From Alphaproteobacteria bacterium (GTDB lineage Bacteria > Pseudomonadota > Alphaproteobacteria > Micropepsales > Micropepsaceae), in assembly GCA_947474645.1 (NCBI GenBank), contig CANJJD010000009.1:1-64000 (forward strand): a stretch of 64,000 bases of DNA, in the 5' to 3' direction. Below are positions 1-64,000 of this stretch, piece by piece. The translations under genes and the position numbers were made by a program. The notes under the pieces are model-generated. The model ran no database searches. It was given only the letters and a program-made list of their open reading frames with translations, and had not been told where the DNA came from. The stretch's first letter is position 1. Each line of letters begins with the position of its first letter.

Positions 1-82
1 CACCCTTGCCCTGAGAGATCAAAACTTCAATCTGGCGTAGCAAAATCACTATCTGCTCCGCGCTAAAACACTTCTTCGGCAT
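1..82 (-). CDS. IS3-family transposase OrfA, N-terminal part only (runs off the window)
   Basis: Reading the minus strand from the ATG at 82-80 gives an open frame to the window edge. It starts MPKKCFSAEQIVILLRQIEV, the typical beginning of the helix-turn-helix OrfA of IS3-family elements (family pattern: basic residues, then F-x-x-E-Q-I-V-x-L-L-R-Q). OrfA binds the element ends and is normally joined to the DDE-integrase OrfB by programmed frameshifting. Only 27 residues are visible, so the subgroup and intactness cannot be judged. The DNA is more AT-rich than the neighbouring genes, as expected for an acquired element. Confidence 0.7.
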   Translation of the reverse strand, partial: MPKKCFSAEQIVILLRQIEVLISQGKG

Positions 83-142
83 AACTAAGGTCCTTTCCAA
101 GTCAGTTTCTCTCAAACCGCTTGGTACAAAAAGACCCGGTCA
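1..142 (-). mobile_element. End of an IS3-family insertion sequence
   Basis: The OrfA start is followed outward by about 60 non-coding bases ending in GACCCGGTCA at 133-142. Read inward this is TGACCGGGTC, a TG...CA-type terminus like those of IS3 elements. Immediately beyond 142 the sequence becomes the coding frame of a tyrosine-kinase-like gene with no start codon of its own. The border at 142 is inferred from the 5'-TG terminus and the switch in coding content. The other inverted repeat and the target duplication lie outside the window. Confidence 0.6.
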
Positions 143-584
143 GGTCACCAAGATGGGCAAGAAGGCGATCCTGGTGGACTGCGCGCCACAGCGCCAATCG
201 TCCAAGGCCGTCAAGGCCCCGATCAAGACCGGACTGTACGATGTGCTGACCGGCACCGTGCCGCTGAACCAGGCGCTGACCAAGGATCCGCGCGGAGACA
301 CCTATCTGCTGGCCACGCCCAAGCGGCCGAAGAATGCCGTCACCATGTTCCAGTCCCGCCCCATGGAACGGCTGGTGTCGGTGCTGCGCGGCGGCGCCGA
401 TTTCGTGGTGATCGATTGCGGCCCGGTGGGCAAAGGTTCGGATGCGGCGGTGATCGCGCGGCTGGCCGACGCCACCGTGCTGGTATCGCGCCGCCAGATG
501 CTGCACAGCCCGCTGGTGGCCCATGCGGCACAGGTGCTGGAGGACGCCAAGGCGGCGCCCATCGGAATCGTGATTACCAAATAA
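143..584 (+). pseudogene. Polysaccharide biosynthesis tyrosine-kinase-like (CpsD/Wzc C-domain) gene, 5' end removed by the insertion
   Basis: The frame is open from the insertion border to the stop at 582-584. An internal ATG at 153 would give 143 residues. The order of motifs matches the distal half of BY-kinase/ParA-like domains: MGKKAILVDC (strand before Walker A'), GLYDVLTGTVPLNQAL, LLATPKRPKNAV, then GGADFVVIDCGPV (Walker B-like) and a final VLEDAKAAPIGIVITK. The P-loop that should precede it is missing. Walker A' has VDCAPQ where active kinases have acidic residues (D-x-D), and no Tyr-rich tail is seen. It is most likely a non-functional remnant of an exopolysaccharide export/regulation gene. 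A ParA-like ATPase is the alternative reading. Confidence 0.65.
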
Positions 585-587
585 GAT

Positions 588-665
588 TGTCATTCCCGCG
601 TAAGCGGGAATCCAGTGCGCGGAGCGCCATCAAAAAGATGGATGCCCGCTTTCGCGGGCATGACA
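588..665. repeat. Two-hairpin intergenic repeat, copy 1
   Basis: A 78-bp unit is bounded by TGTCAT and ATGACA. It contains two GC-rich hairpins, TTCCCGC...GCGGGAA near 594-611 and GCCCGC...GCGGGC near 644-659, joined by a short variable linker. The outer arms (GTCATTCCCGC / GCGGGCATGAC) also pair imperfectly. It lies between the convergent 3' ends of the truncated kinase gene and gltD. A second copy is at 22283-22362, in the same kind of position. It is probably a REP/MITE-like mobile palindrome that may act as a bidirectional terminator. Confidence 0.85.
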
Positions 666-669
666 GGAT

Positions 670-2136
670 TTAGCGCGGCAACTCCGACGAGCCCATCAGG
701 AACTCGTCCACGCCGCGGGCGCACTGGCGGCCTTCGCGGATCGCCCACACCACCAAAGACTGGCCACGGCGCATGTCGCCGCAGGAGAAGATCTTGGCCT
801 TGCTGGTCTGGTAGGTGGTCAGCGGCGCCTTGACGTTGCCGCGCGCATCCAGCTCCACACCCGACTGTTCCACCAGGCCCGCCTTCTTGGGACCGACAAA
901 TCCCATCGCCAGCAGAACCATGTCAGCCTTGAGGGTGAATTCGCTGCCCGGCACTTCCACCAGGTTCATCTTGCCGCCGTCCCCCAACTGCCAGTCCACC
1001 CGCACGCATTCCAGGGCGGTGATTTTGCCCCCCTTACCATCATTTAAGTCGCCGATGGCGCGCTTGGTCTGCACCGACCAGTCGCGCTCGCAGCCTTCCT
1101 GGTGCGAAGACGAGGTGCGCAGCTTCATGGGCCAATCTGGCCATACCAACTGCTTGTTTTCCTTGGCCGGCGGCTGCGGCATGATTTCGAACTGGGTCAC
1201 CGAGGCGGCGCCATGGCGGTTGGAGGTGCCCACGCAGTCCGAGCCGGTATCGCCGCCGCCGATCACCACCACATGCTTGCCCTTGGCCGACAGGGTGCCG
1301 CCCGGCGCGGCCTTGGCTTCGGGGTCGCCCGCGACGCGCTTGTTCTGCTGCACCAGGAAGTCCATGGCGAAGTGGATGCCGTCCAGCTCGCGGTTGGTGA
1401 CGGCCAGGTCGCGCGGGTCTTCTGCGCCGCCCGACAGTACCACCGCGTCATAATCGGCCTGCAGCATGTCCATCGAGACGGAAACGCCGACTTCGACATT
1501 GGTGCGGAAGGCGACGCCTTCGGCTTCCATCTGGCGCATGCGGCGGTCGATCAGGTGCTTTTCCATCTTGAAGTCGGGAATGCCGTAGCGCAGCAGCCCG
1601 CCGATGCGGTCGGCCTTTTCAAACAGGGTCACGCTGTGGCCGGCGCGCGCAAGTTGCTGGGCGGCCGCCATGCCGGCCGGGCCCGAGCCCACCACCGCCA
1701 CGGTCTTGCCGGTTTTCTTCGCAGGCACCTGGGGCTGGACCCAGCCTTCTTCCCAGGCGCGGTCCACGATCTGGCATTCGATGGTCTTGATGGTGACCGG
1801 GCTGTCCATGATGTTGAGGGTGCAGCTTGCCTCGCAGGGCGCGGGGCAGATGCGGCCGGTGAATTCCGGGAAATTGTTGGTCGAATGCAGCGTCTCGGAC
1901 GCGGTGCGCCACTGGTCGCGATAGACCAGGTTGTTCCAGTCGGGGATCAGGTTGTTGACCGGGCAACCCTGGTGGCAGAAGGGAATGCCGCAATCCATGC
2001 AGCGCGCCGCCTGTTTGCTGACTTCCGGCGCCGGCAGGGGATGGACGAACTCGTGATAATTGTTGATCCGCACTTCCGGCTTTTCGCTGGGCCGTTCGGC
2101 GCGTTCGATTTCCAGGAATCCTGTGATCTTGCCCAT
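670..2136 (-). CDS. gltD: Glutamate synthase [NADPH] small (beta) subunit
   Basis: Supplies electrons from NADPH through FAD and Fe-S clusters to GltB, which makes two glutamates from glutamine plus 2-oxoglutarate. The 488-residue length is normal for the family. Cluster-binding cysteines lie at 46, 49, 54, 58 (CMDCGIPFC...GC) and 97, 101, 105 (CPAPCEASC). The FAD dinucleotide fold has GSGPAG near 150-155, and a second nucleotide-binding site is [13 protein letters not shown]. The start chosen is MGKITGFLE at 2136, five bases after the gltB stop. A longer upstream frame exists but lies inside gltB. It is the distal gene of a gltB-gltD operon and ends just before a two-hairpin repeat. Confidence 0.97.
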
Positions 2137-2141
2137 GTCTC

Positions 2142-5100
2142 TTACTCTGCCGCGATGGCGGCGCGCGCCTTGATGTCGGCCAGCGCCTTGGCATAGTCGG
2201 ACGGCATCACCTTGACGAATTTCGCCAGGCTCGCATCCCAATTGTCCAGCATCTGGCTGGCGCGCGGGCTGCCCGTGCGCAAAAGATAGCGTTCCACCAG
2301 GATGCGCAGCCGCTCGGCGTCGAAGCGCAGCAGGTCACCCATCCCCGGATCGGAGACGCTGACCGAGCGTTGCTTGGGCAGGTCGGGATGATCGCCGCCC
2401 TCGGCGGGAGCGATCTTTTCCAGCTTGACCATGGCGTGGTTGCAGCGCTGATCGAAATTGCCTTCCTCGTCGAAGACATAGGCGATGCCGCCCGACATGC
2501 CGGCGGCGAAATTGCGCCCCGTCTTGCCCAGCACCACCACCACGCCGCCGGTCATGTATTCGCAGCCATGATCGCCGGTGCCTTCCACCACGGCGATGGC
2601 GCCGGAATTGCGCACCGCGAAACGCTCGCCCGCCACGCCCTGGAAATAGGCCTCGCCGGCGATGGCGCCGTACAGCACCGTGTTGCCGACAATGATGTTC
2701 TCGGCCGGATCGCGGGACAGGCCGGAGGGCGGCTTGACCACGATGCGCCCGCCGGAAAGTCCCTTGCCGACATAGTCATTGGCGTCGCCGGTCAGTTCCA
2801 GCGACACGCCGCGCGCCAGGAAAGCGCCGAAGGATTGGCCGGCCTGGCCGGTGAATTTCACGCTGATCGTGTCTTCCGGCAGCCCGGCATGGCCGTGGCG
2901 CTTGGCCACTTCGCCCGACAGCATGGCGCCGACGGTGCGGTCCACATTGCGCACGGTGCGTTCCAGGCGCACGGACTGGCCGTTCTCGATCGAGGGCAGG
3001 CTGGCGGCGATCAGGTCGTGATCCAGCGCCGATTCCAGCCCGTGATTCTGCTTTTCCCGGTGATGGATGGCGACGCCGGGCTTGGGCGTGACGCTGTACA
3101 GGATGCGCGACAGGTCCACGCCCTTGGCCTTCCAGTGGCCGACCGCCTTGTTCATGTTGATCTTGTCCACCCGCCCGATCATCTCGTTCAGGGTGCGGAA
3201 GCCCAGGCCCGCCATGATGACGCGCAGTTCTTCGGCCACGAAGAAGAAGTAATTGATCACATGCTCGGGCTGGCCGGTGAAGCGCTTGCGCAGCACCGGG
3301 TCCTGCGTGGCGACACCGACCGGGCAGGTGTTGAGATGGCACTTGCGCATCATGATGCAGCCCGAGGCGATCAGGGGCGCGGTGGCGAAGCCAAACTCAT
3401 CGGCGCCCAAGAGCGCGCCGATGGCGACATCGCGGCCGGTGCGAAGCCCGCCATCGACCTGCACCGCGACACGGCCGCGCAATCCGTTCAAGACAAGCGT
3501 CTGCTGGGTCTCGGCCAGGCCGATTTCCCAGGGCGAACCGGCATGGGTCAGTGAGGTCAGCGGCGAGGCGCCGGTGCCGCCTTCAAAGCCCGAAATGGTG
3601 ATGTGATCGGCGCGGCACTTGGCGACGCCGGCGGCGACGGTGCCGACACCGACTTCCGACACCAGCTTGACCGAGATGCGCGCCTTTTGATTGACGCTCT
3701 TGAGGTCGCGGATGAGCTGCGCGAGATCCTCGATGGAATAGATGTCGTGATGCGGCGGCGGCGAAATCAGGCCGACGCCGGGCGTCGAGTGACGCACCTT
3801 GGCGATATTGGCGTCCACCTTGTGGCCGGGAAGCTGGCCGCCTTCGCCGGGCTTGGCGCCTTGCGCCATCTTGATCTGGATGTCGTCGGCATTGACCAGA
3901 TACTCGGCGGTGACGCCGAAGCGGCCGGACGCCACCTGCTTGATCGCCGAGCGCATGGAATCGCCATTGGCCATCGGCTTGAAGCGGTCGGATTCCTCGC
4001 CGCCCTCGCCGGTGTTGGAACGGCCGCCGATGCGGTTCATGGCGATGGCGAGGTTGGTATGGGCCTCGCGGGAAATCGAACCGAAGCTCATGGCGCCGGT
4101 GGAGAATCGCTTGACGATTTCATTGGCCGGCTCGACCTCGTCGAGCGGCACCGACTCGCCGGTCTTGAACTGCATCAGCCCACGCAGGGTGAGGAGGCGC
4201 TCGGCCTGGTCGTTTATGGTGCTGGCGAACAGCTCATATTCGGCCGGATTGTTGCCGCGCACCGCATGCTGCAGGCGGGACACCGAATCCGGCGTCCAGG
4301 CATGGTCCTCGCCGCGCAGGCGGAAGGCATAGTCGCCGCCCACATCCAGCATGTTGCGGTAGATGGGATTGTCGCCGAAGGCGTCCTTGTGACGGCGCAC
4401 CGCTTCGCCGGCGATCTCCTTGAGGCCGATACCCTCGATGGTGGAGGCGGTGCCGGTGAAATATTTCTGGATGAAGTCGGTGGAAAGCCCGACCGCGTCA
4501 AAGATCTGGGCGCCGCAATAGGACTGGTAGGTGGAGATGCCCATCTTGGACATCACCTTGAGGACGCCCTTGCCGATGGCCTTGATGTAGTTCTTCTGCA
4601 CTTCATAGGGCTTGAGGGTCAGGCCCTGGCGCACCCGGATCTGCTCCAGGGTTTCAAACGCAAGGTACGGATTTATCGCCTCGGCGCCGTAACCGGCCAG
4701 CGCGCAGAAATGATGCACTTCGCGGGCTTCGCCGGTTTCGACAACAAGACCGGTCTGCATGCGCAGGCCCTGGCGCACCAGGTGATGATGCACGGCGGCG
4801 GTGGCCAGCAAGGCCGGCACCGGAATGCGGTCGGCGCTGACGGCGCGGTCCGACAGGATCAGAATATTGTTGTCCGCCAGCACCGCATCGGTGGCATTCA
4901 GGCAGATGCGCTGCACGGCATTGGACAGGCCCTCGGCGCCTTCCGACGCCGGCCAGGTGCAGTCAATGGTGCCGGTGCGGAAGGCGCCGTCCACCAGTTC
5001 GGAAATCGAGCGGATCTTCTCCACATCGGCGTTGGTCAGCACCGGCTGGGAAACTTCCAGCCGCTTGTGTGCGCCCGCATCGCGGCCCAGCAAATTGGGA

Positions 5101-6764
5101 CGCGGCCCGATCATGGAGACCAGGCTCATCACCAGCTCCTCGCGGATCGGATCGATCGGCGGGTTGGTGACCTGGGCGAAGTTCTGCTTGAAATAATTGT
5201 AGAGCAGCTTGGGCTTGTTCGACAGCACGGCAATGGGCGTGTCCGCGCCCATGGAGCCGAGCGGGTCATCGCCGGCAATCGCCATCGGCTCCAGGAAAAA
5301 CTGGATGTCTTCTTGCGTATAACCAAAGGCCTGCTGCTGATCGAGCAGTAGCGAGGGATCGTTGGCCGCGGGCCGATGATCCTCGGGCAGGTCGGGCAGG
5401 TCTTCCAGCTTGAACTGGGCGGCCTTCAGCCAGTCTTCATAGGGTTCGGCGGCGGAGAACTTCTTCTTGATCTCCTCGTCCTCGACGATGCGGCCTTCCT
5501 CGAAATCAATCAGCAGCATCTTGCCGGGCTGCAAGCGCCACTTGCGCTTGATCTTCTCCTCCGGCACCGGGATCACACCGGATTCCGAAGCCAGGATCAC
5601 CAGGTCATCGGCGGTTTCGATATAGCGCGCCGGACGCAAGCCGTTGCGGTCGAGCGTGGCGCCGATCTGGCGGCCGTCGGTGAAGGCGATTGCCGCGGGG
5701 CCGTCCCACGGCTCCATCAGCGCGGCATGATATTCGTAGAAAGCCTTGCGCGTGGGCGACATGCTCTTGTTGCCGGCCCAGGCTTCCGGGATCAGCATCA
5801 TAACGGCATGGGCCAAGGGATAGCCGCCGGCCACCAGCAGCTCCAGCGCATTGTCGAGACAGGCGGTGTCGGACTGGCCATGCGGAATCAGCGGCCACAT
5901 CTTGTCGAGATCCGGACCCAGCAGTTCGGATTCCATGCCGCGGCGGCGGGCATTCATCCAGTTGACGTTGCCGCGCACGGTGTTGATCTCGCCGTTATGG
6001 GCGATATAGCGATAGGGATGCGCCAGCTTCCAGGACGGGAAGGTGTTGGTGGAGAAGCGCTGATGCACCAGCGCCACCGCCGACACGGTCAAGGGATTCT
6101 GCAGGTCGCGGTAGAAGCGGCCAACGTCATGCGCCAGCAGCAAGCCTTTATAGACAACGGTGCGCGTCGACAGCGACGGCATGTAGAGCTGCTGGATGGC
6201 GGGCAGCTTGTGCTTCTTGGCCAGGTCCGCCAGCGGATTCTGCGTCTGCTTGCGGATGGTCAGCAGCTTGCGCTCGAATTGGTCCTGGTCGCGAATGTGC
6301 GGGCCGGCGGCGATGATCGCCTGGCGGATCAGCGGCATGCCGTCCAGCACGGTCTTGCCCAGCCCGGCCGGATCGGTCGGCACATCGCGCCAGCCCAGCA
6401 GCTTCTGGCCTTCGAGCTTGATGAAATGCTCAAACTGCTTGACCACGATCTCGCGCGCCTTGGCCTCGCGCGGCAGGAAACACATGGCCACGGCATACTT
6501 GCCCGGCTCGGGAAGCTTCACGCCCGTCTCACGCGCCCATTCGCGGAACAGGGGGTCGGGAATCTGGATCAGGATGCCGGCGCCGTCGCCGACCAGCGGA
6601 TCGGCGCCCACCGCGCCGCGATGATCCAGGTTGATAAGAAGCTGCAGCCCCAGCCCGATGATCTCATGGGACCTGGCGCCCTTGATGTTCGCGACAAAGC
6701 CGACGCCGCAAGCGTCATGCTCATTCGCGGGGTCGTAGAGACCCTGCTTCGGCGGATAACCCAT
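2142..6764 (-). CDS. gltB: Glutamate synthase large (alpha) subunit
   Basis: This 1540-residue protein has the full GltB architecture. An N-terminal class II glutamine amidotransferase begins at Cys19 ([13 protein letters not shown]), so an 18-residue propeptide should be removed to expose the catalytic cysteine. A central domain and an FMN-binding synthase domain follow ([38 protein letters not shown]). The 3Fe-4S motif C-x5-C-x4-C is [12 protein letters not shown], followed by PVGVATQDP. The C-terminal GXGXG beta-helix ends the protein. It makes glutamate in ammonia assimilation with GltD, its immediate downstream partner. Its upstream region faces the SOS promoter of imuA. Confidence 0.98.
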
Positions 6765-6950
6765 TTAACCCCAACCGTACAAACCAGACACGATCCCCCC
6801 GCTCTCTCGTGGAAAGCCAAGGGAACCGCGCGTTTCTTAGAATTACCCAGCATCGAAACACGCCACCAGTTGCGGCGCAACATGCCAGTATTGCGCTGGG
6901 TAAATGCGTAGCCATGCAAATTGAGAGTGATTCACAACAAACCACCCGCC

Positions 6951-6979
6951 TTGACTCCCCTTGGGGTCGGAGCATTATA
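6951..6979 (+). promoter_or_regulatory. Predicted sigma-70-type promoter of imuA
   Basis: A TTGACT -35 element (6951-6956), a 17-base spacer and ATTATA (6974-6979) form a plausible -35/-10 pair. Transcription would begin about 6-9 bases further on, at roughly 6985-6988, at the imuA ATG (6989). The -10 hexamer directly abuts the LexA box, so bound LexA would cover the start site. The transcript would be almost or fully leaderless, which fits the absence of a Shine-Dalgarno sequence. Confidence 0.6.
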
Positions 6980-6994
6980 GAACATAACATGAAC
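6980..6994. promoter_or_regulatory. LexA operator (SOS box) GAAC-N7-GAAC
   Basis: GAAC at 6980-6983 and GAAC at 6991-6994 are separated by exactly seven bases. On the other strand this reads GTTC-N7-GTTC, the alphaproteobacterial LexA consensus. It overlaps the imuA start codon and sits right after the predicted -10 element. This placement and the damage-inducible cassette downstream make it a convincing operator. Confidence 0.88.
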
Positions 6995-7732
6995 AATATG
7001 GAAAAAATCCAGGAATTGCGCCATTTTCTGGCGCGGTATGACCTGCCCCAGGACCGGCCGCCGTTGACCCTTGGTCATCCACAGGCCGATGCGGTGCTGG
7101 GCGGGGGATTGCGACCTGGTGTCCTGCATGAAGTCTTTGCCGGGAACTGGAGCGCCGGCGGCTTTGCCGTGGCGCTGGCGATCCTGGCGGCCGGGACCAA
7201 ACCCCTGTTCTGGGTGCGGCCCGATTATGAGGCCATGGAGTATGGCGCGGTGTCGCCCAATGGCCTGTTGGAATTGGGCGGCGATCCCCGCCGGTTGATT
7301 GTCGTGCGAACCCGCAATGCCGCCGATGCCTTGTCGGCATCCGCCGACATCCTGGGCTGCCCGCATGCCGGCGCCGTGCTGCTGGAAATCGGCGGCATGC
7401 CCAAATGCCTGAACCTGGTGGCCGGCCGCCGCCTGGCCTTCGCGGCCAATGAAAGCGGCGTGACGGTGGTGATGCTGCGCGAAGGTGCACAAGCCGAGCC
7501 CAGCGCGGCGCTGACCCGTTGGCAGGTTTCGTCTGCGCCGTCGCGCGCCGACGATGACGATTGGGGCAACCCGGTTTTCGACGCAGCCCTGGTCCGCCAC
7601 CGCGCCGGCGGGCTGGGACATTTTCTGATGCAATGGAATCCCGAACATGCGGTCTTCACGACGCATCCTGGCGCTGTGGTTGCCGCGCCTGCCCACCGAC
7701 CGGCTTATCCGCAGGAACGGCGCGCCGTCTAA
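6989..7732 (+). CDS. imuA: ImuA, RecA-like accessory protein of the mutagenesis cassette
   Basis: About 247 residues. Features of ImuA/SulA-like RecA-fold proteins are HPQADAVLGGGLRPGVLHEVF near the N terminus (the degenerate P-loop region), PLFWVRPDY, and GAVLLEIGG in the position of the Walker B strand. ImuA works with ImuB and DnaE2 in SOS-induced translesion synthesis. The start at 6989 (MNNMEK) is preferred because the promoter and LexA box leave no room for a leader. The ATG at 6998 is an alternative, and a longer frame from 6809 would include the operator. The end overlaps imuB by 86 bases, implying coupled translation. Confidence 0.9.
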   Translation: MNNMEKIQELRHFLARYDLPQDRPPLTLGHPQADAVLGGGLRPGVLHEVFAGNWSAGGFAVALAILAAGTKPLFWVRPDYEAMEYGAVSPNGLLELGGDPRRLIVVRTRNAADALSASADILGCPHAGAVLLEIGGMPKCLNLVAGRRLAFAANESGVTVVMLREGAQAEPSAALTRWQVSSAPSRADDDDWGNPVFDAALVRHRAGGLGHFLMQWNPEHAVFTTHPGAVVAAPAHRPAYPQERRAV

Positions 7733-9182
7733 GGCGCCGCTGGTCGTCAGCGGAAAAAGCGGCAATGCCCTCCACGTCCATGCGCTGGAGGCACGCGCGG
7801 CCAGACTCGGACTCTATAAAGGCCAGCCCCTGGCCAACGCCCGGGCCATGGTGCAGCCGCTGGCCATCGTGCCGGCGGACGAGAAAGCCGATGCCGCGCT
7901 GCTGGAGGCGATCGCCGACTGGTGCGACCGCTTTACGCCTTTGGTCAGCCTGGATGCACCGGATGGACTGTTCCTGGACATCACCGGCGCGGCGCATCTG
8001 TTCGGCGGCGAGGCCGCGATGCTGGCCCATGTCACGGGGCTGATCGCCAAACAGGGCTTTGCCGTGCGCGGCGCCATCGCCGGCACCTCGCTGGCGGCGC
8101 ATGCCCTGGCGCGGTTTGCGCCTGCCATCGTACCGGCAGGCGGTGAAGCTGCAGCGATAGCGCCGCTGCCCATCACGGCGCTGGAATGCGACGACAAGAC
8201 CTTGCGCGCCCTGCGCCATGCCGGGCTCAAAACCGTGGGCATGGTGGCGGAGCGCTTGCACAGCGAATTGTCGGAGCGGCTGGGCAAAAGCTTCGTCACG
8301 CGATTGCGGGTGATGCTGGGGGCGGAAGAACAGCCGCTGACGCCGCGGCGCGCCCTGCCCGACCTGATGGCCGAGCGGCACTTTGCCGAACCCGTCGTAA
8401 CCCAGGATGCCATCGCCGCCGCGCTGCTGGGCCTGGCGCAAGCCTTGAGCGAAATCCTGGAACGCGAGGGTCGCGGGGCGCGGCTGCTGGAAGCGGTCTT
8501 TTTCCGCGCCGACGGCAAGGTGGAACGCATCGCCATCAAGACCGGCGAGCCCTTGCGCGATCCGAAAATCATCATGCGATTGCTGAACCAGAAGCTGGAT
8601 GCCCTGGCCGATCCGCTGGATCCCGGCTTCGGCTTTGATTTGGTCCGGCTGGAAGCCTTGCTGGCGGAAGAGACCAGGCCCGCCACCATCAGCTTCGACC
8701 ATGACGAGAATGCCCGCCGCCAGATCGGCTTTTTGGTGGACCGGTTAAGCGTGCGCTTCGGCTACACCCGCGTGCAACGCTTTGTGCCCCAGGACACCCA
8801 CATCCCCGAAGCCGCCAGCGCGGCGGTACCGGCGCAGGACCGCGATTTCGGCCCAGAAACCTGGACGTTAAAACGCTGCCCCGACGATCCCCCGCGACGT
8901 CCGTTGCGGCTGTTGCAAAAGCCGGAGAATATCGAAGCGGGCTTTCCACTCGCTCCTGACGGCCCACCCAAGTTTTTCCGCTGGCGGCAATGCCAGCATG
9001 ACGTAGCACGCGCCGAAGGGCCCGAGCGCGTCGCCATGGAATGGTGGCGCAACCCCGGACTGACGCGGGACTATTTCCGCGTCGAGACAAAAGCAGGGCA
9101 GCGCTTCTGGATTTACCGTGACGGGCTTCATGTGCAGGACCAGCTTGCACCGCGCTGGTATCTGCAAGGCGTGTTCGCATGA
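7647..9182 (+). CDS. imuB: ImuB, Y-family polymerase-like mutagenesis protein
   Basis: This 511-residue protein begins with LALWLPRLPTDRL, the ImuB signature, followed by the Y-family palm and fingers (SLDAPDGLFLDITGAAHLFGG), a thumb-like helix-hairpin-helix part and a little-finger region. In this family the catalytic carboxylates of true Y-family polymerases are generally lost. Here the N-terminal strand reads LWLPRL rather than the DxD of active enzymes, consistent with a non-catalytic hub that links DnaE2, ImuA and the beta clamp. It overlaps imuA at its start and dnaE2 by ATGA at its end. Confidence 0.93.
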   Translation: MRSSRRILALWLPRLPTDRLIRRNGAPSKAPLVVSGKSGNALHVHALEARAARLGLYKGQPLANARAMVQPLAIVPADEKADAALLEAIADWCDRFTPLVSLDAPDGLFLDITGAAHLFGGEAAMLAHVTGLIAKQGFAVRGAIAGTSLAAHALARFAPAIVPAGGEAAAIAPLPITALECDDKTLRALRHAGLKTVGMVAERLHSELSERLGKSFVTRLRVMLGAEEQPLTPRRALPDLMAERHFAEPVVTQDAIAAALLGLAQALSEILEREGRGARLLEAVFFRADGKVERIAIKTGEPLRDPKIIMRLLNQKLDALADPLDPGFGFDLVRLEALLAEETRPATISFDHDENARRQIGFLVDRLSVRFGYTRVQRFVPQDTHIPEAASAAVPAQDRDFGPETWTLKRCPDDPPRRPLRLLQKPENIEAGFPLAPDGPPKFFRWRQCQHDVARAEGPERVAMEWWRNPGLTRDYFRVETKAGQRFWIYRDGLHVQDQLAPRWYLQGVFA

Positions 9183-12100
9183 GCTATACGGAACTGGCCG
9201 TCACCACCAACTATTCCTTTTTGCGCGGCGCCTCGCATCCAGGCGACTTCGTCATCCAAGCATCGCATCTTGGTCATCCCGCCATCGGCATCGCCGACCG
9301 CAATACCCTGGCCGGGGTGGTGCGGGCCTATGAGGAATGGAGCAAGCTGGAGCCTGCGTCCCGCCCGCGCCTGCTGATCGGCACGCGACTAGTGTTCAAC
9401 GACGGCACACCGGAGATCCTGGCCTATCCGCAGGATCGCGCCGCCTATGGCCGCCTCTGCCGGCTGCTCAGCCTGGGCAAGTCGCGCGCGCCCAAGGGTG
9501 AATGCTTTCTTTCTCTTCCCGATCTGCTTGATCCTGAATATCGCGAGGGCCTGTTGCTGATCGTGATGCCGGGCGCGGATAATACTGTGCCGCTGCTGAC
9601 GCAATTGGGGCCGGACACATGGCTGGCGGCCTCCATGCTCTATACCGGCGAGGATCGCCGCCGACTGCGCGACCTCAAGCGCATCGCCCGCAACGCGCGG
9701 GTACCGTTGATCGCCGTCAACGACGCGCTCTATCACCATGCCGAGCAGCGGGAATTGCAGGACATCGTCACCTGCATCCGCGAGCATGTCACCTTGCAGG
9801 ACGCCGGCAAAAGACTGGAAGCCAATGCCGAACGCCACTTGAAGCCTGCGGGCGAGATGGCGCGCCTGTTCCAGGCCTGTCCGGAGGCCGTGTCGGAAAC
9901 CCTGCGTTTCGCCGGCCGCATCACCTTCACTCTGGACATGCTGAAGCAGAATTATCCGCATGAGCCGGTGCCGCCGGGCAAGACCGCCGATGGGCATTTG
10001 CGCGATCTCACCAAGGCGGGACTGAAGCGCCGCTATCCGCAAGGCACGCCTTTCAAGGTAGCGCGGCTGGCGGTGAAGGAGCTGCGCTTCATCGCCAAAC
10101 AGGAGATCGCGCATTACTTCCTTACTGTGCACGACATTGTGCGCCATGCCGAAGGCAAGGGCATCCTGTGCCAGGGTCGCGGCTCGGCCGCCAATTCCGC
10201 CGTCTGTTATGTCTTGGGCGTCACCGCCGTGGATCCCGCCAGTTTCGATGTTTTGTTCGAACGCTTCCTCAGCGCCGAACGCAAGGAGCCGCCTGATATC
10301 GACGTGGATTTCGAGCATGAGCGGCGTGAGGAAGTCATTCAATATATCTACCAGCGTTACGGCCGCCGGCGCGCCGCCCTGACCGCCACCGTCATCTGCT
10401 ACCGCTCGCGCAGCGCCATCCGCGAGGTGGGCAAGGTTTTCGGCCTGACCGAGGACGTCACCGGCAAGCTGGCCGATACGGTGTGGGGCCATCATGGCGG
10501 CGAGTTGAAAGAGCATCAGGTGCAGGAAAGTGGCTACGATCTTGCCAACCGGGCGGTCGAGCGGGCCGTATATTTCGCGGGCAAGATCTCAGGCTTTCCG
10601 CGTCATTTGTCCCAGCATGTCGGCGGCTTTGTGCTGACCGAAGATTATCTGGACACCATCGTGCCCATCGGCCCCGCCGCGATGGATGATCGCAGCTTCA
10701 TCGAATGGGACAAGGACGACCTGGACAGTTTGCGCATCATGAAGGTGGATGTGCTGGCGTTGGGGATGCTGACCTGCATCCGCAAGGCCTTTGACCTGAT
10801 CCAGGCCTATTCGCGCGGCACCAAGCCGAAATACACCTTGGCCAATGTTCCGAAGGAACGGCCTTACGTCTATGAAATGCTGCAGCGGGCCGATGCCATC
10901 GGGGTGTTCCAGGTGGAAAGCCGCGCCCAGATGAACATGCTGCCGCGCCTGCGGCCCGAAAAATTCTACGATCTTGTCGTGGAAGTGGCGATCGTGCGCC
11001 CCGGCCCGATCCAGGGCGGCATGGTGCATCCCTATCTGAAGCGCCGCAAACTGCAACGCGACAATCCGGGCATGGTGTTCGACTATCCCAGGCCGGGCCC
11101 GAAATATCCGCAGGACGAACTTCGCGAAGTGTTGCACAAGACATTGGGCGTTCCCCTGTTCCAGGAACAGGCGATGAAGCTAGCCATCGTCGCCGCCAAA
11201 TTCACGCCCGACGAAGCCAATGGGTTGCGCCGCGCCATGGCGACCTTCCGCCATGTCGGCACCATCGGCACGTTCGAGCGCAAGTTCATCACCCGCATGG
11301 TTGAGCGCGGCTATGACCAGGAATTTGCGGAAAACTGTTTCAACCAGATTCGCGGCTTCGGCTCTTATGGTTTTCCCGAAAGCCATGCCGCCAGCTTTGC
11401 GCTCCTGGTCTATGTTTCCGCCTGGCTTAAGCGGCGCTTTCCGGCCGCCTTCGCCGCGGCGCTGCTGAATTCCCAGCCCATGGGCTTTTATGCCCCGGCC
11501 GAGATCGTGCGCTGTGCCAAGGACAATGGAAGAGTGACGGTGCTGCCGCCTGATGCCGCCTTCAGCCATTGGGATTGCACCCTGGAGCGCAATGAACAGG
11601 GTGACATCTGCCTGCGTTTGGGCCTGCGGCTGCTGGATGGCTTCAAGCAAGACGATGCCGGCACGATCAGCAATGAACGCGGCTATGGCTACAAGGATTT
11701 CGCAAGCTTCGTCCGCCGCACCGCTTTACCCAAGCGCGCGCTTGTAACCCTGGCGGAAGCCGATGCCTTCCGCAGCTTCGGCCTGGACCGCCGCGAAGGG
11801 TTGTGGGCGGTGCGGCGGCTGCCGGACGATGATCCCCTGCCGCTGTTCGCGCCGCGTGCCGCGCCAGAGCTGGGGGCCGAGCACATCGCGCCGCTGCCCG
11901 CCATGCCGCTGAGCGAGCATGTGCTGGCGGACTATCAGACCACGCGGCTGTCGCTGAAGGGCTATCCCACCCAGTTCCTGCGTCCCGCGCTGGATGCCGA
12001 AGGCATCACGCCCTGCGCGGGGCTGGCGGCGATGAAGGATGGCGCAAGCGTGGCTTGCGCCGGCGTGGTGCTGGTGCGCCAGTGCCCCGGCGAAGGCACC

Positions 12101-12385
12101 ACCGTCTTCATCACCCTCAGCGACGAGACCGGGGTGTGCAATGTGGTGATCTGGGAACGCACCTTCCGCCAGTTCCGGAAGGAAGCGATGGGGTCGCGGC
12201 TGCTGCTGGCCGAAGGCAAGGTGCAGAAAAGCCCCGAAGGGGTCATTCACCTGATGGCCGACCGGTTGATTGACCGCAGCGCCGACCTGAAACAGCTATC
12301 GGGCGATACGGTGCCCCGCCACAATGCAGGCCATCGCCACCCCCGCAATGTGCGGGTGCTGCCGCCCTCGCGTGATTTTCACTGA
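9179..12385 (+). CDS. dnaE2: Error-prone DNA polymerase DnaE2 (ImuC)
   Basis: A C-family polymerase of 1068 residues, the length typical of DnaE2 rather than DnaE1. It starts with a PHP domain (SYTELAVTTNYSFLRGASHP). The palm motif PPDIDVDFEHERREEV places the catalytic acids at about Asp373, Asp375 and Asp377. GRGSAANSAVCYVLG and the OB fold near the C terminus (VFITLSDETGVCNVVIWERTF) are also clear. It carries out translesion synthesis during the SOS response with ImuA and ImuB. Its ATG overlaps the imuB stop (ATGA), and the whole cassette should be controlled by the LexA box at 6980. Confidence 0.97.
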   Translation: MSYTELAVTTNYSFLRGASHPGDFVIQASHLGHPAIGIADRNTLAGVVRAYEEWSKLEPASRPRLLIGTRLVFNDGTPEILAYPQDRAAYGRLCRLLSLGKSRAPKGECFLSLPDLLDPEYREGLLLIVMPGADNTVPLLTQLGPDTWLAASMLYTGEDRRRLRDLKRIARNARVPLIAVNDALYHHAEQRELQDIVTCIREHVTLQDAGKRLEANAERHLKPAGEMARLFQACPEAVSETLRFAGRITFTLDMLKQNYPHEPVPPGKTADGHLRDLTKAGLKRRYPQGTPFKVARLAVKELRFIAKQEIAHYFLTVHDIVRHAEGKGILCQGRGSAANSAVCYVLGVTAVDPASFDVLFERFLSAERKEPPDIDVDFEHERREEVIQYIYQRYGRRRAALTATVICYRSRSAIREVGKVFGLTEDVTGKLADTVWGHHGGELKEHQVQESGYDLANRAVERAVYFAGKISGFPRHLSQHVGGFVLTEDYLDTIVPIGPAAMDDRSFIEWDKDDLDSLRIMKVDVLALGMLTCIRKAFDLIQAYSRGTKPKYTLANVPKERPYVYEMLQRADAIGVFQVESRAQMNMLPRLRPEKFYDLVVEVAIVRPGPIQGGMVHPYLKRRKLQRDNPGMVFDYPRPGPKYPQDELREVLHKTLGVPLFQEQAMKLAIVAAKFTPDEANGLRRAMATFRHVGTIGTFERKFITRMVERGYDQEFAENCFNQIRGFGSYGFPESHAASFALLVYVSAWLKRRFPAAFAAALLNSQPMGFYAPAEIVRCAKDNGRVTVLPPDAAFSHWDCTLERNEQGDICLRLGLRLLDGFKQDDAGTISNERGYGYKDFASFVRRTALPKRALVTLAEADAFRSFGLDRREGLWAVRRLPDDDPLPLFAPRAAPELGAEHIAPLPAMPLSEHVLADYQTTRLSLKGYPTQFLRPALDAEGITPCAGLAAMKDGASVACAGVVLVRQCPGEGTTVFITLSDETGVCNVVIWERTFRQFRKEAMGSRLLLAEGKVQKSPEGVIHLMADRLIDRSADLKQLSGDTVPRHNAGHRHPRNVRVLPPSRDFH

Positions 12386-12427
12386 AAATCACGCCATCAA
12401 ACAAAGTCGGGGCTTTCACTGACTTTG
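12371..12427. terminator. Back-to-back inverted repeats between convergent genes
   Basis: CGTGATTTTCA (12371-12381) and TGAAAATCACG (12383-12393) form an 11-bp perfect inverted repeat around one base and span the dnaE2 stop. CAAAGTC (12402-12408) and GACTTTG (12421-12427) form a second, weaker hairpin at the end of the convergent lipoprotein gene. There is no U-tract on the plus strand, so a terminator role is inferred from position. Confidence 0.45.
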
Positions 12428-12748
12428 CCGCAAGGGCAGCGGCGCAGCCATGGCGACCCGCTCTACCGCCACTTGCGGTGCCTTCAGATAACCCGCCGCC
12501 AGCAACTGGCGCAGCCTGTCCTGGAAGGCCGGCGGACTAAGGCCTGCGGCCGGCACCGCCCCCAGCATCGCCATGCGGACATTGCCGTCGCTGTTCACCA
12601 CAAAACCGCCGCTGAGTTCCTCTTCCCCCGCCACGATGATGCGCAAAGTATCACCCGGCGCCAGCAGATCGGCCCCCGCCGGGGTCTGGGGGGCCGGGGC
12701 CAGGCAACCGCCCAGCACCAGGCACAAACACAGGAAAATAGGCCGCAT
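12416..12748 (-). CDS. Short Wza-like polysaccharide export lipoprotein (Poly_export domain)
   Basis: 110 residues. The N terminus MRPIFLCLCLVLGGC is a lipoprotein signal with a lipobox (LGGC, acylated Cys15). The remainder resembles the N-terminal polysaccharide export domain: LLAPGDTLRIIVAGEEELSG, FVVNSDGNVRMAMLG, PAFQDRLRQLLAAGYLKAPQVAVE. Full Wza-type proteins have more than 300 residues with SLBB repeats and a C-terminal helix. This one stops after the first domain, so it cannot form a complete Wza channel alone. The start is the ATG at 12748. The longer open frame extending to 13630 is a shadow of the gene on the other strand. Confidence 0.75.
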   Translation of the reverse strand: MRPIFLCLCLVLGGCLAPAPQTPAGADLLAPGDTLRIIVAGEEELSGGFVVNSDGNVRMAMLGAVPAAGLSPPAFQDRLRQLLAAGYLKAPQVAVERVAMAAPLPLRQSQ

Positions 12749-12901
12749 CACAGGACCATGACCAAAGCGAATCGTTTCGCCTAGTATCACGCGCGCAAAA
12801 CAGGGGACAACAAGCCGGATGGCCATCCTTCCCGGACCGGAGCACCGGCCAGGCGAACGCAGTGAGCCGTCGGCCGTGCGACCATTAGATGAGCGCGGCC
12901 G

Positions 12902-14233
12902 ATGAACCCGCGCCTGTTCGACGCCCTGTTGTGGAGCGTGCTGGCCGCCACGGCGCTGGCCGTGCTGTGGCTGCTCACCCGCAATGTCCTGGCGATCCCG
13001 TCGCAAGTGCCGCTGGATCCCAATGAAGGCTGGAACGCCGCCCACGCCATTGCCGCCACACTGTATCCGCCGCCGCAAAGCCTGATGGTCAACAATTATC
13101 CGCCGCTGTCCTTTTATCTGGCCCACGCTTTGGTGCGGCACGGCGGCGATCCGGTGATGGCGGGCCGCTGGCTTTCGCTGGCCGCCTTCCTGGGCACCGG
13201 CTTTGGCCTGGCGGCGGTGCTGCGCATCATGGATTGCCGCGCCAGCGCCATCGCGCTGGCCATCCTGTTCTTCTCCGCCGTGCTGCTGATCGCCAGCAAT
13301 TATGTGGGCATGAGCGATCCCCAGCTTCTGGGTCATGCGCTGCAGATCGCCGCCCTGTTCCTGTTGCTGCGCGAGCGGCCGGTGGCGGCGGCGCTGCTGT
13401 TCGCCGCCAGCCTGTTCATCAAGCACAATCTGCTCGCCCTGCCGCTGGCCTCGGCGGCGTGGCTGATCCTGCTGGACCGGCGGGCCGGGCTGGAATTTCT
13501 GTTCTGGGGCATCGCGTTTGTGCTGGCGGGGCTGATCGCCTTCCAGCTTCACTTCGGCTTCGGCCTGCTGGACCAGTTGGCGTCGCCGCGGGCATGGTCC
13601 TTCGCCAATCTTGGCGGCGCGGTCAGTCACTTGTGGTGGATGCTGCTGCCGGTCGCGGCCATGGCCGGGCTATGGCCCGACCGCACCAGCCTGCTCGCCG
13701 CGCTTTATGCTGTGATGGCGCTGATCCTGGGTCTGGCCTTCGCCGCCGGCGACGGCGTGGATGCAAACGTCTTTTTCGATCTGGTCATCGCATTGTCCCT
13801 GGGATTGGGCCTGGGCGTCGAACGCGGTCGCTGGCCCATTGTGGCGGCGGTATCCCTGTTGCCGCTGCTGGTGTTTCTGGCCGTGCGCTTCCACGACAAC
13901 AATTATGCCTTCACCAAGAACTTCGCCGCCGGGTCGGCGCGCGATATCGCCTTTTTGAAATCGCGTCCCGGTCCCGCCTTGTGCGACCAGCTTTCCCTGT
14001 GCCTGTGGGCCGGCAAACCCGCAGAGGTGGACGTCTTCAATATCGGCGAGCAGATCAAGACAAGTACACGCGATCCGGGACCGCTGGCGCGGATGGTCGC
14101 GGCCCGTCATTTCGCCGTGCTGCAATTGTGGAATCTGGATGCGCTGGGACCGGTGGTGGGCGACGCCATCCGGAAAAATTATCGCGCTGACCACAAAGGC
14201 GATAACGGTACTTTTCTTATACGCTTACCTTAA
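12902..14233 (+). CDS. Multi-pass GT-C-like glycosyltransferase (ArnT/GT39-like), substrate unknown
   Basis: 443 residues with about ten hydrophobic helices. A short N-terminal TM helix is followed by a first periplasmic loop with VPLDPNEGWNAAHA. The acidic Asp-Glu in that loop and the following NNYPPLSFYL resemble GT-C fold lipid-phosphate-sugar transferases (PMT/ArnT/DUF2029 type). The C-terminal ~110 residues are soluble and would face the periplasm. The protein probably transfers a sugar from a polyprenyl carrier to an envelope acceptor. It converges tail-to-tail with the GH18-NodB-GT2 gene (gap about 9 bases), so both may contribute to surface polysaccharide. Confidence 0.65.
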   Translation: MNPRLFDALLWSVLAATALAVLWLLTRNVLAIPSQVPLDPNEGWNAAHAIAATLYPPPQSLMVNNYPPLSFYLAHALVRHGGDPVMAGRWLSLAAFLGTGFGLAAVLRIMDCRASAIALAILFFSAVLLIASNYVGMSDPQLLGHALQIAALFLLLRERPVAAALLFAASLFIKHNLLALPLASAAWLILLDRRAGLEFLFWGIAFVLAGLIAFQLHFGFGLLDQLASPRAWSFANLGGAVSHLWWMLLPVAAMAGLWPDRTSLLAALYAVMALILGLAFAAGDGVDANVFFDLVIALSLGLGLGVERGRWPIVAAVSLLPLLVFLAVRFHDNNYAFTKNFAAGSARDIAFLKSRPGPALCDQLSLCLWAGKPAEVDVFNIGEQIKTSTRDPGPLARMVAARHFAVLQLWNLDALGPVVGDAIRKNYRADHKGDNGTFLIRLP

Positions 14234-14242
14234 ACAAGGGCC

Positions 14243-17200
14243 TTAAACACGGGCCTTGACGGTGCCGTGGCGCTCCAGCTTGCCCCAGCCCACGAACGGC
14301 CCGCGCAGCGCCGTCCATAACGAGCGCACCACCACATAATACATGATCTGGCGATATCCGAAGCGCTGCAGCGGCAGCCACAACAGCAGCCGCCAGTCCT
14401 CGCCCTTTTCCAGCACAAAGCCCACCATCGCCGCCAACAGGTCCACCACAATGAAGACCGCATAATAAAGACCGATGATTTCGAGGTTGCCGCCGGTGTA
14501 AGTGCCGACATGCTGGGCATAGTTGATGTATTCGGCGGCGAGCTGCCACAGCAGCAACAGGTCCGCGACCGGCGCCAGGGTGGTGAGCAGGATCTGGAAC
14601 AGCCACACCTGCGGCAGCGCCACCAGACCCAGCTCGCCATACTCGGCATTGAAAGTGATGCGGCGATACTTCCACAGGCATTGCAGGGTGCCGTAGGCCC
14701 AACGGAAGCGCTGCTTGGCCAAGCCGCCGACCGTGGCCGGCGCTTCGGTCCAGGCGATGGCGGCGGGATCAAAATGCACCCTGTAGCCTTCTGTCTGAAT
14801 ATGAATGGTCAGGTCCTGGTCTTCCGCCAATGTGTCGGCAGGAAAGCCGCCCAGTTCGCGCAGCACGTCGCGCCGCCAGGCGCCCACCGCGCCGGGCACC
14901 ACCGTCAGCGTGTCCAGCGCCGACAGCGCGCGGCGCTCCAGATTCTGCGCCACGATATATTCCAGCGCCTGCCAGCGGGTGATCATGTTGATGCGGTTGC
15001 CGACCTTGGCATTGCCCGCCACCGCGCCGATGGAAGGGTCGCTGAACCAGCGCACCAGCCGCGAGATGGTGGTGCTTTCGAACTGGGTGTCGGCGTCCAG
15101 TGCCACCACCACTTCGCCCCGCGCATTCTCCAGCCCCACATTCAGGGCGTTGGCCTTGCCGCCATTGGGAATGGAGATCACCGCCACCCGCTCGTCGGAG
15201 GCGAAATGCGATTTGACGATGTATGCGGTGTGATCCCTGGAGCCGTCGTCAATCACCAACACGTCCATGTTGGGATAGTCGCTGGCCAGAATCCGCTCAA
15301 CGGTGGTGACGATGACTTTTTCTTCGTTGAAGGCGGGAATCAGCACCGTCACCTTCTGGCCCGCATCGCCGCCCGGCGTCGGCGTGCCGGGTCCCTGCGC
15401 CCGCTTCCACAGCGCCAGCCCCGCCAGCGCCAACAGCCGCGCCACCCCCAGCACAATGGCGCCCAGGAAACAGTAATAGAGAAATTGCGCCAGATAGCTG
15501 ATGGTCAGGAACACGGCGCGGTCGGCATACAGCGACATGGTGAAAGGCAAAGGCGGCATCACCTCGTCGCGCTTGAAGCCGCCCAATTCCGACAGCGGCA
15601 CGAATTTATAGCCCTTGGCGCGCAAACTATCGATCAACTGCGACAACAGCAGCAGTGTCTTGCTGCGGTCGCCGCCGGAATCGTGCATCAGCACGACATT
15701 GCCGCGCAGGTCGGGGTTGGGATTGTTCAGCGCCTTGTTCACCAGCCCCAGCATCTGCGGCACGGTGTAGGGCTCCCAATCCAAGGTATCGAGATTGGCG
15801 GTGACCTCGATATAGCCCAGCGCCTGGGCTGCCTTGATCGGCTCGATCTCGTCGGCATCCGACGGGCTGGCGTCGCTGAGATACGGCGAACGGAAGAAAC
15901 GCATGGAGCGTCCGGTCAGCGCCTGGAATAATCGCTGGGTGGCGTTCAACTCCAGCCGCACCGCCGCAGCCGGCACGTCGGCCAGGTTGGGATGGGTATA
16001 GGTGTGGTTGCCGACTTCATGCCCGTCGGCCAGCACCCGCTGCACCAGGCCGGGATGGGCCTCCATCGCCGAACCGATCATGAAGAAGGCGGCGGGCACT
16101 TTCTTTTCCTTCAGGATGGACAGGATGGTCGGCGTCCATGCCGGATCGGGCCCGTCATCGAAGGTCAGCGCCAGCTTGCCCGGAAGCGCGCCGGCGCGGC
16201 GGATCACATAGCTGGTGGGCAGGCTGTCATAGCGCTCGTCCACGATATCGCCGGTGGCCGCTTCCAGGGTCAGGCTGCGCACCCCCAGCGCCGGATCGCT
16301 TTCCACCCGCAGGATTTCGCCGAACCCGTCATAGTCCGGATTCTCCAGATCGTTGGCGATGTGCCTCAGGCTGTCCGGCGGGGCTGCGCCATAGCGCCGG
16401 CCCATCAGGGGCAGGATGGACGGGTCTTCGTAGCCCAGCTTCCACAGCGCATAGCCGGCTGGGCGATAAGGATCGGCGGCATGGATCTGGTTGAAGGCGG
16501 TGGCGCCATCCAGGAACCAGACCTGGTGATCGCCTTCCACATCGCGATAGCTGAAATGCGGATTGTTGGTGGCCGGATCGAACAGCACCGTGGCGCTGTT
16601 GTCGCGCGCCGCCGCCATGGCATATTCAAAGCTCAGCACCGTGGCGGGTTTTTTGCCGGCCCAGTCATAGGCCCAGGACCCCAAGGTGACGATGGTGCTG
16701 TCGGCGGCAAGCTGGCGCATGCGCTTGTCCAGCGTCTTCTCGTACCAGTCCTGCGCCGCGATGGAGCCGGCCGGACCGTCTTGGTCCACCTGGTCGTACG
16801 CCATCAGCATGGTGTAATCGACGATGTCGGCATAGGTGCGATACGGCCAGTCACCGTCATCGAACGGCACGGCCTGGGCGATAATCCAGTCATGCGGCGC
16901 AAAGGCCGCCGACATGCGGCTGAGAAACGCCTCCAGATCCTTGTGCGCGGGCTTGGGCACTTCCTCGAAATCAATCGTCACGCCTTGCAGCTTGTTGGCG
17001 GCGATGAATTCCATGATGCCGTTCAGCAAGCGATCCGCGCGCGCCGGATCGGCCAGCAGCCTGGCAATGCCCGCCCCGTCCCATTTGCCGCCCTTGGCAT
17101 TCTGGATCACCGGCAGGATGGCGACACCGGGCTTGTTGGCGCGGATGTAATCCAGCGCGCGCCGGTCCATGCGCGTGGCCAGATGCATGTCATCCCCATC

Positions 17201-17662
17201 CAGGGTCATCCAGACCGGCAGCACCCAGTCCAGCTTCGGCAGCGAGCGTTTCAGCGACGGCCAGGCCGGATCAGCCTTGCCCTGCCAGTTGGTATAAAAG
17301 CCGATCGCCAGGGCGCGGCCGTCCTGCGGCTTGAGGATCGCGGGCAGCGCCCGGCTGGGCAGCGCGCTTTGCGCGCGCCTGAGGCGGCCGATTTCTTCCA
17401 GCCGGCGCTTTCGCGCCGCCACCGCCAACCGCTGGGCGCGGGCGAGCAGGCCCGGCTTCTGGGCACGCCGGACCAGGTTGGGCGGGGTGGTGGCCTGGGC
17501 CCGGCCCGGCAGGTCAAGCCCGGTTACCGGCGGCGCCAGCGCCAGGCTGGCGGCAAAGCCAACCAGGATCACAAGGCCGGCAATGCCCACAACCCAGGCA
17601 ATGACCTTGATGCGGGCGGCACGGCGCCCGGAGGCATCGAAGAAGACCGGCTTGTTGGCCAT
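14243..17662 (-). CDS. Trifunctional GH18-like / polysaccharide deacetylase / GT2 synthase fusion
   Basis: 1139 residues. An N-terminal TM helix (about 19-41) is followed by a GH18-like hydrolase domain (about 115-420; catalytic region VTIDFEEVP at 229-236, MAYD at 287-290). Next comes a NodB deacetylase domain (about 493-690; TFDDGPD at 500-506, HTYTH at 553-557, HDSGG near 660). A hydrophobic segment at about 715-750 returns to the cytoplasm for a GT2 processive synthase (DDG 805-807, DAD 856-858, EDQD 947-950, QRFRW 984-988) and C-terminal TM helices. The topology puts synthesis inside and deacetylation/cleavage in the periplasm, like PgaC plus PgaB in one chain. The likely product is a partly deacetylated N-acetylglucosamine-type polymer. 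The polymer identity is inferred. Confidence 0.9.
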   Translation of the reverse strand: MANKPVFFDASGRRAARIKVIAWVVGIAGLVILVGFAASLALAPPVTGLDLPGRAQATTPPNLVRRAQKPGLLARAQRLAVAARKRRLEEIGRLRRAQSALPSRALPAILKPQDGRALAIGFYTNWQGKADPAWPSLKRSLPKLDWVLPVWMTLDGDDMHLATRMDRRALDYIRANKPGVAILPVIQNAKGGKWDGAGIARLLADPARADRLLNGIMEFIAANKLQGVTIDFEEVPKPAHKDLEAFLSRMSAAFAPHDWIIAQAVPFDDGDWPYRTYADIVDYTMLMAYDQVDQDGPAGSIAAQDWYEKTLDKRMRQLAADSTIVTLGSWAYDWAGKKPATVLSFEYAMAAARDNSATVLFDPATNNPHFSYRDVEGDHQVWFLDGATAFNQIHAADPYRPAGYALWKLGYEDPSILPLMGRRYGAAPPDSLRHIANDLENPDYDGFGEILRVESDPALGVRSLTLEAATGDIVDERYDSLPTSYVIRRAGALPGKLALTFDDGPDPAWTPTILSILKEKKVPAAFFMIGSAMEAHPGLVQRVLADGHEVGNHTYTHPNLADVPAAAVRLELNATQRLFQALTGRSMRFFRSPYLSDASPSDADEIEPIKAAQALGYIEVTANLDTLDWEPYTVPQMLGLVNKALNNPNPDLRGNVVLMHDSGGDRSKTLLLLSQLIDSLRAKGYKFVPLSELGGFKRDEVMPPLPFTMSLYADRAVFLTISYLAQFLYYCFLGAIVLGVARLLALAGLALWKRAQGPGTPTPGGDAGQKVTVLIPAFNEEKVIVTTVERILASDYPNMDVLVIDDGSRDHTAYIVKSHFASDERVAVISIPNGGKANALNVGLENARGEVVVALDADTQFESTTISRLVRWFSDPSIGAVAGNAKVGNRINMITRWQALEYIVAQNLERRALSALDTLTVVPGAVGAWRRDVLRELGGFPADTLAEDQDLTIHIQTEGYRVHFDPAAIAWTEAPATVGGLAKQRFRWAYGTLQCLWKYRRITFNAEYGELGLVALPQVWLFQILLTTLAPVADLLLLWQLAAEYINYAQHVGTYTGGNLEIIGLYYAVFIVVDLLAAMVGFVLEKGEDWRLLLWLPLQRFGYRQIMYYVVVRSLWTALRGPFVGWGKLERHGTVKARV

Positions 17663-17786
17663 CGCGCTTCAATACAACGCGCCGGGCAAGGCGGGTGCGC
17701 GGCATGGCGTCGCCCGGTGCGGGATACCCATGGCCGGCTGGGGCGTTCATGCTAATGAGGCGTACAGCGATTCAGGTGGTTACAAA

Positions 17787-18152
17787 GTGGCGGCGTCTTA
17801 CAATTGTGCAAAGTGTCCGGGCTATTGCTGCTCCTATCCCCTGATCCCCCTCAAGAAGCGTGACGTGCAGCGGCTGGCCGATCACTTCGGCCTGGACTTC
17901 GAGGCGGCGCGCAAGAAATTCACCAAGCGCGATGGCGAGGAACCCTTTGCCATGCGCCGCAAGGCCGATCCCCATTTCGGCAAGATCTGCCGCTTCTTCG
18001 ACACCGAGAAGCGCCGCTGCACCATCTACAATGCGCGCCCCGCCATCTGCCGGGACTATCCGGGCGGCGGCTGCGGCTATTACACCTTCCTGATGTCGGA
18101 GCGCAGTTCGCAGCAGGACCCCACGCATGTCGCCTCGACCTGGAACGTCTAG
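17787..18152 (+). CDS. YkgJ-family Cys-cluster protein
   Basis: About 121 residues. It begins NCAKCPGYCCSYPLIPL and later has CRFFDTEKRRCTIYNARPAICRDYPGGGCGY. This spacing of cysteines is typical of the CxxCxxxCC zinc/iron-chelating domain (YkgJ/UPF0153), whose function is not established. The GTG at 17787 is chosen because AGGTGG lies six bases upstream and homologues begin close to the first Cys pair. An in-frame ATG at 17730 would add 19 residues of low-complexity sequence. The gene is divergent from the polysaccharide synthase. Confidence 0.8.
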   Translation: MAASYNCAKCPGYCCSYPLIPLKKRDVQRLADHFGLDFEAARKKFTKRDGEEPFAMRRKADPHFGKICRFFDTEKRRCTIYNARPAICRDYPGGGCGYYTFLMSERSSQQDPTHVASTWNV

Positions 18153-18396
18153 TTTGTGACGGGCAATGGTGCACTGCACCGTTGCAAATGCCCCAAATAA
18201 CTTGATTTACCGAAACGGCTTTATTTGATCTAACCGTTCCCAACAAAGCGGGGATCTGAGGGGGTCAAGCGGAAAGTCCCGGATCGCATAAGATCCGCGA
18301 TCTTCCGCGCAGCCACATTCACAAAACCTCGCGCCGGAGCGCCAAACGCGTCCGGAGACATGGGCAAGGCGCACGCGCCTTTTGACGGAGGACAAG

Positions 18397-20034
18397 ATGG
18401 TTCCGGATAATATGTTTCATCAATTGCTGACGCCGGTGGGCGACAGCCTGGGCTTGTCCTTCCTGGTCGCGGCCATCCCGGTCATCGTGGTGCTGGTGAT
18501 GCTGGGCGTGCTGCAGCGTCCCGCCTGGCAGGCCTCGCTGGCCGGCCTGGTCTCGGCGCTGCTGATCGCGGTCGGCGTCTGGCAGATGCCCATCAACCTG
18601 GCGATTTCCAGCACGGCGGCCGGCTTTGCCTTCGCGCTGTGGCCGATCATGTGGATCGTGTTCGCCGCCCTCATTCTCTACAACACCGCGGTCCTGTCGG
18701 GGCGCTTCGACGCCTTCCGCCGCTGGGTGCTGGCGCACCTGCCCCAGGACAAGCGCATCGTGCTGATCGTGATCGGCTATGGCTTCGGCTCGCTGCTGGA
18801 AGGCGTGTCGGGCTTCGGCGCGCCCGTCGCCATCACCGCCTCGCTGCTGATCATGCTGAGCTTCAAGCCGATTGACGCGGTGGTCTATGCGCTGATCTTC
18901 AACACCGCTCCGGTGGCCTTCGGCTCGCTGGGCATTCCCATCACCACCCTGGCCGGCGTCACCGATCTTCCCGCCGTCACCCTGGGCGCCATGGTCGGGC
19001 GCCAGTTGCCCTTTTTCGCCCTGCTGCTGCCCTTCTATGTCATTGCGATGTATGGCGGCATGCGCTCGATCAAGGCGCTGTGGCCTGTCCTGCTGGTGGC
19101 CGGCGGCGCCTTTGCCATCGGCCAGTTCGTGACCGCCAACTTCATGAGCTATGAACTGACCGACGTGATTTCGGCCGGCTCCTCGCTGATCGCCACCGTG
19201 CTGTTCCTGCGCGTCTGGCAACCGGCGCCCGATCCGGAATTCGCGCTGGTCGTTCCCGCCGAAGACCCCAACTCGGCCCATCGCAACGTGCCTTTGTGGC
19301 AGGGCTGGCTGCCCTGGATAATCATGTGCGCCGTGGTGCTGGTCTGGACCCACTTCAAGGTTGCGACCTTCTTTGCGCAGCCGGTCCAGTGGCCGGGCCT
19401 GCACAACCAGGTCTTCATCACCCTTTATGACAAGGCCTATGCGGCGATCTGGAACTTCCAGCCCTTCGCGACCGGCACCGCCATCCTGGTGACGGCCATC
19501 CTGACGGCGCTGGCGACCGGCACCAGCATGGGCAAGTTCATCGAAGCCATCTCCACCGCCTGGAAGCAGATCCTGCTGCCCGCCGTGACGGTGATGGCGA
19601 TCGTGGGCCTGGCCTATCTGATGAACTATTCGGGCCTGACCTATACGCTGGGCAAGGCGGTCGCCACCACGGGCATGCTGTTCCCGCTGCTGTCGGCCTT
19701 CCTGGGCTGGGTCGCGGTGTTCCTGTCGGGCAGCGACTCCTCGGGCAATGCCTTGTTCGGCAACCTGCAGGTCGTGGCGGCCAACCAGTCGGTGCCGCCC
19801 CTCAGCCCCGTGCTGATGGCGGCCACCAACTCGTCGGGCGGCACCTTCGCCAAGATGATCTCGCCGCAGAACATCGCCACCGGCGTGGCGATCAGCGGGC
19901 TGCAGGGCCAGGAGTCCAGCATCTTCCGGCGCACCTTCATCCACTCCATCGTCTTTACCGTGCTGCTGAGCATCCTGGTGTGGCTGCAGCAGTTCGTCTG
20001 GCCCTGGATGATCCCCATGGTCCCCCCGCACTGA
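18397..20034 (+). CDS. lctP: L-lactate/glycolate permease, LctP family
   Basis: 545 residues with about 13 membrane helices. Family landmarks are FGSLLEGVSGFGAPVAITASLL, APVAFGSLGIPI, LTYTLGKAVATTG and FLSGSDSSGNALFGNLQ near the C terminus. LctP proteins import lactate or glycolate with protons. The ATG at 18397 follows a strong GGAGG (18386-18390). The TTG at 18382 is less likely. The next gene is malate synthase G, the combination of E. coli glcA-glcB, so glycolate is a reasonable substrate here, though a terminator lies between the two genes. The 244 bases upstream hold short inverted repeats (e.g. GATCGC...GCGATC near 18281-18301) but no operator that I recognise. Confidence 0.93.
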   Translation: MVPDNMFHQLLTPVGDSLGLSFLVAAIPVIVVLVMLGVLQRPAWQASLAGLVSALLIAVGVWQMPINLAISSTAAGFAFALWPIMWIVFAALILYNTAVLSGRFDAFRRWVLAHLPQDKRIVLIVIGYGFGSLLEGVSGFGAPVAITASLLIMLSFKPIDAVVYALIFNTAPVAFGSLGIPITTLAGVTDLPAVTLGAMVGRQLPFFALLLPFYVIAMYGGMRSIKALWPVLLVAGGAFAIGQFVTANFMSYELTDVISAGSSLIATVLFLRVWQPAPDPEFALVVPAEDPNSAHRNVPLWQGWLPWIIMCAVVLVWTHFKVATFFAQPVQWPGLHNQVFITLYDKAYAAIWNFQPFATGTAILVTAILTALATGTSMGKFIEAISTAWKQILLPAVTVMAIVGLAYLMNYSGLTYTLGKAVATTGMLFPLLSAFLGWVAVFLSGSDSSGNALFGNLQVVAANQSVPPLSPVLMAATNSSGGTFAKMISPQNIATGVAISGLQGQESSIFRRTFIHSIVFTVLLSILVWLQQFVWPWMIPMVPPH

Positions 20035-20058
20035 CGGGCGGTAAATCGCAAAACAGAC

Positions 20059-20090
20059 AAGGCCGGGCCGCGAGGTCCGGCCTTTTCGTT
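20059..20090 (+). terminator. Rho-independent terminator after lctP
   Basis: AAGGCCGG (20059-20066) pairs with CCGGCCTT (20077-20084) around a ten-base loop and is followed by TTCGTTTT. The position, 25 bases after the lctP stop, fits. Confidence 0.85.
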
Positions 20091-20139
20091 TTGGGGCTTT
20101 TTGTCTAGGCTTGGGCCATTCCCAAAAAAGAAGAGCGTC

Positions 20140-22275
20140 ATGGTGGAGAGAGTTTCGGTTCACGGTCTGTCGGTCGCGCGCCCCTTGCACGATTTCATCG
20201 CCGGCCAGGCCCTGCCCGGCAGCGGCGTGGACCCCGAAAAGTTCTGGTCCGGCTTCGCCGCCCTGGCCATCCGCCTGATGCCGCAGAACAAGGCGCTGCT
20301 GGCAGAACGCGACCGGCTGCAGGCCGCGATTGACGCCTGGCACAAGGCCAATCCGGCGCGCCCGCTGGATGCGTCCGCCTATACCGCTTTCCTGAAAGAG
20401 ATCGGCTATCTGGTGCCCGAAGGCGCCGACTTCCAGATCGCCACCGCCAATGTGGATCCGGAAATCGCCACCATCGCGGGACCGCAGCTTGTGGTGCCGC
20501 TGACCAATGCGCGCTTTGCGCTCAACGCCACCAATGCCCGCTGGGGCAGCCTGTATGACGCGCTCTATGGCACCGATGCCATCGCGCAGGATGGCGAGCT
20601 GGCTGCCGGCAAAGGTTACAACCAGAAGCGCGGTGATGCGGTCATCGCCTTTGCCCGCGGCATGCTGGACCAGGCCGCGCCGCTGGCGAGCGGTTCATGG
20701 AAAGATGTCGGCGCCCTGTCCGTCGCAGGCGGCGTGCTCAAGCCGGCGCTGAAAGACCCATCCCAGTTCAAGGGTTACACCGGCGACGCGGCATCGCCGT
20801 TGGTGATCCTGCTGGCGCACAACAATCTGCATATCGAAATCCATCTCGACCGCGCCACCGCCATCGGCAAGACAGACAAGGCGGGGATCAGCGACGTGGT
20901 GCTGGAATCGGCCATCACCACCATCATGGACTGTGAAGACTCCATTGCCGCGGTGGATGCGCAGGACAAAGCCGATGCCTATGCCAACTGGCTGGGGCTG
21001 ATGAATGGCGGCCTGAGCGCCAGCTTTGAAAAAGGCGGCAAGACGTTGGAGCGCCGGGCCAACCCGGACCGCACCTATACCGGCGCCGACGGCAAGCCGC
21101 TCACCCTGCCCGGCCGCAGTCTTTTGTTCATCCGCAATGTCGGCCACCTGATGACCAGCGATGCCATCCTTCTGCCCGACGGTAGCGAGATCGGCGAAGG
21201 GCTGATGGACGGGGTCGTCACCTCCCTGGTGGCGCTGCACGACATCAAGGGCAAACGCGCCAACAGCCGCAAGGGCAGCATCTATATCGTCAAGCCCAAG
21301 ATGCACGGCCCCGCCGAAGTCGCCTTCACCAACACCATGTTCGACGGCATCGAGGACGTGCTTGGCCTGGAGCGCAACACCATCAAGATGGGCGTGATGG
21401 ACGAGGAACGCCGCACCTCCACCAACCTGAAGGAATGCATCCGCGCGGCGAAGGACCGCATCGTCTTCATCAACACGGGGTTCCTCGACCGCACCGGCGA
21501 TGAGATGCACACCTCCATGCATGCCGGCCCGATGGTCTTGAAGGGCGAGATGAAGACCAGCAAATGGCTGGCGGCCTATGAAGACCAGAATGTCGATATC
21601 GGCCTGGCCTGCGGTTTCCAGGGCAAGGCGCAGATCGGCAAGGGCATGTGGGCGATGCCCGACCGCATGGCCGACATGCTGAAGGCCAAGATCGGCCACC
21701 CCAATGCGGGCGCAAGCTGCGCCTGGGTGCCGTCACCCACTGCCGCCACCTTGCATGCGCTCCACTACCATCAGCTCAATGTGAAGGCGCGGCAGGACGA
21801 GTTGAAATCGCGGCCGCGCGCCAAGCTGTCCGACATTCTCACCATTCCGCTGGCCGACCGGCCCAACTGGTCGCCCGACGAAGTGCAGCAGGAACTGGAC
21901 AACAATGCCCAGGGGATTTTGGGTTATGTCGTGCGCTGGGTGGACCAGGGCGTGGGCTGTTCCAAGGTGCCCGACATCCACAATGTCGGCCTGATGGAAG
22001 ACCGCGCCACCTTGCGCATCTCCAGCCAGCATATCGCCAACTGGCTGCAGCACGGCATCTGCAAATCCGACCAGGTGACCGAAACCTTGAAGCGCATGGC
22101 AAGGATCGTGGACCAGCAGAATGCCGGCGATCCTGCCTATCAGCCCATGGCGCCCGGTTACGACGGCATCGCGTTCAAGGCGGCGTGTGACCTGGTGTTC
22201 AAGGGCAAGGAACAGCCCAGCGGCTATACCGAGCCGCTGCTGCATCAGGCGCGGCGGGATTTGAAGGGCGATTAA
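20140..22275 (+). CDS. glcB: Malate synthase G
   Basis: Condenses glyoxylate with acetyl-CoA to malate, allowing growth on glycolate or other C2 units. The 711 residues match the long monomeric G isoform, not the shorter A form. Conserved stretches include [86 protein letters not shown] and, near the end, [19 protein letters not shown] and [10 protein letters not shown]. The start [10 protein letters not shown] at 20140 follows GAAGAG. A longer TTG-initiated frame would read back over the lctP terminator. It follows the LctP permease on the same strand. Confidence 0.97.
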
Positions 22276-22282
22276 TCCCTTT

Positions 22283-22362
22283 TGTCATTCCCGCGAAAGC
22301 GGGAATCCATCGTCATCTAAAGCGCCGGCAGATAAATGATGCCCGCTTTCGCGGGCATGACA
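22283..22362. repeat. Two-hairpin intergenic repeat, copy 2
   Basis: An 80-bp relative of the element at 588-665, with the same TGTCATTCCCGCG left arm and CGCGGGCATGACA right arm. The two hairpin loops are nearly identical (AAA versus TAA in the first), and the linker differs. It sits between the convergent glcB and leuB 3' ends, six bases after the glcB stop. Confidence 0.88.
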
Positions 22363-22370
22363 AGTCTGGA

Positions 22371-23474
22371 TTATTTCGACTTGTCCAACGCCTTGAGGAT
22401 GGCATCCGTCATCGCCGTGGTGCCGACCTTGGTCATGCCGGGCTGCATGATGTCGCCGGTGCGGAAGCCGTCGGCCAGCACCTTGTCCACCGCCTTTTCC
22501 AGCCGCGCCGCTTCGTCCTTCTGGCCGAAGGAATAGCGCAGGCACATGGCGAAGGAGAGAATGGAGGCGATGGGATTGGCCAGGCCCTGGCCGGCGATGT
22601 CGGGCGCCGAGCCATGGATCGGCTCATACAGCGCCGACGGCAGGCCGTTGGCCTTCTTGTCGCCCAGTGAGGCCGAGGGCAGCATGCCGATGGAGCCGGT
22701 GAGCTGGGCCGCCTCGTCCGACAGCACGTCGCCGAACAGATTGTCGGTCACCAGCACGTCGAACTGCTTGGGATTGCGCACCAACTGCATGGCGGCATTG
22801 TCGGCCAGGATATGGTGCAGCTCCACATCGCTATATTCGGCCTTATGCAAGGCAGTGACGACTTCCTTCCAGAGGACGCCCGTCACCATCACGTTCGATT
22901 TTTCGGCGCTGTGCACCTTGTTGCCGCGCAGGCGCGCCATGTCGAAGGCGACACGGCAGACGCGCTGGATCTCGCTGGTGGTATAGACGCCGGTGTCCAC
23001 GGCGCGTTTCTGGCCGTCGGGCAGGGTCTTGGTCTCTTTCGGCTCGCCGAAATAGACGCCGCCCATCAGCTCGCGCACGATCAATATGTCGAGACCCGAC
23101 ACGATCTCGGGCTTCAACGTCGAAGCATCCTTCAGCGCATCAAAGCACAGCGCCGGACGCAAATTTGCATAGACGCCCATATCCTTGCGGATGCGCAACA
23201 AGCCGCGCTCGGCGCGCTTTTCGAATGGCAGGCCATCCCATTTGGGACCGCCCACCGAACCCATTAGCACCGCATCGGCGGCAATGGCCTTCACAAAAGT
23301 CTCGTCGGGATCGGGCCGGCCGGTCTTGTCGATGGCGACGCCGCCCAGCAGCGCTTCCTCGGTCTTGTAGGGAAGGCCCTTTTGGCCATACCAGCCCACC
23401 ACCCGCATGGTGGCATCAAGGACTTCGGGGCCGATACCGTCGCCCGGCACCAGCAGCAGCTTGTATTCGTTCAT
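22371..23474 (-). CDS. leuB: 3-isopropylmalate dehydrogenase
   Basis: Third step of leucine synthesis: NAD-dependent oxidation and decarboxylation of 3-isopropylmalate. The 367-residue length is standard. Landmarks are [12 protein letters not shown] at the N terminus, the substrate loop [14 protein letters not shown], metal-binding [20 protein letters not shown], and the NAD-binding [18 protein letters not shown]. It lies 49 bases downstream of leuD on the same strand and was probably cotranscribed with it. leuC is not in the window. The gene ends against the copy-2 hairpin repeat. Confidence 0.98.
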
Positions 23475-23523
23475 GGGAGTCTCTTCGCTTCTTTATTGGT
23501 CGCTCCGGCTTGCGCCGACGCTC

Positions 23524-24129
23524 CTAAATCCAGGGCTGCTGGACGGTCTGCTGCTGTTCGTAGGTGGCGATCTTGTCCTCGGCACGCATGGTCAGGCCGA
23601 TATCGTCCCAGCCGTTCAGCAGGCACTGCTTGCGGAAATCATCCACCTCGAACTTGATCATGCCGCCATCGGGGCCGCGGATTTCCTGCTTCTCCAGATC
23701 AATGGAGATGACGGCATTGGCGCCGCGCCCGGCATCGTCCATCAGCTTGTCCACGTCGGCCTGGGGCAGCTTGATGGGCAGGATGCCGTTTTTGAAGCAG
23801 TTGCCATAGAAGATGTCGGCGAAGCTGGGGGCGATGACGCAGCGGATGCCAAAATCCAAGAGCGCCCAGGGCGCATGCTCGCGGCTGGAGCCGCAGCCGA
23901 AATTCTCCCCCGCCACCAGGATCTTGGCCTTGCGATAGGCCGGCTTGTTGAGCACGAAGTCCGGCTTCTCGCTGCCGTCCTGGTTGAAGCGCATCTCGTC
24001 GAACAGCGCCTTGCCCAGCCCGGTGCGCTGGATGGTCTTGAGGTACTGCTTGGGGATGATCATGTCGGTGTCGACATTGATCATGTTCAGGGGGGCGGCA
24101 ACGCCCTCGAGCTTGTTGAATGGTTCCAT
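23524..24129 (-). CDS. leuD: 3-isopropylmalate dehydratase small subunit
   Basis: 201 residues. It partners LeuC to isomerise 2- to 3-isopropylmalate. [16 protein letters not shown] and the swivelling-domain motif [15 protein letters not shown] are diagnostic. The start [14 protein letters not shown] at 24129 matches the family N terminus. A frame ten codons longer also exists. leuB follows after 49 bases. The large subunit gene must be elsewhere, so leuC and leuD are not adjacent here on the downstream side. Confidence 0.96.
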
Positions 24130-24216
24130 GGCGGCGGGACCATAGCCAATTTCCGGCAAAAGTGAACCAACAAAAAACCCGCCTTTCGGCAGGTTTTTCG
24201 CGCCAATTTGGCCGTC

Positions 24217-25497
24217 CTAGGGCACCGGCGCAGCAGGGGGCTCGACATAGATCTGCCGGCTGGCGTCCACGAACAGGAACAATATCCCGCCGATCGCCGC
24301 CAGAGCCGCCACCACATAGAAGGACATGTTCCAGCCATAGGACGCCACGATATAGCCGGTGGCCGCCGCCATGATGGTGCCGCCGATATTGCCCAGGGTG
24401 TTCATCACGGACGACACCGAGCCGGCAAAATTGCCGCCGATGTCCAGCGCCACCGCCCAGGCATTGCCCACCACCAGTTCCAGGCTGAACACCGCCAGGC
24501 CGAACAGCGCGATGCTGATATAGGGATTGGGCTCCAGCACCGCGATGGGGCAGACGATGGCGGCGATAAAGAAGCCGGTCACCGCCACCACCTTGCGGGC
24601 GAACTTGATGCGGCCTGTCTTCTTGATGATCTCGTCGGAGAACCAGCCGCCGGCGATATCGCCCAGCACGCCCGCCGCGAGCGGCAGGCTGGCGAAGACG
24701 CCCATCTGGGTCAGGCTCATGCCGCGGGCCGCGTCCAGATATTTCGGGAACCAGGCCAGGAACATGTTGAGCGAATAGCCGTAGCAGAAATAGGTCGCCG
24801 ACAGCGCCCACATCTGCGGGCTGGACAGGATCGCGCGCCATGGAATCGCCCTGCGCGTGGGCGGCGCGCCCAACGCGGCATGGATCATCTGCCGCTCTTC
24901 GTCATTGGCGCTGGCGTGCTCATTGGGATTGTCGCGATAGTAAAAATACCAGACGCCCGCCCATGCCAGGCCCACCACCGCGAAGACGAAGAAGGGCATG
25001 CGCCAGCCGAAATGATAGATCAGATAGGCCACCATCACCGGGGTGATGGCCGCGCCGAGCCGCGCACCGGCATGGGTGACGCCTTGGGCCCAACCGCGCT
25101 CGGATGGCAGCATCCAGCGCGACAGCGAACGGGTGGCGTTGGGGAAAGCGCCGGCTTCGCCCATGCCGAACAGGAAGCGGCACACCACCATCGAGCTGAC
25201 CGACCAGGACATGGCGGTGAAGGCGGTGAAGGCCGACCACCAGAATACGATCGCGGTCAGCATCTTGCGCGGGCCAAAATAGTCGCCCAGCCAGCCGCCG
25301 GGAATCTGGAACAGCGAATAGCTGAGCTGGAACGCCGCCAGGATCAGGCCGACGGTCTGGATGCTGAAGCCGAACTCCTTCTGTATCGAAGGCATGGCGG
25401 TGGAGATCAGCACCCGGTCGAAATAGGTGACCATGTACAGCAGCACGGTCAGCCACAGGATGGTGTGACGTACGCGCGTCGGCCTGGCTACGGACAT
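24217..25497 (-). CDS. MFS transporter, hexuronate/galactonate:H+ symporter type
   Basis: 426 residues with 12 TM helices, of the anion:cation symporter (ACS) subfamily. Typical segments are LYMVTYFDRVLISTAMPSIQKEFGFS in TM1, PGGWLGDYFGPRK in the loop 2-3 motif A, and CRFLFGMGEAGAFPNATRSLSRWMLPSERGWAQG, the ACS signature. Such proteins import galactonate, glucarate or hexuronates. The start MSVARPTR at 25497 follows AAGGGAAAAG. The gene lies 57 bases downstream of the exported amidohydrolase and probably shares its transcript. The nearby KDGal/KDPGal genes suggest D-galactonate as cargo. Confidence 0.88.
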   Translation of the reverse strand: MSVARPTRVRHTILWLTVLLYMVTYFDRVLISTAMPSIQKEFGFSIQTVGLILAAFQLSYSLFQIPGGWLGDYFGPRKMLTAIVFWWSAFTAFTAMSWSVSSMVVCRFLFGMGEAGAFPNATRSLSRWMLPSERGWAQGVTHAGARLGAAITPVMVAYLIYHFGWRMPFFVFAVVGLAWAGVWYFYYRDNPNEHASANDEERQMIHAALGAPPTRRAIPWRAILSSPQMWALSATYFCYGYSLNMFLAWFPKYLDAARGMSLTQMGVFASLPLAAGVLGDIAGGWFSDEIIKKTGRIKFARKVVAVTGFFIAAIVCPIAVLEPNPYISIALFGLAVFSLELVVGNAWAVALDIGGNFAGSVSSVMNTLGNIGGTIMAAATGYIVASYGWNMSFYVVAALAAIGGILFLFVDASRQIYVEPPAAPVP

Positions 25498-25554
25498 GGC
25501 GGCTTTTCCCTTACGGACGTCCAACGGTACCGGAACAGATTCCCGGCGCCATGC

Positions 25555-26979
25555 TTAGTACGGCATATGCGGCACGTCGGTGGAGGCGCCGGTGGTGCAG
25601 GCGCTGAGCGGCCGGTCGCGGCAGGTCTGCCAGACGGTCGGCACCGAGTTGCCGGCGATAAACACCGCCGAAATCATCTGGGTGTAGCGGATATCGTCCA
25701 GCGGATTTTTCTCCAGCACCACCAGGTCGGCCCACTTGCCCTTCTCGATGCTGCCGATGCTCTTGTCGCCCAGCCAGCGGGCATTGTCGCTGGTGGCGGA
25801 CTTGATGGCCTCCATCGGGGTGCGGCCCGCCAGAACCTGCATCTGCATTTCCTCATGCGCGTTAAAGCCGGGGAAGCGGCCATTGGGGCCGCTGTCGGTG
25901 CCCATGCCGACATTCACGCCGGCATTGACCATCGCCTGCCAGTTTTCCAGCGCCTGAACCAAAGTGCGGTCCATGTCGAAGAACACTTTCTTTTCATACG
26001 GCAGGCCGGGGAAACGGGTCGGACCCAGCACCACCGCTTTTTCACGCGCCATGCTGCGCAGCGCATCCAGGGTGCCGGGAGTAACGCCCCGGGTGAAGAA
26101 GGGGTCGTTCAGCCAGGGCATGATCGCCAGGCTATAGGCCATTTCACGCGACAGGGTGGCCGAGACCATCCACACGCCCTTGGCCTTCATCATGTCCAGC
26201 AGTTCCTTGTCCACCGGCTGGTCGCGCACCATGTGGCCGAAACCGTCCACGCCCTGGCGGATCAATTCCTTGGCGTCCTCCAGATAGAAAACATGCGCCA
26301 CGGCGCGCAGACGCTTCTTGTGCGCCTGGTCGATAATCGCGGCGGTCACGTCGAACGGCATCTTGACCGGGATGGTCTTGCGCTCGTCGTCGACCCACAA
26401 TTTGATGAAGTCCACGCCCTTGGCGGCCTGCTCGTCGACCAGCTTGCGGCCTTCTTCCGCGGTGGCGATGGGCTGAGTGACGCCCACCAGCCCGCCATAG
26501 CCGCCCTTGATCACGGCGCCCTGGCCGGCGCTGAACACGCGCGCGATGGTGGGGCGGCTCTTGCGCTGCTGGTTGCGCAGCTCGAGCACGAAATCCTTGT
26601 CGGTGCCCAGCACCTGCACCGCGGTGACGCCATAGGCGGCATACTGCTTGAGGTCGGTATTCACATTTTCGGGCGTGAAAAATTTCTCGTCCTGGGTGAC
26701 GTCCTTCATCAACCCGATATGAACGTGGGAATCGATGATGCCGGGCATCACGGTCTTGCCGGCCATGTCCTGGGTGGTCGCATCCTTGGGCGCCTTCAGG
26801 CCCGACATCGGGCCGGCATAGGTGATCTTGCCGTTGGTCATGACGATGGCGGAGTTGGGCTGGGCCGCGGCGCGGACGCCATCAATCAGGGTCAGGTTGG
26901 TCAGCACGGTAGTTTCGGCCAACGCCGGCGCGGCAAAACCCGCCAGCAACGCCGCCATGCCCCATTTCAAACCCTGCAT
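25555..26979 (-). CDS. Exported amidohydrolase (imidazolonepropionase/prolidase-like fold)
   Basis: 474 residues. A signal peptide (MQGLKWGMAALLAGFAAPALA) precedes a metal-dependent amidohydrolase. Metal sites visible are DSHVHIG (HxH), KLWVDDE (the Lys of strand 4), RAVAHVFY (His), GHMVRDQ and the catalytic MGTDSGPN. The composite beta-sandwich at both ends (MTNGKITYAG, GKWADLVVLEKNPLDDI) is complete. Substrates of this subgroup are usually cyclic amides, dipeptides or lactones, and the specific one cannot be read from sequence. The ATG at 26979 is chosen by its GGAGTGG and signal peptide. It heads a two-gene unit with the MFS transporter. Confidence 0.85.
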   Translation of the reverse strand: MQGLKWGMAALLAGFAAPALAETTVLTNLTLIDGVRAAAQPNSAIVMTNGKITYAGPMSGLKAPKDATTQDMAGKTVMPGIIDSHVHIGLMKDVTQDEKFFTPENVNTDLKQYAAYGVTAVQVLGTDKDFVLELRNQQRKSRPTIARVFSAGQGAVIKGGYGGLVGVTQPIATAEEGRKLVDEQAAKGVDFIKLWVDDERKTIPVKMPFDVTAAIIDQAHKKRLRAVAHVFYLEDAKELIRQGVDGFGHMVRDQPVDKELLDMMKAKGVWMVSATLSREMAYSLAIMPWLNDPFFTRGVTPGTLDALRSMAREKAVVLGPTRFPGLPYEKKVFFDMDRTLVQALENWQAMVNAGVNVGMGTDSGPNGRFPGFNAHEEMQMQVLAGRTPMEAIKSATSDNARWLGDKSIGSIEKGKWADLVVLEKNPLDDIRYTQMISAVFIAGNSVPTVWQTCRDRPLSACTTGASTDVPHMPY

Positions 26980-27386
26980 CTTCCACTCCGTTATTTTCTT
27001 GGCTGTACAACCGGTTCTAAGGCAGGGGCTCGCGAAAAAAAACCTCAAAGAGTTACGCTGCACTGCGTCATAGAACTGCGGATAAAAATAATGCCGCCCT
27101 CCGGTTTGGAAGGCGGCACCGATGGTGCGGGTTGATCCCGCTTTGTGTCGTTACGTCCCGTCAGGCGCGTCTTGCAGGCCCGTTCGGTTTAACACCGATA
27201 ACGTATTGATTTGCCCTGTTTCCTCGACCCCGGCCGGCGGTCTATTGCCGCCTTTCGATGCGCGGCTCCCTTTGGCGGGGCCTCTTGCCAGAACACTATG
27301 CCAGGGAAGCGACAAAAACAAATGCCGCGATTTTGCGCGAGCGCGCAAAGGCGCTTAAATTGCCGCAAAATCAAAAGGAGATCGGG
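26980..27386. other. 407-bp divergent intergenic region, no convincing protein gene
   Basis: This region separates the amidohydrolase (-) from the propeller gene (+). Short open frames occur on both strands but lack ribosome sites and family resemblance. It contains a strong minus-strand intrinsic terminator (27080-27118) more than 100 bases upstream of the amidohydrolase start. That suggests an attenuated leader or a small RNA encoded around 27119-27386 on the minus strand. Confidence 0.5.
27080..27118 (-). terminator. Intrinsic terminator in the amidohydrolase leader or at the end of a small RNA
   Basis: On the minus strand TGCCGCCTTCC pairs with GGAGGGCGGCA (11 pairs, one G-U) around AAACC and is followed by TTATTTTTATC. 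It is a textbook stem plus U-tract. No minus-strand protein gene lies upstream to account for it. Confidence 0.75.
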
Positions 27387-28226
27387 ATGGGGAAATTTTC
27401 ACGCCGCGGCATGATGACCGGCATGGCGGCCGGCATCGCGATCCCGCAAAGCGCCTGGGCCGCCGATCCGGTGATCCCCGCCGCCACCATCGCGGCGCGC
27501 ACCAATGCGCCGGTGATCCCCAAGAAGGTCAACAAGCTCTACAATCTCAAGGCCCAGGTGGATCAGCCCAATGACATGCAGTTCGCCGCCAATGGCGATC
27601 TGTGGATCCTGGACCAGAAAGATCCCAACAAGGTCTTCACCATCAACCCCAAGACCGGCGCGGTGCTTGCCAGCGTGGAGACCGAATCCATTCATGGCAG
27701 CGGCATCACCTATGGCGACGGCGCCTGGTTCATCACCTCGACCAAGGTGGTGAGCGGCAAGCCTTCGACCCTGAAGGTGGATCCTGCGACCGGCAAGACG
27801 CTGAAGAAGTGGGAGACACCCGGCTGGGGCATCTATGGTTCCTATCTCAGCCGCGTGCAAAAGCCCGGCGACCTGCCGCTGGAATCGGGCGGCCATGGCG
27901 TGAAGTGGGCCGGCAACGGCCAGTATTGGCTGGCGACGCCGGCCGGCGGCAAGCTCTATTTGATCAATGCCGAGGCCGGGACCGTGGCGCGCTCCATCCA
28001 GGCGCCGACGGTGCGCACCCATGGCATCGCCCTGGATGGCGATCACATCTGGTGCGTGGGCTCCGACGAAGCGGAAATCTACAAGCTGCGGATGTCGGAC
28101 GGCGGCATTGTCGCCAAGATCGTGCTGGACAAGGTCAATGATCCATCCGTGCACGGGTTGGACATCAAGGATGGTGTCTTGTGGTATTGCGACGCCGCCA
28201 AGGGCTGGGTCTGCAACCTGACCTGA
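27387..28226 (+). CDS. Tat-exported beta-propeller protein (Vgb/SMP-30-like), possible lactonase
   Basis: 279 residues. The leader GKFSRRGMMTGMAAGIAIPQSAWA has a twin-arginine motif and an AWA cleavage site. The mature part consists of repeated propeller blades: MQFAANGDLWILDQKDPNKVFTI, GITYGDGAWFITS, GIALDGDHIWCVGSDEAEIYKL, GLDIKDGVLWYCD. The ATG at 27387 has AAGGAG six bases upstream. The next gene, 29 bases on, is a Tat-exported sugar-acid dehydratase, so this protein may handle the lactone or sugar acid before dehydration. That role is inferred from context, since the metal-binding residues of true gluconolactonases are not obvious. Confidence 0.7.
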   Translation: MGKFSRRGMMTGMAAGIAIPQSAWAADPVIPAATIAARTNAPVIPKKVNKLYNLKAQVDQPNDMQFAANGDLWILDQKDPNKVFTINPKTGAVLASVETESIHGSGITYGDGAWFITSTKVVSGKPSTLKVDPATGKTLKKWETPGWGIYGSYLSRVQKPGDLPLESGGHGVKWAGNGQYWLATPAGGKLYLINAEAGTVARSIQAPTVRTHGIALDGDHIWCVGSDEAEIYKLRMSDGGIVAKIVLDKVNDPSVHGLDIKDGVLWYCDAAKGWVCNLT

Positions 28227-28255
28227 TCGTAAAAATAAAAACTGGGGAGATGACG

Positions 28256-29500
28256 ATGGACCGCCGCAACTTGATGACGGGCATGCTGGGCACTGCTGCC
28301 GCTGCGCTGTGGACGCCGCCCGATGCTTTCGCGCTGGGACTGCCCAAGGACAAGATCAAGCGCATCCGCTACTACAAGACGCCCACCGATGCGGCGGGGC
28401 GGCCCAACATCCACCAGCCGACCTTCAACCAGTCCACCAACGTCGTCACCATCGAGACCGAAAGCGGCTTGATCGGTATCGGCGAAGGCGGCGAGCCCTC
28501 GACCATGGAGCAATGCGCCGGGCTGTTGATCGGCCAGGATCCGTTCCGCATCGAGCATCTGTGGCAGCGCATGTATCGCGGCTACTTCTATCCGGCCGGC
28601 CGCGAAAAGACTCATTCGCTTGGCGGCCTGGACCTGGCGCTGTGGGATCTCAAGGGCAAGACGCTGGGCGTGCCGGTATGGCAACTGCTGGGCGGCAAGA
28701 GCCGCGACCATATCGAATGCTATGCCACCTCCTACCCCACGCCCAAGGGCGGCACCATCGAAGACGCGGCGCGCGCCTGCGTCGCCGAAGGCTTCCGCGC
28801 CTATCGCTTGGGTACAGTGGGCGAAAGGGAGTTCGACCGCTTCCAGGCGGTGCAGGATTCCTTTGAGGCCTGCAAACTGGCGCGCAAGGGCGCCGGCAAG
28901 GATGGCGGCTGGGCCATCGATTTCCACGGCGTGCTGGACCAGGAAGACGCCATCAACCTGGCCCGGCTGATCGAACCGCTGCGCCCCTATTTCGTCGAAG
29001 ACCTGGTGCGCGGCGAGAATGTCGAGATCTACAAGACCATCCGCCCGCGCCTGGGCGTGCCGATCGCGGTCGGCGAAATCTACGGCGCCAAGTGGGACAC
29101 CAACATGCTGATCGAGCATCAGTTGATCGACTTTGCCCGCTGCACCGTTCCCAATGTCGGCGGCATCACCGAATACATGAAAATCTGCGCCATCGCCGAG
29201 ACCCATTATGTCGGCATGATTCCGCACTTCACCGGTCCCATCGGCGAAACCGCATTGGTGCATTGCCTGATCGCCACCTCGAACAAGGCGCTGATGGAAA
29301 TGACCGCCTCGGGCCGCGAGCCCTGGCCTTACCTGCCGCAATGCTATGACTTCAAGAATGGCAAGCTATGGCCCAATGAGCGGATCGGGCTTGGCCTGAC
29401 CCTGGACACCAGCAAGCTGCAGATGATCGGCGACTGGAGCGAGGCCTATTCGCCCATCCCGATCAATCATCGGCCGGACGGCAGCTATACCAACTGGTAG
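28256..29500 (+). CDS. Tat-exported mandelate racemase/enolase-superfamily sugar-acid dehydratase (DgoD-like)
   Basis: 414 residues. The N terminus MDRRNLMTGMLGTAAAALW carries a twin-arginine-type leader ending near PDAFA. The enolase-superfamily body follows. The capping domain has GLIGIGEGGEPS and SLGGLDLALWDLKGKTLGVPVWQLLGG. The barrel has metal ligands in DFHGV (Asp, with the catalytic His as in galactonate/gluconate dehydratases), FVEDL (Glu) and AVGEIYG (Glu), and a later His in MIPHFTGPIG. It probably removes water from an aldonate such as D-galactonate. The ATG at 28256 follows GGGGAG at the usual spacing, and the ATG at 28250 is too close. It lies tail-to-tail with dgoA, three bases apart. 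Confidence 0.82.
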   Translation: MDRRNLMTGMLGTAAAALWTPPDAFALGLPKDKIKRIRYYKTPTDAAGRPNIHQPTFNQSTNVVTIETESGLIGIGEGGEPSTMEQCAGLLIGQDPFRIEHLWQRMYRGYFYPAGREKTHSLGGLDLALWDLKGKTLGVPVWQLLGGKSRDHIECYATSYPTPKGGTIEDAARACVAEGFRAYRLGTVGEREFDRFQAVQDSFEACKLARKGAGKDGGWAIDFHGVLDQEDAINLARLIEPLRPYFVEDLVRGENVEIYKTIRPRLGVPIAVGEIYGAKWDTNMLIEHQLIDFARCTVPNVGGITEYMKICAIAETHYVGMIPHFTGPIGETALVHCLIATSNKALMEMTASGREPWPYLPQCYDFKNGKLWPNERIGLGLTLDTSKLQMIGDWSEAYSPIPINHRPDGSYTNW

Positions 29501-29503
29501 GCG

Positions 29504-30127
29504 TCAGCCCGCCGCTTTGAACGCCTCGACACACTGGCGGGCGCGGGCCGCAATGTCCGCGTCCGTGAAGTCGGGCCTGAACAGGTCCGAACCCAGGCCG
29601 AAGCCGGCGGCGCCCGCGACGCGCCATTCCTTCATGTTGGACGCGCCGGCGCCGCCCACCGCATAGACCGGTATGTTCTTGGGCAGCACCGCCAGCATGG
29701 CTTTCAGGTGGCCGATGCCGCCGCTGGAGGCGGGGAACAGTTTCAAATAGCGCGCGCCCGCCGCCACGGCGGCAAAGCCTTCGCTGGGAGTAAAGAAGCC
29801 CGGCATCACCGTCAGGCCTTTTTTCACGCCATGGGCGATGACGGCGGGATTGGTGTTGGGCGTCACCAGCAATTTGCCGCCCACGCCGGCCACCTGGTCC
29901 ACCTGTTCCGGCGTCAGCACCGTACCGGCGCCCGTGAGGCAGCGTTCGCCGAACTGCTTGGCCAGCAGTTCGATGCTCTTCAGGGGTTCGGGCGAATTCA
30001 GCGGCACCTCGATGGCGCGGAAGCCCGCCTCGAACAGCGCGCCGGCTACGCCTTCGATCCGCGCCGGCGTGACGCCGCGCAGGATGGCGACCAGGGGCAG
30101 TTCGGCCAAAAGTGCGTCAGCGTTCAT
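29504..30127 (-). CDS. dgoA: 2-dehydro-3-deoxy-6-phosphogalactonate aldolase
   Basis: 207 residues of the KDPG/KDPGal aldolase family. The Schiff-base lysine is Lys129 in ARYLKLFPAS, and the acid/base residue is Glu40 in RAIEVPLNSPEP. The NSPEP sequence, instead of the RTP of KDPG aldolases, favours KDPGal. It splits KDPGal to pyruvate and glyceraldehyde 3-phosphate, the last step of the De Ley-Doudoroff pathway. Its start overlaps the dgoK stop by four bases (ATGA), so the two are translationally coupled. Confidence 0.94.
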   Translation of the reverse strand: MNADALLAELPLVAILRGVTPARIEGVAGALFEAGFRAIEVPLNSPEPLKSIELLAKQFGERCLTGAGTVLTPEQVDQVAGVGGKLLVTPNTNPAVIAHGVKKGLTVMPGFFTPSEGFAAVAAGARYLKLFPASSGGIGHLKAMLAVLPKNIPVYAVGGAGASNMKEWRVAGAAGFGLGSDLFRPDFTDADIAARARQCVEAFKAAG

Positions 30128-31035
30128 GAGAAGATTTCCGCATGGGCATGGACCAGGCCCGCCAGGGCCGCTTCATCGCCGTCAATCGCGGCGCCGGTGA
30201 GATCATAGGCATTGAGCGCCTTGGTATAAAGCGCCGCCAGACCGGGGGTGCAGATCAACTGCACCGGGCCTTTCAGCTCCAGTAGTGTCCGCGCCGAGCC
30301 GATATCCTTGCCCAGCATAAGACCCGACAGATAAGACGCGGCCTCGGCCTTGGGCATTTCGCCCGTGACCACGCGGCTGCGCGTGCTGAACAGCAGGTGC
30401 AGCAGGTCGGCTTTTTCATTGGCCTTGGCGAAATCCAGCCCGCGCGCAAAAGCGGGACTTGCGGCATCCACCTCGCCGCTATCGCGCGCCAGCACACTGT
30501 GGCGTCGTACCAGCTCGAACAATTCGCCCGACAGCGCCGTCTGGAACTGGATCACCGCGCCGTCCTCCACCACCACCCATTTGACATGGGTGCCGGGCAT
30601 GCAGAGGACATGGCGGCCCTTGGTCAGGTCGGGACGCAGCCGCAGCGCCCCCAGGATCTGCGTTTCCTCGCCGCGCATCACATCCGGCGCGCCGGTCTTT
30701 CCGGTGCAGGACAGGCCCGGCAGGATGGCGATGGAACGGCCGCCCGCATCAAGACGCAGCGCCGCGCCCGCGATGGCGCCGGGCTTGGCGGGGCACTTCA
30801 GATAGGGCACTTCGCGCCAGCCGATGGTCGAGCCGACCATGCCGCCCAGCACCGCCGGCAACACGCCATGCGCCTTGTCCCAGGGCGCCACCGCGGCGGC
30901 GAAACGGCCGGCGCAATCGGGCGCCGAAGCGCCCTCGCCTTCGCCCCGCGCCAGCACATGCCCCGCCGCGTCACATAGATAAAGCCGCAAGCGGCTGGTG
31001 CCCCAATCGCCCGCGATGAAGGATGCCCTGCTCAT
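30124..31035 (-). CDS. dgoK: 2-dehydro-3-deoxygalactonokinase
   Basis: 303 residues of the DgoK family (ASKHA fold). The phosphate-binding start FIAGDWGTSRLRLYL, then GGMVGSTIGWREVPYLKCPA, the central ILPGLSCTGKTGAPDVMRGEETQ, and MPGTHVKWV are diagnostic. It phosphorylates 2-keto-3-deoxygalactonate with ATP to KDPGal for the aldolase encoded immediately downstream. The start is the ATG at 31035. The upstream neighbour, a stress-type protein on the same strand, ends 33 bases before it, so limited read-through is possible. Confidence 0.95.
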   Translation of the reverse strand: MSRASFIAGDWGTSRLRLYLCDAAGHVLARGEGEGASAPDCAGRFAAAVAPWDKAHGVLPAVLGGMVGSTIGWREVPYLKCPAKPGAIAGAALRLDAGGRSIAILPGLSCTGKTGAPDVMRGEETQILGALRLRPDLTKGRHVLCMPGTHVKWVVVEDGAVIQFQTALSGELFELVRRHSVLARDSGEVDAASPAFARGLDFAKANEKADLLHLLFSTRSRVVTGEMPKAEAASYLSGLMLGKDIGSARTLLELKGPVQLICTPGLAALYTKALNAYDLTGAAIDGDEAALAGLVHAHAEIFS

Positions 31036-31068
31036 GGGGGGTCTTCTATAGGGGAAGTCGCAAAGCGG

Positions 31069-31671
31069 CTAGGGCCGCTTGACCCCAAGCGGGTTCAAAT
31101 CGCGCAACTGCACCGGCATGCCCGACGGCTCGAAATTGCCGCGCACCAGGCGCGCATCCTTCATCGCCAGTATCTCTTCATAGAAAGCCCGGTCCTGGGC
31201 CATCACCCGGATAGTGACCAGGGTGCCGCCGCGCTTGACGCCTTCGGCATAGCCGGCGGCGTCATTCTCGCTCACGCCTGCCTCGATCAGGGCGCCGACC
31301 ACGCCGCCCGCCGCGCCGCCCGCCACCGCGCCGGCCAGCGCCGTGGCCAGCCAGCCAGCCGCCACCACCGCGCCGATCCCCGGCAGCACAAAGGCGCTGA
31401 GTCCCGCCAGCAATCCGGCCATGCCGTCCAGGGCGGCGCCGATGCCGGCGCTTTTGTTCACCGTCTGGCCGCGATCATCGCGCCCGTCGCCGTCGCGGTC
31501 GATGACATCGCCGGCATTTTCCAGGTCGGCATTCTTCATCGGCTGGGACAGGGCATGCGAAGAGGCGATGATGCCGATATCGTCCTCGGGCAGGCCCGCC
31601 GCCTTCAGTTCATCCACTATCGCGCGGGCCGTGGCGCCATCGGGAAAAAGCCGGGAGAGTGTGATCATCAT
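31069..31671 (-). CDS. General-stress-protein-17M-like protein with glycine-rich membrane segments
   Basis: 200 residues. The N-terminal ITLSRLFPDGATARAIVDELKAAGLPEDDIGIIAS is the ferredoxin-like YflT/GS-17M (heat-induced stress) domain. A DRDGDGRDDRG acidic insert and a long Gly/Ala-rich hydrophobic stretch (ALDGMAGLLAGLSAFVLPG...GAVAGGAAGGVVGAL) follow, resembling glycine-zipper membrane inserts. The C terminus repeats the alpha/beta pattern (RGGTLVTIRVMAQD). Its biochemical function is unknown. Its promoter region carries an EcfG-like GGAAC element, so expression in the general stress response is likely. The start could be either of two adjacent ATGs (31671 or 31668). Confidence 0.72.
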   Translation of the reverse strand: MMITLSRLFPDGATARAIVDELKAAGLPEDDIGIIASSHALSQPMKNADLENAGDVIDRDGDGRDDRGQTVNKSAGIGAALDGMAGLLAGLSAFVLPGIGAVVAAGWLATALAGAVAGGAAGGVVGALIEAGVSENDAAGYAEGVKRGGTLVTIRVMAQDRAFYEEILAMKDARLVRGNFEPSGMPVQLRDLNPLGVKRP

Positions 31672-31701
31672 GGCGGAACTCCGTGCGCTGAGCCTGATGG
31701 C

Positions 31702-31751
31702 AACACACGCCGGGCTCGCTTGTTCCGGAACCGGAAATAATTTCGCCGGTT
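31702..31751. promoter_or_regulatory. Divergent, overlapping EcfG-like (general stress) promoters
   Basis: The perfect palindrome GTTCCGGAAC (31722-31731) gives a GGAAC -35 element on each strand. On the plus strand GGAAC is followed after 16 bases by GGTT (31748-31751). On the minus strand it is followed after 16 bases by TGTT (31705-31702). The alphaproteobacterial EcfG consensus is GGAAC-N16/17-CGTT, so each -10 has one mismatch. Each predicted start lies some 25 bases from its gene's ATG (31671 and 31782). Confidence 0.55.
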
Positions 31752-31781
31752 AATGCAGTGCCATCCTCCGAGGAACACATC

Positions 31782-31979
31782 ATGGCCCGCAAATATTCCA
31801 AAGCCGCCTCGAAAAAGGTCGAGAAGGTGATGCACGAGCGCAAGAAGGGCACCCTGAAAAGCGGCTCGGGCAAGAAGGTGACCAGCAAGAAGCAGGCGAT
31901 CGCCATCGGCCTGTCGGAAGCCCGCAAGGAGGGGAAGAAAGTTCCCAAGAAGAAGACGGCGAAAAAGAAGAAGGGCTAG
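31782..31979 (+). CDS. Small Lys-rich DUF6496-type protein
   Basis: 65 residues, very basic: MARKYSKAASKKVEKVMHE, then RKKGTLKSGSGKKVTSKKQAIAIGLSEARKEGKK and a KKKTAKKKKG tail. The central segment SGSGKKVTSKKQAIAIGLSEARK is a small conserved domain of unknown function seen in many proteobacteria. The Lys/Ala tail resembles histone H1-like DNA-binding tails. The ATG at 31782 has GAGGA nine bases upstream. It diverges from the stress protein and shares the palindromic EcfG-like promoter region. Nucleic-acid binding is an inference from charge only. Confidence 0.75.
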   Translation: MARKYSKAASKKVEKVMHERKKGTLKSGSGKKVTSKKQAIAIGLSEARKEGKKVPKKKTAKKKKG

Positions 31980-32338
31980 GCCGTCATCTCGGCCGCCAGG
32001 GTGCAGAGCCGCTCCAGGTTGAACGGCTTGTGCAGGATCTGGATGTCCCGCGCCTTCAGCACCGCGGGCGGGGGCGTCTGGGTATAGCCCGTCATCAACA
32101 GCACCTTCAGATCGGGGCGAAACTCCAGCCCGGCCTCAACCAGGGCATAGCCGTCCATGCGCGGCATCTTGATGTCGGACACCAACAGCGCAATCTCGGG
32201 ATTGGCCTTCAGAAGTTCCAGCGCCTCGGCGCCGTCGCCGGCCTCGAACACCTTGAAGCCCGCATCCTCCAGCATCTCCACGGCGATCACCCGCAGCATG
32301 GCTTCGTCCTCGGCCACCAGGATGGTTGTCTTTGTCAT
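31976..32338 (-). CDS. Single-domain response regulator
   Basis: 120 residues, a receiver domain only: acidic pocket AEDEAM (Glu10, Asp11, Glu12), phospho-acceptor Asp55 in VSDIKMPRMDG, Thr83 in LMTGYT and Lys104 in LHKPF. There is no output domain, so it should act by protein contact like CheY/DivK-type regulators. Its start overlaps the histidine kinase stop by ATGA, making it the kinase's likely target. It is the last gene of the TonB receptor-YfiR-kinase-regulator operon. Its stop is shared at the edge with the convergent DUF6496 gene. Confidence 0.92.
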   Translation of the reverse strand: MTKTTILVAEDEAMLRVIAVEMLEDAGFKVFEAGDGAEALELLKANPEIALLVSDIKMPRMDGYALVEAGLEFRPDLKVLLMTGYTQTPPPAVLKARDIQILHKPFNLERLCTLAAEMTA

Positions 32339-33672
32339 GAGGTGCCTTTGTCGCGGGGCATGAGGATGGTCATGGTGGTGCCCTTGCCGGGAACGCTTTC
32401 GATCAACAGATGGCCACCCGACTGGCGCACAAATCCGAAGGTCATGGACAGGCCCAGCCCCGTGCCCTTGCCCAAGGGCTTGGTGGTGAAGAAGGGGTCC
32501 ACGGCGCGACGGCGCACCTCCTCGGGCATGCCGGTGCCGGTGTCGCGCATGATCAGGGCGGCATAGTCCCCGGGCGTGAAATTCTCCACGTCCGGCGGCG
32601 GCGCCGAAAGCGTCATGTCGCGGGTCTCCACGATCAGCTCGCCGCCATTGGGCATGGCGTCGCGCGCATTGATGGCCAGGTTCAGGATCACATTTTCCAT
32701 CTGGTTGACGTCGCACAGGGTGGACCAGGAGCCTTGCAGCATCAGCGATATCGTCACCTTCTCGCCCACCGAATGGCGGATCAATTCGGCCAGACCTTGC
32801 GCCAGGGTGCTGAGATTGACGCGCTGGGGGGTCAAGGGCTGGCGGCGCGAGAAGGCCAGAATGCGCTGGGTGAGATGGGCGGCGCGGTCCAGCGCTTCAT
32901 CGGCGGCGGCGATATAGCCGGCGCCCGATTCGGTTTCCGGGCTCAGCTTGCGCGTGAGCAGGCGTAGGTTTCCCTTCACGATCATGATCAGGTTGTTGAA
33001 GTCATGCGCGATGCCGCCCGACAATTGGCCGATGGCTTCCATCTTGTGGCTCTGGCGCAGCGCCTCCTCGGTCTTGCGCCGCTCCTCCATTTCCTGATGC
33101 AGCCGGCTGTTGACCTCGACCAGTTGCTGGGCGCGGCGCGACAACTGGGCCTGGGCGAAGGAGAGCACCGCGATCACCAGCGCGCCCATCGTCACCAGAA
33201 GGATCAGGCCGAAATAGCGGGCATTGCGCCGCTCGGGCGCCTCGGTGACGGCGCGCAGCAGCACCGTGCCGGCACGCGCGCCGTTCTGGCTGGCGGGCAC
33301 CGCGATGTCGATATAGCCGTCGCCGGTTTTGGTCTCGGCCGTCGTCTTGTGCCCCGGCAGGCGGGTGCCGCGGGCAAAGCCGGCCATCAGCCGTCCGTCG
33401 GCGGCATAGATGGCCGCGCCCTGCAATTCGGGATTGACCCGCAGGGCATCGACATATTCCTGCGCCGCCGCGCGGTCTTCAAACAGGATGGCGGCGGAAG
33501 CGCTGGCCGCCAGCACCTGTGCCTGCTCGCGCACGCTCTTGATCTGCTGGCTGCTGTAAAGCTGCTCCTGATAGACCGCCATCAAGACACCGGCCGCCAA
33601 GAGCACTGCCGCCGCGACCAGGGCGCCGATCACCGAAGGGGTCCAGCCCTTGTTTTTTTGGAGCAGCATCAT
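32335..33672 (-). CDS. Membrane histidine kinase with periplasmic CHASE8-like sensor
   Basis: 445 residues. TM helices at about 13-33 and 154-173 enclose a periplasmic domain of about 120 residues containing [30 protein letters not shown], the pattern of CHASE8 sensors. A coiled coil ([36 protein letters not shown]) leads to the H-box [11 protein letters not shown] (His223). The ATPase has N-box [17 protein letters not shown], and [16 protein letters not shown]. This NtrB/BlcS-like 'HDFNN' class of kinase often pairs with single receivers, as here. It overlaps YfiR upstream and the response regulator downstream by four bases each. Confidence 0.93.
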
Positions 33673-34211
33673 GGCTGGCCCCGCTGCTTCACCGCATGGG
33701 CCAGGCCCAGCAGCTTGGAGCTGATCACCAGCCGGCCTTGCGTCGCCGCCGCGTCGTCAATGTCGAAGCGCACATGGTTGGCCTCGATCAGGAAACTGAT
33801 CACGCCGTGCGCTTTCAGGCCGGAATCGGTCACCGTCACCACCGGCTTGCCCTTCATGGCGTCCAATGTGCCTTCGGCGATGGCGGCGTCGCCGCTGAGG
33901 AACAACAGGTGGCAGACCGCTTCCGGATCGGGCGCCGCCAGGCGGCGCACCGCAATGGCGCGCTCGCCGGATCGCGCGCTGGCCGCGCTTTGTTCCAGCT
34001 TGCCGCCGAAAGGATCGCCGCCCAGCACGCAGATGGTCACCGGCTGGGTGGGCGAGGAGAAGGCGCTATCAGGCCAGGTGATGAAGGGAATGAATTTGGG
34101 GAGATAGGCCGCCTTGACGGCATATTCCAGCGAGGCGTCGGCCGCGCCTGCGGGCGCCTGCGGTGCCAGGCACCCCAGGGCCGTCGCGGCAAGAAGGGCG
34201 CGAAGCCGCAT
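33669..34211 (-). CDS. YfiR-family periplasmic protein (DUF4154)
   Basis: 180 residues. A signal peptide (MRLRALLAATALGCLAPQAPAGA) is followed by the DUF4154 pattern: YAVKAAYLPKFIPFITWPDSAF, ITICVLGGDPFG-like VTICVLGGDPFG, HLLFLSGD, PVVTVTDS and VISFLIEANHVRFDID. YfiR in Pseudomonas is a periplasmic repressor of the diguanylate cyclase YfiN. Here the gene next door encodes a histidine kinase, so it may gate that kinase instead. It overlaps the TonB-receptor stop by one base and the kinase start by four, so these products are made together. Confidence 0.9.
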   Translation of the reverse strand: MRLRALLAATALGCLAPQAPAGAADASLEYAVKAAYLPKFIPFITWPDSAFSSPTQPVTICVLGGDPFGGKLEQSAASARSGERAIAVRRLAAPDPEAVCHLLFLSGDAAIAEGTLDAMKGKPVVTVTDSGLKAHGVISFLIEANHVRFDIDDAAATQGRLVISSKLLGLAHAVKQRGQP

Positions 34212-36151
34212 CAGAATTGCAGTCTGGCTTGAAGATAGACGCTGCGCGGAATGGCCAGGGGCGGAACCGATCCGTTGACGAATTCCTGATGCCGTTCATG
34301 CAGCAGGTTCATTCCGGCAAGGGAGAGATGAAGCCCCTCCACCACGCGCCAGTCTATCTTGGCATTGGCTTCGACATAGGCCGGCACGGCGGGGCTTTTC
34401 AGGGCATCGATGCTGCGCAGGCCGAAATTGAGCGACACGTCGTGCGGCAGGTCGATGTCCGATTGCATCTGGAACTGGTAGGCCGGATCGTTGCCCGCAA
34501 ACGCGACGCCCAAAAAGTCGCGGCTGCCGGACACAAGGTGCAGCTCCTTGCGGATGGCGTTGATGCCGGCCTTCACCCGCCACCACTCCCGGATCGAATA
34601 ACTGCCCCAGGCTTCGACGCCATAGGTGTTGCCGCGCATGCCGTTCTTGATGACCAGGGGGAGCACCGTCGGCGTGGTGGCTTCCAGGGTGCGCAGGTCG
34701 TCGTAGATGTTGAAATAGGTCGAAACCGAAAAGGAGAAATTCTCGAAGGGCTGGGCGCGGTAGCCCAGCTCAAAGGCCAGCAGGTCCTCGGACACAAAAC
34801 CCGCCCCGCCTGAAAGCGTGTTGGGGGCGAACAGTTCGGTATCGAAACGCGACGGCGTGCGAACTGCCCGGGCGGCGGAAAACCACACCACCGATGTTTC
34901 TGAAGGCCGCCACGCCAGACGGGAATCCGGCATGACTTCCCAGCCGGTATAGCTGTTGTGTTCCAGCTTCACGCCCAGGGTCAGCGTGACATCGGGGGAA
35001 AGGCTGATGGCATCCTGGGCGAAGATGTTGCCCAGGCCCAAGGTGCGTTGGGCGGGATTGAGGAACGAGGTGCCGGGGCCGGCGACAAAAGTATCGTGCA
35101 TGGTGCGATAGCCCCCGCCCACCACGATGCTGTGCGCATCCACCGCGAAATTATACTGCGTGTCGAAGTCGAACGTGTCCACGCTGGCGCGGATGCCGCT
35201 GGTAATGTTACGGCGCGCATTGTCGTAATAGACTTGCGCCTTGAAGGACGCGTCGCCGTCCAGGGTGCGGGTCCAGCTTGCCAGCAGGTTCTGCCCGCCG
35301 ATGGTGCCATTGGCGACCTGGCCGGGCGCCCTTTCGGTGCTGCCGCGATACAAGTCGCCCTGCACCGTGACCATATCCGCGCCGCTCGCCCAATCCGTCC
35401 GGAAGCCGCCTTGCACATTGTCCCAGCCGTCGCGGCTGACCTGGCCGTCCAGCCGCGACAGGCGGCGGTCATGCATGGCGGTTACATAAACGCGGTAGGT
35501 GGTGTTGGCGTCCAAGGTGCCGCCATGGCGCGCGCTGATCGTATCGTCCAGGCTGCCGGCGCGCACATCCACAAGATTGCCCTGGGTATCTTTGCTGTTG
35601 CGCGAGGTGATGTTGATCACGCCATTAACGGCGTTCGATCCCCACAGCGTGCCGGCCGGGCCGCTGATGACTTCGATACGGTCAATGTCGTCCAGCATGG
35701 TGTTCTGGACGTCCCAGAACACGCCGGAGAACAGCGGCGAATAAACCACCCGGCCGTCCATCATCACCAGCAGCTTGTTGGCCGTGCCGGTGGACTGGTT
35801 GAATCCCCGCGCCGTGATGCCGTAGCTGGAGGCGCTGAGTTGCGCGACCTGCAGGTTCGGCGCCAGCCGGAGAATTTCCGGGATGGAGGTGCCGCCGGAG
35901 CGCTGGATATCGTCCTGGTTGATGACAAAGATCGCGGCGGCGGCCTGGTTCAGCGGCTCGGCGCGCCGTGAGACCGAGGTAATCTCCACATTGGCAAGCT
36001 GTTCGATGCTCAGTTGCTGGACATCGGCGCTGGCGATCTGCTGGGCCTGGGCAGGCACAGCAAGGCAGGCGGTCAATGCCGCGCCGGCCAGAAATACCCG
36101 GATCTTGCCCCCAAAACGCACGTGAACACGCTCCCCGACCAGCCCCTCCAT
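34211..36151 (-). CDS. TonB-dependent outer-membrane receptor
   Basis: About 646 residues from the ATG at 36151. A signal region (KIRVFLAGAALTACLAVPAQA) precedes the plug domain (AAAIFVINQDDIQRSGGTSIPEILRLAPNLQVAQ, GTLWGSNAVNGVINITSRN) and a 22-strand-type barrel ending in a C-terminal phenylalanine (YLQARLQF). The start is uncertain: ATG at 36169 or 36151, or a GTG before RFGGKIRV with GGGGAG upstream. Ligand identity is not readable. It heads the YfiR-kinase-regulator operon, so uptake or sensing of its ligand may be tied to signalling. Confidence 0.92.
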   Translation of the reverse strand: MEGLVGERVHVRFGGKIRVFLAGAALTACLAVPAQAQQIASADVQQLSIEQLANVEITSVSRRAEPLNQAAAAIFVINQDDIQRSGGTSIPEILRLAPNLQVAQLSASSYGITARGFNQSTGTANKLLVMMDGRVVYSPLFSGVFWDVQNTMLDDIDRIEVISGPAGTLWGSNAVNGVINITSRNSKDTQGNLVDVRAGSLDDTISARHGGTLDANTTYRVYVTAMHDRRLSRLDGQVSRDGWDNVQGGFRTDWASGADMVTVQGDLYRGSTERAPGQVANGTIGGQNLLASWTRTLDGDASFKAQVYYDNARRNITSGIRASVDTFDFDTQYNFAVDAHSIVVGGGYRTMHDTFVAGPGTSFLNPAQRTLGLGNIFAQDAISLSPDVTLTLGVKLEHNSYTGWEVMPDSRLAWRPSETSVVWFSAARAVRTPSRFDTELFAPNTLSGGAGFVSEDLLAFELGYRAQPFENFSFSVSTYFNIYDDLRTLEATTPTVLPLVIKNGMRGNTYGVEAWGSYSIREWWRVKAGINAIRKELHLVSGSRDFLGVAFAGNDPAYQFQMQSDIDLPHDVSLNFGLRSIDALKSPAVPAYVEANAKIDWRVVEGLHLSLAGMNLLHERHQEFVNGSVPPLAIPRSVYLQARLQF

Positions 36152-36197
36152 GGAGCCGATTCGAGCCAAAACGCGTGAAAAACCGGATGGTTCCCGG

Positions 36198-38294
36198 CTA
36201 TTTGGGGGGCGGCGCCAGCCCGCGATGCACCAGCATGGGGCCGATATCAGGATCCTTGCCGTAGAAGGCCCGGAACATGGGGCCGTAATCCAGGGTGTGG
36301 CCGCGCGACAGGATCAGGTCGCGGAAGCGCTGGCCGTTGGCCCGGGTCAACCCGCCATGGGCGTTGAACCAGGCATAGGCATCGGTATCCAGCATCACCG
36401 TCCATTGATAGGCGTAGTAGGCGCTGGCATAGCCATTGGCCCAGATGTGCAGAAAATAGCTGGAGCGGTAGCGCGTCGGCACATTGGCAAAATCGGTGCC
36501 GGTATTCTTCAGCGCCTGGGTTTCGAACTTGTCCACATCCTGCCTGGGCGTGCCGTGCGGCAGGGTGTGCCACTGCATGTCCAACTGCGACGCCGCCAGC
36601 AACTCGCCCAGCGCATAGCCCTGGCCCCAATGCTCCGACGCCTTGATCTTGTCCACCAGGCTTTGCGGGATGGTCGTGCCGGTTTTGTAGTTGACGGCAT
36701 AGTGCTTGAGAATGTCGGGATGAAGCGCCCAGTGCTCGTTGAACTGGGACGGAAACTCGACAAAGTCGCGCGCCACATTGGTGCCCGACACCATGGGATA
36801 GGTCTGGTCGGCGAACAGCCCGTGCAGGGCATGGCCGAACTCATGGAACATGGTGCCGACATCGTCGAAGCTGATCAGCGCCGGCGCACCCGGAGCGGGC
36901 TTGGTGAAATTGGCGACGTTGTAGATCACGGGCCGCAGGCCGCGCAGCTTGGACTGGCCGACAAAGTTGCTCATCCAGGCGCCGCCGGTTTTGTTGTCGC
37001 GCTTGAAGTAATCGAAATACATCAGGCCCAGCTTTGAGCCGTCATGGTCGAACACTTCATAGACCATCACGTCGGGATGATAGACCGGCAGGTCGCGGCG
37101 CTTCTTGAAGGTGATGCCGTAGAGCTTGGTGGCAGCATAAAGCACGCCGTCTTCCAGCACCTTGTGCAGTTCGAAGTAAGGCTTGAGCGCCTCTTCATCC
37201 AGGTCGTAGCGGCTTTTGCGCACCTTTTCGGCATAACGCTGCCAGTCCCAGGGCTTGAGATCGAAATGCTTGCCGTCCTTATCTATGGCGGCCTGGATCA
37301 ACCTGGCTTCTTCCGCCGCCTTGTTGCGGGTGGCGGGCACAAGCTGGCGGATGAACTTCTCCACCGCCTGCGGCGTCTGGGCCATCTGGTCGTAGAGCAC
37401 ATAGGCGGCATAGTTGGGATAGCCCAGCAGCTTGGCCTTCTCGGCGCGCAGCACCGCCAGTTGCGCGATATTGGCGCGGGTGTCGTTCTTGTCGCTCTTT
37501 TCGGTGCGGGTCCAACTGGCGTTGAACAGCCTCTCGCGCACCGCGCGATCCGTAAGTGACGCCAGCAGCGGCTGCTGGGTGGTGTTCTGCAGCGGAATGA
37601 CATACTTGCCGGCCAGCTTGCGGTCCTTGGCGGCCTGCGCCGCATTGGCGATCTCGGCCTCCGACAAGCCCGCCAATTCGCGCCGGTCGCTGATCACCAG
37701 CCCGCCCGCCTTGGCGCCCGCCACCAGCTTCTGCTGGAAATCGGTTTCCAGGCTGGCGCCCTGCTTGTTGATCGCCTGCAGCCGCACCTTGTCCTTGTCC
37801 GAAAGATTGGCGCCGGCATGGACGAACTGGCGGTAATAGAGTGTCAGCACCTGCAGCGCTTCGGCGTTCAGCTTCAGGGCAGCGCGCCTGTCGTACAGCG
37901 CCTTCACCCGGGCGAACAATTTGGGATTGAGATAGATCGCATCGTTATGCGCCGCCAGCTTGGGCGCCTCGATGGTCTGCACCTTGTCCAGGGTGGGATT
38001 GGTGTTGGCCTGCACCACCGCGAAAAAGACGTTGTTGACCCGCTCCAGCATCCGGCCCGACTGCTCCATCGCCACGATGGTGTTGTCGAAGGTGGGGGCG
38101 TCCTTGCTGTTCGCGATGGCCGCGATCTCGGCCAGTTGCTGCTTCATGCCCGCCTCGAAGGCCGGCTGATAGTCGCTGTCTTTTATAGTGTCGAAGCGCG
38201 GCGCCTGGTAGGGCAAGGTGCTGGGCGCATCGAACGGGCCCGCCAAAGCCGGGCCGGCCGCCAGCAATAGTGTGATGCAGATGATGTTGCGCAT
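36198..38294 (-). CDS. M3-family peptidyl-dipeptidase/oligopeptidase, exported
   Basis: 698 residues, near the length of Dcp/OpdA. A signal peptide (MRNIICITLLLAAGPALA) implies a periplasmic location, as for Dcp-like enzymes in some species. The zinc site is HEFGHALHG (His484, Glu485, His488), with the third ligand Glu in the downstream segment DFVEFPSQFNEHW. It trims oligopeptides. Its start is the ATG at 38294. It lies about 46 bases upstream of the TonB receptor gene on the same strand, so it may share a transcript with that operon. Confidence 0.93.
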   Translation of the reverse strand: MRNIICITLLLAAGPALAGPFDAPSTLPYQAPRFDTIKDSDYQPAFEAGMKQQLAEIAAIANSKDAPTFDNTIVAMEQSGRMLERVNNVFFAVVQANTNPTLDKVQTIEAPKLAAHNDAIYLNPKLFARVKALYDRRAALKLNAEALQVLTLYYRQFVHAGANLSDKDKVRLQAINKQGASLETDFQQKLVAGAKAGGLVISDRRELAGLSEAEIANAAQAAKDRKLAGKYVIPLQNTTQQPLLASLTDRAVRERLFNASWTRTEKSDKNDTRANIAQLAVLRAEKAKLLGYPNYAAYVLYDQMAQTPQAVEKFIRQLVPATRNKAAEEARLIQAAIDKDGKHFDLKPWDWQRYAEKVRKSRYDLDEEALKPYFELHKVLEDGVLYAATKLYGITFKKRRDLPVYHPDVMVYEVFDHDGSKLGLMYFDYFKRDNKTGGAWMSNFVGQSKLRGLRPVIYNVANFTKPAPGAPALISFDDVGTMFHEFGHALHGLFADQTYPMVSGTNVARDFVEFPSQFNEHWALHPDILKHYAVNYKTGTTIPQSLVDKIKASEHWGQGYALGELLAASQLDMQWHTLPHGTPRQDVDKFETQALKNTGTDFANVPTRYRSSYFLHIWANGYASAYYAYQWTVMLDTDAYAWFNAHGGLTRANGQRFRDLILSRGHTLDYGPMFRAFYGKDPDIGPMLVHRGLAPPPK

Positions 38295-38347
38295 GGTCCG
38301 TCCCCGCGAAAGTCGCAGGACGATATTACCCGCTCGGGGCGGCAGCG

Positions 38348-39187
38348 CTAGATCAACCCGCCCACGCTGCGGATGGCGGCAGTTGCGACATGGACATCCT
38401 CGCGCACGGCCTGGCGCTTGTGCTTGCCCAGGATCAGCACCGTCTTGACGCTGTGCGCATACTCGCCCGGCTGGGCGGGGCGCACGGCGACGACCTTGGC
38501 CACGTCGATCTTCACCGCCGCGCCGTCGGGGCGGGTCAGCTTGACCAGGTCCCCATCATGGGCGCCGGCCTTGAGGCTGCGGGTGATGCCGCCGACATAG
38601 CGGCGGGTCTCGGCCGGCAGCCTTCCGCCCTGCGCCACCCGGCCGGGGCCGGCATTGTAGGCGGCGAACATCTTGGGAAAGCCGTAGCGCTTGTGCAGCC
38701 AGCGCAAGTAGGCGGTGCCGGCCATGATGTTGTCGCGAGCATTAAAAGGATTGTCGCCCAATTTATGCTGCTCGGCCATCTCGTCATAGGTCGAGGGCAG
38801 CACCTGCATCAGGCCGATGGCGCCGGCCCGGGAGACGATCGGCCTGTCTTCGCCCAGCATGGTGCGGCCGCCGCTTTCATGCGCCATCACGGCGCGGATC
38901 CAGGCCTTGGGCACATGGAAGCGCTGCGAGGCTTCGGTGATGACGGCATCCCAGCGATTCAGGAGCTGCTTGGAGCTCATGGCGGATTCTTCGTCATAGG
39001 CGGAAGGCTGCACGTCGGTGGCATCGATCAGGCGCAGCATCGGGACGCGCGATGTGTGTCCCTTGAAATGCGTGGCGGGGTTCTGCGTCATCCAGGCCGT
39101 CATCGCGACCAGGGTGCCGAACACCAGCGCGCGGGCGAAGCCGCGCGGCGACGGCTTGATGATAGAAACAGTTTTGGAATCGGACAC
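38348..39187 (-). CDS. Lytic transglycosylase (SLT domain), membrane-anchored
   Basis: 279 residues. An N-terminal hydrophobic helix (about 17-35) anchors a goose-type SLT domain: VPKAWIRAVMAHESGGR with catalytic Glu104, RAGAIGLMQVLPSTYDEMA, DNIMAGTAYLRWLHKRYG and FAAYNAGPGRV. The C-terminal ~70 residues form an extra domain of unknown role. It cleaves peptidoglycan non-hydrolytically. It is preceded by a palindrome-rich region (39236-39377). Confidence 0.9.
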   Translation of the reverse strand: MSDSKTVSIIKPSPRGFARALVFGTLVAMTAWMTQNPATHFKGHTSRVPMLRLIDATDVQPSAYDEESAMSSKQLLNRWDAVITEASQRFHVPKAWIRAVMAHESGGRTMLGEDRPIVSRAGAIGLMQVLPSTYDEMAEQHKLGDNPFNARDNIMAGTAYLRWLHKRYGFPKMFAAYNAGPGRVAQGGRLPAETRRYVGGITRSLKAGAHDGDLVKLTRPDGAAVKIDVAKVVAVRPAQPGEYAHSVKTVLILGKHKRQAVREDVHVATAAIRSVGGLI

Positions 39188-39235
39188 AGTGGCTCCCAGC
39201 GGGGTCAGAGTGAAGGACGGTTCAATCTTCGGCGA

Positions 39236-39377
39236 AACTTTTGGAACTTGCGGGCGCTCAAAACTTTTCAGTTATGCCGCGGAACCAATCGGCTCCGCGC
39301 GTGTATGCACCCCAGCAACGCGGACATAACTTGGTGTCCGCGATAGTTCAAGTTGCAACTTTTGGAACTAAAGTTCC
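39236..39377. promoter_or_regulatory. Cluster of palindromes and a direct repeat upstream of the transglycosylase gene
   Basis: The 13-base word AACTTTTGGAACT occurs at 39236-39248 and again at 39357-39369. Also present are the hairpin CGCGGACA/TGTCCGCG (39319-39342), the perfect palindrome AAGTTGCAACTT (39350-39361) and GGAACT-aa-AGTTCC (39364-39377). The composition is AT-rich relative to the flanks. Its position between the mlaC-like stop and the transglycosylase start suggests operators and/or a terminator for the former. The regulator is unknown. Confidence 0.55.
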
Positions 39378-39385
39378 GAAAATAT

Positions 39386-39979
39386 TCAGTGCGCCTGCGC
39401 GGCGCGCAGATGCGCGCTCAACGCGTTGATATCGCCGTTATTTTGCGACAGCACGCTGAGGAACTCGGCTTGTTGCGCCGGTGCAAGCCACACGCCTGCA
39501 ACACCGATATCCAGCAGCAAAGGCTTTGCGCCATCGGTGCGCACGCGGAAATCCACTTCCATCGGCGCCGTGCCGTTGCCGGTCAGGTTGGCGGCAACGA
39601 CATAATCGCCCGGCGCGCGTTCGCGCGACGACGTCACATGCAGGCTCTGTCCGGCATAGCGCGCGAAATAGGTTTGATAGAGCGCCTCGGCATGTTCCTG
39701 ATAGGCGGCGACATAGGCATCCAGATCCGCCGGCGACGCGGTTTGCGCATAACGTCCCAGCATGAACAGCGCCACCCGCCGCACATCCGTGAGACCCAGC
39801 AAAAACGCGGCAAATCGCGTCCGGCGCTGGGCCGGGCTGGCGTTGGGATCGTTCAGTATGTCGAAGCCGGCCTGGATATTGCCGCTGACAAAAGCTTCGG
39901 CGGGATTGATCGCCCAGGCCGGAGTTGAAAAGCCGATGGCCAACGCACCCGCGCTGAGCAGGAGATGTCTGCGTTTCAT
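39386..39979 (-). CDS. MlaC/Ttg2D-family phospholipid-binding protein
   Basis: 197 residues. A signal leader (MKRRHLLLSAGALAIGFSTPAWA) precedes the MlaC fold: NIQAGFDILND...RRTRFAAFLLGLTDVRRVALFMLGRY, DLDAYVAAYQEHAEALYQTYFARYAG, DYVVAANLTGNG, PLLLDIGVAGVWLAPAQQAEFLSVLSQNNGDINAL. These proteins carry phospholipids or hopanoid precursors across the periplasm. The usual mlaFED partners are not adjacent, so this is an isolated member like HpnM. The final 'YxxSVLSQNNGDINALSAHLR' is strongly conserved in the family. Confidence 0.85.
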   Translation of the reverse strand: MKRRHLLLSAGALAIGFSTPAWAINPAEAFVSGNIQAGFDILNDPNASPAQRRTRFAAFLLGLTDVRRVALFMLGRYAQTASPADLDAYVAAYQEHAEALYQTYFARYAGQSLHVTSSRERAPGDYVVAANLTGNGTAPMEVDFRVRTDGAKPLLLDIGVAGVWLAPAQQAEFLSVLSQNNGDINALSAHLRAAQAH

Positions 39980-40113
39980 TGCATGATCCTTCGCCGGCCC
40001 CGCGTATGCGCGAGGCGATTGGCCCCTGAGGGATGTCTATAAACCAATCGGGCCCGAAATGTGACCACCAAGTGGCCCCTTGAAAGCATTGCGGAAAAGG
40101 CCAAGTTGGAACC

Positions 40114-41106
40114 ATGACCGCACTCTCCGTCCTGGATCTTTCGCCCATCAAGCAGGGTTTCGATGCCGCCACAGCGTTGCATGAAAGCCTGGAGCTCGCG
40201 CGCCATGTCGAAAACCTCGGCTATCGCCGCTTCTGGCTGGCCGAACATCACAACATGCCCGGCATCGCCAGCGCCGCCACCGCGGTGGCGATCGGCCATG
40301 TCGCGGCCGGCACCAGCCGCATTCGCGTCGGCGCCGGCGGCATCATGCTGCCCAACCATGCGCCGCTGGTGATCGCCGAACAGTTCGGCACCCTGGCGTC
40401 ATTGTTTCCCGGCCGCATCGATCTTGGCCTGGGACGCGCGCCCGGCACCGATCCGCGCACGGCATTGGCCTTGCGCCGCAGCTTGCAAAGCGGCGCCGAC
40501 AGTTTTCCGCAGGATGTGCAGGAGCTGCTGGCGTACTTCGCGCCCAGCCGGCCGGGCCAGGTGGTGCGCGCCATTCCCGGCGAAGGCACCAATGTGCCGG
40601 TGTGGATTTTGGGCTCCAGCCATTATGGCGCGCAGCTCGCCGCGGCGCTTGGGCTTCCTTACGCCTTCGCTTCGCATTTCGCGCCGGCCAACCTGGAATA
40701 TGCGCTGCAGCTTTACCGCCAGCAGTTCCGGCCTTCGCCGTATCTGGACAAGCCTTATGTGATGCTGGGGCTGAACGTCTTCGCCGCCGACACACAGCAA
40801 GAAGCGCAATTACTGTTCAGCTCGCTGGAGCAGGCTTTCATCAATCTGCGCACCGGCAACCCGCAACCGCTGCCGCCGCCCCTGCCGGGCTATCGCACCC
40901 AGCTCGATCCGCGCCTGACCGACATGCTGGAGAATGTGCTGCGCTGCGCCATCGTGGGCGACCGCGCCATGATTGCCGAAGGTTTGGGCAGCTTCATCGG
41001 CGCCCACCAGCCCGATGAGCTGATGGTCACCGCCCAGATCTTTGATGCGGCAGCGCGGCGCAAATCCTATGAGATTCTGGCCCAGGTCCACCCGCCCGGC
41101 GGCTGA
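40114..41106 (+). CDS. Luciferase-like (LLM class) flavin-dependent oxidoreductase
   Basis: 330 residues of the bacterial luciferase superfamily, MsnO8/YhbW-type. Recognisable are [95 protein letters not shown], and [20 protein letters not shown]. It would use reduced flavin (FMNH2 or F420-like) and O2. The substrate is unknown. It stands alone, about 90 bases before the bicupin gene. Confidence 0.9.
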
Positions 41107-41195
41107 CTGCGGCACCCGCGCCGCTGGTCCGATGCTTTTACCGCTGCTAGGGTCACTCCAGAAAAAGCCCTCATCAGAAGGGTTGGGAGGATCGG

Positions 41196-42170
41196 ATGCA
41201 CTTCACCAAATGGGCCGTCATGGCCGCCCAGATTTCGATCTTGGCGCTGACCGTTGTATCGGACGCGCTGGCCCAGACCCAGGCCCAGGCCACCGCGCCG
41301 GCCGCCACCTCCAAAAATATCGTCGCCTGGGCCGCCAAGCCCGCGCGGCTGCCGCCCTTCACCGGGCCCAACAAGCTGGTCTATCGCCTGGCCGATGTGC
41401 TCGCCACCCATCGCGGCCGGCAAAGCTGGCAACAGGAAGTCTTTCTCAGCCGTGACTATGCCGGCGCCTGGATTTCCATGGCTCCCGGCGAAAAGACCAA
41501 GACCCAGTTCTATGCCGATGACCGCGTCTTCTGGGTGGTGCAGTCCGGCCAGATGAAAGTCACCATCGAGGGCCAGGAGCCGTTCATCGCCTCCAAGCAC
41601 TTTTTGATCCAGGTGCCCAAGCGCCTGCAATACAGCATGGAAGCGGTGGGCAATGAGCCGGCGCTGCGTTTTGAGATGCGCCCCGCCGGCGAGTATCCCG
41701 ATTATCCGCTCAGCGAAACGCCGACGCCGGTGAAAGGCATGCAGTATATCAAGGCCGTGTATAGCGGCGGCGGCACCTATGACGGAAAGGTCAACGTGCC
41801 CTATGTCGATTTTGAAAAGCAGATCGTGCAGGGCGGTGAGAAGCGCAGCGTGTGGCTGCGCGATGACAACAACTACGTCACCATCCTGCGCTCGGCCAAG
41901 GGCGTGCCCACACCGGCCGACAATGTGTGGGGCCACTTCCACGCCAACTTCCCGGAAATCTGGCTGATCATCGAAGGCACCCAGCAGTTCTTGGTCGAAG
42001 GCGAAAAGCTGGTCACCGTCAGCGACGGCGACCTGGTCGCTGCGCCCACCGGCCGCTGGCACCGCGCCATGCCGTTCAGCGAAGGCCCCTCCACGCGCCT
42101 GGCCTATATCCCACGCCCCGACAACCTGCACTGGTATCAGCCGGCGCTGGCGACGGGCGGCGGCAACTGA
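41196..42170 (+). CDS. Exported bicupin protein of unknown function
   Basis: 324 residues. A signal peptide ends near VVSDALAQ. Two cupin-like segments follow: FWVVQSGQMKVTIEGQEPFIASKHFLIQVPKRLQYSMEAVG (first barrel) and HFHANFPEIWLIIEGTQQFLVEGEKLVTVSDGDLVAAPTGRWHRAMPF (second barrel, with His-x-His, Glu and later His as potential metal ligands). No enzyme family is recognised. It is followed, after 20 bases with AAGGAG, by the CHRD gene and then the PQQ dehydrogenase, which suggests a shared periplasmic oxidation system. Confidence 0.75.
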   Translation: MHFTKWAVMAAQISILALTVVSDALAQTQAQATAPAATSKNIVAWAAKPARLPPFTGPNKLVYRLADVLATHRGRQSWQQEVFLSRDYAGAWISMAPGEKTKTQFYADDRVFWVVQSGQMKVTIEGQEPFIASKHFLIQVPKRLQYSMEAVGNEPALRFEMRPAGEYPDYPLSETPTPVKGMQYIKAVYSGGGTYDGKVNVPYVDFEKQIVQGGEKRSVWLRDDNNYVTILRSAKGVPTPADNVWGHFHANFPEIWLIIEGTQQFLVEGEKLVTVSDGDLVAAPTGRWHRAMPFSEGPSTRLAYIPRPDNLHWYQPALATGGGN

Positions 42171-42190
42171 TCTTTCGAAGGAGTCTCGAC

Positions 42191-42703
42191 GTGACGCGCA
42201 CAACTCTTCTGGCGCTGGCTGTGATGGCCATCACCGCGCCCGCTTTCGCGGCCGACTATCAGGCCAATCTCGGTCCCATGCCGCTGGACGACGAAACCAA
42301 GGCGGTGATCGCCGGCCGCGGCGAGGTCACCGCTTCATCGGACGGCAAGACGCTGACGGTGAAGGGCAGCTTCCATGGCCTGCCCTCCAACGCCACCGAG
42401 GCGCACATCTTCTCCAGCATCGTGGCTGGTGTGCCGGGCACCAAAGTGCTGGACCTGGACGTCACCAAGTCCACCAGCGGCACGGTCACCGGCAGCTATA
42501 GCCTGACGGGCGCGCAGGCCGCCGCGCTTCGCACCGGCAAGCTCTATATCCAGATCAATTCGGAAAAAGCGCCCACCACTTATCCCTGGGGGCCCAAGGG
42601 CACCTTGTGGGGCTGGATCTTCCCGGCCCACGAAAGTGTTGGCGCCAACGTGCCGCAGCAGGATCATTGGTTCCTGCCGCAATACGACACGCCGCAACGC
42701 TGA
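42191..42703 (+). CDS. CHRD-domain exported protein
   Basis: 170 residues. A signal peptide ([20 protein letters not shown]) precedes a CHRD-type beta domain: [97 protein letters not shown]. The domain is found in chordin and many bacterial secreted proteins with undefined function. Start at GTG 42191, seven bases after AAGGAG. The gene lies between the bicupin and the PQQ dehydrogenase with short gaps, so the three are probably one operon. Confidence 0.85.
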
Positions 42704-42722
42704 ACAGCGCGGAACCAGATTC

Positions 42723-45002
42723 ATGAGGACGATGATGCGCAACAAGACTCTTTTGCTGGCGGGCGCCGGCTTTGCCCTGGCCGCTGCGCTGGGCGCCGTG
42801 GCGTTCGCACAAGGCGCGGCCGGGCCCTTCACCACTGCCCAGGCCGGCGCCGGCCATCAGCAATACGATGCCAACTGCTCGCCCTGCCACTTGCAGGATC
42901 TCGCCGGCACCAATGACGCCCCCGCCTTGGCCGGGCCGGCCTTCATGGGCGCATGGGGCGGACGCACCACCGCCCAGCTCTACAGCAAGATCGCCACCAC
43001 CATGCCGGCGGGCGCGGGCGGCAGCCTTTCACAACAGCAATATACCGACATCTTGGCCTATATATTGGAGCGCAACGGCGCCCGCGCCGGAACCAGCGCT
43101 TTCACACCCGCCACCGCCGTGTCGATCGCCGGAATCGCCACCGGCCGCGCTGCAGCGCCCGCGCGCCCCGCCACCACCGCACAATCTGGCGGCGGCGCGG
43201 CAGCCCAAACCAGCGGCCGCCAGGAATCGGCGCCCGCATCCGGCCAGGGGAATGCCCCCGCCCAGGCCGGTGCGGCGCAAAGCAACTTTGCCCGCGCCAT
43301 GGCTGGTGTGCGCGTGCCCGATCCCGGCTCTTTCACCCTGCCCAGCAAGTTCGGCCTGACCTTGAAGGGCAATATCCAGAACTATCAGCCCGTCACCGAA
43401 GCGATGATGGTCAATCCGCCGGACAGCGACTGGCTGATGTACCGGCGCAATTACCAGGGCTGGAGCTACAGCCCGCTCAACCAGATCACCACCGCCAATG
43501 CCGGCTCGCTGCAACTCAAATGGATGTGGTCGCTGGAGCAGAACGGCACCCTGGAAGGCACGCCGATCGTCCATAACGGCGTGATGTTCCTGTGGAGTCC
43601 GGGCAATACCGTTCAGGCGCTCAATGCCGTGACGGGCGAGCTGATCTGGGAACACCGTCTGGGCCCGGCCCCGCGCCGCCCCGGCCCCGGCCCCTCCACC
43701 GAAGAGACCCGCAGCCTGGGCCTGTGGGGCAACAATGTTTACGTCAACACGCCGCAAGGCCATCTCTATGCGCTCGACGCGCGCACCGGCGAGCAGGTGT
43801 GGAAGACCCACATCACCGACGAACTGCCCGCGCCCGGCGGCGGCTTTTTCGGCGGCTCCACCGGCGGCATCATCATCATCAAGGGCCGCATCCTGGTCGG
43901 CATGACCAATTGCGGCCGCGCCGGCGATAACAATCATTGCTACATCAGCGCCTATGACGCGGCGACCGGCAAGCGCGACTGGAAATTCGTCACCGTCGCC
44001 CTCACCGGCCAGAAGGGCGGCAACACCTGGGGCGGCTTGCCGGACAACAAGCGCAAGGGCGGCGAGACCTGGATCGCCGGCACTTATGATCCGGTATTGA
44101 ACACCACCTATTGGGGCACCGCCCAGGCCAAGCCGTGGCGGCGCGACCTGCGCGGCTCCGGTCATGGCGACACCGACTGGGCCAATTCCACCATCGCGCT
44201 CGATCCGGTGACCGGCCAGATGAAGTGGGCCTACAACCACGCGCCCGGCGAGTCGCTGGACCTGGACGAAGTGTTCGAGCGCGTGCTGGTGGATCATGGC
44301 AGCGAGCGATCGCTGCTGACCATCGGCAAGGCCGGCATTCTGTGGAAGCTGGACCGCGTCACCGGCAAGTTCATCGCCGCCAAGCAGACCGTCTTCCAGA
44401 ACGTCTATGAGAATTTCAACGAGAAGACGGGCAAGGTCGTGTACCGCAAGGACATCCGCGACCAGAAGGTGGACCAGTGGCTCGCCTCCTGCCCCGGCCC
44501 GGAAGGCGGTCACGACTGGCAGGCCATGAGCTATCACCAGCCGTCCGACGCCATGATCATTCCCCTGTCGCAATCCTGCGTCTTCATGTTGGGCAACGGC
44601 TCGCAGACCTATTTCGAGATGCCGGGCAGCGACGGCAATATGGGCCGGCTATCGGCCTATCGCGCCGCCGACCTCAAGCCGCTCTGGAGCTTCCAGCAGC
44701 GCGCGCCCTTCCTGACCGGCGTGATCTCGACGGCGGGCAATGTGGCCTTTGTCGGCGATTTCGACCGGGTGTTCCGCGCGGTGGATACCCGCAACGGCAA
44801 GACGCTGTGGAAGACCCGGCTGGCCACCACGGTCCAGGGCTATCCGGTGACCTTCAGCATGGACGGCAAGCAGTATGTCGCCGTCACCACGGGCCTGGGC
44901 GGCGGCAGCCCGCAGCTCAAGCCCGGCACCATGCTGACGGAAGTTCACCGCCCGCCGCATGGCTATAATATTTTCGTTTTCGGCCTGCCGGACGCCAACT
45001 AG
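42723..45002 (+). CDS. Cytochrome c-PQQ quinoprotein dehydrogenase, cytochrome domain at the N terminus
   Basis: About 759 residues. A signal peptide is followed by a c-type haem site CSPCH (Cys52, Cys55, His56), with Met-containing ATTMPAG later as probable axial ligand region. A Pro/Ala/Gln-rich linker (about 125-195) joins an eight-bladed PQQ propeller ([88 protein letters not shown]). It should oxidise an alcohol or sugar in the periplasm and pass electrons to its own haem. Alternative starts are the ATGs at 42732 and 42735. Most PQQ alcohol dehydrogenases have the cytochrome at the other end. Confidence 0.9.
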
Positions 45003-45024
45003 GCCATCAAGAGCCGTTTGTGAC

Positions 45025-45050
45025 AGGGGCGCCGCGCCAGCGGCGCCCCT
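45025..45050 (+). terminator. Strong GC hairpin after the PQQ dehydrogenase gene
   Basis: AGGGGCGCCG (45025-45034) pairs with CGGCGCCCCT (45041-45050) around CGCCAG. The tail AATCATTTGAAAT has few Ts, so termination may be weak or Rho-assisted. It lies 23 bases after the stop. Confidence 0.65.
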
Positions 45051-45136
45051 AATCATTTGAAATACAAGGGAGAGTTTGGCACGGACCCGCCCGCTTGACG
45101 GCCCATTGGCCGCCATTACAAGCAGGGGCGCAATCT

Positions 45137-45793
45137 GTGGGGGTTTCCTTGTTGCGCTTTTTCCAGGCCCTGATGCCGCGCGAGGAGAAATTCTTCGCCC
45201 TGTTCGACGCCCATGCCCGCACCCTGGTGGACGGCGCCATCGCCCTGCGTGACCTGCTGGAAGGCGGCCCCGGCGTGGCCGAGGCCAGCGCCCGCATCGT
45301 CAAGCATGAGAACGAGGCCGATGCCGTGGTGCGCGATGTGCTGATCAGCGTGCGCCGCAGCTTCATCACCCCCTTCGACCGCGGCGACATCAAGGACCTG
45401 ATTGGCCAGCTCGACGACGCCATCGACCAGATGCAGAAGACCGCCAAGGCCATCACCCTGTTCGAAGTGGACAGCTTTGAACTGCAGATGCGCCAGATGG
45501 CCGACATCATCCTGCGCTGCGCCGAACTGACGGTGGAGGCGGTGAGCCTCTTGGGCTCCATGCGCGACAACCAGGCGCGCATCAACGCCATCGCCGAGGA
45601 AATCACCCGGCTGGAAGAACAGGCCGACGAGCTCAACGACCAGGGCCTCAAGGCGCTGTACCTCAAGCACCGAAGCGGCGACGCCATGGCCTTCATCGTC
45701 GGCAACGAGATCTATGATCACCTGGAAAAGGTGGTGGACCGTTTCGAGGACGTCGCAAACCGCATCAGCGGCATCGTCATCGAGCAAGTCTGA
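45137..45793 (+). CDS. DUF47 (PhoU-like) phosphate-transport regulator
   Basis: 218 residues, entirely helical. It has LRFFQALMPREEKFFALFDAHARTLVDGAIALRDLLEG, KHENEADAVVRDVLISVRRSFITPFDRGDIKDLIGQLDDAIDQMQKTAKAI, and the final NEIYDHLEKVVDRFEDVANRISGIV. The E-x-x-A-D and D-R-x-D metal-binding motifs of PhoU-like bundles are visible. DUF47 proteins accompany Pit transporters and are thought to regulate them. Its TGA overlaps the pit ATG (TGATG), so they are coupled. GTG at 45137 is chosen with AGGGG upstream, and a TTG at 45149 is an alternative. Confidence 0.9.
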   Translation: MGVSLLRFFQALMPREEKFFALFDAHARTLVDGAIALRDLLEGGPGVAEASARIVKHENEADAVVRDVLISVRRSFITPFDRGDIKDLIGQLDDAIDQMQKTAKAITLFEVDSFELQMRQMADIILRCAELTVEAVSLLGSMRDNQARINAIAEEITRLEEQADELNDQGLKALYLKHRSGDAMAFIVGNEIYDHLEKVVDRFEDVANRISGIVIEQV

Positions 45794-46779
45794 TGCTGCT
45801 GATCGCGACTCTGATCGCCATCGCCCTGATCTTCGATTTTCTCAACGGGCTGCACGACGCGGCCAATTCCATCGCCACCATCGTTTCCACCCGCGTGCTG
45901 TCGCCGCGCTATGCCGTGGCCTGGGCGGCCTTCTTCAACTTCATCGCCTTTGCCGTGTTCGGCCTGCATGTCGCGGCCACCGTCGGCAAGGGCATCGTCG
46001 CGCCCAGCATCATCAATGACGCGGTAATCTTCGGGGCGCTGATGGGCGCCATCGTGTGGAACGTGGTGACCTGGCTGGCGGGCATCCCCTCGTCTTCCTC
46101 CCATGCCCTGATCGGCGGGCTGGTGGGCGCTGGGCTCTGCAAGGGCGGCTGGAACGCCATCGTCTGGCAGGGAATGGGCAAGACCGCCATGGCCATCGTG
46201 CTGTCGCCCGCCACCGGTTTCCTGCTGGCCCTGGTGCTGGTGCTGGCCGTGTCCTGGATGTTTGTGCGGGCCAACCCGCTTTGGGTGGACAAGCTTTTTC
46301 GCCATGTGCAGTTCTTCTCGGCCAGCGCCTACAGCCTGGGCCATGGCGGCAATGACGCGCAGAAGACCATGGGCATCATCGCCGCGCTGCTCTACGCGCA
46401 TGGCCTGGAGGGCGGGGAATTCCATGTCCCCTTCTGGGTGGTGATGTCCTGCCAGGCGGCGATGGCGCTGGGCACCCTGTTCGGCGGCTGGCGCATCGTG
46501 CGCACCATGGGCTCGCGCATTACTCACCTGACGCCGATGCAGGGAAGCTGCGCCGAGACCGCCGGCGCCTTGACCCTGTTCGGCGCCACCTGGCTGGGCA
46601 TACCGGTCTCGACAACCCATACCATCACTGGCGCCATTATCGGCGTGGGCGCGGCGCGCCGCGTCTCGGCGGTGCGCTGGAACGTGGCCAAGGACATTGT
46701 CGTGGCCTGGATCGTGACCATGCCCGCCGCCGGCCTGATCGGCGCGGTGTTCTACCTGATCGCCGCCGCCTTCCTTTGA
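45793..46779 (+). CDS. pit: Low-affinity inorganic phosphate transporter, Pit family
   Basis: 328 residues with about 10 TM helices. Typical PiT motifs are IFDFLNGLHDAANSIATIVSTRVLSP in the first half and GHGGNDAQKTMGIIAALLY in the second, both around the conserved N-D-A signature that binds phosphate. It is a metal-phosphate:H+ symporter. It is translated from a start overlapping the DUF47 stop. This two-gene layout (DUF47-pit) is widespread. Confidence 0.95.
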   Translation: MLLIATLIAIALIFDFLNGLHDAANSIATIVSTRVLSPRYAVAWAAFFNFIAFAVFGLHVAATVGKGIVAPSIINDAVIFGALMGAIVWNVVTWLAGIPSSSSHALIGGLVGAGLCKGGWNAIVWQGMGKTAMAIVLSPATGFLLALVLVLAVSWMFVRANPLWVDKLFRHVQFFSASAYSLGHGGNDAQKTMGIIAALLYAHGLEGGEFHVPFWVVMSCQAAMALGTLFGGWRIVRTMGSRITHLTPMQGSCAETAGALTLFGATWLGIPVSTTHTITGAIIGVGAARRVSAVRWNVAKDIVVAWIVTMPAAGLIGAVFYLIAAAFL

Positions 46780-46851
46780 AAGGTTAATGCGGCGATTTGG
46801 GCCGTAGGCGGATGAATCATACAATGCGCCCGACGAATCAGCGGGGTTGCG

Positions 46852-47322
46852 TTGAAGGGCGAGGCTCTCTTTCGCGAGCATGGCAAGCAGGTGGCAACCT
46901 TGTGCTGGCGCGCGCGCCCCGTTCTGGAAGTGCTGTTGATCACCTCCCTCAATTCCAAGCGCTGGATCATTCCCAAGGGCTGGCCCGAAGCCGACCTGAC
47001 CGCCGCCGACAGCGCCGCCCGCGAGGCCTTTGAGGAGGCCGGCATCGTCGGCAGGATCAGCGCCAGGCCGATCGGCGCCTATCATTATCTGAAGGAAAAG
47101 AAGGACGGCACCGGCCTGCCCTGCAGCGTGGATGTGTTCGCCCTGGCCGTCACCAAGCAGCTGAATGAGTATCCGGAAAAAGGCGCGCGCACCCTGGCCT
47201 GGGTGCCGCTGGACCAGGCGATCAAACAGGTGGGCGAGCTGGGCCTGCGCCCGCTGCTGAAGGAATTCCGCGCCAAGCATGCGCCGCAAAAGCGCAGCGT
47301 GCCGGCCCGCAAGCTGGCCTAG
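46852..47322 (+). CDS. Nudix hydrolase (diphosphoinositol-polyphosphatase-like subgroup)
   Basis: 156 residues. The Nudix box reads GWPEADLTAADSAAREAFEEAGI. The catalytic core REAFEEAGI is intact, but the first Glu of G-x5-E is Leu, as happens in the KGWP subgroup. The flanking RWIIPKGWP and GAYHYLKEKKDG fit DIPP-like pyrophosphatases. It starts with TTG at 46852. No ATG lies in frame nearby. It is convergent with the M81 peptidase gene, whose stop overlaps it by four bases. Substrate unknown. Confidence 0.85.
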   Translation: MKGEALFREHGKQVATLCWRARPVLEVLLITSLNSKRWIIPKGWPEADLTAADSAAREAFEEAGIVGRISARPIGAYHYLKEKKDGTGLPCSVDVFALAVTKQLNEYPEKGARTLAWVPLDQAIKQVGELGLRPLLKEFRAKHAPQKRSVPARKLA

Positions 47323-48800
47323 TCGTTTACCAGATCCAACGGATAGAAAGGCCGCGTCACCTTGGTGAAGGGGATGCGCCGCATGTTCACGCAAGTCGGA
47401 CCCGGCGTGTCGGCCAGGAAGATGCGCGCCGCGATGGGCTCGTAGGAGCAGCGGAAATGCGCCGGTGAGCGCACGAACACCAGGGCGGCGCTTTCCGGGT
47501 TGAGGCCCACCGATTTGTGGATACCCACATCCCATTCGAAATGGGCGATGGAACGCAGGTTCAGGCGGATGGAGCCGATGGCCAGCACCACCGTCAATCC
47601 CATCTCGCCCATCATGCCGTTATAGCCGGGCCCTTCCAGCAGATAGGTACCGTCGCTGATCACTTTCACCGTGCCGGTCACGGTGAGCGGATCGCCCAGA
47701 CCGGACCGCCGGTGGCCGACCTTCAAGGTGATGGTCTTGCCCACACCAGCCTTGGCCGCCTCGGCCGCAGCCTGCGCATCGGCGATGGTGCAGATGGAAA
47801 TGCGGTCAGCCCTGTCGGCGCCCGCCTTCAGCAGCGCCGCCAGCACCGCGGTGGAATCGCCCGCGCCGCCGCCGGACGGCGAATCTCCGGCATCGCTGAC
47901 CACGGTGACGCCAGGTGACGACAGGCCGATGCGGATGGTTTCCTCCAGCGCCATGACGTCGGGCTCGAACTCCTTGCGCCGGTCCCAGGCCATCTTGGCC
48001 AGCTTGTCGGCCGCTGCCTGCGCCGCGTCTTTACTTTCCGCGCATACCAGCGCGGCAAAGCCCAGGTCAGGCGTATCAATCCAGGGCTGCACCGGAAACA
48101 GCGAGACATGCAGCACCTCGCCCCGCGCTTCCATGGCGCGGCCTTCGGCGACGATGTCGGACAGGGGCGGCACGCCGGTGCGCGCGGTGTCGGGGCTGAG
48201 CACCATGTGGCGCTTGGACAGCGCCATTACCGGCTTCACCTTGCCGCCCAACCAGTCCACCAGCAGCTTTGCGGCGCGATAGCCCGTCTCATACATGTCG
48301 ATATGGGGAAATTCCCGATAGGCGATATAGGCGACATCCGGCTGGATCATGGCCTGGGTGATATGGCCATGCAGATCGAGCGACACGGCGATGGGCGTGC
48401 CGGGCACCACTTCGCGCACCCGCCGCACGATCTCCGATTCCGCATCCGGCTCATCTTCCACGATCATGGCGCCGTGCAGCGCCAGGAACACGCCGTCCAC
48501 CGGGCCTCCATCTTTTATGGCCGCCTTCAACCGCTCCACGATCTCGTTCATGAAATAGTCGAAGGCCTTGCGCTCCACCGTGCCCGACGCCATCGCCATG
48601 GTGGCCAGCAGCGGCACCGGCGTGGCGCCGGCTTCTTTTAAAGCGTCCAGCGCGCCCGGGATTTCCAGCCGGCCATTGCCGAAGGCGGTGAGAATCGCCT
48701 CGCCGCGATGCAGATACTGTTCGGTGAAGGTTTCGATCGTGGTGGTAAAGGGAACGAAACTGTTGGTTTCCTGCTTGTACTCGGCGATGGCGATGCGCAT
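47319..48800 (-). CDS. M81-family metallopeptidase (MlrC-like), copy 1
   Basis: 493 residues. The fold is that of MlrC, the enzyme that finishes microcystin breakdown. The residues visible are Glu11 (EYKQETNSF), His109 (LALHGAM), Asp142 and His144 (SLDLHGHIT) and His166 (REFPHIDMY), matching the Glu/His/Asp-x-His/His zinc and catalytic set of the family. Start ATG 48800 follows TAGGAG. It is the last gene of a six-gene operon: M81 peptidase, substrate-binding protein, two permeases, fused ATPases, M81 peptidase. It shares the overall fold with the copy at 53770-55278 but is clearly divergent from it. The substrate is probably a short or modified peptide. Confidence 0.9.
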   Translation of the reverse strand: MRIAIAEYKQETNSFVPFTTTIETFTEQYLHRGEAILTAFGNGRLEIPGALDALKEAGATPVPLLATMAMASGTVERKAFDYFMNEIVERLKAAIKDGGPVDGVFLALHGAMIVEDEPDAESEIVRRVREVVPGTPIAVSLDLHGHITQAMIQPDVAYIAYREFPHIDMYETGYRAAKLLVDWLGGKVKPVMALSKRHMVLSPDTARTGVPPLSDIVAEGRAMEARGEVLHVSLFPVQPWIDTPDLGFAALVCAESKDAAQAAADKLAKMAWDRRKEFEPDVMALEETIRIGLSSPGVTVVSDAGDSPSGGGAGDSTAVLAALLKAGADRADRISICTIADAQAAAEAAKAGVGKTITLKVGHRRSGLGDPLTVTGTVKVISDGTYLLEGPGYNGMMGEMGLTVVLAIGSIRLNLRSIAHFEWDVGIHKSVGLNPESAALVFVRSPAHFRCSYEPIAARIFLADTPGPTCVNMRRIPFTKVTRPFYPLDLVND

Positions 48801-48808
48801 GGCGTCTC

Positions 48809-50400
<1,592 letters not shown>

Positions 50401-50401
<1 letters not shown>

Positions 50402-51225
50402 CAGCGCCCCCGCCGGGGATTGAGGGCGTCGTTCAGCCCGTCGCCCATGAAATTCAGCGCCAGCACCGTGATCATGATGGAAATGCCGGGCAAGGTGGTG
50501 GTCCACCACGCCACCCACATGGCCGAGCGCGCCCCGCCGATCATGCTGCCCCAGCTCAGGAGATTGGGATCGCCCAGGCCCAGGAAGCTCAACGCCGATT
50601 CCGCGAGAATCGCGTTGCCCACCATCATGGAGCTGATCACCACGATGGGCGGCAAGGCGTTGGGCAGGATCTGGGTGAGGATGATGCGGGTGTCGCGCAT
50701 GCCAAGGGTGCGCGCGGCTTCGACGAATTCCCGGGAACGCAGGGTGAGAAACTCGCCGCGCACCACCCGCGCCACCTGGGGCCAGGAAATCAGGGCAATG
50801 CCGATCACCGCCGATGTCAGGCTGGGCTGCAGGAACGCCACCAGCACCATCAACAGCACAAAGGCCGGGATGATCTGGAAGAATTCGGTGACGCGCATCA
50901 ACAGGTCGTCCACCACCCCGCCATAATAGCCGGCAACGGCGCCGAACAGGATGCCGACACCTGTGGCGACCAGGGTGGCGGAAATGCCCACCAGCAGCGA
51001 GACGCGCGCGCCATAGGCCAGGCCGATCATCATGTTGCGGCCCAAGACGTCGCTTCCCGCCGGCAGGCCGGGCGAGCCCGGCGCCAAGAGAGGCATGCCG
51101 ACAATGGCGAACGGCCCGCGCGCGAACAGCAGCGGGGCGGCCAGCGCGATGATCACAATGGCCAGGAACACCACAAAACCGACAGCCGCGGTGGGGCGGG
51201 AAAAAAAGCGGCGCGCAAAACTCAT
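50401..51225 (-). CDS. ABC oligopeptide importer permease, DppC type
   Basis: 274 residues with six TM helices. GSDVLGRNMMIGLAYGARVSLLVG is the family start, and the coupling EAA loop reads EFVEAARTLGMRDTRIILTQILPNALPP. The final ALNFMGDGLNDALNPR is typical of DppC/OppC. It overlaps the DppB-type permease by four bases and the ATPase start by one. Confidence 0.96.
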
Positions 51226-52196
51226 TGGCCCAGCTCCACGCGCGGATCGGCGAGGGAATAGGCGATGTCAGTGACCAGGTTGAACAGGCTGACCAGGATG
51301 GCGGTGACGATGAAGATGCCCAGCAGCAGCGGATTGTCGCGGCTGGAGACCGCTTCATAGGCCAAGGTTCCCACCCCGGGCCAACTGAAGACATTCTCCA
51401 CCAGCACATTGCCGCCGACCAGAATCGAAGCTTGGAGGCCGGCAAAGGTGATCAGCGGGATCAGCGCATTGCGCAGGATATGACGGCGCGCCACCTGGCG
51501 TTCACTGATGCCCTTGGCGCGCGCCGTCTTGACGAAATCCTGGTCGGCCACCTCGATCATCGCGGTGCGGGTCAGGCGCGCGTAACTGGCCATGAAATAC
51601 AGCGCCAGGGTCGTGCCCGGCAGCAGGATATGCAACGCGACGTCCGCCACCCGCGCCAGGCCGGTGTAATCGGCGCCCATGGTCTCGATGCCGAAGGGCG
51701 GCAGCCATCCCAGCCACACCGCGAAAACCAGCATCATCATCATGCCCAGCCAGAATTGCGGCACCGAATAGAAGAACATGGACAGGATGGTGTTGGCGTT
51801 GTCGAGGAATGAGCCGGGCCGCCGCGCCGCCAGGCTGCCCAGCCAGATGCCGCCCACCGCCGCCAAGACCAGCGCGAACGCATCCAGCAACAGGGTGTTG
51901 GGCAGCCGCTCCATGATGATGCCAAACACCGGCTGGCTGCGCACATAGGACATGCCCAGATCGCCATGCGCCACCGCATTGACATATTTCCAGAGCTGCA
52001 CCGGCACCGGCTGATCCAAGCCATATTCGGCGCGCAGGCTCTTCATATAGGCTTCGTCGGCATAGCCGGACTGGCCCGCCATCACCGTGGCGACATCGCC
52101 CGGCGCCAGGCGGATCAGGAAAAAGCTCAGCAGCACCACCGCAATGGCGACCAGCACCGTCTTGACCAGGCGCATGAAGATGTAATGGAGCTTCAT
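51222..52196 (-). CDS. ABC oligopeptide importer permease, DppB type
   Basis: 324 residues with six TM helices. LSFFLIRLAPGDVATVMAG marks the N terminus, with YGLDQPVPVQLWKYVNAVAHGDLGMSYV in the periplasmic loop. The EAA loop is DFVKTARAKGISERQVARRHILRNALIPLIT, and LVENVFSWPGVGTLAYEAVSSRDNPLLLG is strongly conserved. Start ATG 52196 overlaps the substrate-binding protein stop by four bases. Confidence 0.96.
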   Translation of the reverse strand: MKLHYIFMRLVKTVLVAIAVVLLSFFLIRLAPGDVATVMAGQSGYADEAYMKSLRAEYGLDQPVPVQLWKYVNAVAHGDLGMSYVRSQPVFGIIMERLPNTLLLDAFALVLAAVGGIWLGSLAARRPGSFLDNANTILSMFFYSVPQFWLGMMMMLVFAVWLGWLPPFGIETMGADYTGLARVADVALHILLPGTTLALYFMASYARLTRTAMIEVADQDFVKTARAKGISERQVARRHILRNALIPLITFAGLQASILVGGNVLVENVFSWPGVGTLAYEAVSSRDNPLLLGIFIVTAILVSLFNLVTDIAYSLADPRVELGQ

Positions 52197-53770
52197 GCCA
52201 GCGTAACCGGGCCAAGGCCGTCGCTGGGACCATTGGGCCCGCGTATCACATTCTTCAGCCGCTTGTTGTGGTAGAACAGGGGCAAGCGGTCGAACAGCCA
52301 CAGCATGGCAACATCGCGCGACAGGATATGCTGCAGCTTGCTGTAACAGGCCTGCGCTTCCTCACGGCTCACCGCCACGGCGGCCTGGGCGAACAGCCTG
52401 TCCACCTCCGGATTGACGTAGCCCTGCAGGTTGGTCAGCGGCACACCCTTGCGAATGTTCGACGACAGATAAAAGCGCGCCGTGCCGATCGCCGGATCGC
52501 CAAACTCGCCATAGGAATTGGTGTCGGTGTCGAATTCCCAGTTGCCGCTGCGCCGGCTCTGGGTGGGCCAGTCCGTGGCTTCCAGATTCGCCATCAGGCC
52601 CACTTCGGCCAGGCATTGCTTGACGTAATGGCTGATGCGCGTCCAGGCGCCGCCGCCATCGGGGGTCATCATGATGCCGAAGCGGTGCCGCACGCCATCG
52701 GGACCGGCCTTGCAGCCCATCTCGTCCAGCAGCGCGCGGGCGCGCGCCGGATCGTAAGGATATTTGACCAGCGCCTTTTCGTCATAATAGGGCACAGTGG
52801 ACGGGATCGGACCGTGCGCCACCTTGCCTTCCCCGTAATTGATCGCCTTGACCAGGAATTCGCGGTCTATGGCATGCAGGAAGGCGGCGCGGGCGCGGCG
52901 GTCGTTGAACGGCCAGCGTCGCATATTGGCTTCCATCACGCTGATCTCGGCGGTGCCGTTATAGGCGTCGCTGCGGGTCACAATATTGGGATGGGCGCTG
53001 AGCCGCGAGGACACCACCGTGTCGATATCGTCGGCCATGGCGATGTCCACCGCGCCCGTCTCCATCGCCACCAAGCGCTGCTCCGGCGTGGAGCAGAGGC
53101 GGAAATAGACGCCGTCCATGCCGGGCTGGCCCTTGCGCCAGTAATGGTCGTTGCGCGCCAGGTGGATATATTCGCCGCGCTTCCAGTTCGCGAACTTGAA
53201 CGGCCCGGTGCCGATGGGCTTGAAGTTGTAGGGATTGGTGCGGAAATTGGTGCCCTTATAGATATGCGCCGGCATCATCGGCGCGTTGGACGCCATGAAA
53301 GAAATTAGGAAGGCGTTGACCGGCTTCTTCAGCTTGAACTGGATCGTATAGTCGTCCGGCATGACGATGCTGGCGATCTGGCCGAAGGCGGCGCGGCTGC
53401 GCGTATTGATCTGGGGCAGCATGGTGCCGCAACTGAACGCCACATCTCGGGCGGTGAATTTCACCCCATCATGCCAGGTCACGTCGTTGCGCAGATGGAA
53501 GGTATAGGTCAGTCCGTCCGGCGACATTGCAAAGCTGCGCGCCAGGTTGGGATGCGGCTTGAACTGCCAGTCAAACAGCAGCAGAGACTCATTAATGTTG
53601 CCGCATATCTCCTGCATGATCCGCGTGTTCAGAAGCGGATAATTCAGGTGCGCGGGCTCGGCCGGCATCATGGCGTTGATGACGCGGCTGTTGTTGGGTG
53701 CGGACCAGGCCTGCGCCGGAAAGGCAAGCAGGCCCGCCGCTCCCAGAACAACCCGGCGATCCACAGGCAT
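52193..53770 (-). CDS. ABC oligopeptide importer, periplasmic substrate-binding protein (DppA/OppA type)
   Basis: 525 residues. The leader MPVDRRVVLGAAGLLAFPAQAWS is a signal peptide with paired arginines and an AxA-like end. It is followed by the SBP family 5 domain: SLLLFDWQFKPHPNLARSFAMSPDGLTYTFHLRNDVTWHDGVKFTARDV, GTGPFKFANWKRGEYIHLARNDHYWRKG and RRARAAFLHAIDREFLVKAINYG. Ligands of such proteins are peptides, nickel or opines. The two flanking M81 peptidases favour peptides. Start ATG 53770 overlaps the preceding M81 stop by one base. Confidence 0.95.
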   Translation of the reverse strand: MPVDRRVVLGAAGLLAFPAQAWSAPNNSRVINAMMPAEPAHLNYPLLNTRIMQEICGNINESLLLFDWQFKPHPNLARSFAMSPDGLTYTFHLRNDVTWHDGVKFTARDVAFSCGTMLPQINTRSRAAFGQIASIVMPDDYTIQFKLKKPVNAFLISFMASNAPMMPAHIYKGTNFRTNPYNFKPIGTGPFKFANWKRGEYIHLARNDHYWRKGQPGMDGVYFRLCSTPEQRLVAMETGAVDIAMADDIDTVVSSRLSAHPNIVTRSDAYNGTAEISVMEANMRRWPFNDRRARAAFLHAIDREFLVKAINYGEGKVAHGPIPSTVPYYDEKALVKYPYDPARARALLDEMGCKAGPDGVRHRFGIMMTPDGGGAWTRISHYVKQCLAEVGLMANLEATDWPTQSRRSGNWEFDTDTNSYGEFGDPAIGTARFYLSSNIRKGVPLTNLQGYVNPEVDRLFAQAAVAVSREEAQACYSKLQHILSRDVAMLWLFDRLPLFYHNKRLKNVIRGPNGPSDGLGPVTLA

Positions 53771-55278
53771 CAGCCGCCTGCCGACATCTTGTCCAGCGGG
53801 AACACCGGCCGGCGCAGCTTGGTGTAAGGCAGCCGAGTGATGTCGGAGGTGCAGGGACCGGAGGTGTTGACGGTATATTCGCCCACCGCGATCTTGCCCC
53901 AGACGACGCGGTGACCCACCGCCGCCTTGATGCCGATGATGCTGAGCTCTTCGGGATTGATGCCCTGGCTGCGCCATTGGCCGAGGTCAAAGGGCGGCAG
54001 CTTCTTGGTGCTCAGCAGGATGGTCAGGCCGCGATGGCGCACCACCGCGCAAGGTCCCATATGGATGATCTTGCCCAGCGAACCGACCAGGTGAGAATTC
54101 TTGTCTTCCAGTTCGAACACCCCGTCGCTGCGCGAAAGCAGTTCCACTTCCAGGGTAACGGGCCCCGGATCCAGCGGACTGCCCTTGCCGCCGATGGGCA
54201 GGGTGATCTTGCCGCCGATCGGGACATTCTGCAGCGCCTGCACGCTCTCGGGATCGTTGATGGCGACACCGGCATTTTCGATGTCGTATTTCAGCAGCGC
54301 CCGCATCACATCAGTGCCGTCGCCCGGGGCGCCGCCGCCGATATTGTCGGACGGCTCCACCAGCAGCAACGGCCCCTTGCCGCCGAACTTGTAATTGCTG
54401 TCCTTGAACTCGCGCACCACCGTATCGAGGTCATGCTGCTTGGGAATGCCGTCTTCACGCAGGTCCCAGGCGATCTGGCCCAGCTCGCGCAAGCCTTCCT
54501 GCGCCGCGGCTTCGTCGCCTTCGGTGATGATGCTGAAGGCCACACCAGCATAGGGCACGTCGGAAAAGGCATAGCCGCCGACAATATTCACCGCCAGCAC
54601 GCCCGGAATGGTCTTTTCCATCCGCCGCGCGGCGTCTTCCAGCGCCCGCATCGGCCCGTCGCGGGTGCCGGTGCCGGTGGGCGGCCACACGATCGGCGTC
54701 ACCATCACCAGATGCTTGGGCCGCACGCCGCTCTTGAGGCAACGCGCCAGCAACTCCGTCGCCAGCACCGCGCTGTCGAACTGGTCGGTGTGCGGGCACT
54801 CGCGATAAAAGATCATGCCGTCCGATAACGCGCCCATGCGCGGCGTCAGGGTGCCATGCAGGTCCCCCACGCAATACATCGGCAGATTTTCCGCCCCCGG
54901 CGTGGCGCGGATGCGCGCCATCAGCTCGCCTTCGGGATCGTCGCATTCGCTGGTGACCATGGCGCCATGCAGCGACAGGTGAATGGCGTCCAGCCCTTCG
55001 GCCAACGCCTTTTCCAGCACCGGCTTCACTTCGCTCCAGAACTGCTCGAACACGGCATGGTCCACGGTGGCGTCGGCGCCGCCGGTGTAGATGGCGCTGG
55101 GCACAACCTCCCACCCCTCGCGTTCGGCGATGCTGAGAAAGCCGTCAATCTGCGAGGCATCGCCCCGCCGGGCGGTGATTTCCTTGCCACGATGGATGAC
55201 AAAACCCTCCAGGCCGGTCATGCCGCCGGTGAAGGAATGGGTTTCGTGAAAAATGCCTGCGACTAGAACCCTGGTCAT
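53770..55278 (-). CDS. M81-family metallopeptidase (MlrC-like), copy 2
   Basis: 502 residues. The same catalytic set is seen as in the first copy: Glu12 (FHETHSF), His104 (LSLHGAMV), Asp139 and His141 (VGDLHGTLT) and His163 (RECPHTDQF), with Asp-x-His to His spacing identical (22 residues between the two His). It is the first gene of the peptide-uptake operon and has no signal peptide, so it would act in the cytoplasm on imported peptides. Upstream (55279-55380) is the divergent membrane-protein promoter region. The second copy at the far end of the operon suggests two specificities. Confidence 0.92.
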   Translation of the reverse strand: MTRVLVAGIFHETHSFTGGMTGLEGFVIHRGKEITARRGDASQIDGFLSIAEREGWEVVPSAIYTGGADATVDHAVFEQFWSEVKPVLEKALAEGLDAIHLSLHGAMVTSECDDPEGELMARIRATPGAENLPMYCVGDLHGTLTPRMGALSDGMIFYRECPHTDQFDSAVLATELLARCLKSGVRPKHLVMVTPIVWPPTGTGTRDGPMRALEDAARRMEKTIPGVLAVNIVGGYAFSDVPYAGVAFSIITEGDEAAAQEGLRELGQIAWDLREDGIPKQHDLDTVVREFKDSNYKFGGKGPLLLVEPSDNIGGGAPGDGTDVMRALLKYDIENAGVAINDPESVQALQNVPIGGKITLPIGGKGSPLDPGPVTLEVELLSRSDGVFELEDKNSHLVGSLGKIIHMGPCAVVRHRGLTILLSTKKLPPFDLGQWRSQGINPEELSIIGIKAAVGHRVVWGKIAVGEYTVNTSGPCTSDITRLPYTKLRRPVFPLDKMSAGG

Positions 55279-55380
55279 GCTGCGCCCCTAAAACCGGCGA
55301 AACTTTCGGCGGTTTTTGACGCCGCTGCAAGCGCTGCCGCGCCGCACCATTGGCGTATACGGGCTTTCGAGGCACCATGG

Positions 55381-56160
55381 GTGCGGGCGGGAACTGATTT
55401 GCTGATCCTCAAACTGACCATCGTGCCGCTGGCCTTGTTGCTGTTCGGCATCATCGAGCGGCGGCATGGCCCGCGCGTGGCCGGCTGGCTATCGGGATTT
55501 CCCATCGTCGGCGGGCCACTGTTGCTGTTCCTCACCCTGGACCAGGGAGCCACCTTCGGCAGCCAGGCGGCGCTGGGCGCCTATTTCGGGCTGGTGCCCT
55601 GGCTCGCCTTCACCATGACCTATGCCTGGTGCTCGCGCGTCCTGAAATGGTTCTGGTGTGCCCTGATCAGTTTTTCGATGTGGGGGGCGGTGGCGTTGCT
55701 GTCGGTGGCGATGCAGGACGGGCCGCGCTGGCTGGAGATCCTGCCTTTCGCCGCCTTCATCGCCGCCCAATTCTGTTTCCCGCGCGGCGAGCCGTCGGAC
55801 GAGGAGCGCGAGCATGTCTGGTGGGGCATGCCGGCGCGCATGATCGCGGGCGCGACGTTGACCCTGGTGATCACCCAATTCTCGGCGGCGCTGGGCAGTC
55901 ACTGGTCGGGCCTGTTTACGACCTTCCCGGTGATGGGCTCGATCATCGCCATTTCCAGCCACCTGCAATATGGCCGCCATGCCGTGCAGGAAGCGGTGGC
56001 GGGCCTGTCCATGGGGCTGGCCTCCGTCGGCGTGTTCTGCTTCGGCCTTTATTTCCTGCTGGGCATCACCGGCGTCTGGGCGGCGTTCGGGCTGGCGGTG
56101 CTGGCCTGCACCACCGCCCATGCCCTGACCTGGCTGCTGTTCAAGCAGAAGAACGCCTAG
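55381..56160 (+). CDS. Multi-pass membrane protein of unknown function
   Basis: 259 residues with seven or eight hydrophobic helices and little else: LLILKLTIVPLALLLFGIIERRHGPRVAGWLSGFPIVGGPLLLFLTLDQG at the start, a positive R/H-rich loop (EREHVWWGMPARM) in the middle, and FTTFPVMGSIIAISSHLQYGRHAVQEAVAGLSMG. The paired 'GFPIVGGPLLLF' and 'TFPVMGSIIAIS' segments suggest an internal duplication. I do not recognise a family. Start GTG 55381 or TTG 55399. It is divergent from the peptide operon and converges with the aminotransferase gene, with CTAG shared by both stop codons. Confidence 0.7.
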   Translation: MRAGTDLLILKLTIVPLALLLFGIIERRHGPRVAGWLSGFPIVGGPLLLFLTLDQGATFGSQAALGAYFGLVPWLAFTMTYAWCSRVLKWFWCALISFSMWGAVALLSVAMQDGPRWLEILPFAAFIAAQFCFPRGEPSDEEREHVWWGMPARMIAGATLTLVITQFSAALGSHWSGLFTTFPVMGSIIAISSHLQYGRHAVQEAVAGLSMGLASVGVFCFGLYFLLGITGVWAAFGLAVLACTTAHALTWLLFKQKNA

Positions 56161-57449
56161 GAAATGTCCTTCGCCGCGTCCTTCACCGCCGCCAGGGTGG
56201 TGTCGATCACCGCATCGTCATGGGCAAAGGAGACGAACCAGGCGCCGCGTTCCAGGACGCGCACGCCGCGCTTGAGCAGCGCATGGGCGAATTTCACATA
56301 CTGCGCCTTGTCGGTTTTCAAGAGGTCGCGATAATTTTTCGCCGGCGCGTCCAGGCCGAAGCCGACATGGAACATCAGCTCAAAGCCGGTGACCTGGGCC
56401 TTGAGCCCCGCCCCTTTCAAGATATCGCGGATGCCGTCGCGCAGCCGCACGCCGCGCTTTGAGGTGCTTTCATAGCCTTCCGGCGTCAGCGCCTTTTGCG
56501 TCGCCACCATCGCCGCCATGGTAACGGGCTGGGCATTGAAAGTGCCGCCATGCAGCACCCCGCCGGTGACGAACAAGTCCAAAAGATCGGCGCGGCCCAC
56601 CAGGGCCGCCACCGGAAAACCATTGGCCACCGCCTTGGCGACCAGCGACAGATCGGGCGTGACGCCGAACCGTGCCTGCGCGCCGCTGCGGCCCAAACGG
56701 AAGCCGGTGATCACTTCGTCAAAGATCAGGATGGCGCCGTGCTTGGCGCAAGCGGCCTTCGCGCCTTCCAGATACCCGGCGGCGGGCGAGATGGCGCCCT
56801 GGTTGCACATGGCCGGCTCCATGATCACGCCGGCGATATCGCCCTTGGCCAACCGCGCTTCCAGCTTGCCCAGATCATTCCAGCCGATCACATCAAGACC
56901 GGCGGCATCAATGGGATCCTGTCCCACGCTGCCTTGCACCAGCACCGGCGCGTCTTCCGGCCCGGCCGCATTCTGCGCCGGCGCGGTGGACCACAGGATA
57001 TTGTCGAACCAGCCATGATAATGGCCTTCGAACTTCAATATGACGCGCTTGCCGGTGGCGGCGCGCGCCAGGCGGAAGGCGGCCTGGGCCACTTCCGAAC
57101 CCGATGAGCCGAAGCGCAAGCGCTGGGCCGAAGGAATCCGCTCGCACAGAATCTTGGCGGCTTCAAATTCGATCTCCGACTGGCCGGCATAGAGAATGCC
57201 CTTGTCCACCTGGTCCTTGACCGCCTGCTGCACGCCCTCCGGCGAATGACCCAGGATCATCGCGCCCATGCCGCAGTAATAATCAATCAGCTTGTTGCCA
57301 TCGACGTCGATCAGATACGGCCCCTCGCCGCGCTCAAACACCAGCGGGCCACCCGCCATGCCGATGCGGAAGTTGCTGTTGATGCCGCCGGCGATGTGCT
57401 GGGCGTTCTCTTTGATCAGCGCCGCGGAGCGGTCGAAAGACAATGACAT
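56157..57449 (-). CDS. Class III PLP aminotransferase/glutamate-1-semialdehyde aminomutase-like
   Basis: 430 residues. The features are GGPLVFERGEGPYLIDVDGNKLIDYYCGMGAMILGH, RFGSSGSEVAQAAFRLARAATGKRVILKFEGHYHGWFD, the aspartate that binds the PLP ring N in IFDEVITGFRLG, and the Schiff-base Lys in LVAKAVANGFPVAALVGR. GSA aminomutase has the same fold and a similar GGTFNAQP-like segment. The gene is isolated from haem genes, so a beta-amino or diamine transaminase is just as likely. ATG 57449. It converges with the membrane-protein gene. Confidence 0.85.
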   Translation of the reverse strand: MSLSFDRSAALIKENAQHIAGGINSNFRIGMAGGPLVFERGEGPYLIDVDGNKLIDYYCGMGAMILGHSPEGVQQAVKDQVDKGILYAGQSEIEFEAAKILCERIPSAQRLRFGSSGSEVAQAAFRLARAATGKRVILKFEGHYHGWFDNILWSTAPAQNAAGPEDAPVLVQGSVGQDPIDAAGLDVIGWNDLGKLEARLAKGDIAGVIMEPAMCNQGAISPAAGYLEGAKAACAKHGAILIFDEVITGFRLGRSGAQARFGVTPDLSLVAKAVANGFPVAALVGRADLLDLFVTGGVLHGGTFNAQPVTMAAMVATQKALTPEGYESTSKRGVRLRDGIRDILKGAGLKAQVTGFELMFHVGFGLDAPAKNYRDLLKTDKAQYVKFAHALLKRGVRVLERGAWFVSFAHDDAVIDTTLAAVKDAAKDIS

Positions 57450-57566
57450 GCTGGTCCCCTGATGATCTTGTTATGTGCTGGTTTGAGCCTATTCCGCCGG
57501 GCCTTTGGGGGCAAATTGACAAAGCCCCGCAGGGGCCGGAAGCTTGTCGAAAAAGGGGCGGACATC

Positions 57567-58760
57567 ATGCGACATATGACCATTGCGCTGCTGGGCGCTG
57601 CGTTGCTGAACCTGTCGCCGGCGCTTGGCGCCGATTACTTCCCACCCAAAGGCGATCAATGGGCCACCCGCACCCCCGCCCAGGAAAAGCTGGACCCCGC
57701 GAAGCTGAAAGCGGCGATCGACTACGCCATTTCCGCTGAGCTGACCTATCCGCCCGAGCTGGCCAAAGTGGCCGACATCCGCGACCTGCGCGTTTCGGTG
57801 CCGCTGAAATATGCCAACGAGCCTTTCAACAGCCCCATCGGGCCGCTGAAGGCCCATGCCCCCGCCAACGGCATCATCATCCGCCACGGCTATATCGTGG
57901 CCGAATGGGGCAAGACCCGCGATGTGGACATGACCTTCTCGGTGACCAAGACTTTCTTGTCGTCCACCGCTGGCGTCGCCTTCGACAAGGGAATGATCAA
58001 GAACGTCAACGATCGGGTGATCGACTATGTGAAGCCCACACCGGATTTCACCCTGCCGCACAACCAGCCCGTCACCTGGAACGACATGCTGCGCCAGCAA
58101 TCGGGCTGGATCGGCACCATGTGGGGCAAGCCCTGGTGGGCGGACCGCCCCGATGCCGGCAAGCCCTACAGCGAGCTGGTCAAGGGCCCGCCGCCGGTGG
58201 GCAAGGCGTGGAAATACAATGACGTGCGGGTGAACGCCCTGGCGCTGGCCCTGACCCATTTGTGGAAGCGCCCGTTGCCCGAAGTGCTCAAGGAACATAT
58301 CGCCGATCCCATCGGCATGTCGGATACCTGGCACTGGGAAGGCTATGACAATGCCTTCACCCAGATTGACGGCAAGCGCATCAAGGTGGTCAGCGGCGGC
58401 GGCCATTGGGGCGCCGGCATGTTCATTTCGGCGCGCGACCAGGCGCGGCTTGGTTTGCTGGGCCTCAACAAGGGCAAGTGGGGCGGCAAAACGGTTCTGT
58501 CCGACAAATGGGTGGCGATGGCGCGCACCCCCACCGGCACCAATCCCGGCTATGGCTTCTGCAACTGGTATCTGAACACCGGCAAGCAGCGCTATCCGGC
58601 GGCGCGCGAGGACAGCCTTTCTTATAACGGCGACGGGGCCAACATCATCTTCGTGGACTATCAGCATGACATCGTGGCGGTGGTGCGCTGGATCGACGGC
58701 GACAAGATGAAGGAGTTCGTGCGCCTGTTGATCGCGGCCACGGGCGAACCGGCGCCGTAA
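57567..58760 (+). CDS. Exported serine hydrolase, class C beta-lactamase fold
   Basis: 397 residues. A signal peptide (MRHMTIALLGAALLNLSPALG) precedes the serine hydrolase domain. The nucleophile is Ser125 in the S-x-x-K motif SVTK (Lys128), Tyr217 lies in KYND (Y-x-N), and the late HWGAG motif replaces KTG. ATG 57567 with AAGGGGCGG upstream. It is likely an esterase or peptidase rather than a drug-resistance enzyme. A short hairpin (GCCCC-GCA-GGGGC) lies upstream at 57524-57536. The NHL gene follows after 4 bases. Confidence 0.85.
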   Translation: MRHMTIALLGAALLNLSPALGADYFPPKGDQWATRTPAQEKLDPAKLKAAIDYAISAELTYPPELAKVADIRDLRVSVPLKYANEPFNSPIGPLKAHAPANGIIIRHGYIVAEWGKTRDVDMTFSVTKTFLSSTAGVAFDKGMIKNVNDRVIDYVKPTPDFTLPHNQPVTWNDMLRQQSGWIGTMWGKPWWADRPDAGKPYSELVKGPPPVGKAWKYNDVRVNALALALTHLWKRPLPEVLKEHIADPIGMSDTWHWEGYDNAFTQIDGKRIKVVSGGGHWGAGMFISARDQARLGLLGLNKGKWGGKTVLSDKWVAMARTPTGTNPGYGFCNWYLNTGKQRYPAAREDSLSYNGDGANIIFVDYQHDIVAVVRWIDGDKMKEFVRLLIAATGEPAP

Positions 58761-58764
58761 CACA

Positions 58765-59841
58765 ATGCATCTGACCCGCCGCGCGACGATTGCCGCCGGA
58801 TTGGCCTTCGCCACCGGCGCGCGCGCGGAGGGCAAGCGCATCGTCACGGTCGTGGGATCGGGCGCGGCTGGCGTGGCGCAGGCGGGCGATGCGGCGCTCG
58901 CCACCAAACTCGACCAGCCTTATGGCGTGTGCATCGGCCCGGACGGCGCATTGTATTGGGCCGATTTCGGCAGCAATCGCGTGCTGAAACTGAAGTCCGG
59001 CAAAGTTTCCGTGGTGGCCGGTAATGGCGTGAAAGGCCATACCGGCGATGGCGGCAAGGCGGCTGACGCCCAGCTCAGCGCCCCGCATGAAGTGCGCTTC
59101 GACAAAGGCGGCAACATGCTGGTGGCGGAACGCGATGCTCATGTCATCCGCAGGATCGCGCGGCGCACAGGTATCATTTCCACTTTTGCCGGTACCGGCG
59201 CGCCGGGCTTTGGCGGCGATGGCGGCCCCGCCATAGCGGCACAACTGAAACAGCCGCACAGCATCGCGCTGGACCGCGCCGATAATCTTTATATCTGCGA
59301 CATCCAGAACAACCGGGTGCGCCGCCGCGATGCCAGGACCGGCATCCTCACCACCTTCGCCGGCAATGGCGATATCGCCGACACGCCAGACACCGCGTCA
59401 TTGAACGCACCGCTGCACGGACCGCGCTCGATCGACAGCGCGCCGGACGGGACGATGTATCTGATCCTGCGCGAGGGAAACAAAGTCTTCGCGCTGGATC
59501 CGCGCACCCAGACGCTCACGCGCATCGCCGGCACCGGCGCAAAAGGCTATCGCGGCGATGGCGGGCCGGCGCGCGATGCCGTCTGGAACGGGCCCAAGGG
59601 CATCGCCTATGCGCCGGACGGCAGTCTTTATATCGCAGACACCGAGAACCATGTGATCCGCCGCGTGTCGCTGCGCGATGGCACGGTCTCAACCGTGGCA
59701 GGCACCGGCGCACGCGGCGACGGGCCGGACGGCGATCCCTTGCAATGCGCGCTGGCGCGGCCGCATGGATTGTTCGTCCATGCCGGCCTGCTCTACATCG
59801 GCGATTCCGAGAACCACCGCATCCGCGCCCTGACTATTTAA
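58765..59841 (+). CDS. Tat-exported NHL-repeat beta-propeller protein
   Basis: 358 residues. The leader LTRRATIAAGLAFATGARA is twin-arginine type. It is followed by NHL repeats, each marked by a G-D-G-G-x-A/P segment: TGDGGKAADAQLSAPHEV, FGGDGGPAIAAQLKQPHSI, YRGDGGPARDAVWNGPKGI. The blades contain GALYWADFGSNRVLKL, NLYICDIQNNRVRR, SLYIADTENHVIRRV. The function is unknown. Secreted NHL proteins bind ligands or act as lactonases. It is probably cotranscribed with the preceding serine hydrolase. Confidence 0.85.
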   Translation: MHLTRRATIAAGLAFATGARAEGKRIVTVVGSGAAGVAQAGDAALATKLDQPYGVCIGPDGALYWADFGSNRVLKLKSGKVSVVAGNGVKGHTGDGGKAADAQLSAPHEVRFDKGGNMLVAERDAHVIRRIARRTGIISTFAGTGAPGFGGDGGPAIAAQLKQPHSIALDRADNLYICDIQNNRVRRRDARTGILTTFAGNGDIADTPDTASLNAPLHGPRSIDSAPDGTMYLILREGNKVFALDPRTQTLTRIAGTGAKGYRGDGGPARDAVWNGPKGIAYAPDGSLYIADTENHVIRRVSLRDGTVSTVAGTGARGDGPDGDPLQCALARPHGLFVHAGLLYIGDSENHRIRALTI

Positions 59842-59850
59842 TATCAAGCT

Positions 59851-60768
59851 CTATTTGATATTCAGGAACGGCAGGACGTTGCCCGGCACCATGGTGGTGG
59901 GCAGCACACCATTCCACTTCTCGGACGCCACCAGGGTCGGCAGGTTGGGATTGTTGCGCAAGGCATCGCCGCGGGCCTGGATGGCGCCGGCTTCGGCCTT
60001 GCCCTGCACCTCGATCTGGTGCGCCTTGGCGTCCGATGCGGCCTTCACTTCATAGGCGGATGCGTCGGCGTCGATGATGCGCTTCTGCTTGTCGGCTTCG
60101 GCCTGCTGCTGCTTGACGATGGCCTGCATTCTGAGTTCGACCGCGCTCTCATATTGCTGCGAGAAGGTAATATCCTGGATCTGCACGCTGTCGATCACCA
60201 CCGGCCCGCTCACGGACTTGCGGATCGCTCCAAAAACCTCGGCATTCAGAAGTGTACGCTTCTGAATGGCATCGGCGGCGTCGAACTGACCGAAGACGGT
60301 CTTGAGCTGATCATAGGCTCGCGAAATGATGACGCGCTGTTTCATGTTGGCCAATGAGCCAAACTGCGCATAGACGGCGGAGGCGTCGGTGACATGGAAG
60401 TTGATCGCCATGGCGATGGTCGCCGGCTGCTGGTCGCGCGAATAGGTTTCCAGCCTGTTGTCGCCGGCCTCGGACTTCTCAAAAGCTTCCTTCTGGATCT
60501 GGACGGAAATCTTCTCGACGCTGTTGATGATCGGAATCTTGAAATGCAGCCCGGGGCCGGCCTCGCCGACAATCTTGCCCAGGCGCAGGATGACGCCGCG
60601 CTCGCCTTCATCGATCGTGTAGGAGGACGAAAACAGGATCACCAGCAGCGCGATGACGCCCATGCCTGCGCCCACCGCGCCCTTCGGCAGCTTGTCGAAA
60701 TCCACATTCATGTTCGGCAGTTTTCCGCCGCCGCCACCGCCGCTCGACACGTTCCAGGGACTACTCAT
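59851..60768 (-). CDS. Prohibitin/SPFH-domain membrane protein
   Basis: 305 residues. An N-terminal Gly-rich tail (SSGGGGGG) and one TM helix (VGAGMGVIALLVILFSSSYTID) lead to the SPFH domain: EGERGVILRLGKIVGEAGPGLHFKIPIINSVEKISVQIQ and QYESAVELRMQAIVKQQQAEADKQKRIIDADASAYEVKAASDAKAHQIEVQGKAEA, an extended coiled coil. Prohibitins form large membrane rings that scaffold lipid domains and AAA proteases. ATG 60768 has GAGGATTATCC in the upstream window. It is monocistronic, between the NHL gene and the dienelactone hydrolase. Confidence 0.9.
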   Translation of the reverse strand: MSSPWNVSSGGGGGGKLPNMNVDFDKLPKGAVGAGMGVIALLVILFSSSYTIDEGERGVILRLGKIVGEAGPGLHFKIPIINSVEKISVQIQKEAFEKSEAGDNRLETYSRDQQPATIAMAINFHVTDASAVYAQFGSLANMKQRVIISRAYDQLKTVFGQFDAADAIQKRTLLNAEVFGAIRKSVSGPVVIDSVQIQDITFSQQYESAVELRMQAIVKQQQAEADKQKRIIDADASAYEVKAASDAKAHQIEVQGKAEAGAIQARGDALRNNPNLPTLVASEKWNGVLPTTMVPGNVLPFLNIK

Positions 60769-60915
60769 GAGGATTATCCTTGTCTTGGAAATGGCAGGCG
60801 AACGGCACCATGGTGGGCCCAATAGCCCGCGCCATTCAACAATGCCGGTGTGACGGAATGGAACAACAGCCTTGCGGCCATTTGTCCGTCCGTCCGTGTC
60901 AAAACTAAGGCGCTG

Positions 60916-61782
60916 TCAGGCCAGGCTGGTCTTGTACAGCGCGCTCAGATTCGCCCAGGCGCGCTCGGCCTCGGCCTCGTGATAGGCCGCCCCGCCCTTC
61001 ACGCACCAGCCGTGATTGGCCTGGTAGACATCCACGGTCGCCGTCTTGCCGGCGGCGGCGAAGGCGGCCTTGAGCTGGTCCTTCATGGCGGGCGCCTGCG
61101 CATCGTCATTCTGGGCATGGCACACCAGATAGGCGGCATTGGTCTTGGAGATCAGCAGATGCGGGCTGTCCGGCTTGTCGCTCACCAGCCCATTGCCGCC
61201 ATGAAAGCTGCCGACGGCGGCAACGCGGCCGGGCACGGCGGCGGCAGTGCGGAACGACAATGTCCCGCCCATGCAATAGCCCTGCACACCGACCTTGCGG
61301 GTCTTGGATGTCTGGGGCTGGGCATCGAGGAACGCCAGATAGGCCACGGCGTCGCTATCAATGCCGTCATTGGTCATGGCGCCGCGATAGCCCATCAGCC
61401 TGGCGCGCTGCTCGGGATTGCCGAAGTCGAAATTGTCGCCGATCACCGGCGCCTTGGCCGAGCGGTAGAAGGGATTGGGCACCAGCACGACATAGCCCTG
61501 GCTCGCCAGGCGGCGGCCCATGTCGCGGAAGGCGGGGCGCAGGCCCATGATGTCGGGCCACATCAGCACGGCCGCATAAGTGCCCTTGGCCATGGGCGTG
61601 AACAGCACCGCATCGCACATGCCATCGGCGGTTTTCACCGTGACGTCTTTTTCCAACACGTTGGACTGGGCCAGCGCCGGATTGGCGGCGACACCCGCGG
61701 CGGCCACGGTCATGGCGGCAAAGCCGCGCCGCGAAAGACGGGAATCAGTGACCAGGCCGGGGTGAATGAACTCGTCGCACAT
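60916..61782 (-). CDS. Tat-exported dienelactone hydrolase-family protein
   Basis: 288 residues. The N terminus reads SRLSRRGFAAMTVAAAGVAANPALA, a clear twin-arginine leader, after a 13-residue extension (MCDEFIHPGLVTD). The alpha/beta-hydrolase core carries the nucleophile Cys170 in GYCMGG, an Asp in NDDAQAP and His in NHGWCV, the C/D/H triad of DLH enzymes. Most family members are cytoplasmic, so export is unusual. ATG 61782 follows GGAGG. The tRNA-Arg gene lies upstream on the same strand. Confidence 0.88.
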   Translation of the reverse strand: MCDEFIHPGLVTDSRLSRRGFAAMTVAAAGVAANPALAQSNVLEKDVTVKTADGMCDAVLFTPMAKGTYAAVLMWPDIMGLRPAFRDMGRRLASQGYVVLVPNPFYRSAKAPVIGDNFDFGNPEQRARLMGYRGAMTNDGIDSDAVAYLAFLDAQPQTSKTRKVGVQGYCMGGTLSFRTAAAVPGRVAAVGSFHGGNGLVSDKPDSPHLLISKTNAAYLVCHAQNDDAQAPAMKDQLKAAFAAAGKTATVDVYQANHGWCVKGGAAYHEAEAERAWANLSALYKTSLA

Positions 61783-61873
61783 GCTGAGCCTCCGTCGCGT
61801 TGGGCGGCCAAGCAGATGCGCCGGTCCGGAAACTGTCAAGCGCAGGAAGATGGGGTTGGCGGCATTGCTGGAG

Positions 61874-61904
61874 CCATTTTCTTCGCCGCAGGCGAAGAAA
61901 ATGG
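61874..61904 (-). terminator. 14-bp perfect hairpin abutting the tRNA-Arg 3' end
   Basis: CCATTTTCTTCGCC (61874-61887) and GGCGAAGAAAATGG (61891-61904) pair perfectly around GCA. On the minus strand the stem begins with the CCA of the tRNA. There is no U-tract, so it may be a processing or Rho-type structure. It may also be a short inverted repeat inserted at the tRNA end. Confidence 0.6.
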
Positions 61905-61978
61905 CGCACCCGAAAGGATTCGAACCTCTGACCCCCAGATTCGTAGTCTGGTGCTCTATCCAGCTGAGCTACGGGTGC
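61902..61978 (-). tRNA. tRNA-Arg (anticodon ACG)
   Basis: Read on the minus strand: acceptor GCACCCG pairs with CGGGTGC, the D arm is GCTC-AGCTGGATA-GAGC, the anticodon arm is CCAGA-CTACGAA-TCTGG with ACG at the anticodon, and the T arm is AGAGG-TTCGAAT-CCTTT. The discriminator base is G and CCA is encoded. Total 77 bases. All stems are fully paired. Confidence 0.95.
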
Positions 61979-62266
61979 GTTTTGAGGGCGCGAACCTATT
62001 GGGGTGCCTTTCCAAAGGCAAGGCCGGGCGCCGTCCCCCTGCGGTATCTGCGGCACACCCCCCGATTTCCGCTCAAGTCCCCGTGAAACGTGCAGATTTC
62101 CACCCCAAGCGACGTTGTGCTCCCTTGTCGCCCCCCGCCCCGGTGGTTAAGACTGACGGCCAAGGTCCGCCAGCCTCAAAAGGCGCGGACGGGGTTGGGT
62201 TTTGGCGCCATTCTCCAAGGTCGGCCGGTGGGGGCCGGGCAGTGGCGCCGGGCAGCGGAGAGCATA

Positions 62267-63397
62267 ATGAGGGGAATTTCAGCACAGCACGGGCTCAAAA
62301 AGGGCCTGTTTCTGGCGTTTGCGCTGACAGCCGGTCTCAGTCTGGCCGCCTGTTCGGATATCGACAACATGTTCGGCGACGACACGTCCGCCGACGCCTT
62401 TCCGCCCAGCGCCGCCGATGCCGCCCCGCCCAGTGCCGCCTTTGCGGGCCCCGTCACCCCCGGCGCCGCTCCGGTCGCCACCATTACCCCGGTGACCATC
62501 GACGGGGGCTCCGATACCGGCACCGCCGTCAACAAGACCATCCAGTCCATCCGCGGCCAGGTGGCCGGCCTGCAGCAGAAGCTGTCCGCCAATTCGGCCC
62601 GTCTGGCCGATCTGCGCAACCAGAGCGCCGGCGCCGCCGGCGCTTACCAGGAATCCAAGGCCCGCATCACCACCCGCCTGCAGGTGGGCACCACCCGCGG
62701 CAATCCCGAACTCGTGTCGGAATGGAATGCCGCCCAGGGCCAGCTCGATGCCCTGTCGGCCAATGTCAATTCGCTGAACGCGCTGGGCACCGACGTCACC
62801 AATGACAGCTCCACCGCCCATTATGCGCTGGACCAGATCGGCGCCACCTTCAACGTGTCGGGTGCCGTGGACGAAGATCACCGCCAGTTGCGCCTTCTGG
62901 AAGACCAGACCAGCCAGACCATCGTGATGATCGACCGCCTGCTGCGCGAAGTGGCGGACGGCATCCAGCGCCAGACCGCCTATGTCGGCACCGAACGCTC
63001 CAACCTCACCACCCTGGCCGCCGCGATCAAGAGCGGCGACTTTTACGGCGGCGGCGTGATCGGCTCGATGGGCGGCGGCCCCGCGGTTTCGACGGCCGGC
63101 ACCCCGCTGGTGGTGGTCAAGTTCGACCATCCCGATGTGGACTATCAGCAGATCCTCTATGCCGCGCTGAACCAGGCGCTGCAGAACCGTCCCGGCGCCA
63201 ATTTCCAGGTGGTGGCGGTATCCCCCACCCGCGGCACGGCCGCCTCGGTGCAGATCGCCCAGTCCACCGCCCGCCGCCATGCCCAGGACGTGATGCGCTC
63301 CATGACCGACATGGGCGTGCCCGCAACCCGCCTGGCCGTGGTCTCGACCACCGATCCGGGCGCGACCGTGAGCGAAGTGCGCGTCTTCGTGCGCTAA
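62267..63397 (+). CDS. Lipoprotein of unknown function with coiled-coil body
   Basis: 376 residues. A signal with lipobox LAAC (Cys29) is followed by a Pro/Ala-rich stretch (about 42-75). A long helical region (NKTIQSIRGQVAGLQQKLSANSARLADLRNQSAGAAGAYQESK and EDHRQLRLLEDQTSQTIVMIDRLLREVADGIQRQTAY) then leads to a C-terminal globular part (TPLVVVKFDHPDVDYQQILYAALNQAL...SVQIAQSTARRHAQDVMRSMTDMGVPATRLAVV). That last part resembles an OmpA-like or SPOR-like periplasmic domain, but the match is weak. ATG 62267 follows GGAGAG. A terminator follows. Confidence 0.75.
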   Translation: MRGISAQHGLKKGLFLAFALTAGLSLAACSDIDNMFGDDTSADAFPPSAADAAPPSAAFAGPVTPGAAPVATITPVTIDGGSDTGTAVNKTIQSIRGQVAGLQQKLSANSARLADLRNQSAGAAGAYQESKARITTRLQVGTTRGNPELVSEWNAAQGQLDALSANVNSLNALGTDVTNDSSTAHYALDQIGATFNVSGAVDEDHRQLRLLEDQTSQTIVMIDRLLREVADGIQRQTAYVGTERSNLTTLAAAIKSGDFYGGGVIGSMGGGPAVSTAGTPLVVVKFDHPDVDYQQILYAALNQALQNRPGANFQVVAVSPTRGTAASVQIAQSTARRHAQDVMRSMTDMGVPATRLAVVSTTDPGATVSEVRVFVR

Positions 63398-63419
63398 TCC
63401 AGCCAATCGCCGAAATCGA

Positions 63420-63450
63420 AAAGCCCCGCTGCCCGCAGCGGGGTTTTTCA
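63420..63450 (+). terminator. Rho-independent terminator after the lipoprotein gene
   Basis: CCCCGCTG (63424-63431) pairs with CAGCGGGG (63436-63443) around CCCG and is followed by TTTTT (63444-63448). It lies about 25 bases after the stop. Confidence 0.92.
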
Positions 63451-63508
63451 TTTGTGCACGGTGCAAAGGCGCATACCATCGCCCCGAGACTGCTCTGTTG
63501 AGGTTGCG

Positions 63509-64000
63509 ATGAGGTTTTTCAACACCGGTGTGAAGGCGTTTGTCGCCGCCGCGATGATCGCGTCGGCGCTTCCCGCCCACGCCCAGGTAACCGAGACCGT
63601 CGCCAAGCGTCACATGATCGCCGCCGCCAATCCCCATGCCGCGCAAGCGGGCCTTGCGATGATGCGCGCCGGCGGCAGCGCGGTGGATGCCGCCATCGCC
63701 ACCCAGATGGTGCTGGGACTGGTGGAGCCGGAATCCTCAGGCATCGGCGGCGGCGCCTTCATGCTGGTCTATGACCAGAAAAACAGGCGCACCACCAGCT
63801 TTGACGGCCGCGAAATGGCGCCCGCCTCCGCCACCCCCACCATGTTCCTGGATGCCAATGGCCAGCCGCGCACCAAGGGCGACGCCATTCCCGGCGGCTT
63901 GTCGGTGGGCATTCCCGGCGTGGTGAAGATGCTGGCGCTGGCACACAAGAAATACGGCAAGCTCCCTTGGGCCAAATTGTTCGAGCCCGCCATCAAGCTG
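63509..64000 (+). CDS. ggt: Gamma-glutamyltransferase, N-terminal part (runs off the window)
   Basis: 164 residues visible. A signal peptide (MRFFNTGVKAFVAAAMIASALPAHA) precedes the family start AKRHMIAAANPHAAQAGLAMMRAGGSAVDAAIATQMVLGLVEPESSGIGGGAFMLVYD and FDGREMAPASATPTMF. GGT cleaves gamma-glutamyl bonds (e.g. glutathione) in the periplasm and matures by self-cleavage at a Thr that would lie beyond the window edge. ATG 63509. The lipoprotein terminator separates it from the upstream gene. Confidence 0.9.
   Translation, partial: MRFFNTGVKAFVAAAMIASALPAHAQVTETVAKRHMIAAANPHAAQAGLAMMRAGGSAVDAAIATQMVLGLVEPESSGIGGGAFMLVYDQKNRRTTSFDGREMAPASATPTMFLDANGQPRTKGDAIPGGLSVGIPGVVKMLALAHKKYGKLPWAKLFEPAIKL

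Follow-up and report, generated by a model that had tools for sequence, protein, structure and literature searches.

Where does a sugar acid lose its water when the enzyme expected to remove it carries an export signal? The question is raised by a locus in the window studied here, a stretch of 64,000 nucleotides from an alphaproteobacterium of the Micropepsaceae (contig CANJJD010000009.1, positions 1 to 64,000). On the plus strand, a gene for a Tat-leadered five-bladed β-propeller of 279 aa (27387-28226, from ATG 27387 to the stop at 28226) precedes a gene for a Tat-leadered candidate sugar-acid dehydratase of the enolase superfamily (MR_MLE; PF02746 plus PF13378; 414 aa, 28256-29500, starting at ATG 28256, with ATG 28250 also possible, and stopping at 29500). 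Purine-rich, Shine-Dalgarno-like stretches, AAAGGAG and GGGGAG, lie before the propeller and dehydratase starts. A sequence-only reading, whose coordinates for both genes proved correct, had proposed that the sugar acid is dehydrated outside and the resulting 2-keto-3-deoxy acid imported.

Only 3 bp beyond the dehydratase gene, and convergent with it on the minus strand, is the gene for a 2-keto-3-deoxy-6-phosphogalactonate aldolase, DgoA (29504-30127; NF006600, 274 bits against a cut-off of 207; 48% identical to E. coli DgoA), followed by that for a 2-keto-3-deoxygalactonokinase, DgoK (30124-31035, minus strand; PF05035, 282 bits). Neither has a leader, as had been noted from the sequence. 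Given the opposite strands, an operon joining the dehydratase to DgoK and DgoA was rejected. Leftward of the propeller, the minus strand encodes an amidohydrolase with a Sec-type leader (25555-27063; PF01979), which lies upstream of the gene for an MFS transporter of the anion:cation symporter type (24217-25524; TIGR00893, 281 bits, cut-off 395), and then LeuD and LeuB; the transporter and dehydratase genes are thus divergently transcribed. DgoK has a single match in the genome, at this locus, and KDPG-type aldolases number two.

The order LeuB-LeuD-MFS-amidohydrolase / propeller-dehydratase / DgoA-DgoK is kept across about 16 related genomes wherever contigs reach, the exceptions being L019 and L069, in which the propeller is missing. 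The dehydratase occurs in 21 of 96 genomes of the family, all of one genus. DgoK and DgoA adjoin it in the syntenic loci and are found near two more distant homologues as well; around the distant members L072 and most of L075-L082, the flanks retrieved contain neither gene. Acidobacterial relatives have a conserved protein encoded before the Tat dehydratase gene (L022:2966-3823, L021:492-1571) that looks fumarylacetoacetase-like by eye; Pfam gave no match for the L022 protein. Near the Tat dehydratase of L080 are genes for a Tat-leadered DHDPS-family aldolase and a Tat-leadered xylose-isomerase-like TIM barrel (L080:4777-5754 and 3458-4516), which hints that certain relatives may export enzymes for more of the pathway.

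Our best explanation, whose chances we judge to be evenly balanced, is periplasmic dehydration with import of the product by the linked MFS protein and its delivery to DgoK and DgoA. It builds on conserved leaders, an intact metal site, leaderless DgoK and DgoA, the single DgoK, and a history shared by transporter and dehydratase. PQQ-dependent dehydrogenases and lactonases would probably form an aldonate, D-galactonate or a near relative, on the outer side of the inner membrane. The dehydratase would fold with Mg2+ in the cytoplasm, be exported in folded form to the periplasm by Tat, and there convert the aldonate to a 2-keto-3-deoxy acid. This acid would be imported by the proton-coupled MFS transporter; DgoK would then phosphorylate it, and DgoA would split the phosphorylated acid into pyruvate and glyceraldehyde-3-phosphate. 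The locus would in this way cover the final extracytoplasmic reaction of a sugar-acid pathway and the uptake that follows. Of the original proposal, the analysis supports enzyme export, on sequence grounds, and the coupling of enzyme to transporter, on grounds of shared history; which substrate is used and which way the pathway runs are what we infer.

Evidence for the coupling comes from how the genes of this locus have been inherited. Distances for the MFS gene correlated with those for the dehydratase at 0.84, with those for most other genes at 0.32-0.53, and with those for LeuB at 0.04. By amidohydrolase, DgoK and M3 peptidase, the window genome is nearest to L014, L015, L016 and L070; by the MFS and dehydratase genes, it is nearest to L010, L011, L012, L020 and L023 (L010 without MFS coverage). 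AU tests rejected grouping the window copies with the sister lineage for the MFS protein (p = 7e-48) and the dehydratase (6e-6), and rejected the opposite grouping for the amidohydrolase (1.4e-4), DgoK (2e-71), M3 peptidase (0.005) and propeller (0.03). The amidohydrolase is syntenic, yet its tree follows the species-like genes and not the MFS/dehydratase pair.

A DNA identity scan delimited two exchanged patches. The first covers the MFS gene (24200-25500): from 24200 to 25400, identity to L014 and L070 drops to 59-77% and that to L020 and L023 is 77-94%, while near 25500 it is 70-71% to both lineages. The second (28750-30000) takes in the catalytic barrel of the dehydratase and distal DgoA; the identity pattern switches near 28750, is clear to about 29400, and fades across DgoA. 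Between the patches lies about 3 kb of native DNA with the amidohydrolase and propeller. This signal of co-exchange stems mainly from one recent event and one older split. Because transporter and dehydratase were replaced together and the genes between them were not, the two likely handle the same compound, and they probably share a substrate. The earlier remark that an ACS-type transporter lies close to the enzyme is therefore strengthened by phylogenetic history, beyond proximity.

The residues of the transporter bear on what that compound may be. In DgoT, Y44, R47 and Y79 engage the carboxylate, D46 and E133 handle protons, and Q164, Q264, S370 and N393 contact the hydroxyls of galactonate (PMC6532931). 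The window MFS protein, 27% identical to DgoT, retains all five carboxylate and proton residues; of the four hydroxyl contacts it retains N393 and has lost Q164, Q264 and S370 (the alignment at Q264 and S370 is unstable between two alignments, neither of which gives Q or S in the window protein). Such a set of residues would suit a sugar acid whose hydroxyls are arranged differently, for example a dehydrated product, and the window MFS protein is a probable importer of the product of the dehydratase. Elsewhere in the genome is a canonical, leaderless DgoD (671 bits, 60% identical to the E. coli enzyme), and the MFS protein adjoining it (C20) is 49% identical to DgoT and keeps 4/4 of the hydroxyl contacts. 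Because this canonical DgoD and DgoT-like transporter exist, DgoK and DgoA at the window locus may serve the canonical route instead.

The competing explanation that survives best leaves the dehydratase exported and has the linked MFS protein import the intact sugar acid or some other organic acid, with the dehydratase placed in a side or overflow route whose product is excreted or processed further outside. We consider it unlikely. It draws on the membership of the MFS protein in the D-galactonate importer family and on the additional Tat-leadered sugar enzymes near some relatives, such as the L080 aldolase, but leaves unaccounted the joint change of transporter and dehydratase across lineages and the loss of most DgoT hydroxyl contacts, and galactonate is already served by the dedicated DgoT-like importer at C20.

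Import of a dehydrated product presupposes that the enzyme is a dehydratase. Its catalytic equipment was assessed against two families, DgoD and ManD; features of ManD are an Arg on the second barrel strand and a Tyr in the next loop. The Arg of ManD is catalytic, and in DgoD a His-Asp dyad serves as the general base. By alignment to E. coli DgoD, D222, E248, E274, the acid H224, H324 and the E348 equivalent are invariant in 32/32 homologues, and D222, E248, E274 and H224 correspond to the DgoD metal ligands D183, E209 and E235 and the acid H185. The D-x-H, Glu, Glu and His residues that had been described as intact are thus all in place. In the His285-Asp258 dyad of DgoD, the His is kept and the Asp is replaced by T/S/A in 32/32 homologues, the window enzyme having Thr at the Asp258 site. 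A conserved Arg, R184, occupies the ManD Arg site, and the Tyr-bearing loop of ManD is deleted in the alignment.

Profile scores place the enzyme in neither family. It reached 211 bits against the DgoD model NF010624 (equivalog cut-off 311) and 200 bits against the ManD model NF043051 (cut-off 550), and no characterized NCBIfam equivalog scored above its own cut-off. Identity to E. coli DgoD is 32%. In a 49-sequence tree, in which the long-branched paralogues L003 and L007 are placed with little certainty, the enzyme falls on the ManD side (support 96/82), apart from the DgoD of E. coli and from that of its own genome. Among 398 other genomes of the phylum, no member scored near the window dehydratase, and the best matches were at the level of canonical DgoD. 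On the scores below cut-off, the missing dyad and the tree placement, we rejected identity as a canonical DgoD, and the label "DgoD-like" in the earlier reading is misleading. Because the Asp of the general-base dyad is missing, the reaction could differ from that of DgoD. The structure model (pLDDT 89) has its best PDB matches in enolase-superfamily dehydratases (Z 40-44).

The protein is likely to be a dehydratase, of a kind other than DgoD. That it is instead an epimerase, racemase or lactone isomerase acting on a periplasmic sugar acid is distinctly improbable: the retained D-x-H acid, seventh-strand His, E348 equivalent and ManD-like R184 argue against such a reaction, the nearest families by tree and by fold are dehydratases, and DgoK and DgoA use a dehydration product. 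The replaced dyad Asp, the deleted tyrosine loop and the lack of any characterized equivalog above its cut-off are what give this alternative its weight.

Export of the enzyme is predicted from a leader (28256-28333, plus strand) with the sequence MDRRNLMTGMLGTAAAALWTPPDAFA, which holds a DRRNLM motif, an h-region scoring 5.96, and a predicted cleavage site between AFA and LG, before LGLPKD. All 30 of the nearest homologues with a leader, 27 from Alphaproteobacteria and 3 from Acidobacteria, have an RR pair near the start, and A-x-A followed by LGL is fixed in 27/27 of the alphaproteobacterial ones; the h-region between these landmarks varies in length and sequence. A strict, home-made twin-arginine rule passed 3/20,000 shuffled N-termini of the dehydratase and 9/20,000 of the propeller. 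Applied to the 2,047 pseudo-starts of the window, it passed just 4, namely the propeller, two nested starts of the dehydratase, and a real gene at 39979. Given alone to the Pfam model TAT_signal (PF10518), the leader scored 15.8 bits (cut-off 22.7), and the TIGR01409 profile reported no match on the window dehydratase. A TatC gene is present in the genome. The RRNLM twin-arginine leader had been recognized from the sequence, and the homologues and shuffles bear it out.

The leader is also translated, because 66% of codon differences among homologues in this segment fall at third positions. AlphaFold leaves the leader unstructured, below pLDDT 60 and mostly below 50 over the first ~23 residues, and models the rest as a confident enolase fold that begins at about residue 31. 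A search for a conserved downstream start found no in-frame ATG, GTG or TTG past the leader until residue 71, inside the N-terminal domain, and therefore no leaderless form is encoded. The nearest homologues from outside the Alphaproteobacteria and Acidobacteria, in Armatimonadetes (L024) and Pelagicoccus (L025), are leaderless, which makes the leader an acquired trait. As far as sequence can tell, export of the dehydratase is nearly certain. A cytoplasmic enzyme with an N-terminal extension or a misplaced start is very improbable, despite the subthreshold curated Tat models and the leaderless L024 and L025, given the RR and A-x-A conservation, the same leader type on the adjoining propeller, and at least five origins of leaders among the enolase relatives compared; a wrong start codon was specifically rejected on the missing alternative start, the translated codon pattern through the leader and the good Shine-Dalgarno-like stretch.

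Export of enolase-superfamily proteins recurs within this genome. Tat-type leaders are present on 6/10 of its enolase-superfamily genes: the window enzyme, two proteins that clear the DgoD threshold (319 and 356 bits), a ManD-like protein, a rhamnonate-dehydratase-like protein, and one that is unassigned. For most of the five further leadered genes (L101:7850-9052, L102:4670-5929, L103:8180-9475, L105:4914-6251 and L107:3346-4593), the genome also has a leaderless gene from the same broad subfamily at another site; besides DgoD, it encodes ManD, L-rhamnonate dehydratase and glucarate dehydratase without leaders. Mapped on the enolase tree, the leader label changes six times, and at least five of these changes are forced by well-supported branches. 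Among 19 canonical DgoD proteins tested from the phylum, none had a Tat-type leader. A further Tat-leadered protein, by eye resembling a UxuA-type mannonate dehydratase (L105:3667-4845), adjoins the Tat-leadered ManD-like enzyme.

Genes for sugar oxidation and lactone opening occur near these enzymes. One Tat-leadered relative is encoded just 3 bp ahead of a gene for a cytochrome-PQQ dehydrogenase, others are near exported PF10282 or SMP-30 lactonases, and in L072 the gene for a Sec-leadered PF10282 lactonase directly precedes the Tat dehydratase. PQQ repeats gave 53 matches in the genome, mostly to ORFs of about 600-850 aa and one at 42636-45002 of the window; such dehydrogenase genes are very numerous for a genome of 2.6 Mb. 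We suggest, tentatively and with some doubt, that the periplasm of this lineage houses the upper half of sugar-acid pathways of the Entner-Doudoroff type, from PQQ oxidation through opening of the lactone to dehydration, that a dedicated symporter imports the 2-keto-3-deoxy acid, and that several unrelated enolase-superfamily dehydratases were recruited to Tat in parallel, mostly beside cytoplasmic counterparts.

The propeller encoded ahead of the dehydratase is likewise predicted to be exported, as had been proposed: its twin-arginine leader, MGKFSRRGMMTGMAAGIAIPQSAWA followed by A, is the one tested by shuffling above. Its model (pLDDT 86) has five blades, and by fold it comes closest to glutaminyl cyclases from bacteria and plants (Z 23.8), with NHL propellers next (Z 17). 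Each blade has one invariant residue where its inner strand begins (N62, H103, H170, H212 and H256, in an alignment of 16 sequences), a ring that suggests binding of a metal or substrate. The propeller is absent from the whole L019 genome, and in that of L069 the sole counterpart is a more distant relative (62%) encoded on a different contig; because it is missing beside the dehydratase in these two genomes, it is an accessory part. We do not assign it as a PF08450 or PF10282 lactonase, for which matches were weak and below cut-off, nor as a glutaminyl cyclase, which it resembles in fold; Pfam gave no glutaminyl cyclase match at E up to 0.01. Any part in handling lactones is a guess. Similar paralogues occur in other genomes; the one in L128 has a GH51-like enzyme on one side and a PQQ-type dehydrogenase on the other.

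If the favored pathway is true, dehydration, one of the committed steps of sugar-acid catabolism, occurs outside the inner membrane, and the compound that crosses it is a 2-keto-3-deoxy acid and not the sugar acid. This would alter what the bacteria keep private and what they leak to neighbors, and would account for transporters that resemble galactonate carriers without being such. The paired cytoplasmic and exported dehydratases would form a natural series for studying the relocation of enzymes between compartments, and automatic "galactonate dehydratase" labels would conceal exported enzymes of other specificity. To a specialist, the unexpected parts are the repeated export within one genome and the history shared by dehydratase and transporter.

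Compared with the E. coli dgo operon (DgoD/GalD, DgoK, DgoA, DgoT), the window locus is alike in enzyme superfamily, metal ligands, D-x-H acid, DgoK and DgoA neighbors, and a nearby ACS-type transporter. It differs in the Tat leader, the 32% identity to DgoD, the missing dyad Asp, the 27% identity of transporter to DgoT, the spread of its genes over three transcription units, and the presence of a true DgoD elsewhere in the same genome. To ManD/RspA, the D-mannonate/D-gluconate dehydratase subgroup, the enzyme is tied by tree grouping, Thr at the Asp258 site and R184 at the Arg site; it differs in having no tyrosine-loop insertion, in scoring 200 against 550 bits, and in its Tat leader. The propeller shares its fold with the five-bladed glutaminyl cyclases of Xanthomonas (3mbr) and Zymomonas (3nol) (Z 23.8 over 208 residues at 2.3 Å), but identity is 14%, the cyclase Pfam family does not match, and the central pocket has four invariant His and one Asn. 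A literature search, thin on subscription journals and thus weak evidence of novelty, found no periplasmic or Tat-exported sugar-acid dehydratase of the enolase superfamily. Acetic acid bacteria carry out oxidative sugar metabolism in the periplasm, with PQQ dehydrogenases, a membrane-bound gluconolactonase and a route from quinate to dehydroshikimate (PMC9171043); like theirs, the pathway proposed here would oxidize sugars and open lactones in the periplasm.
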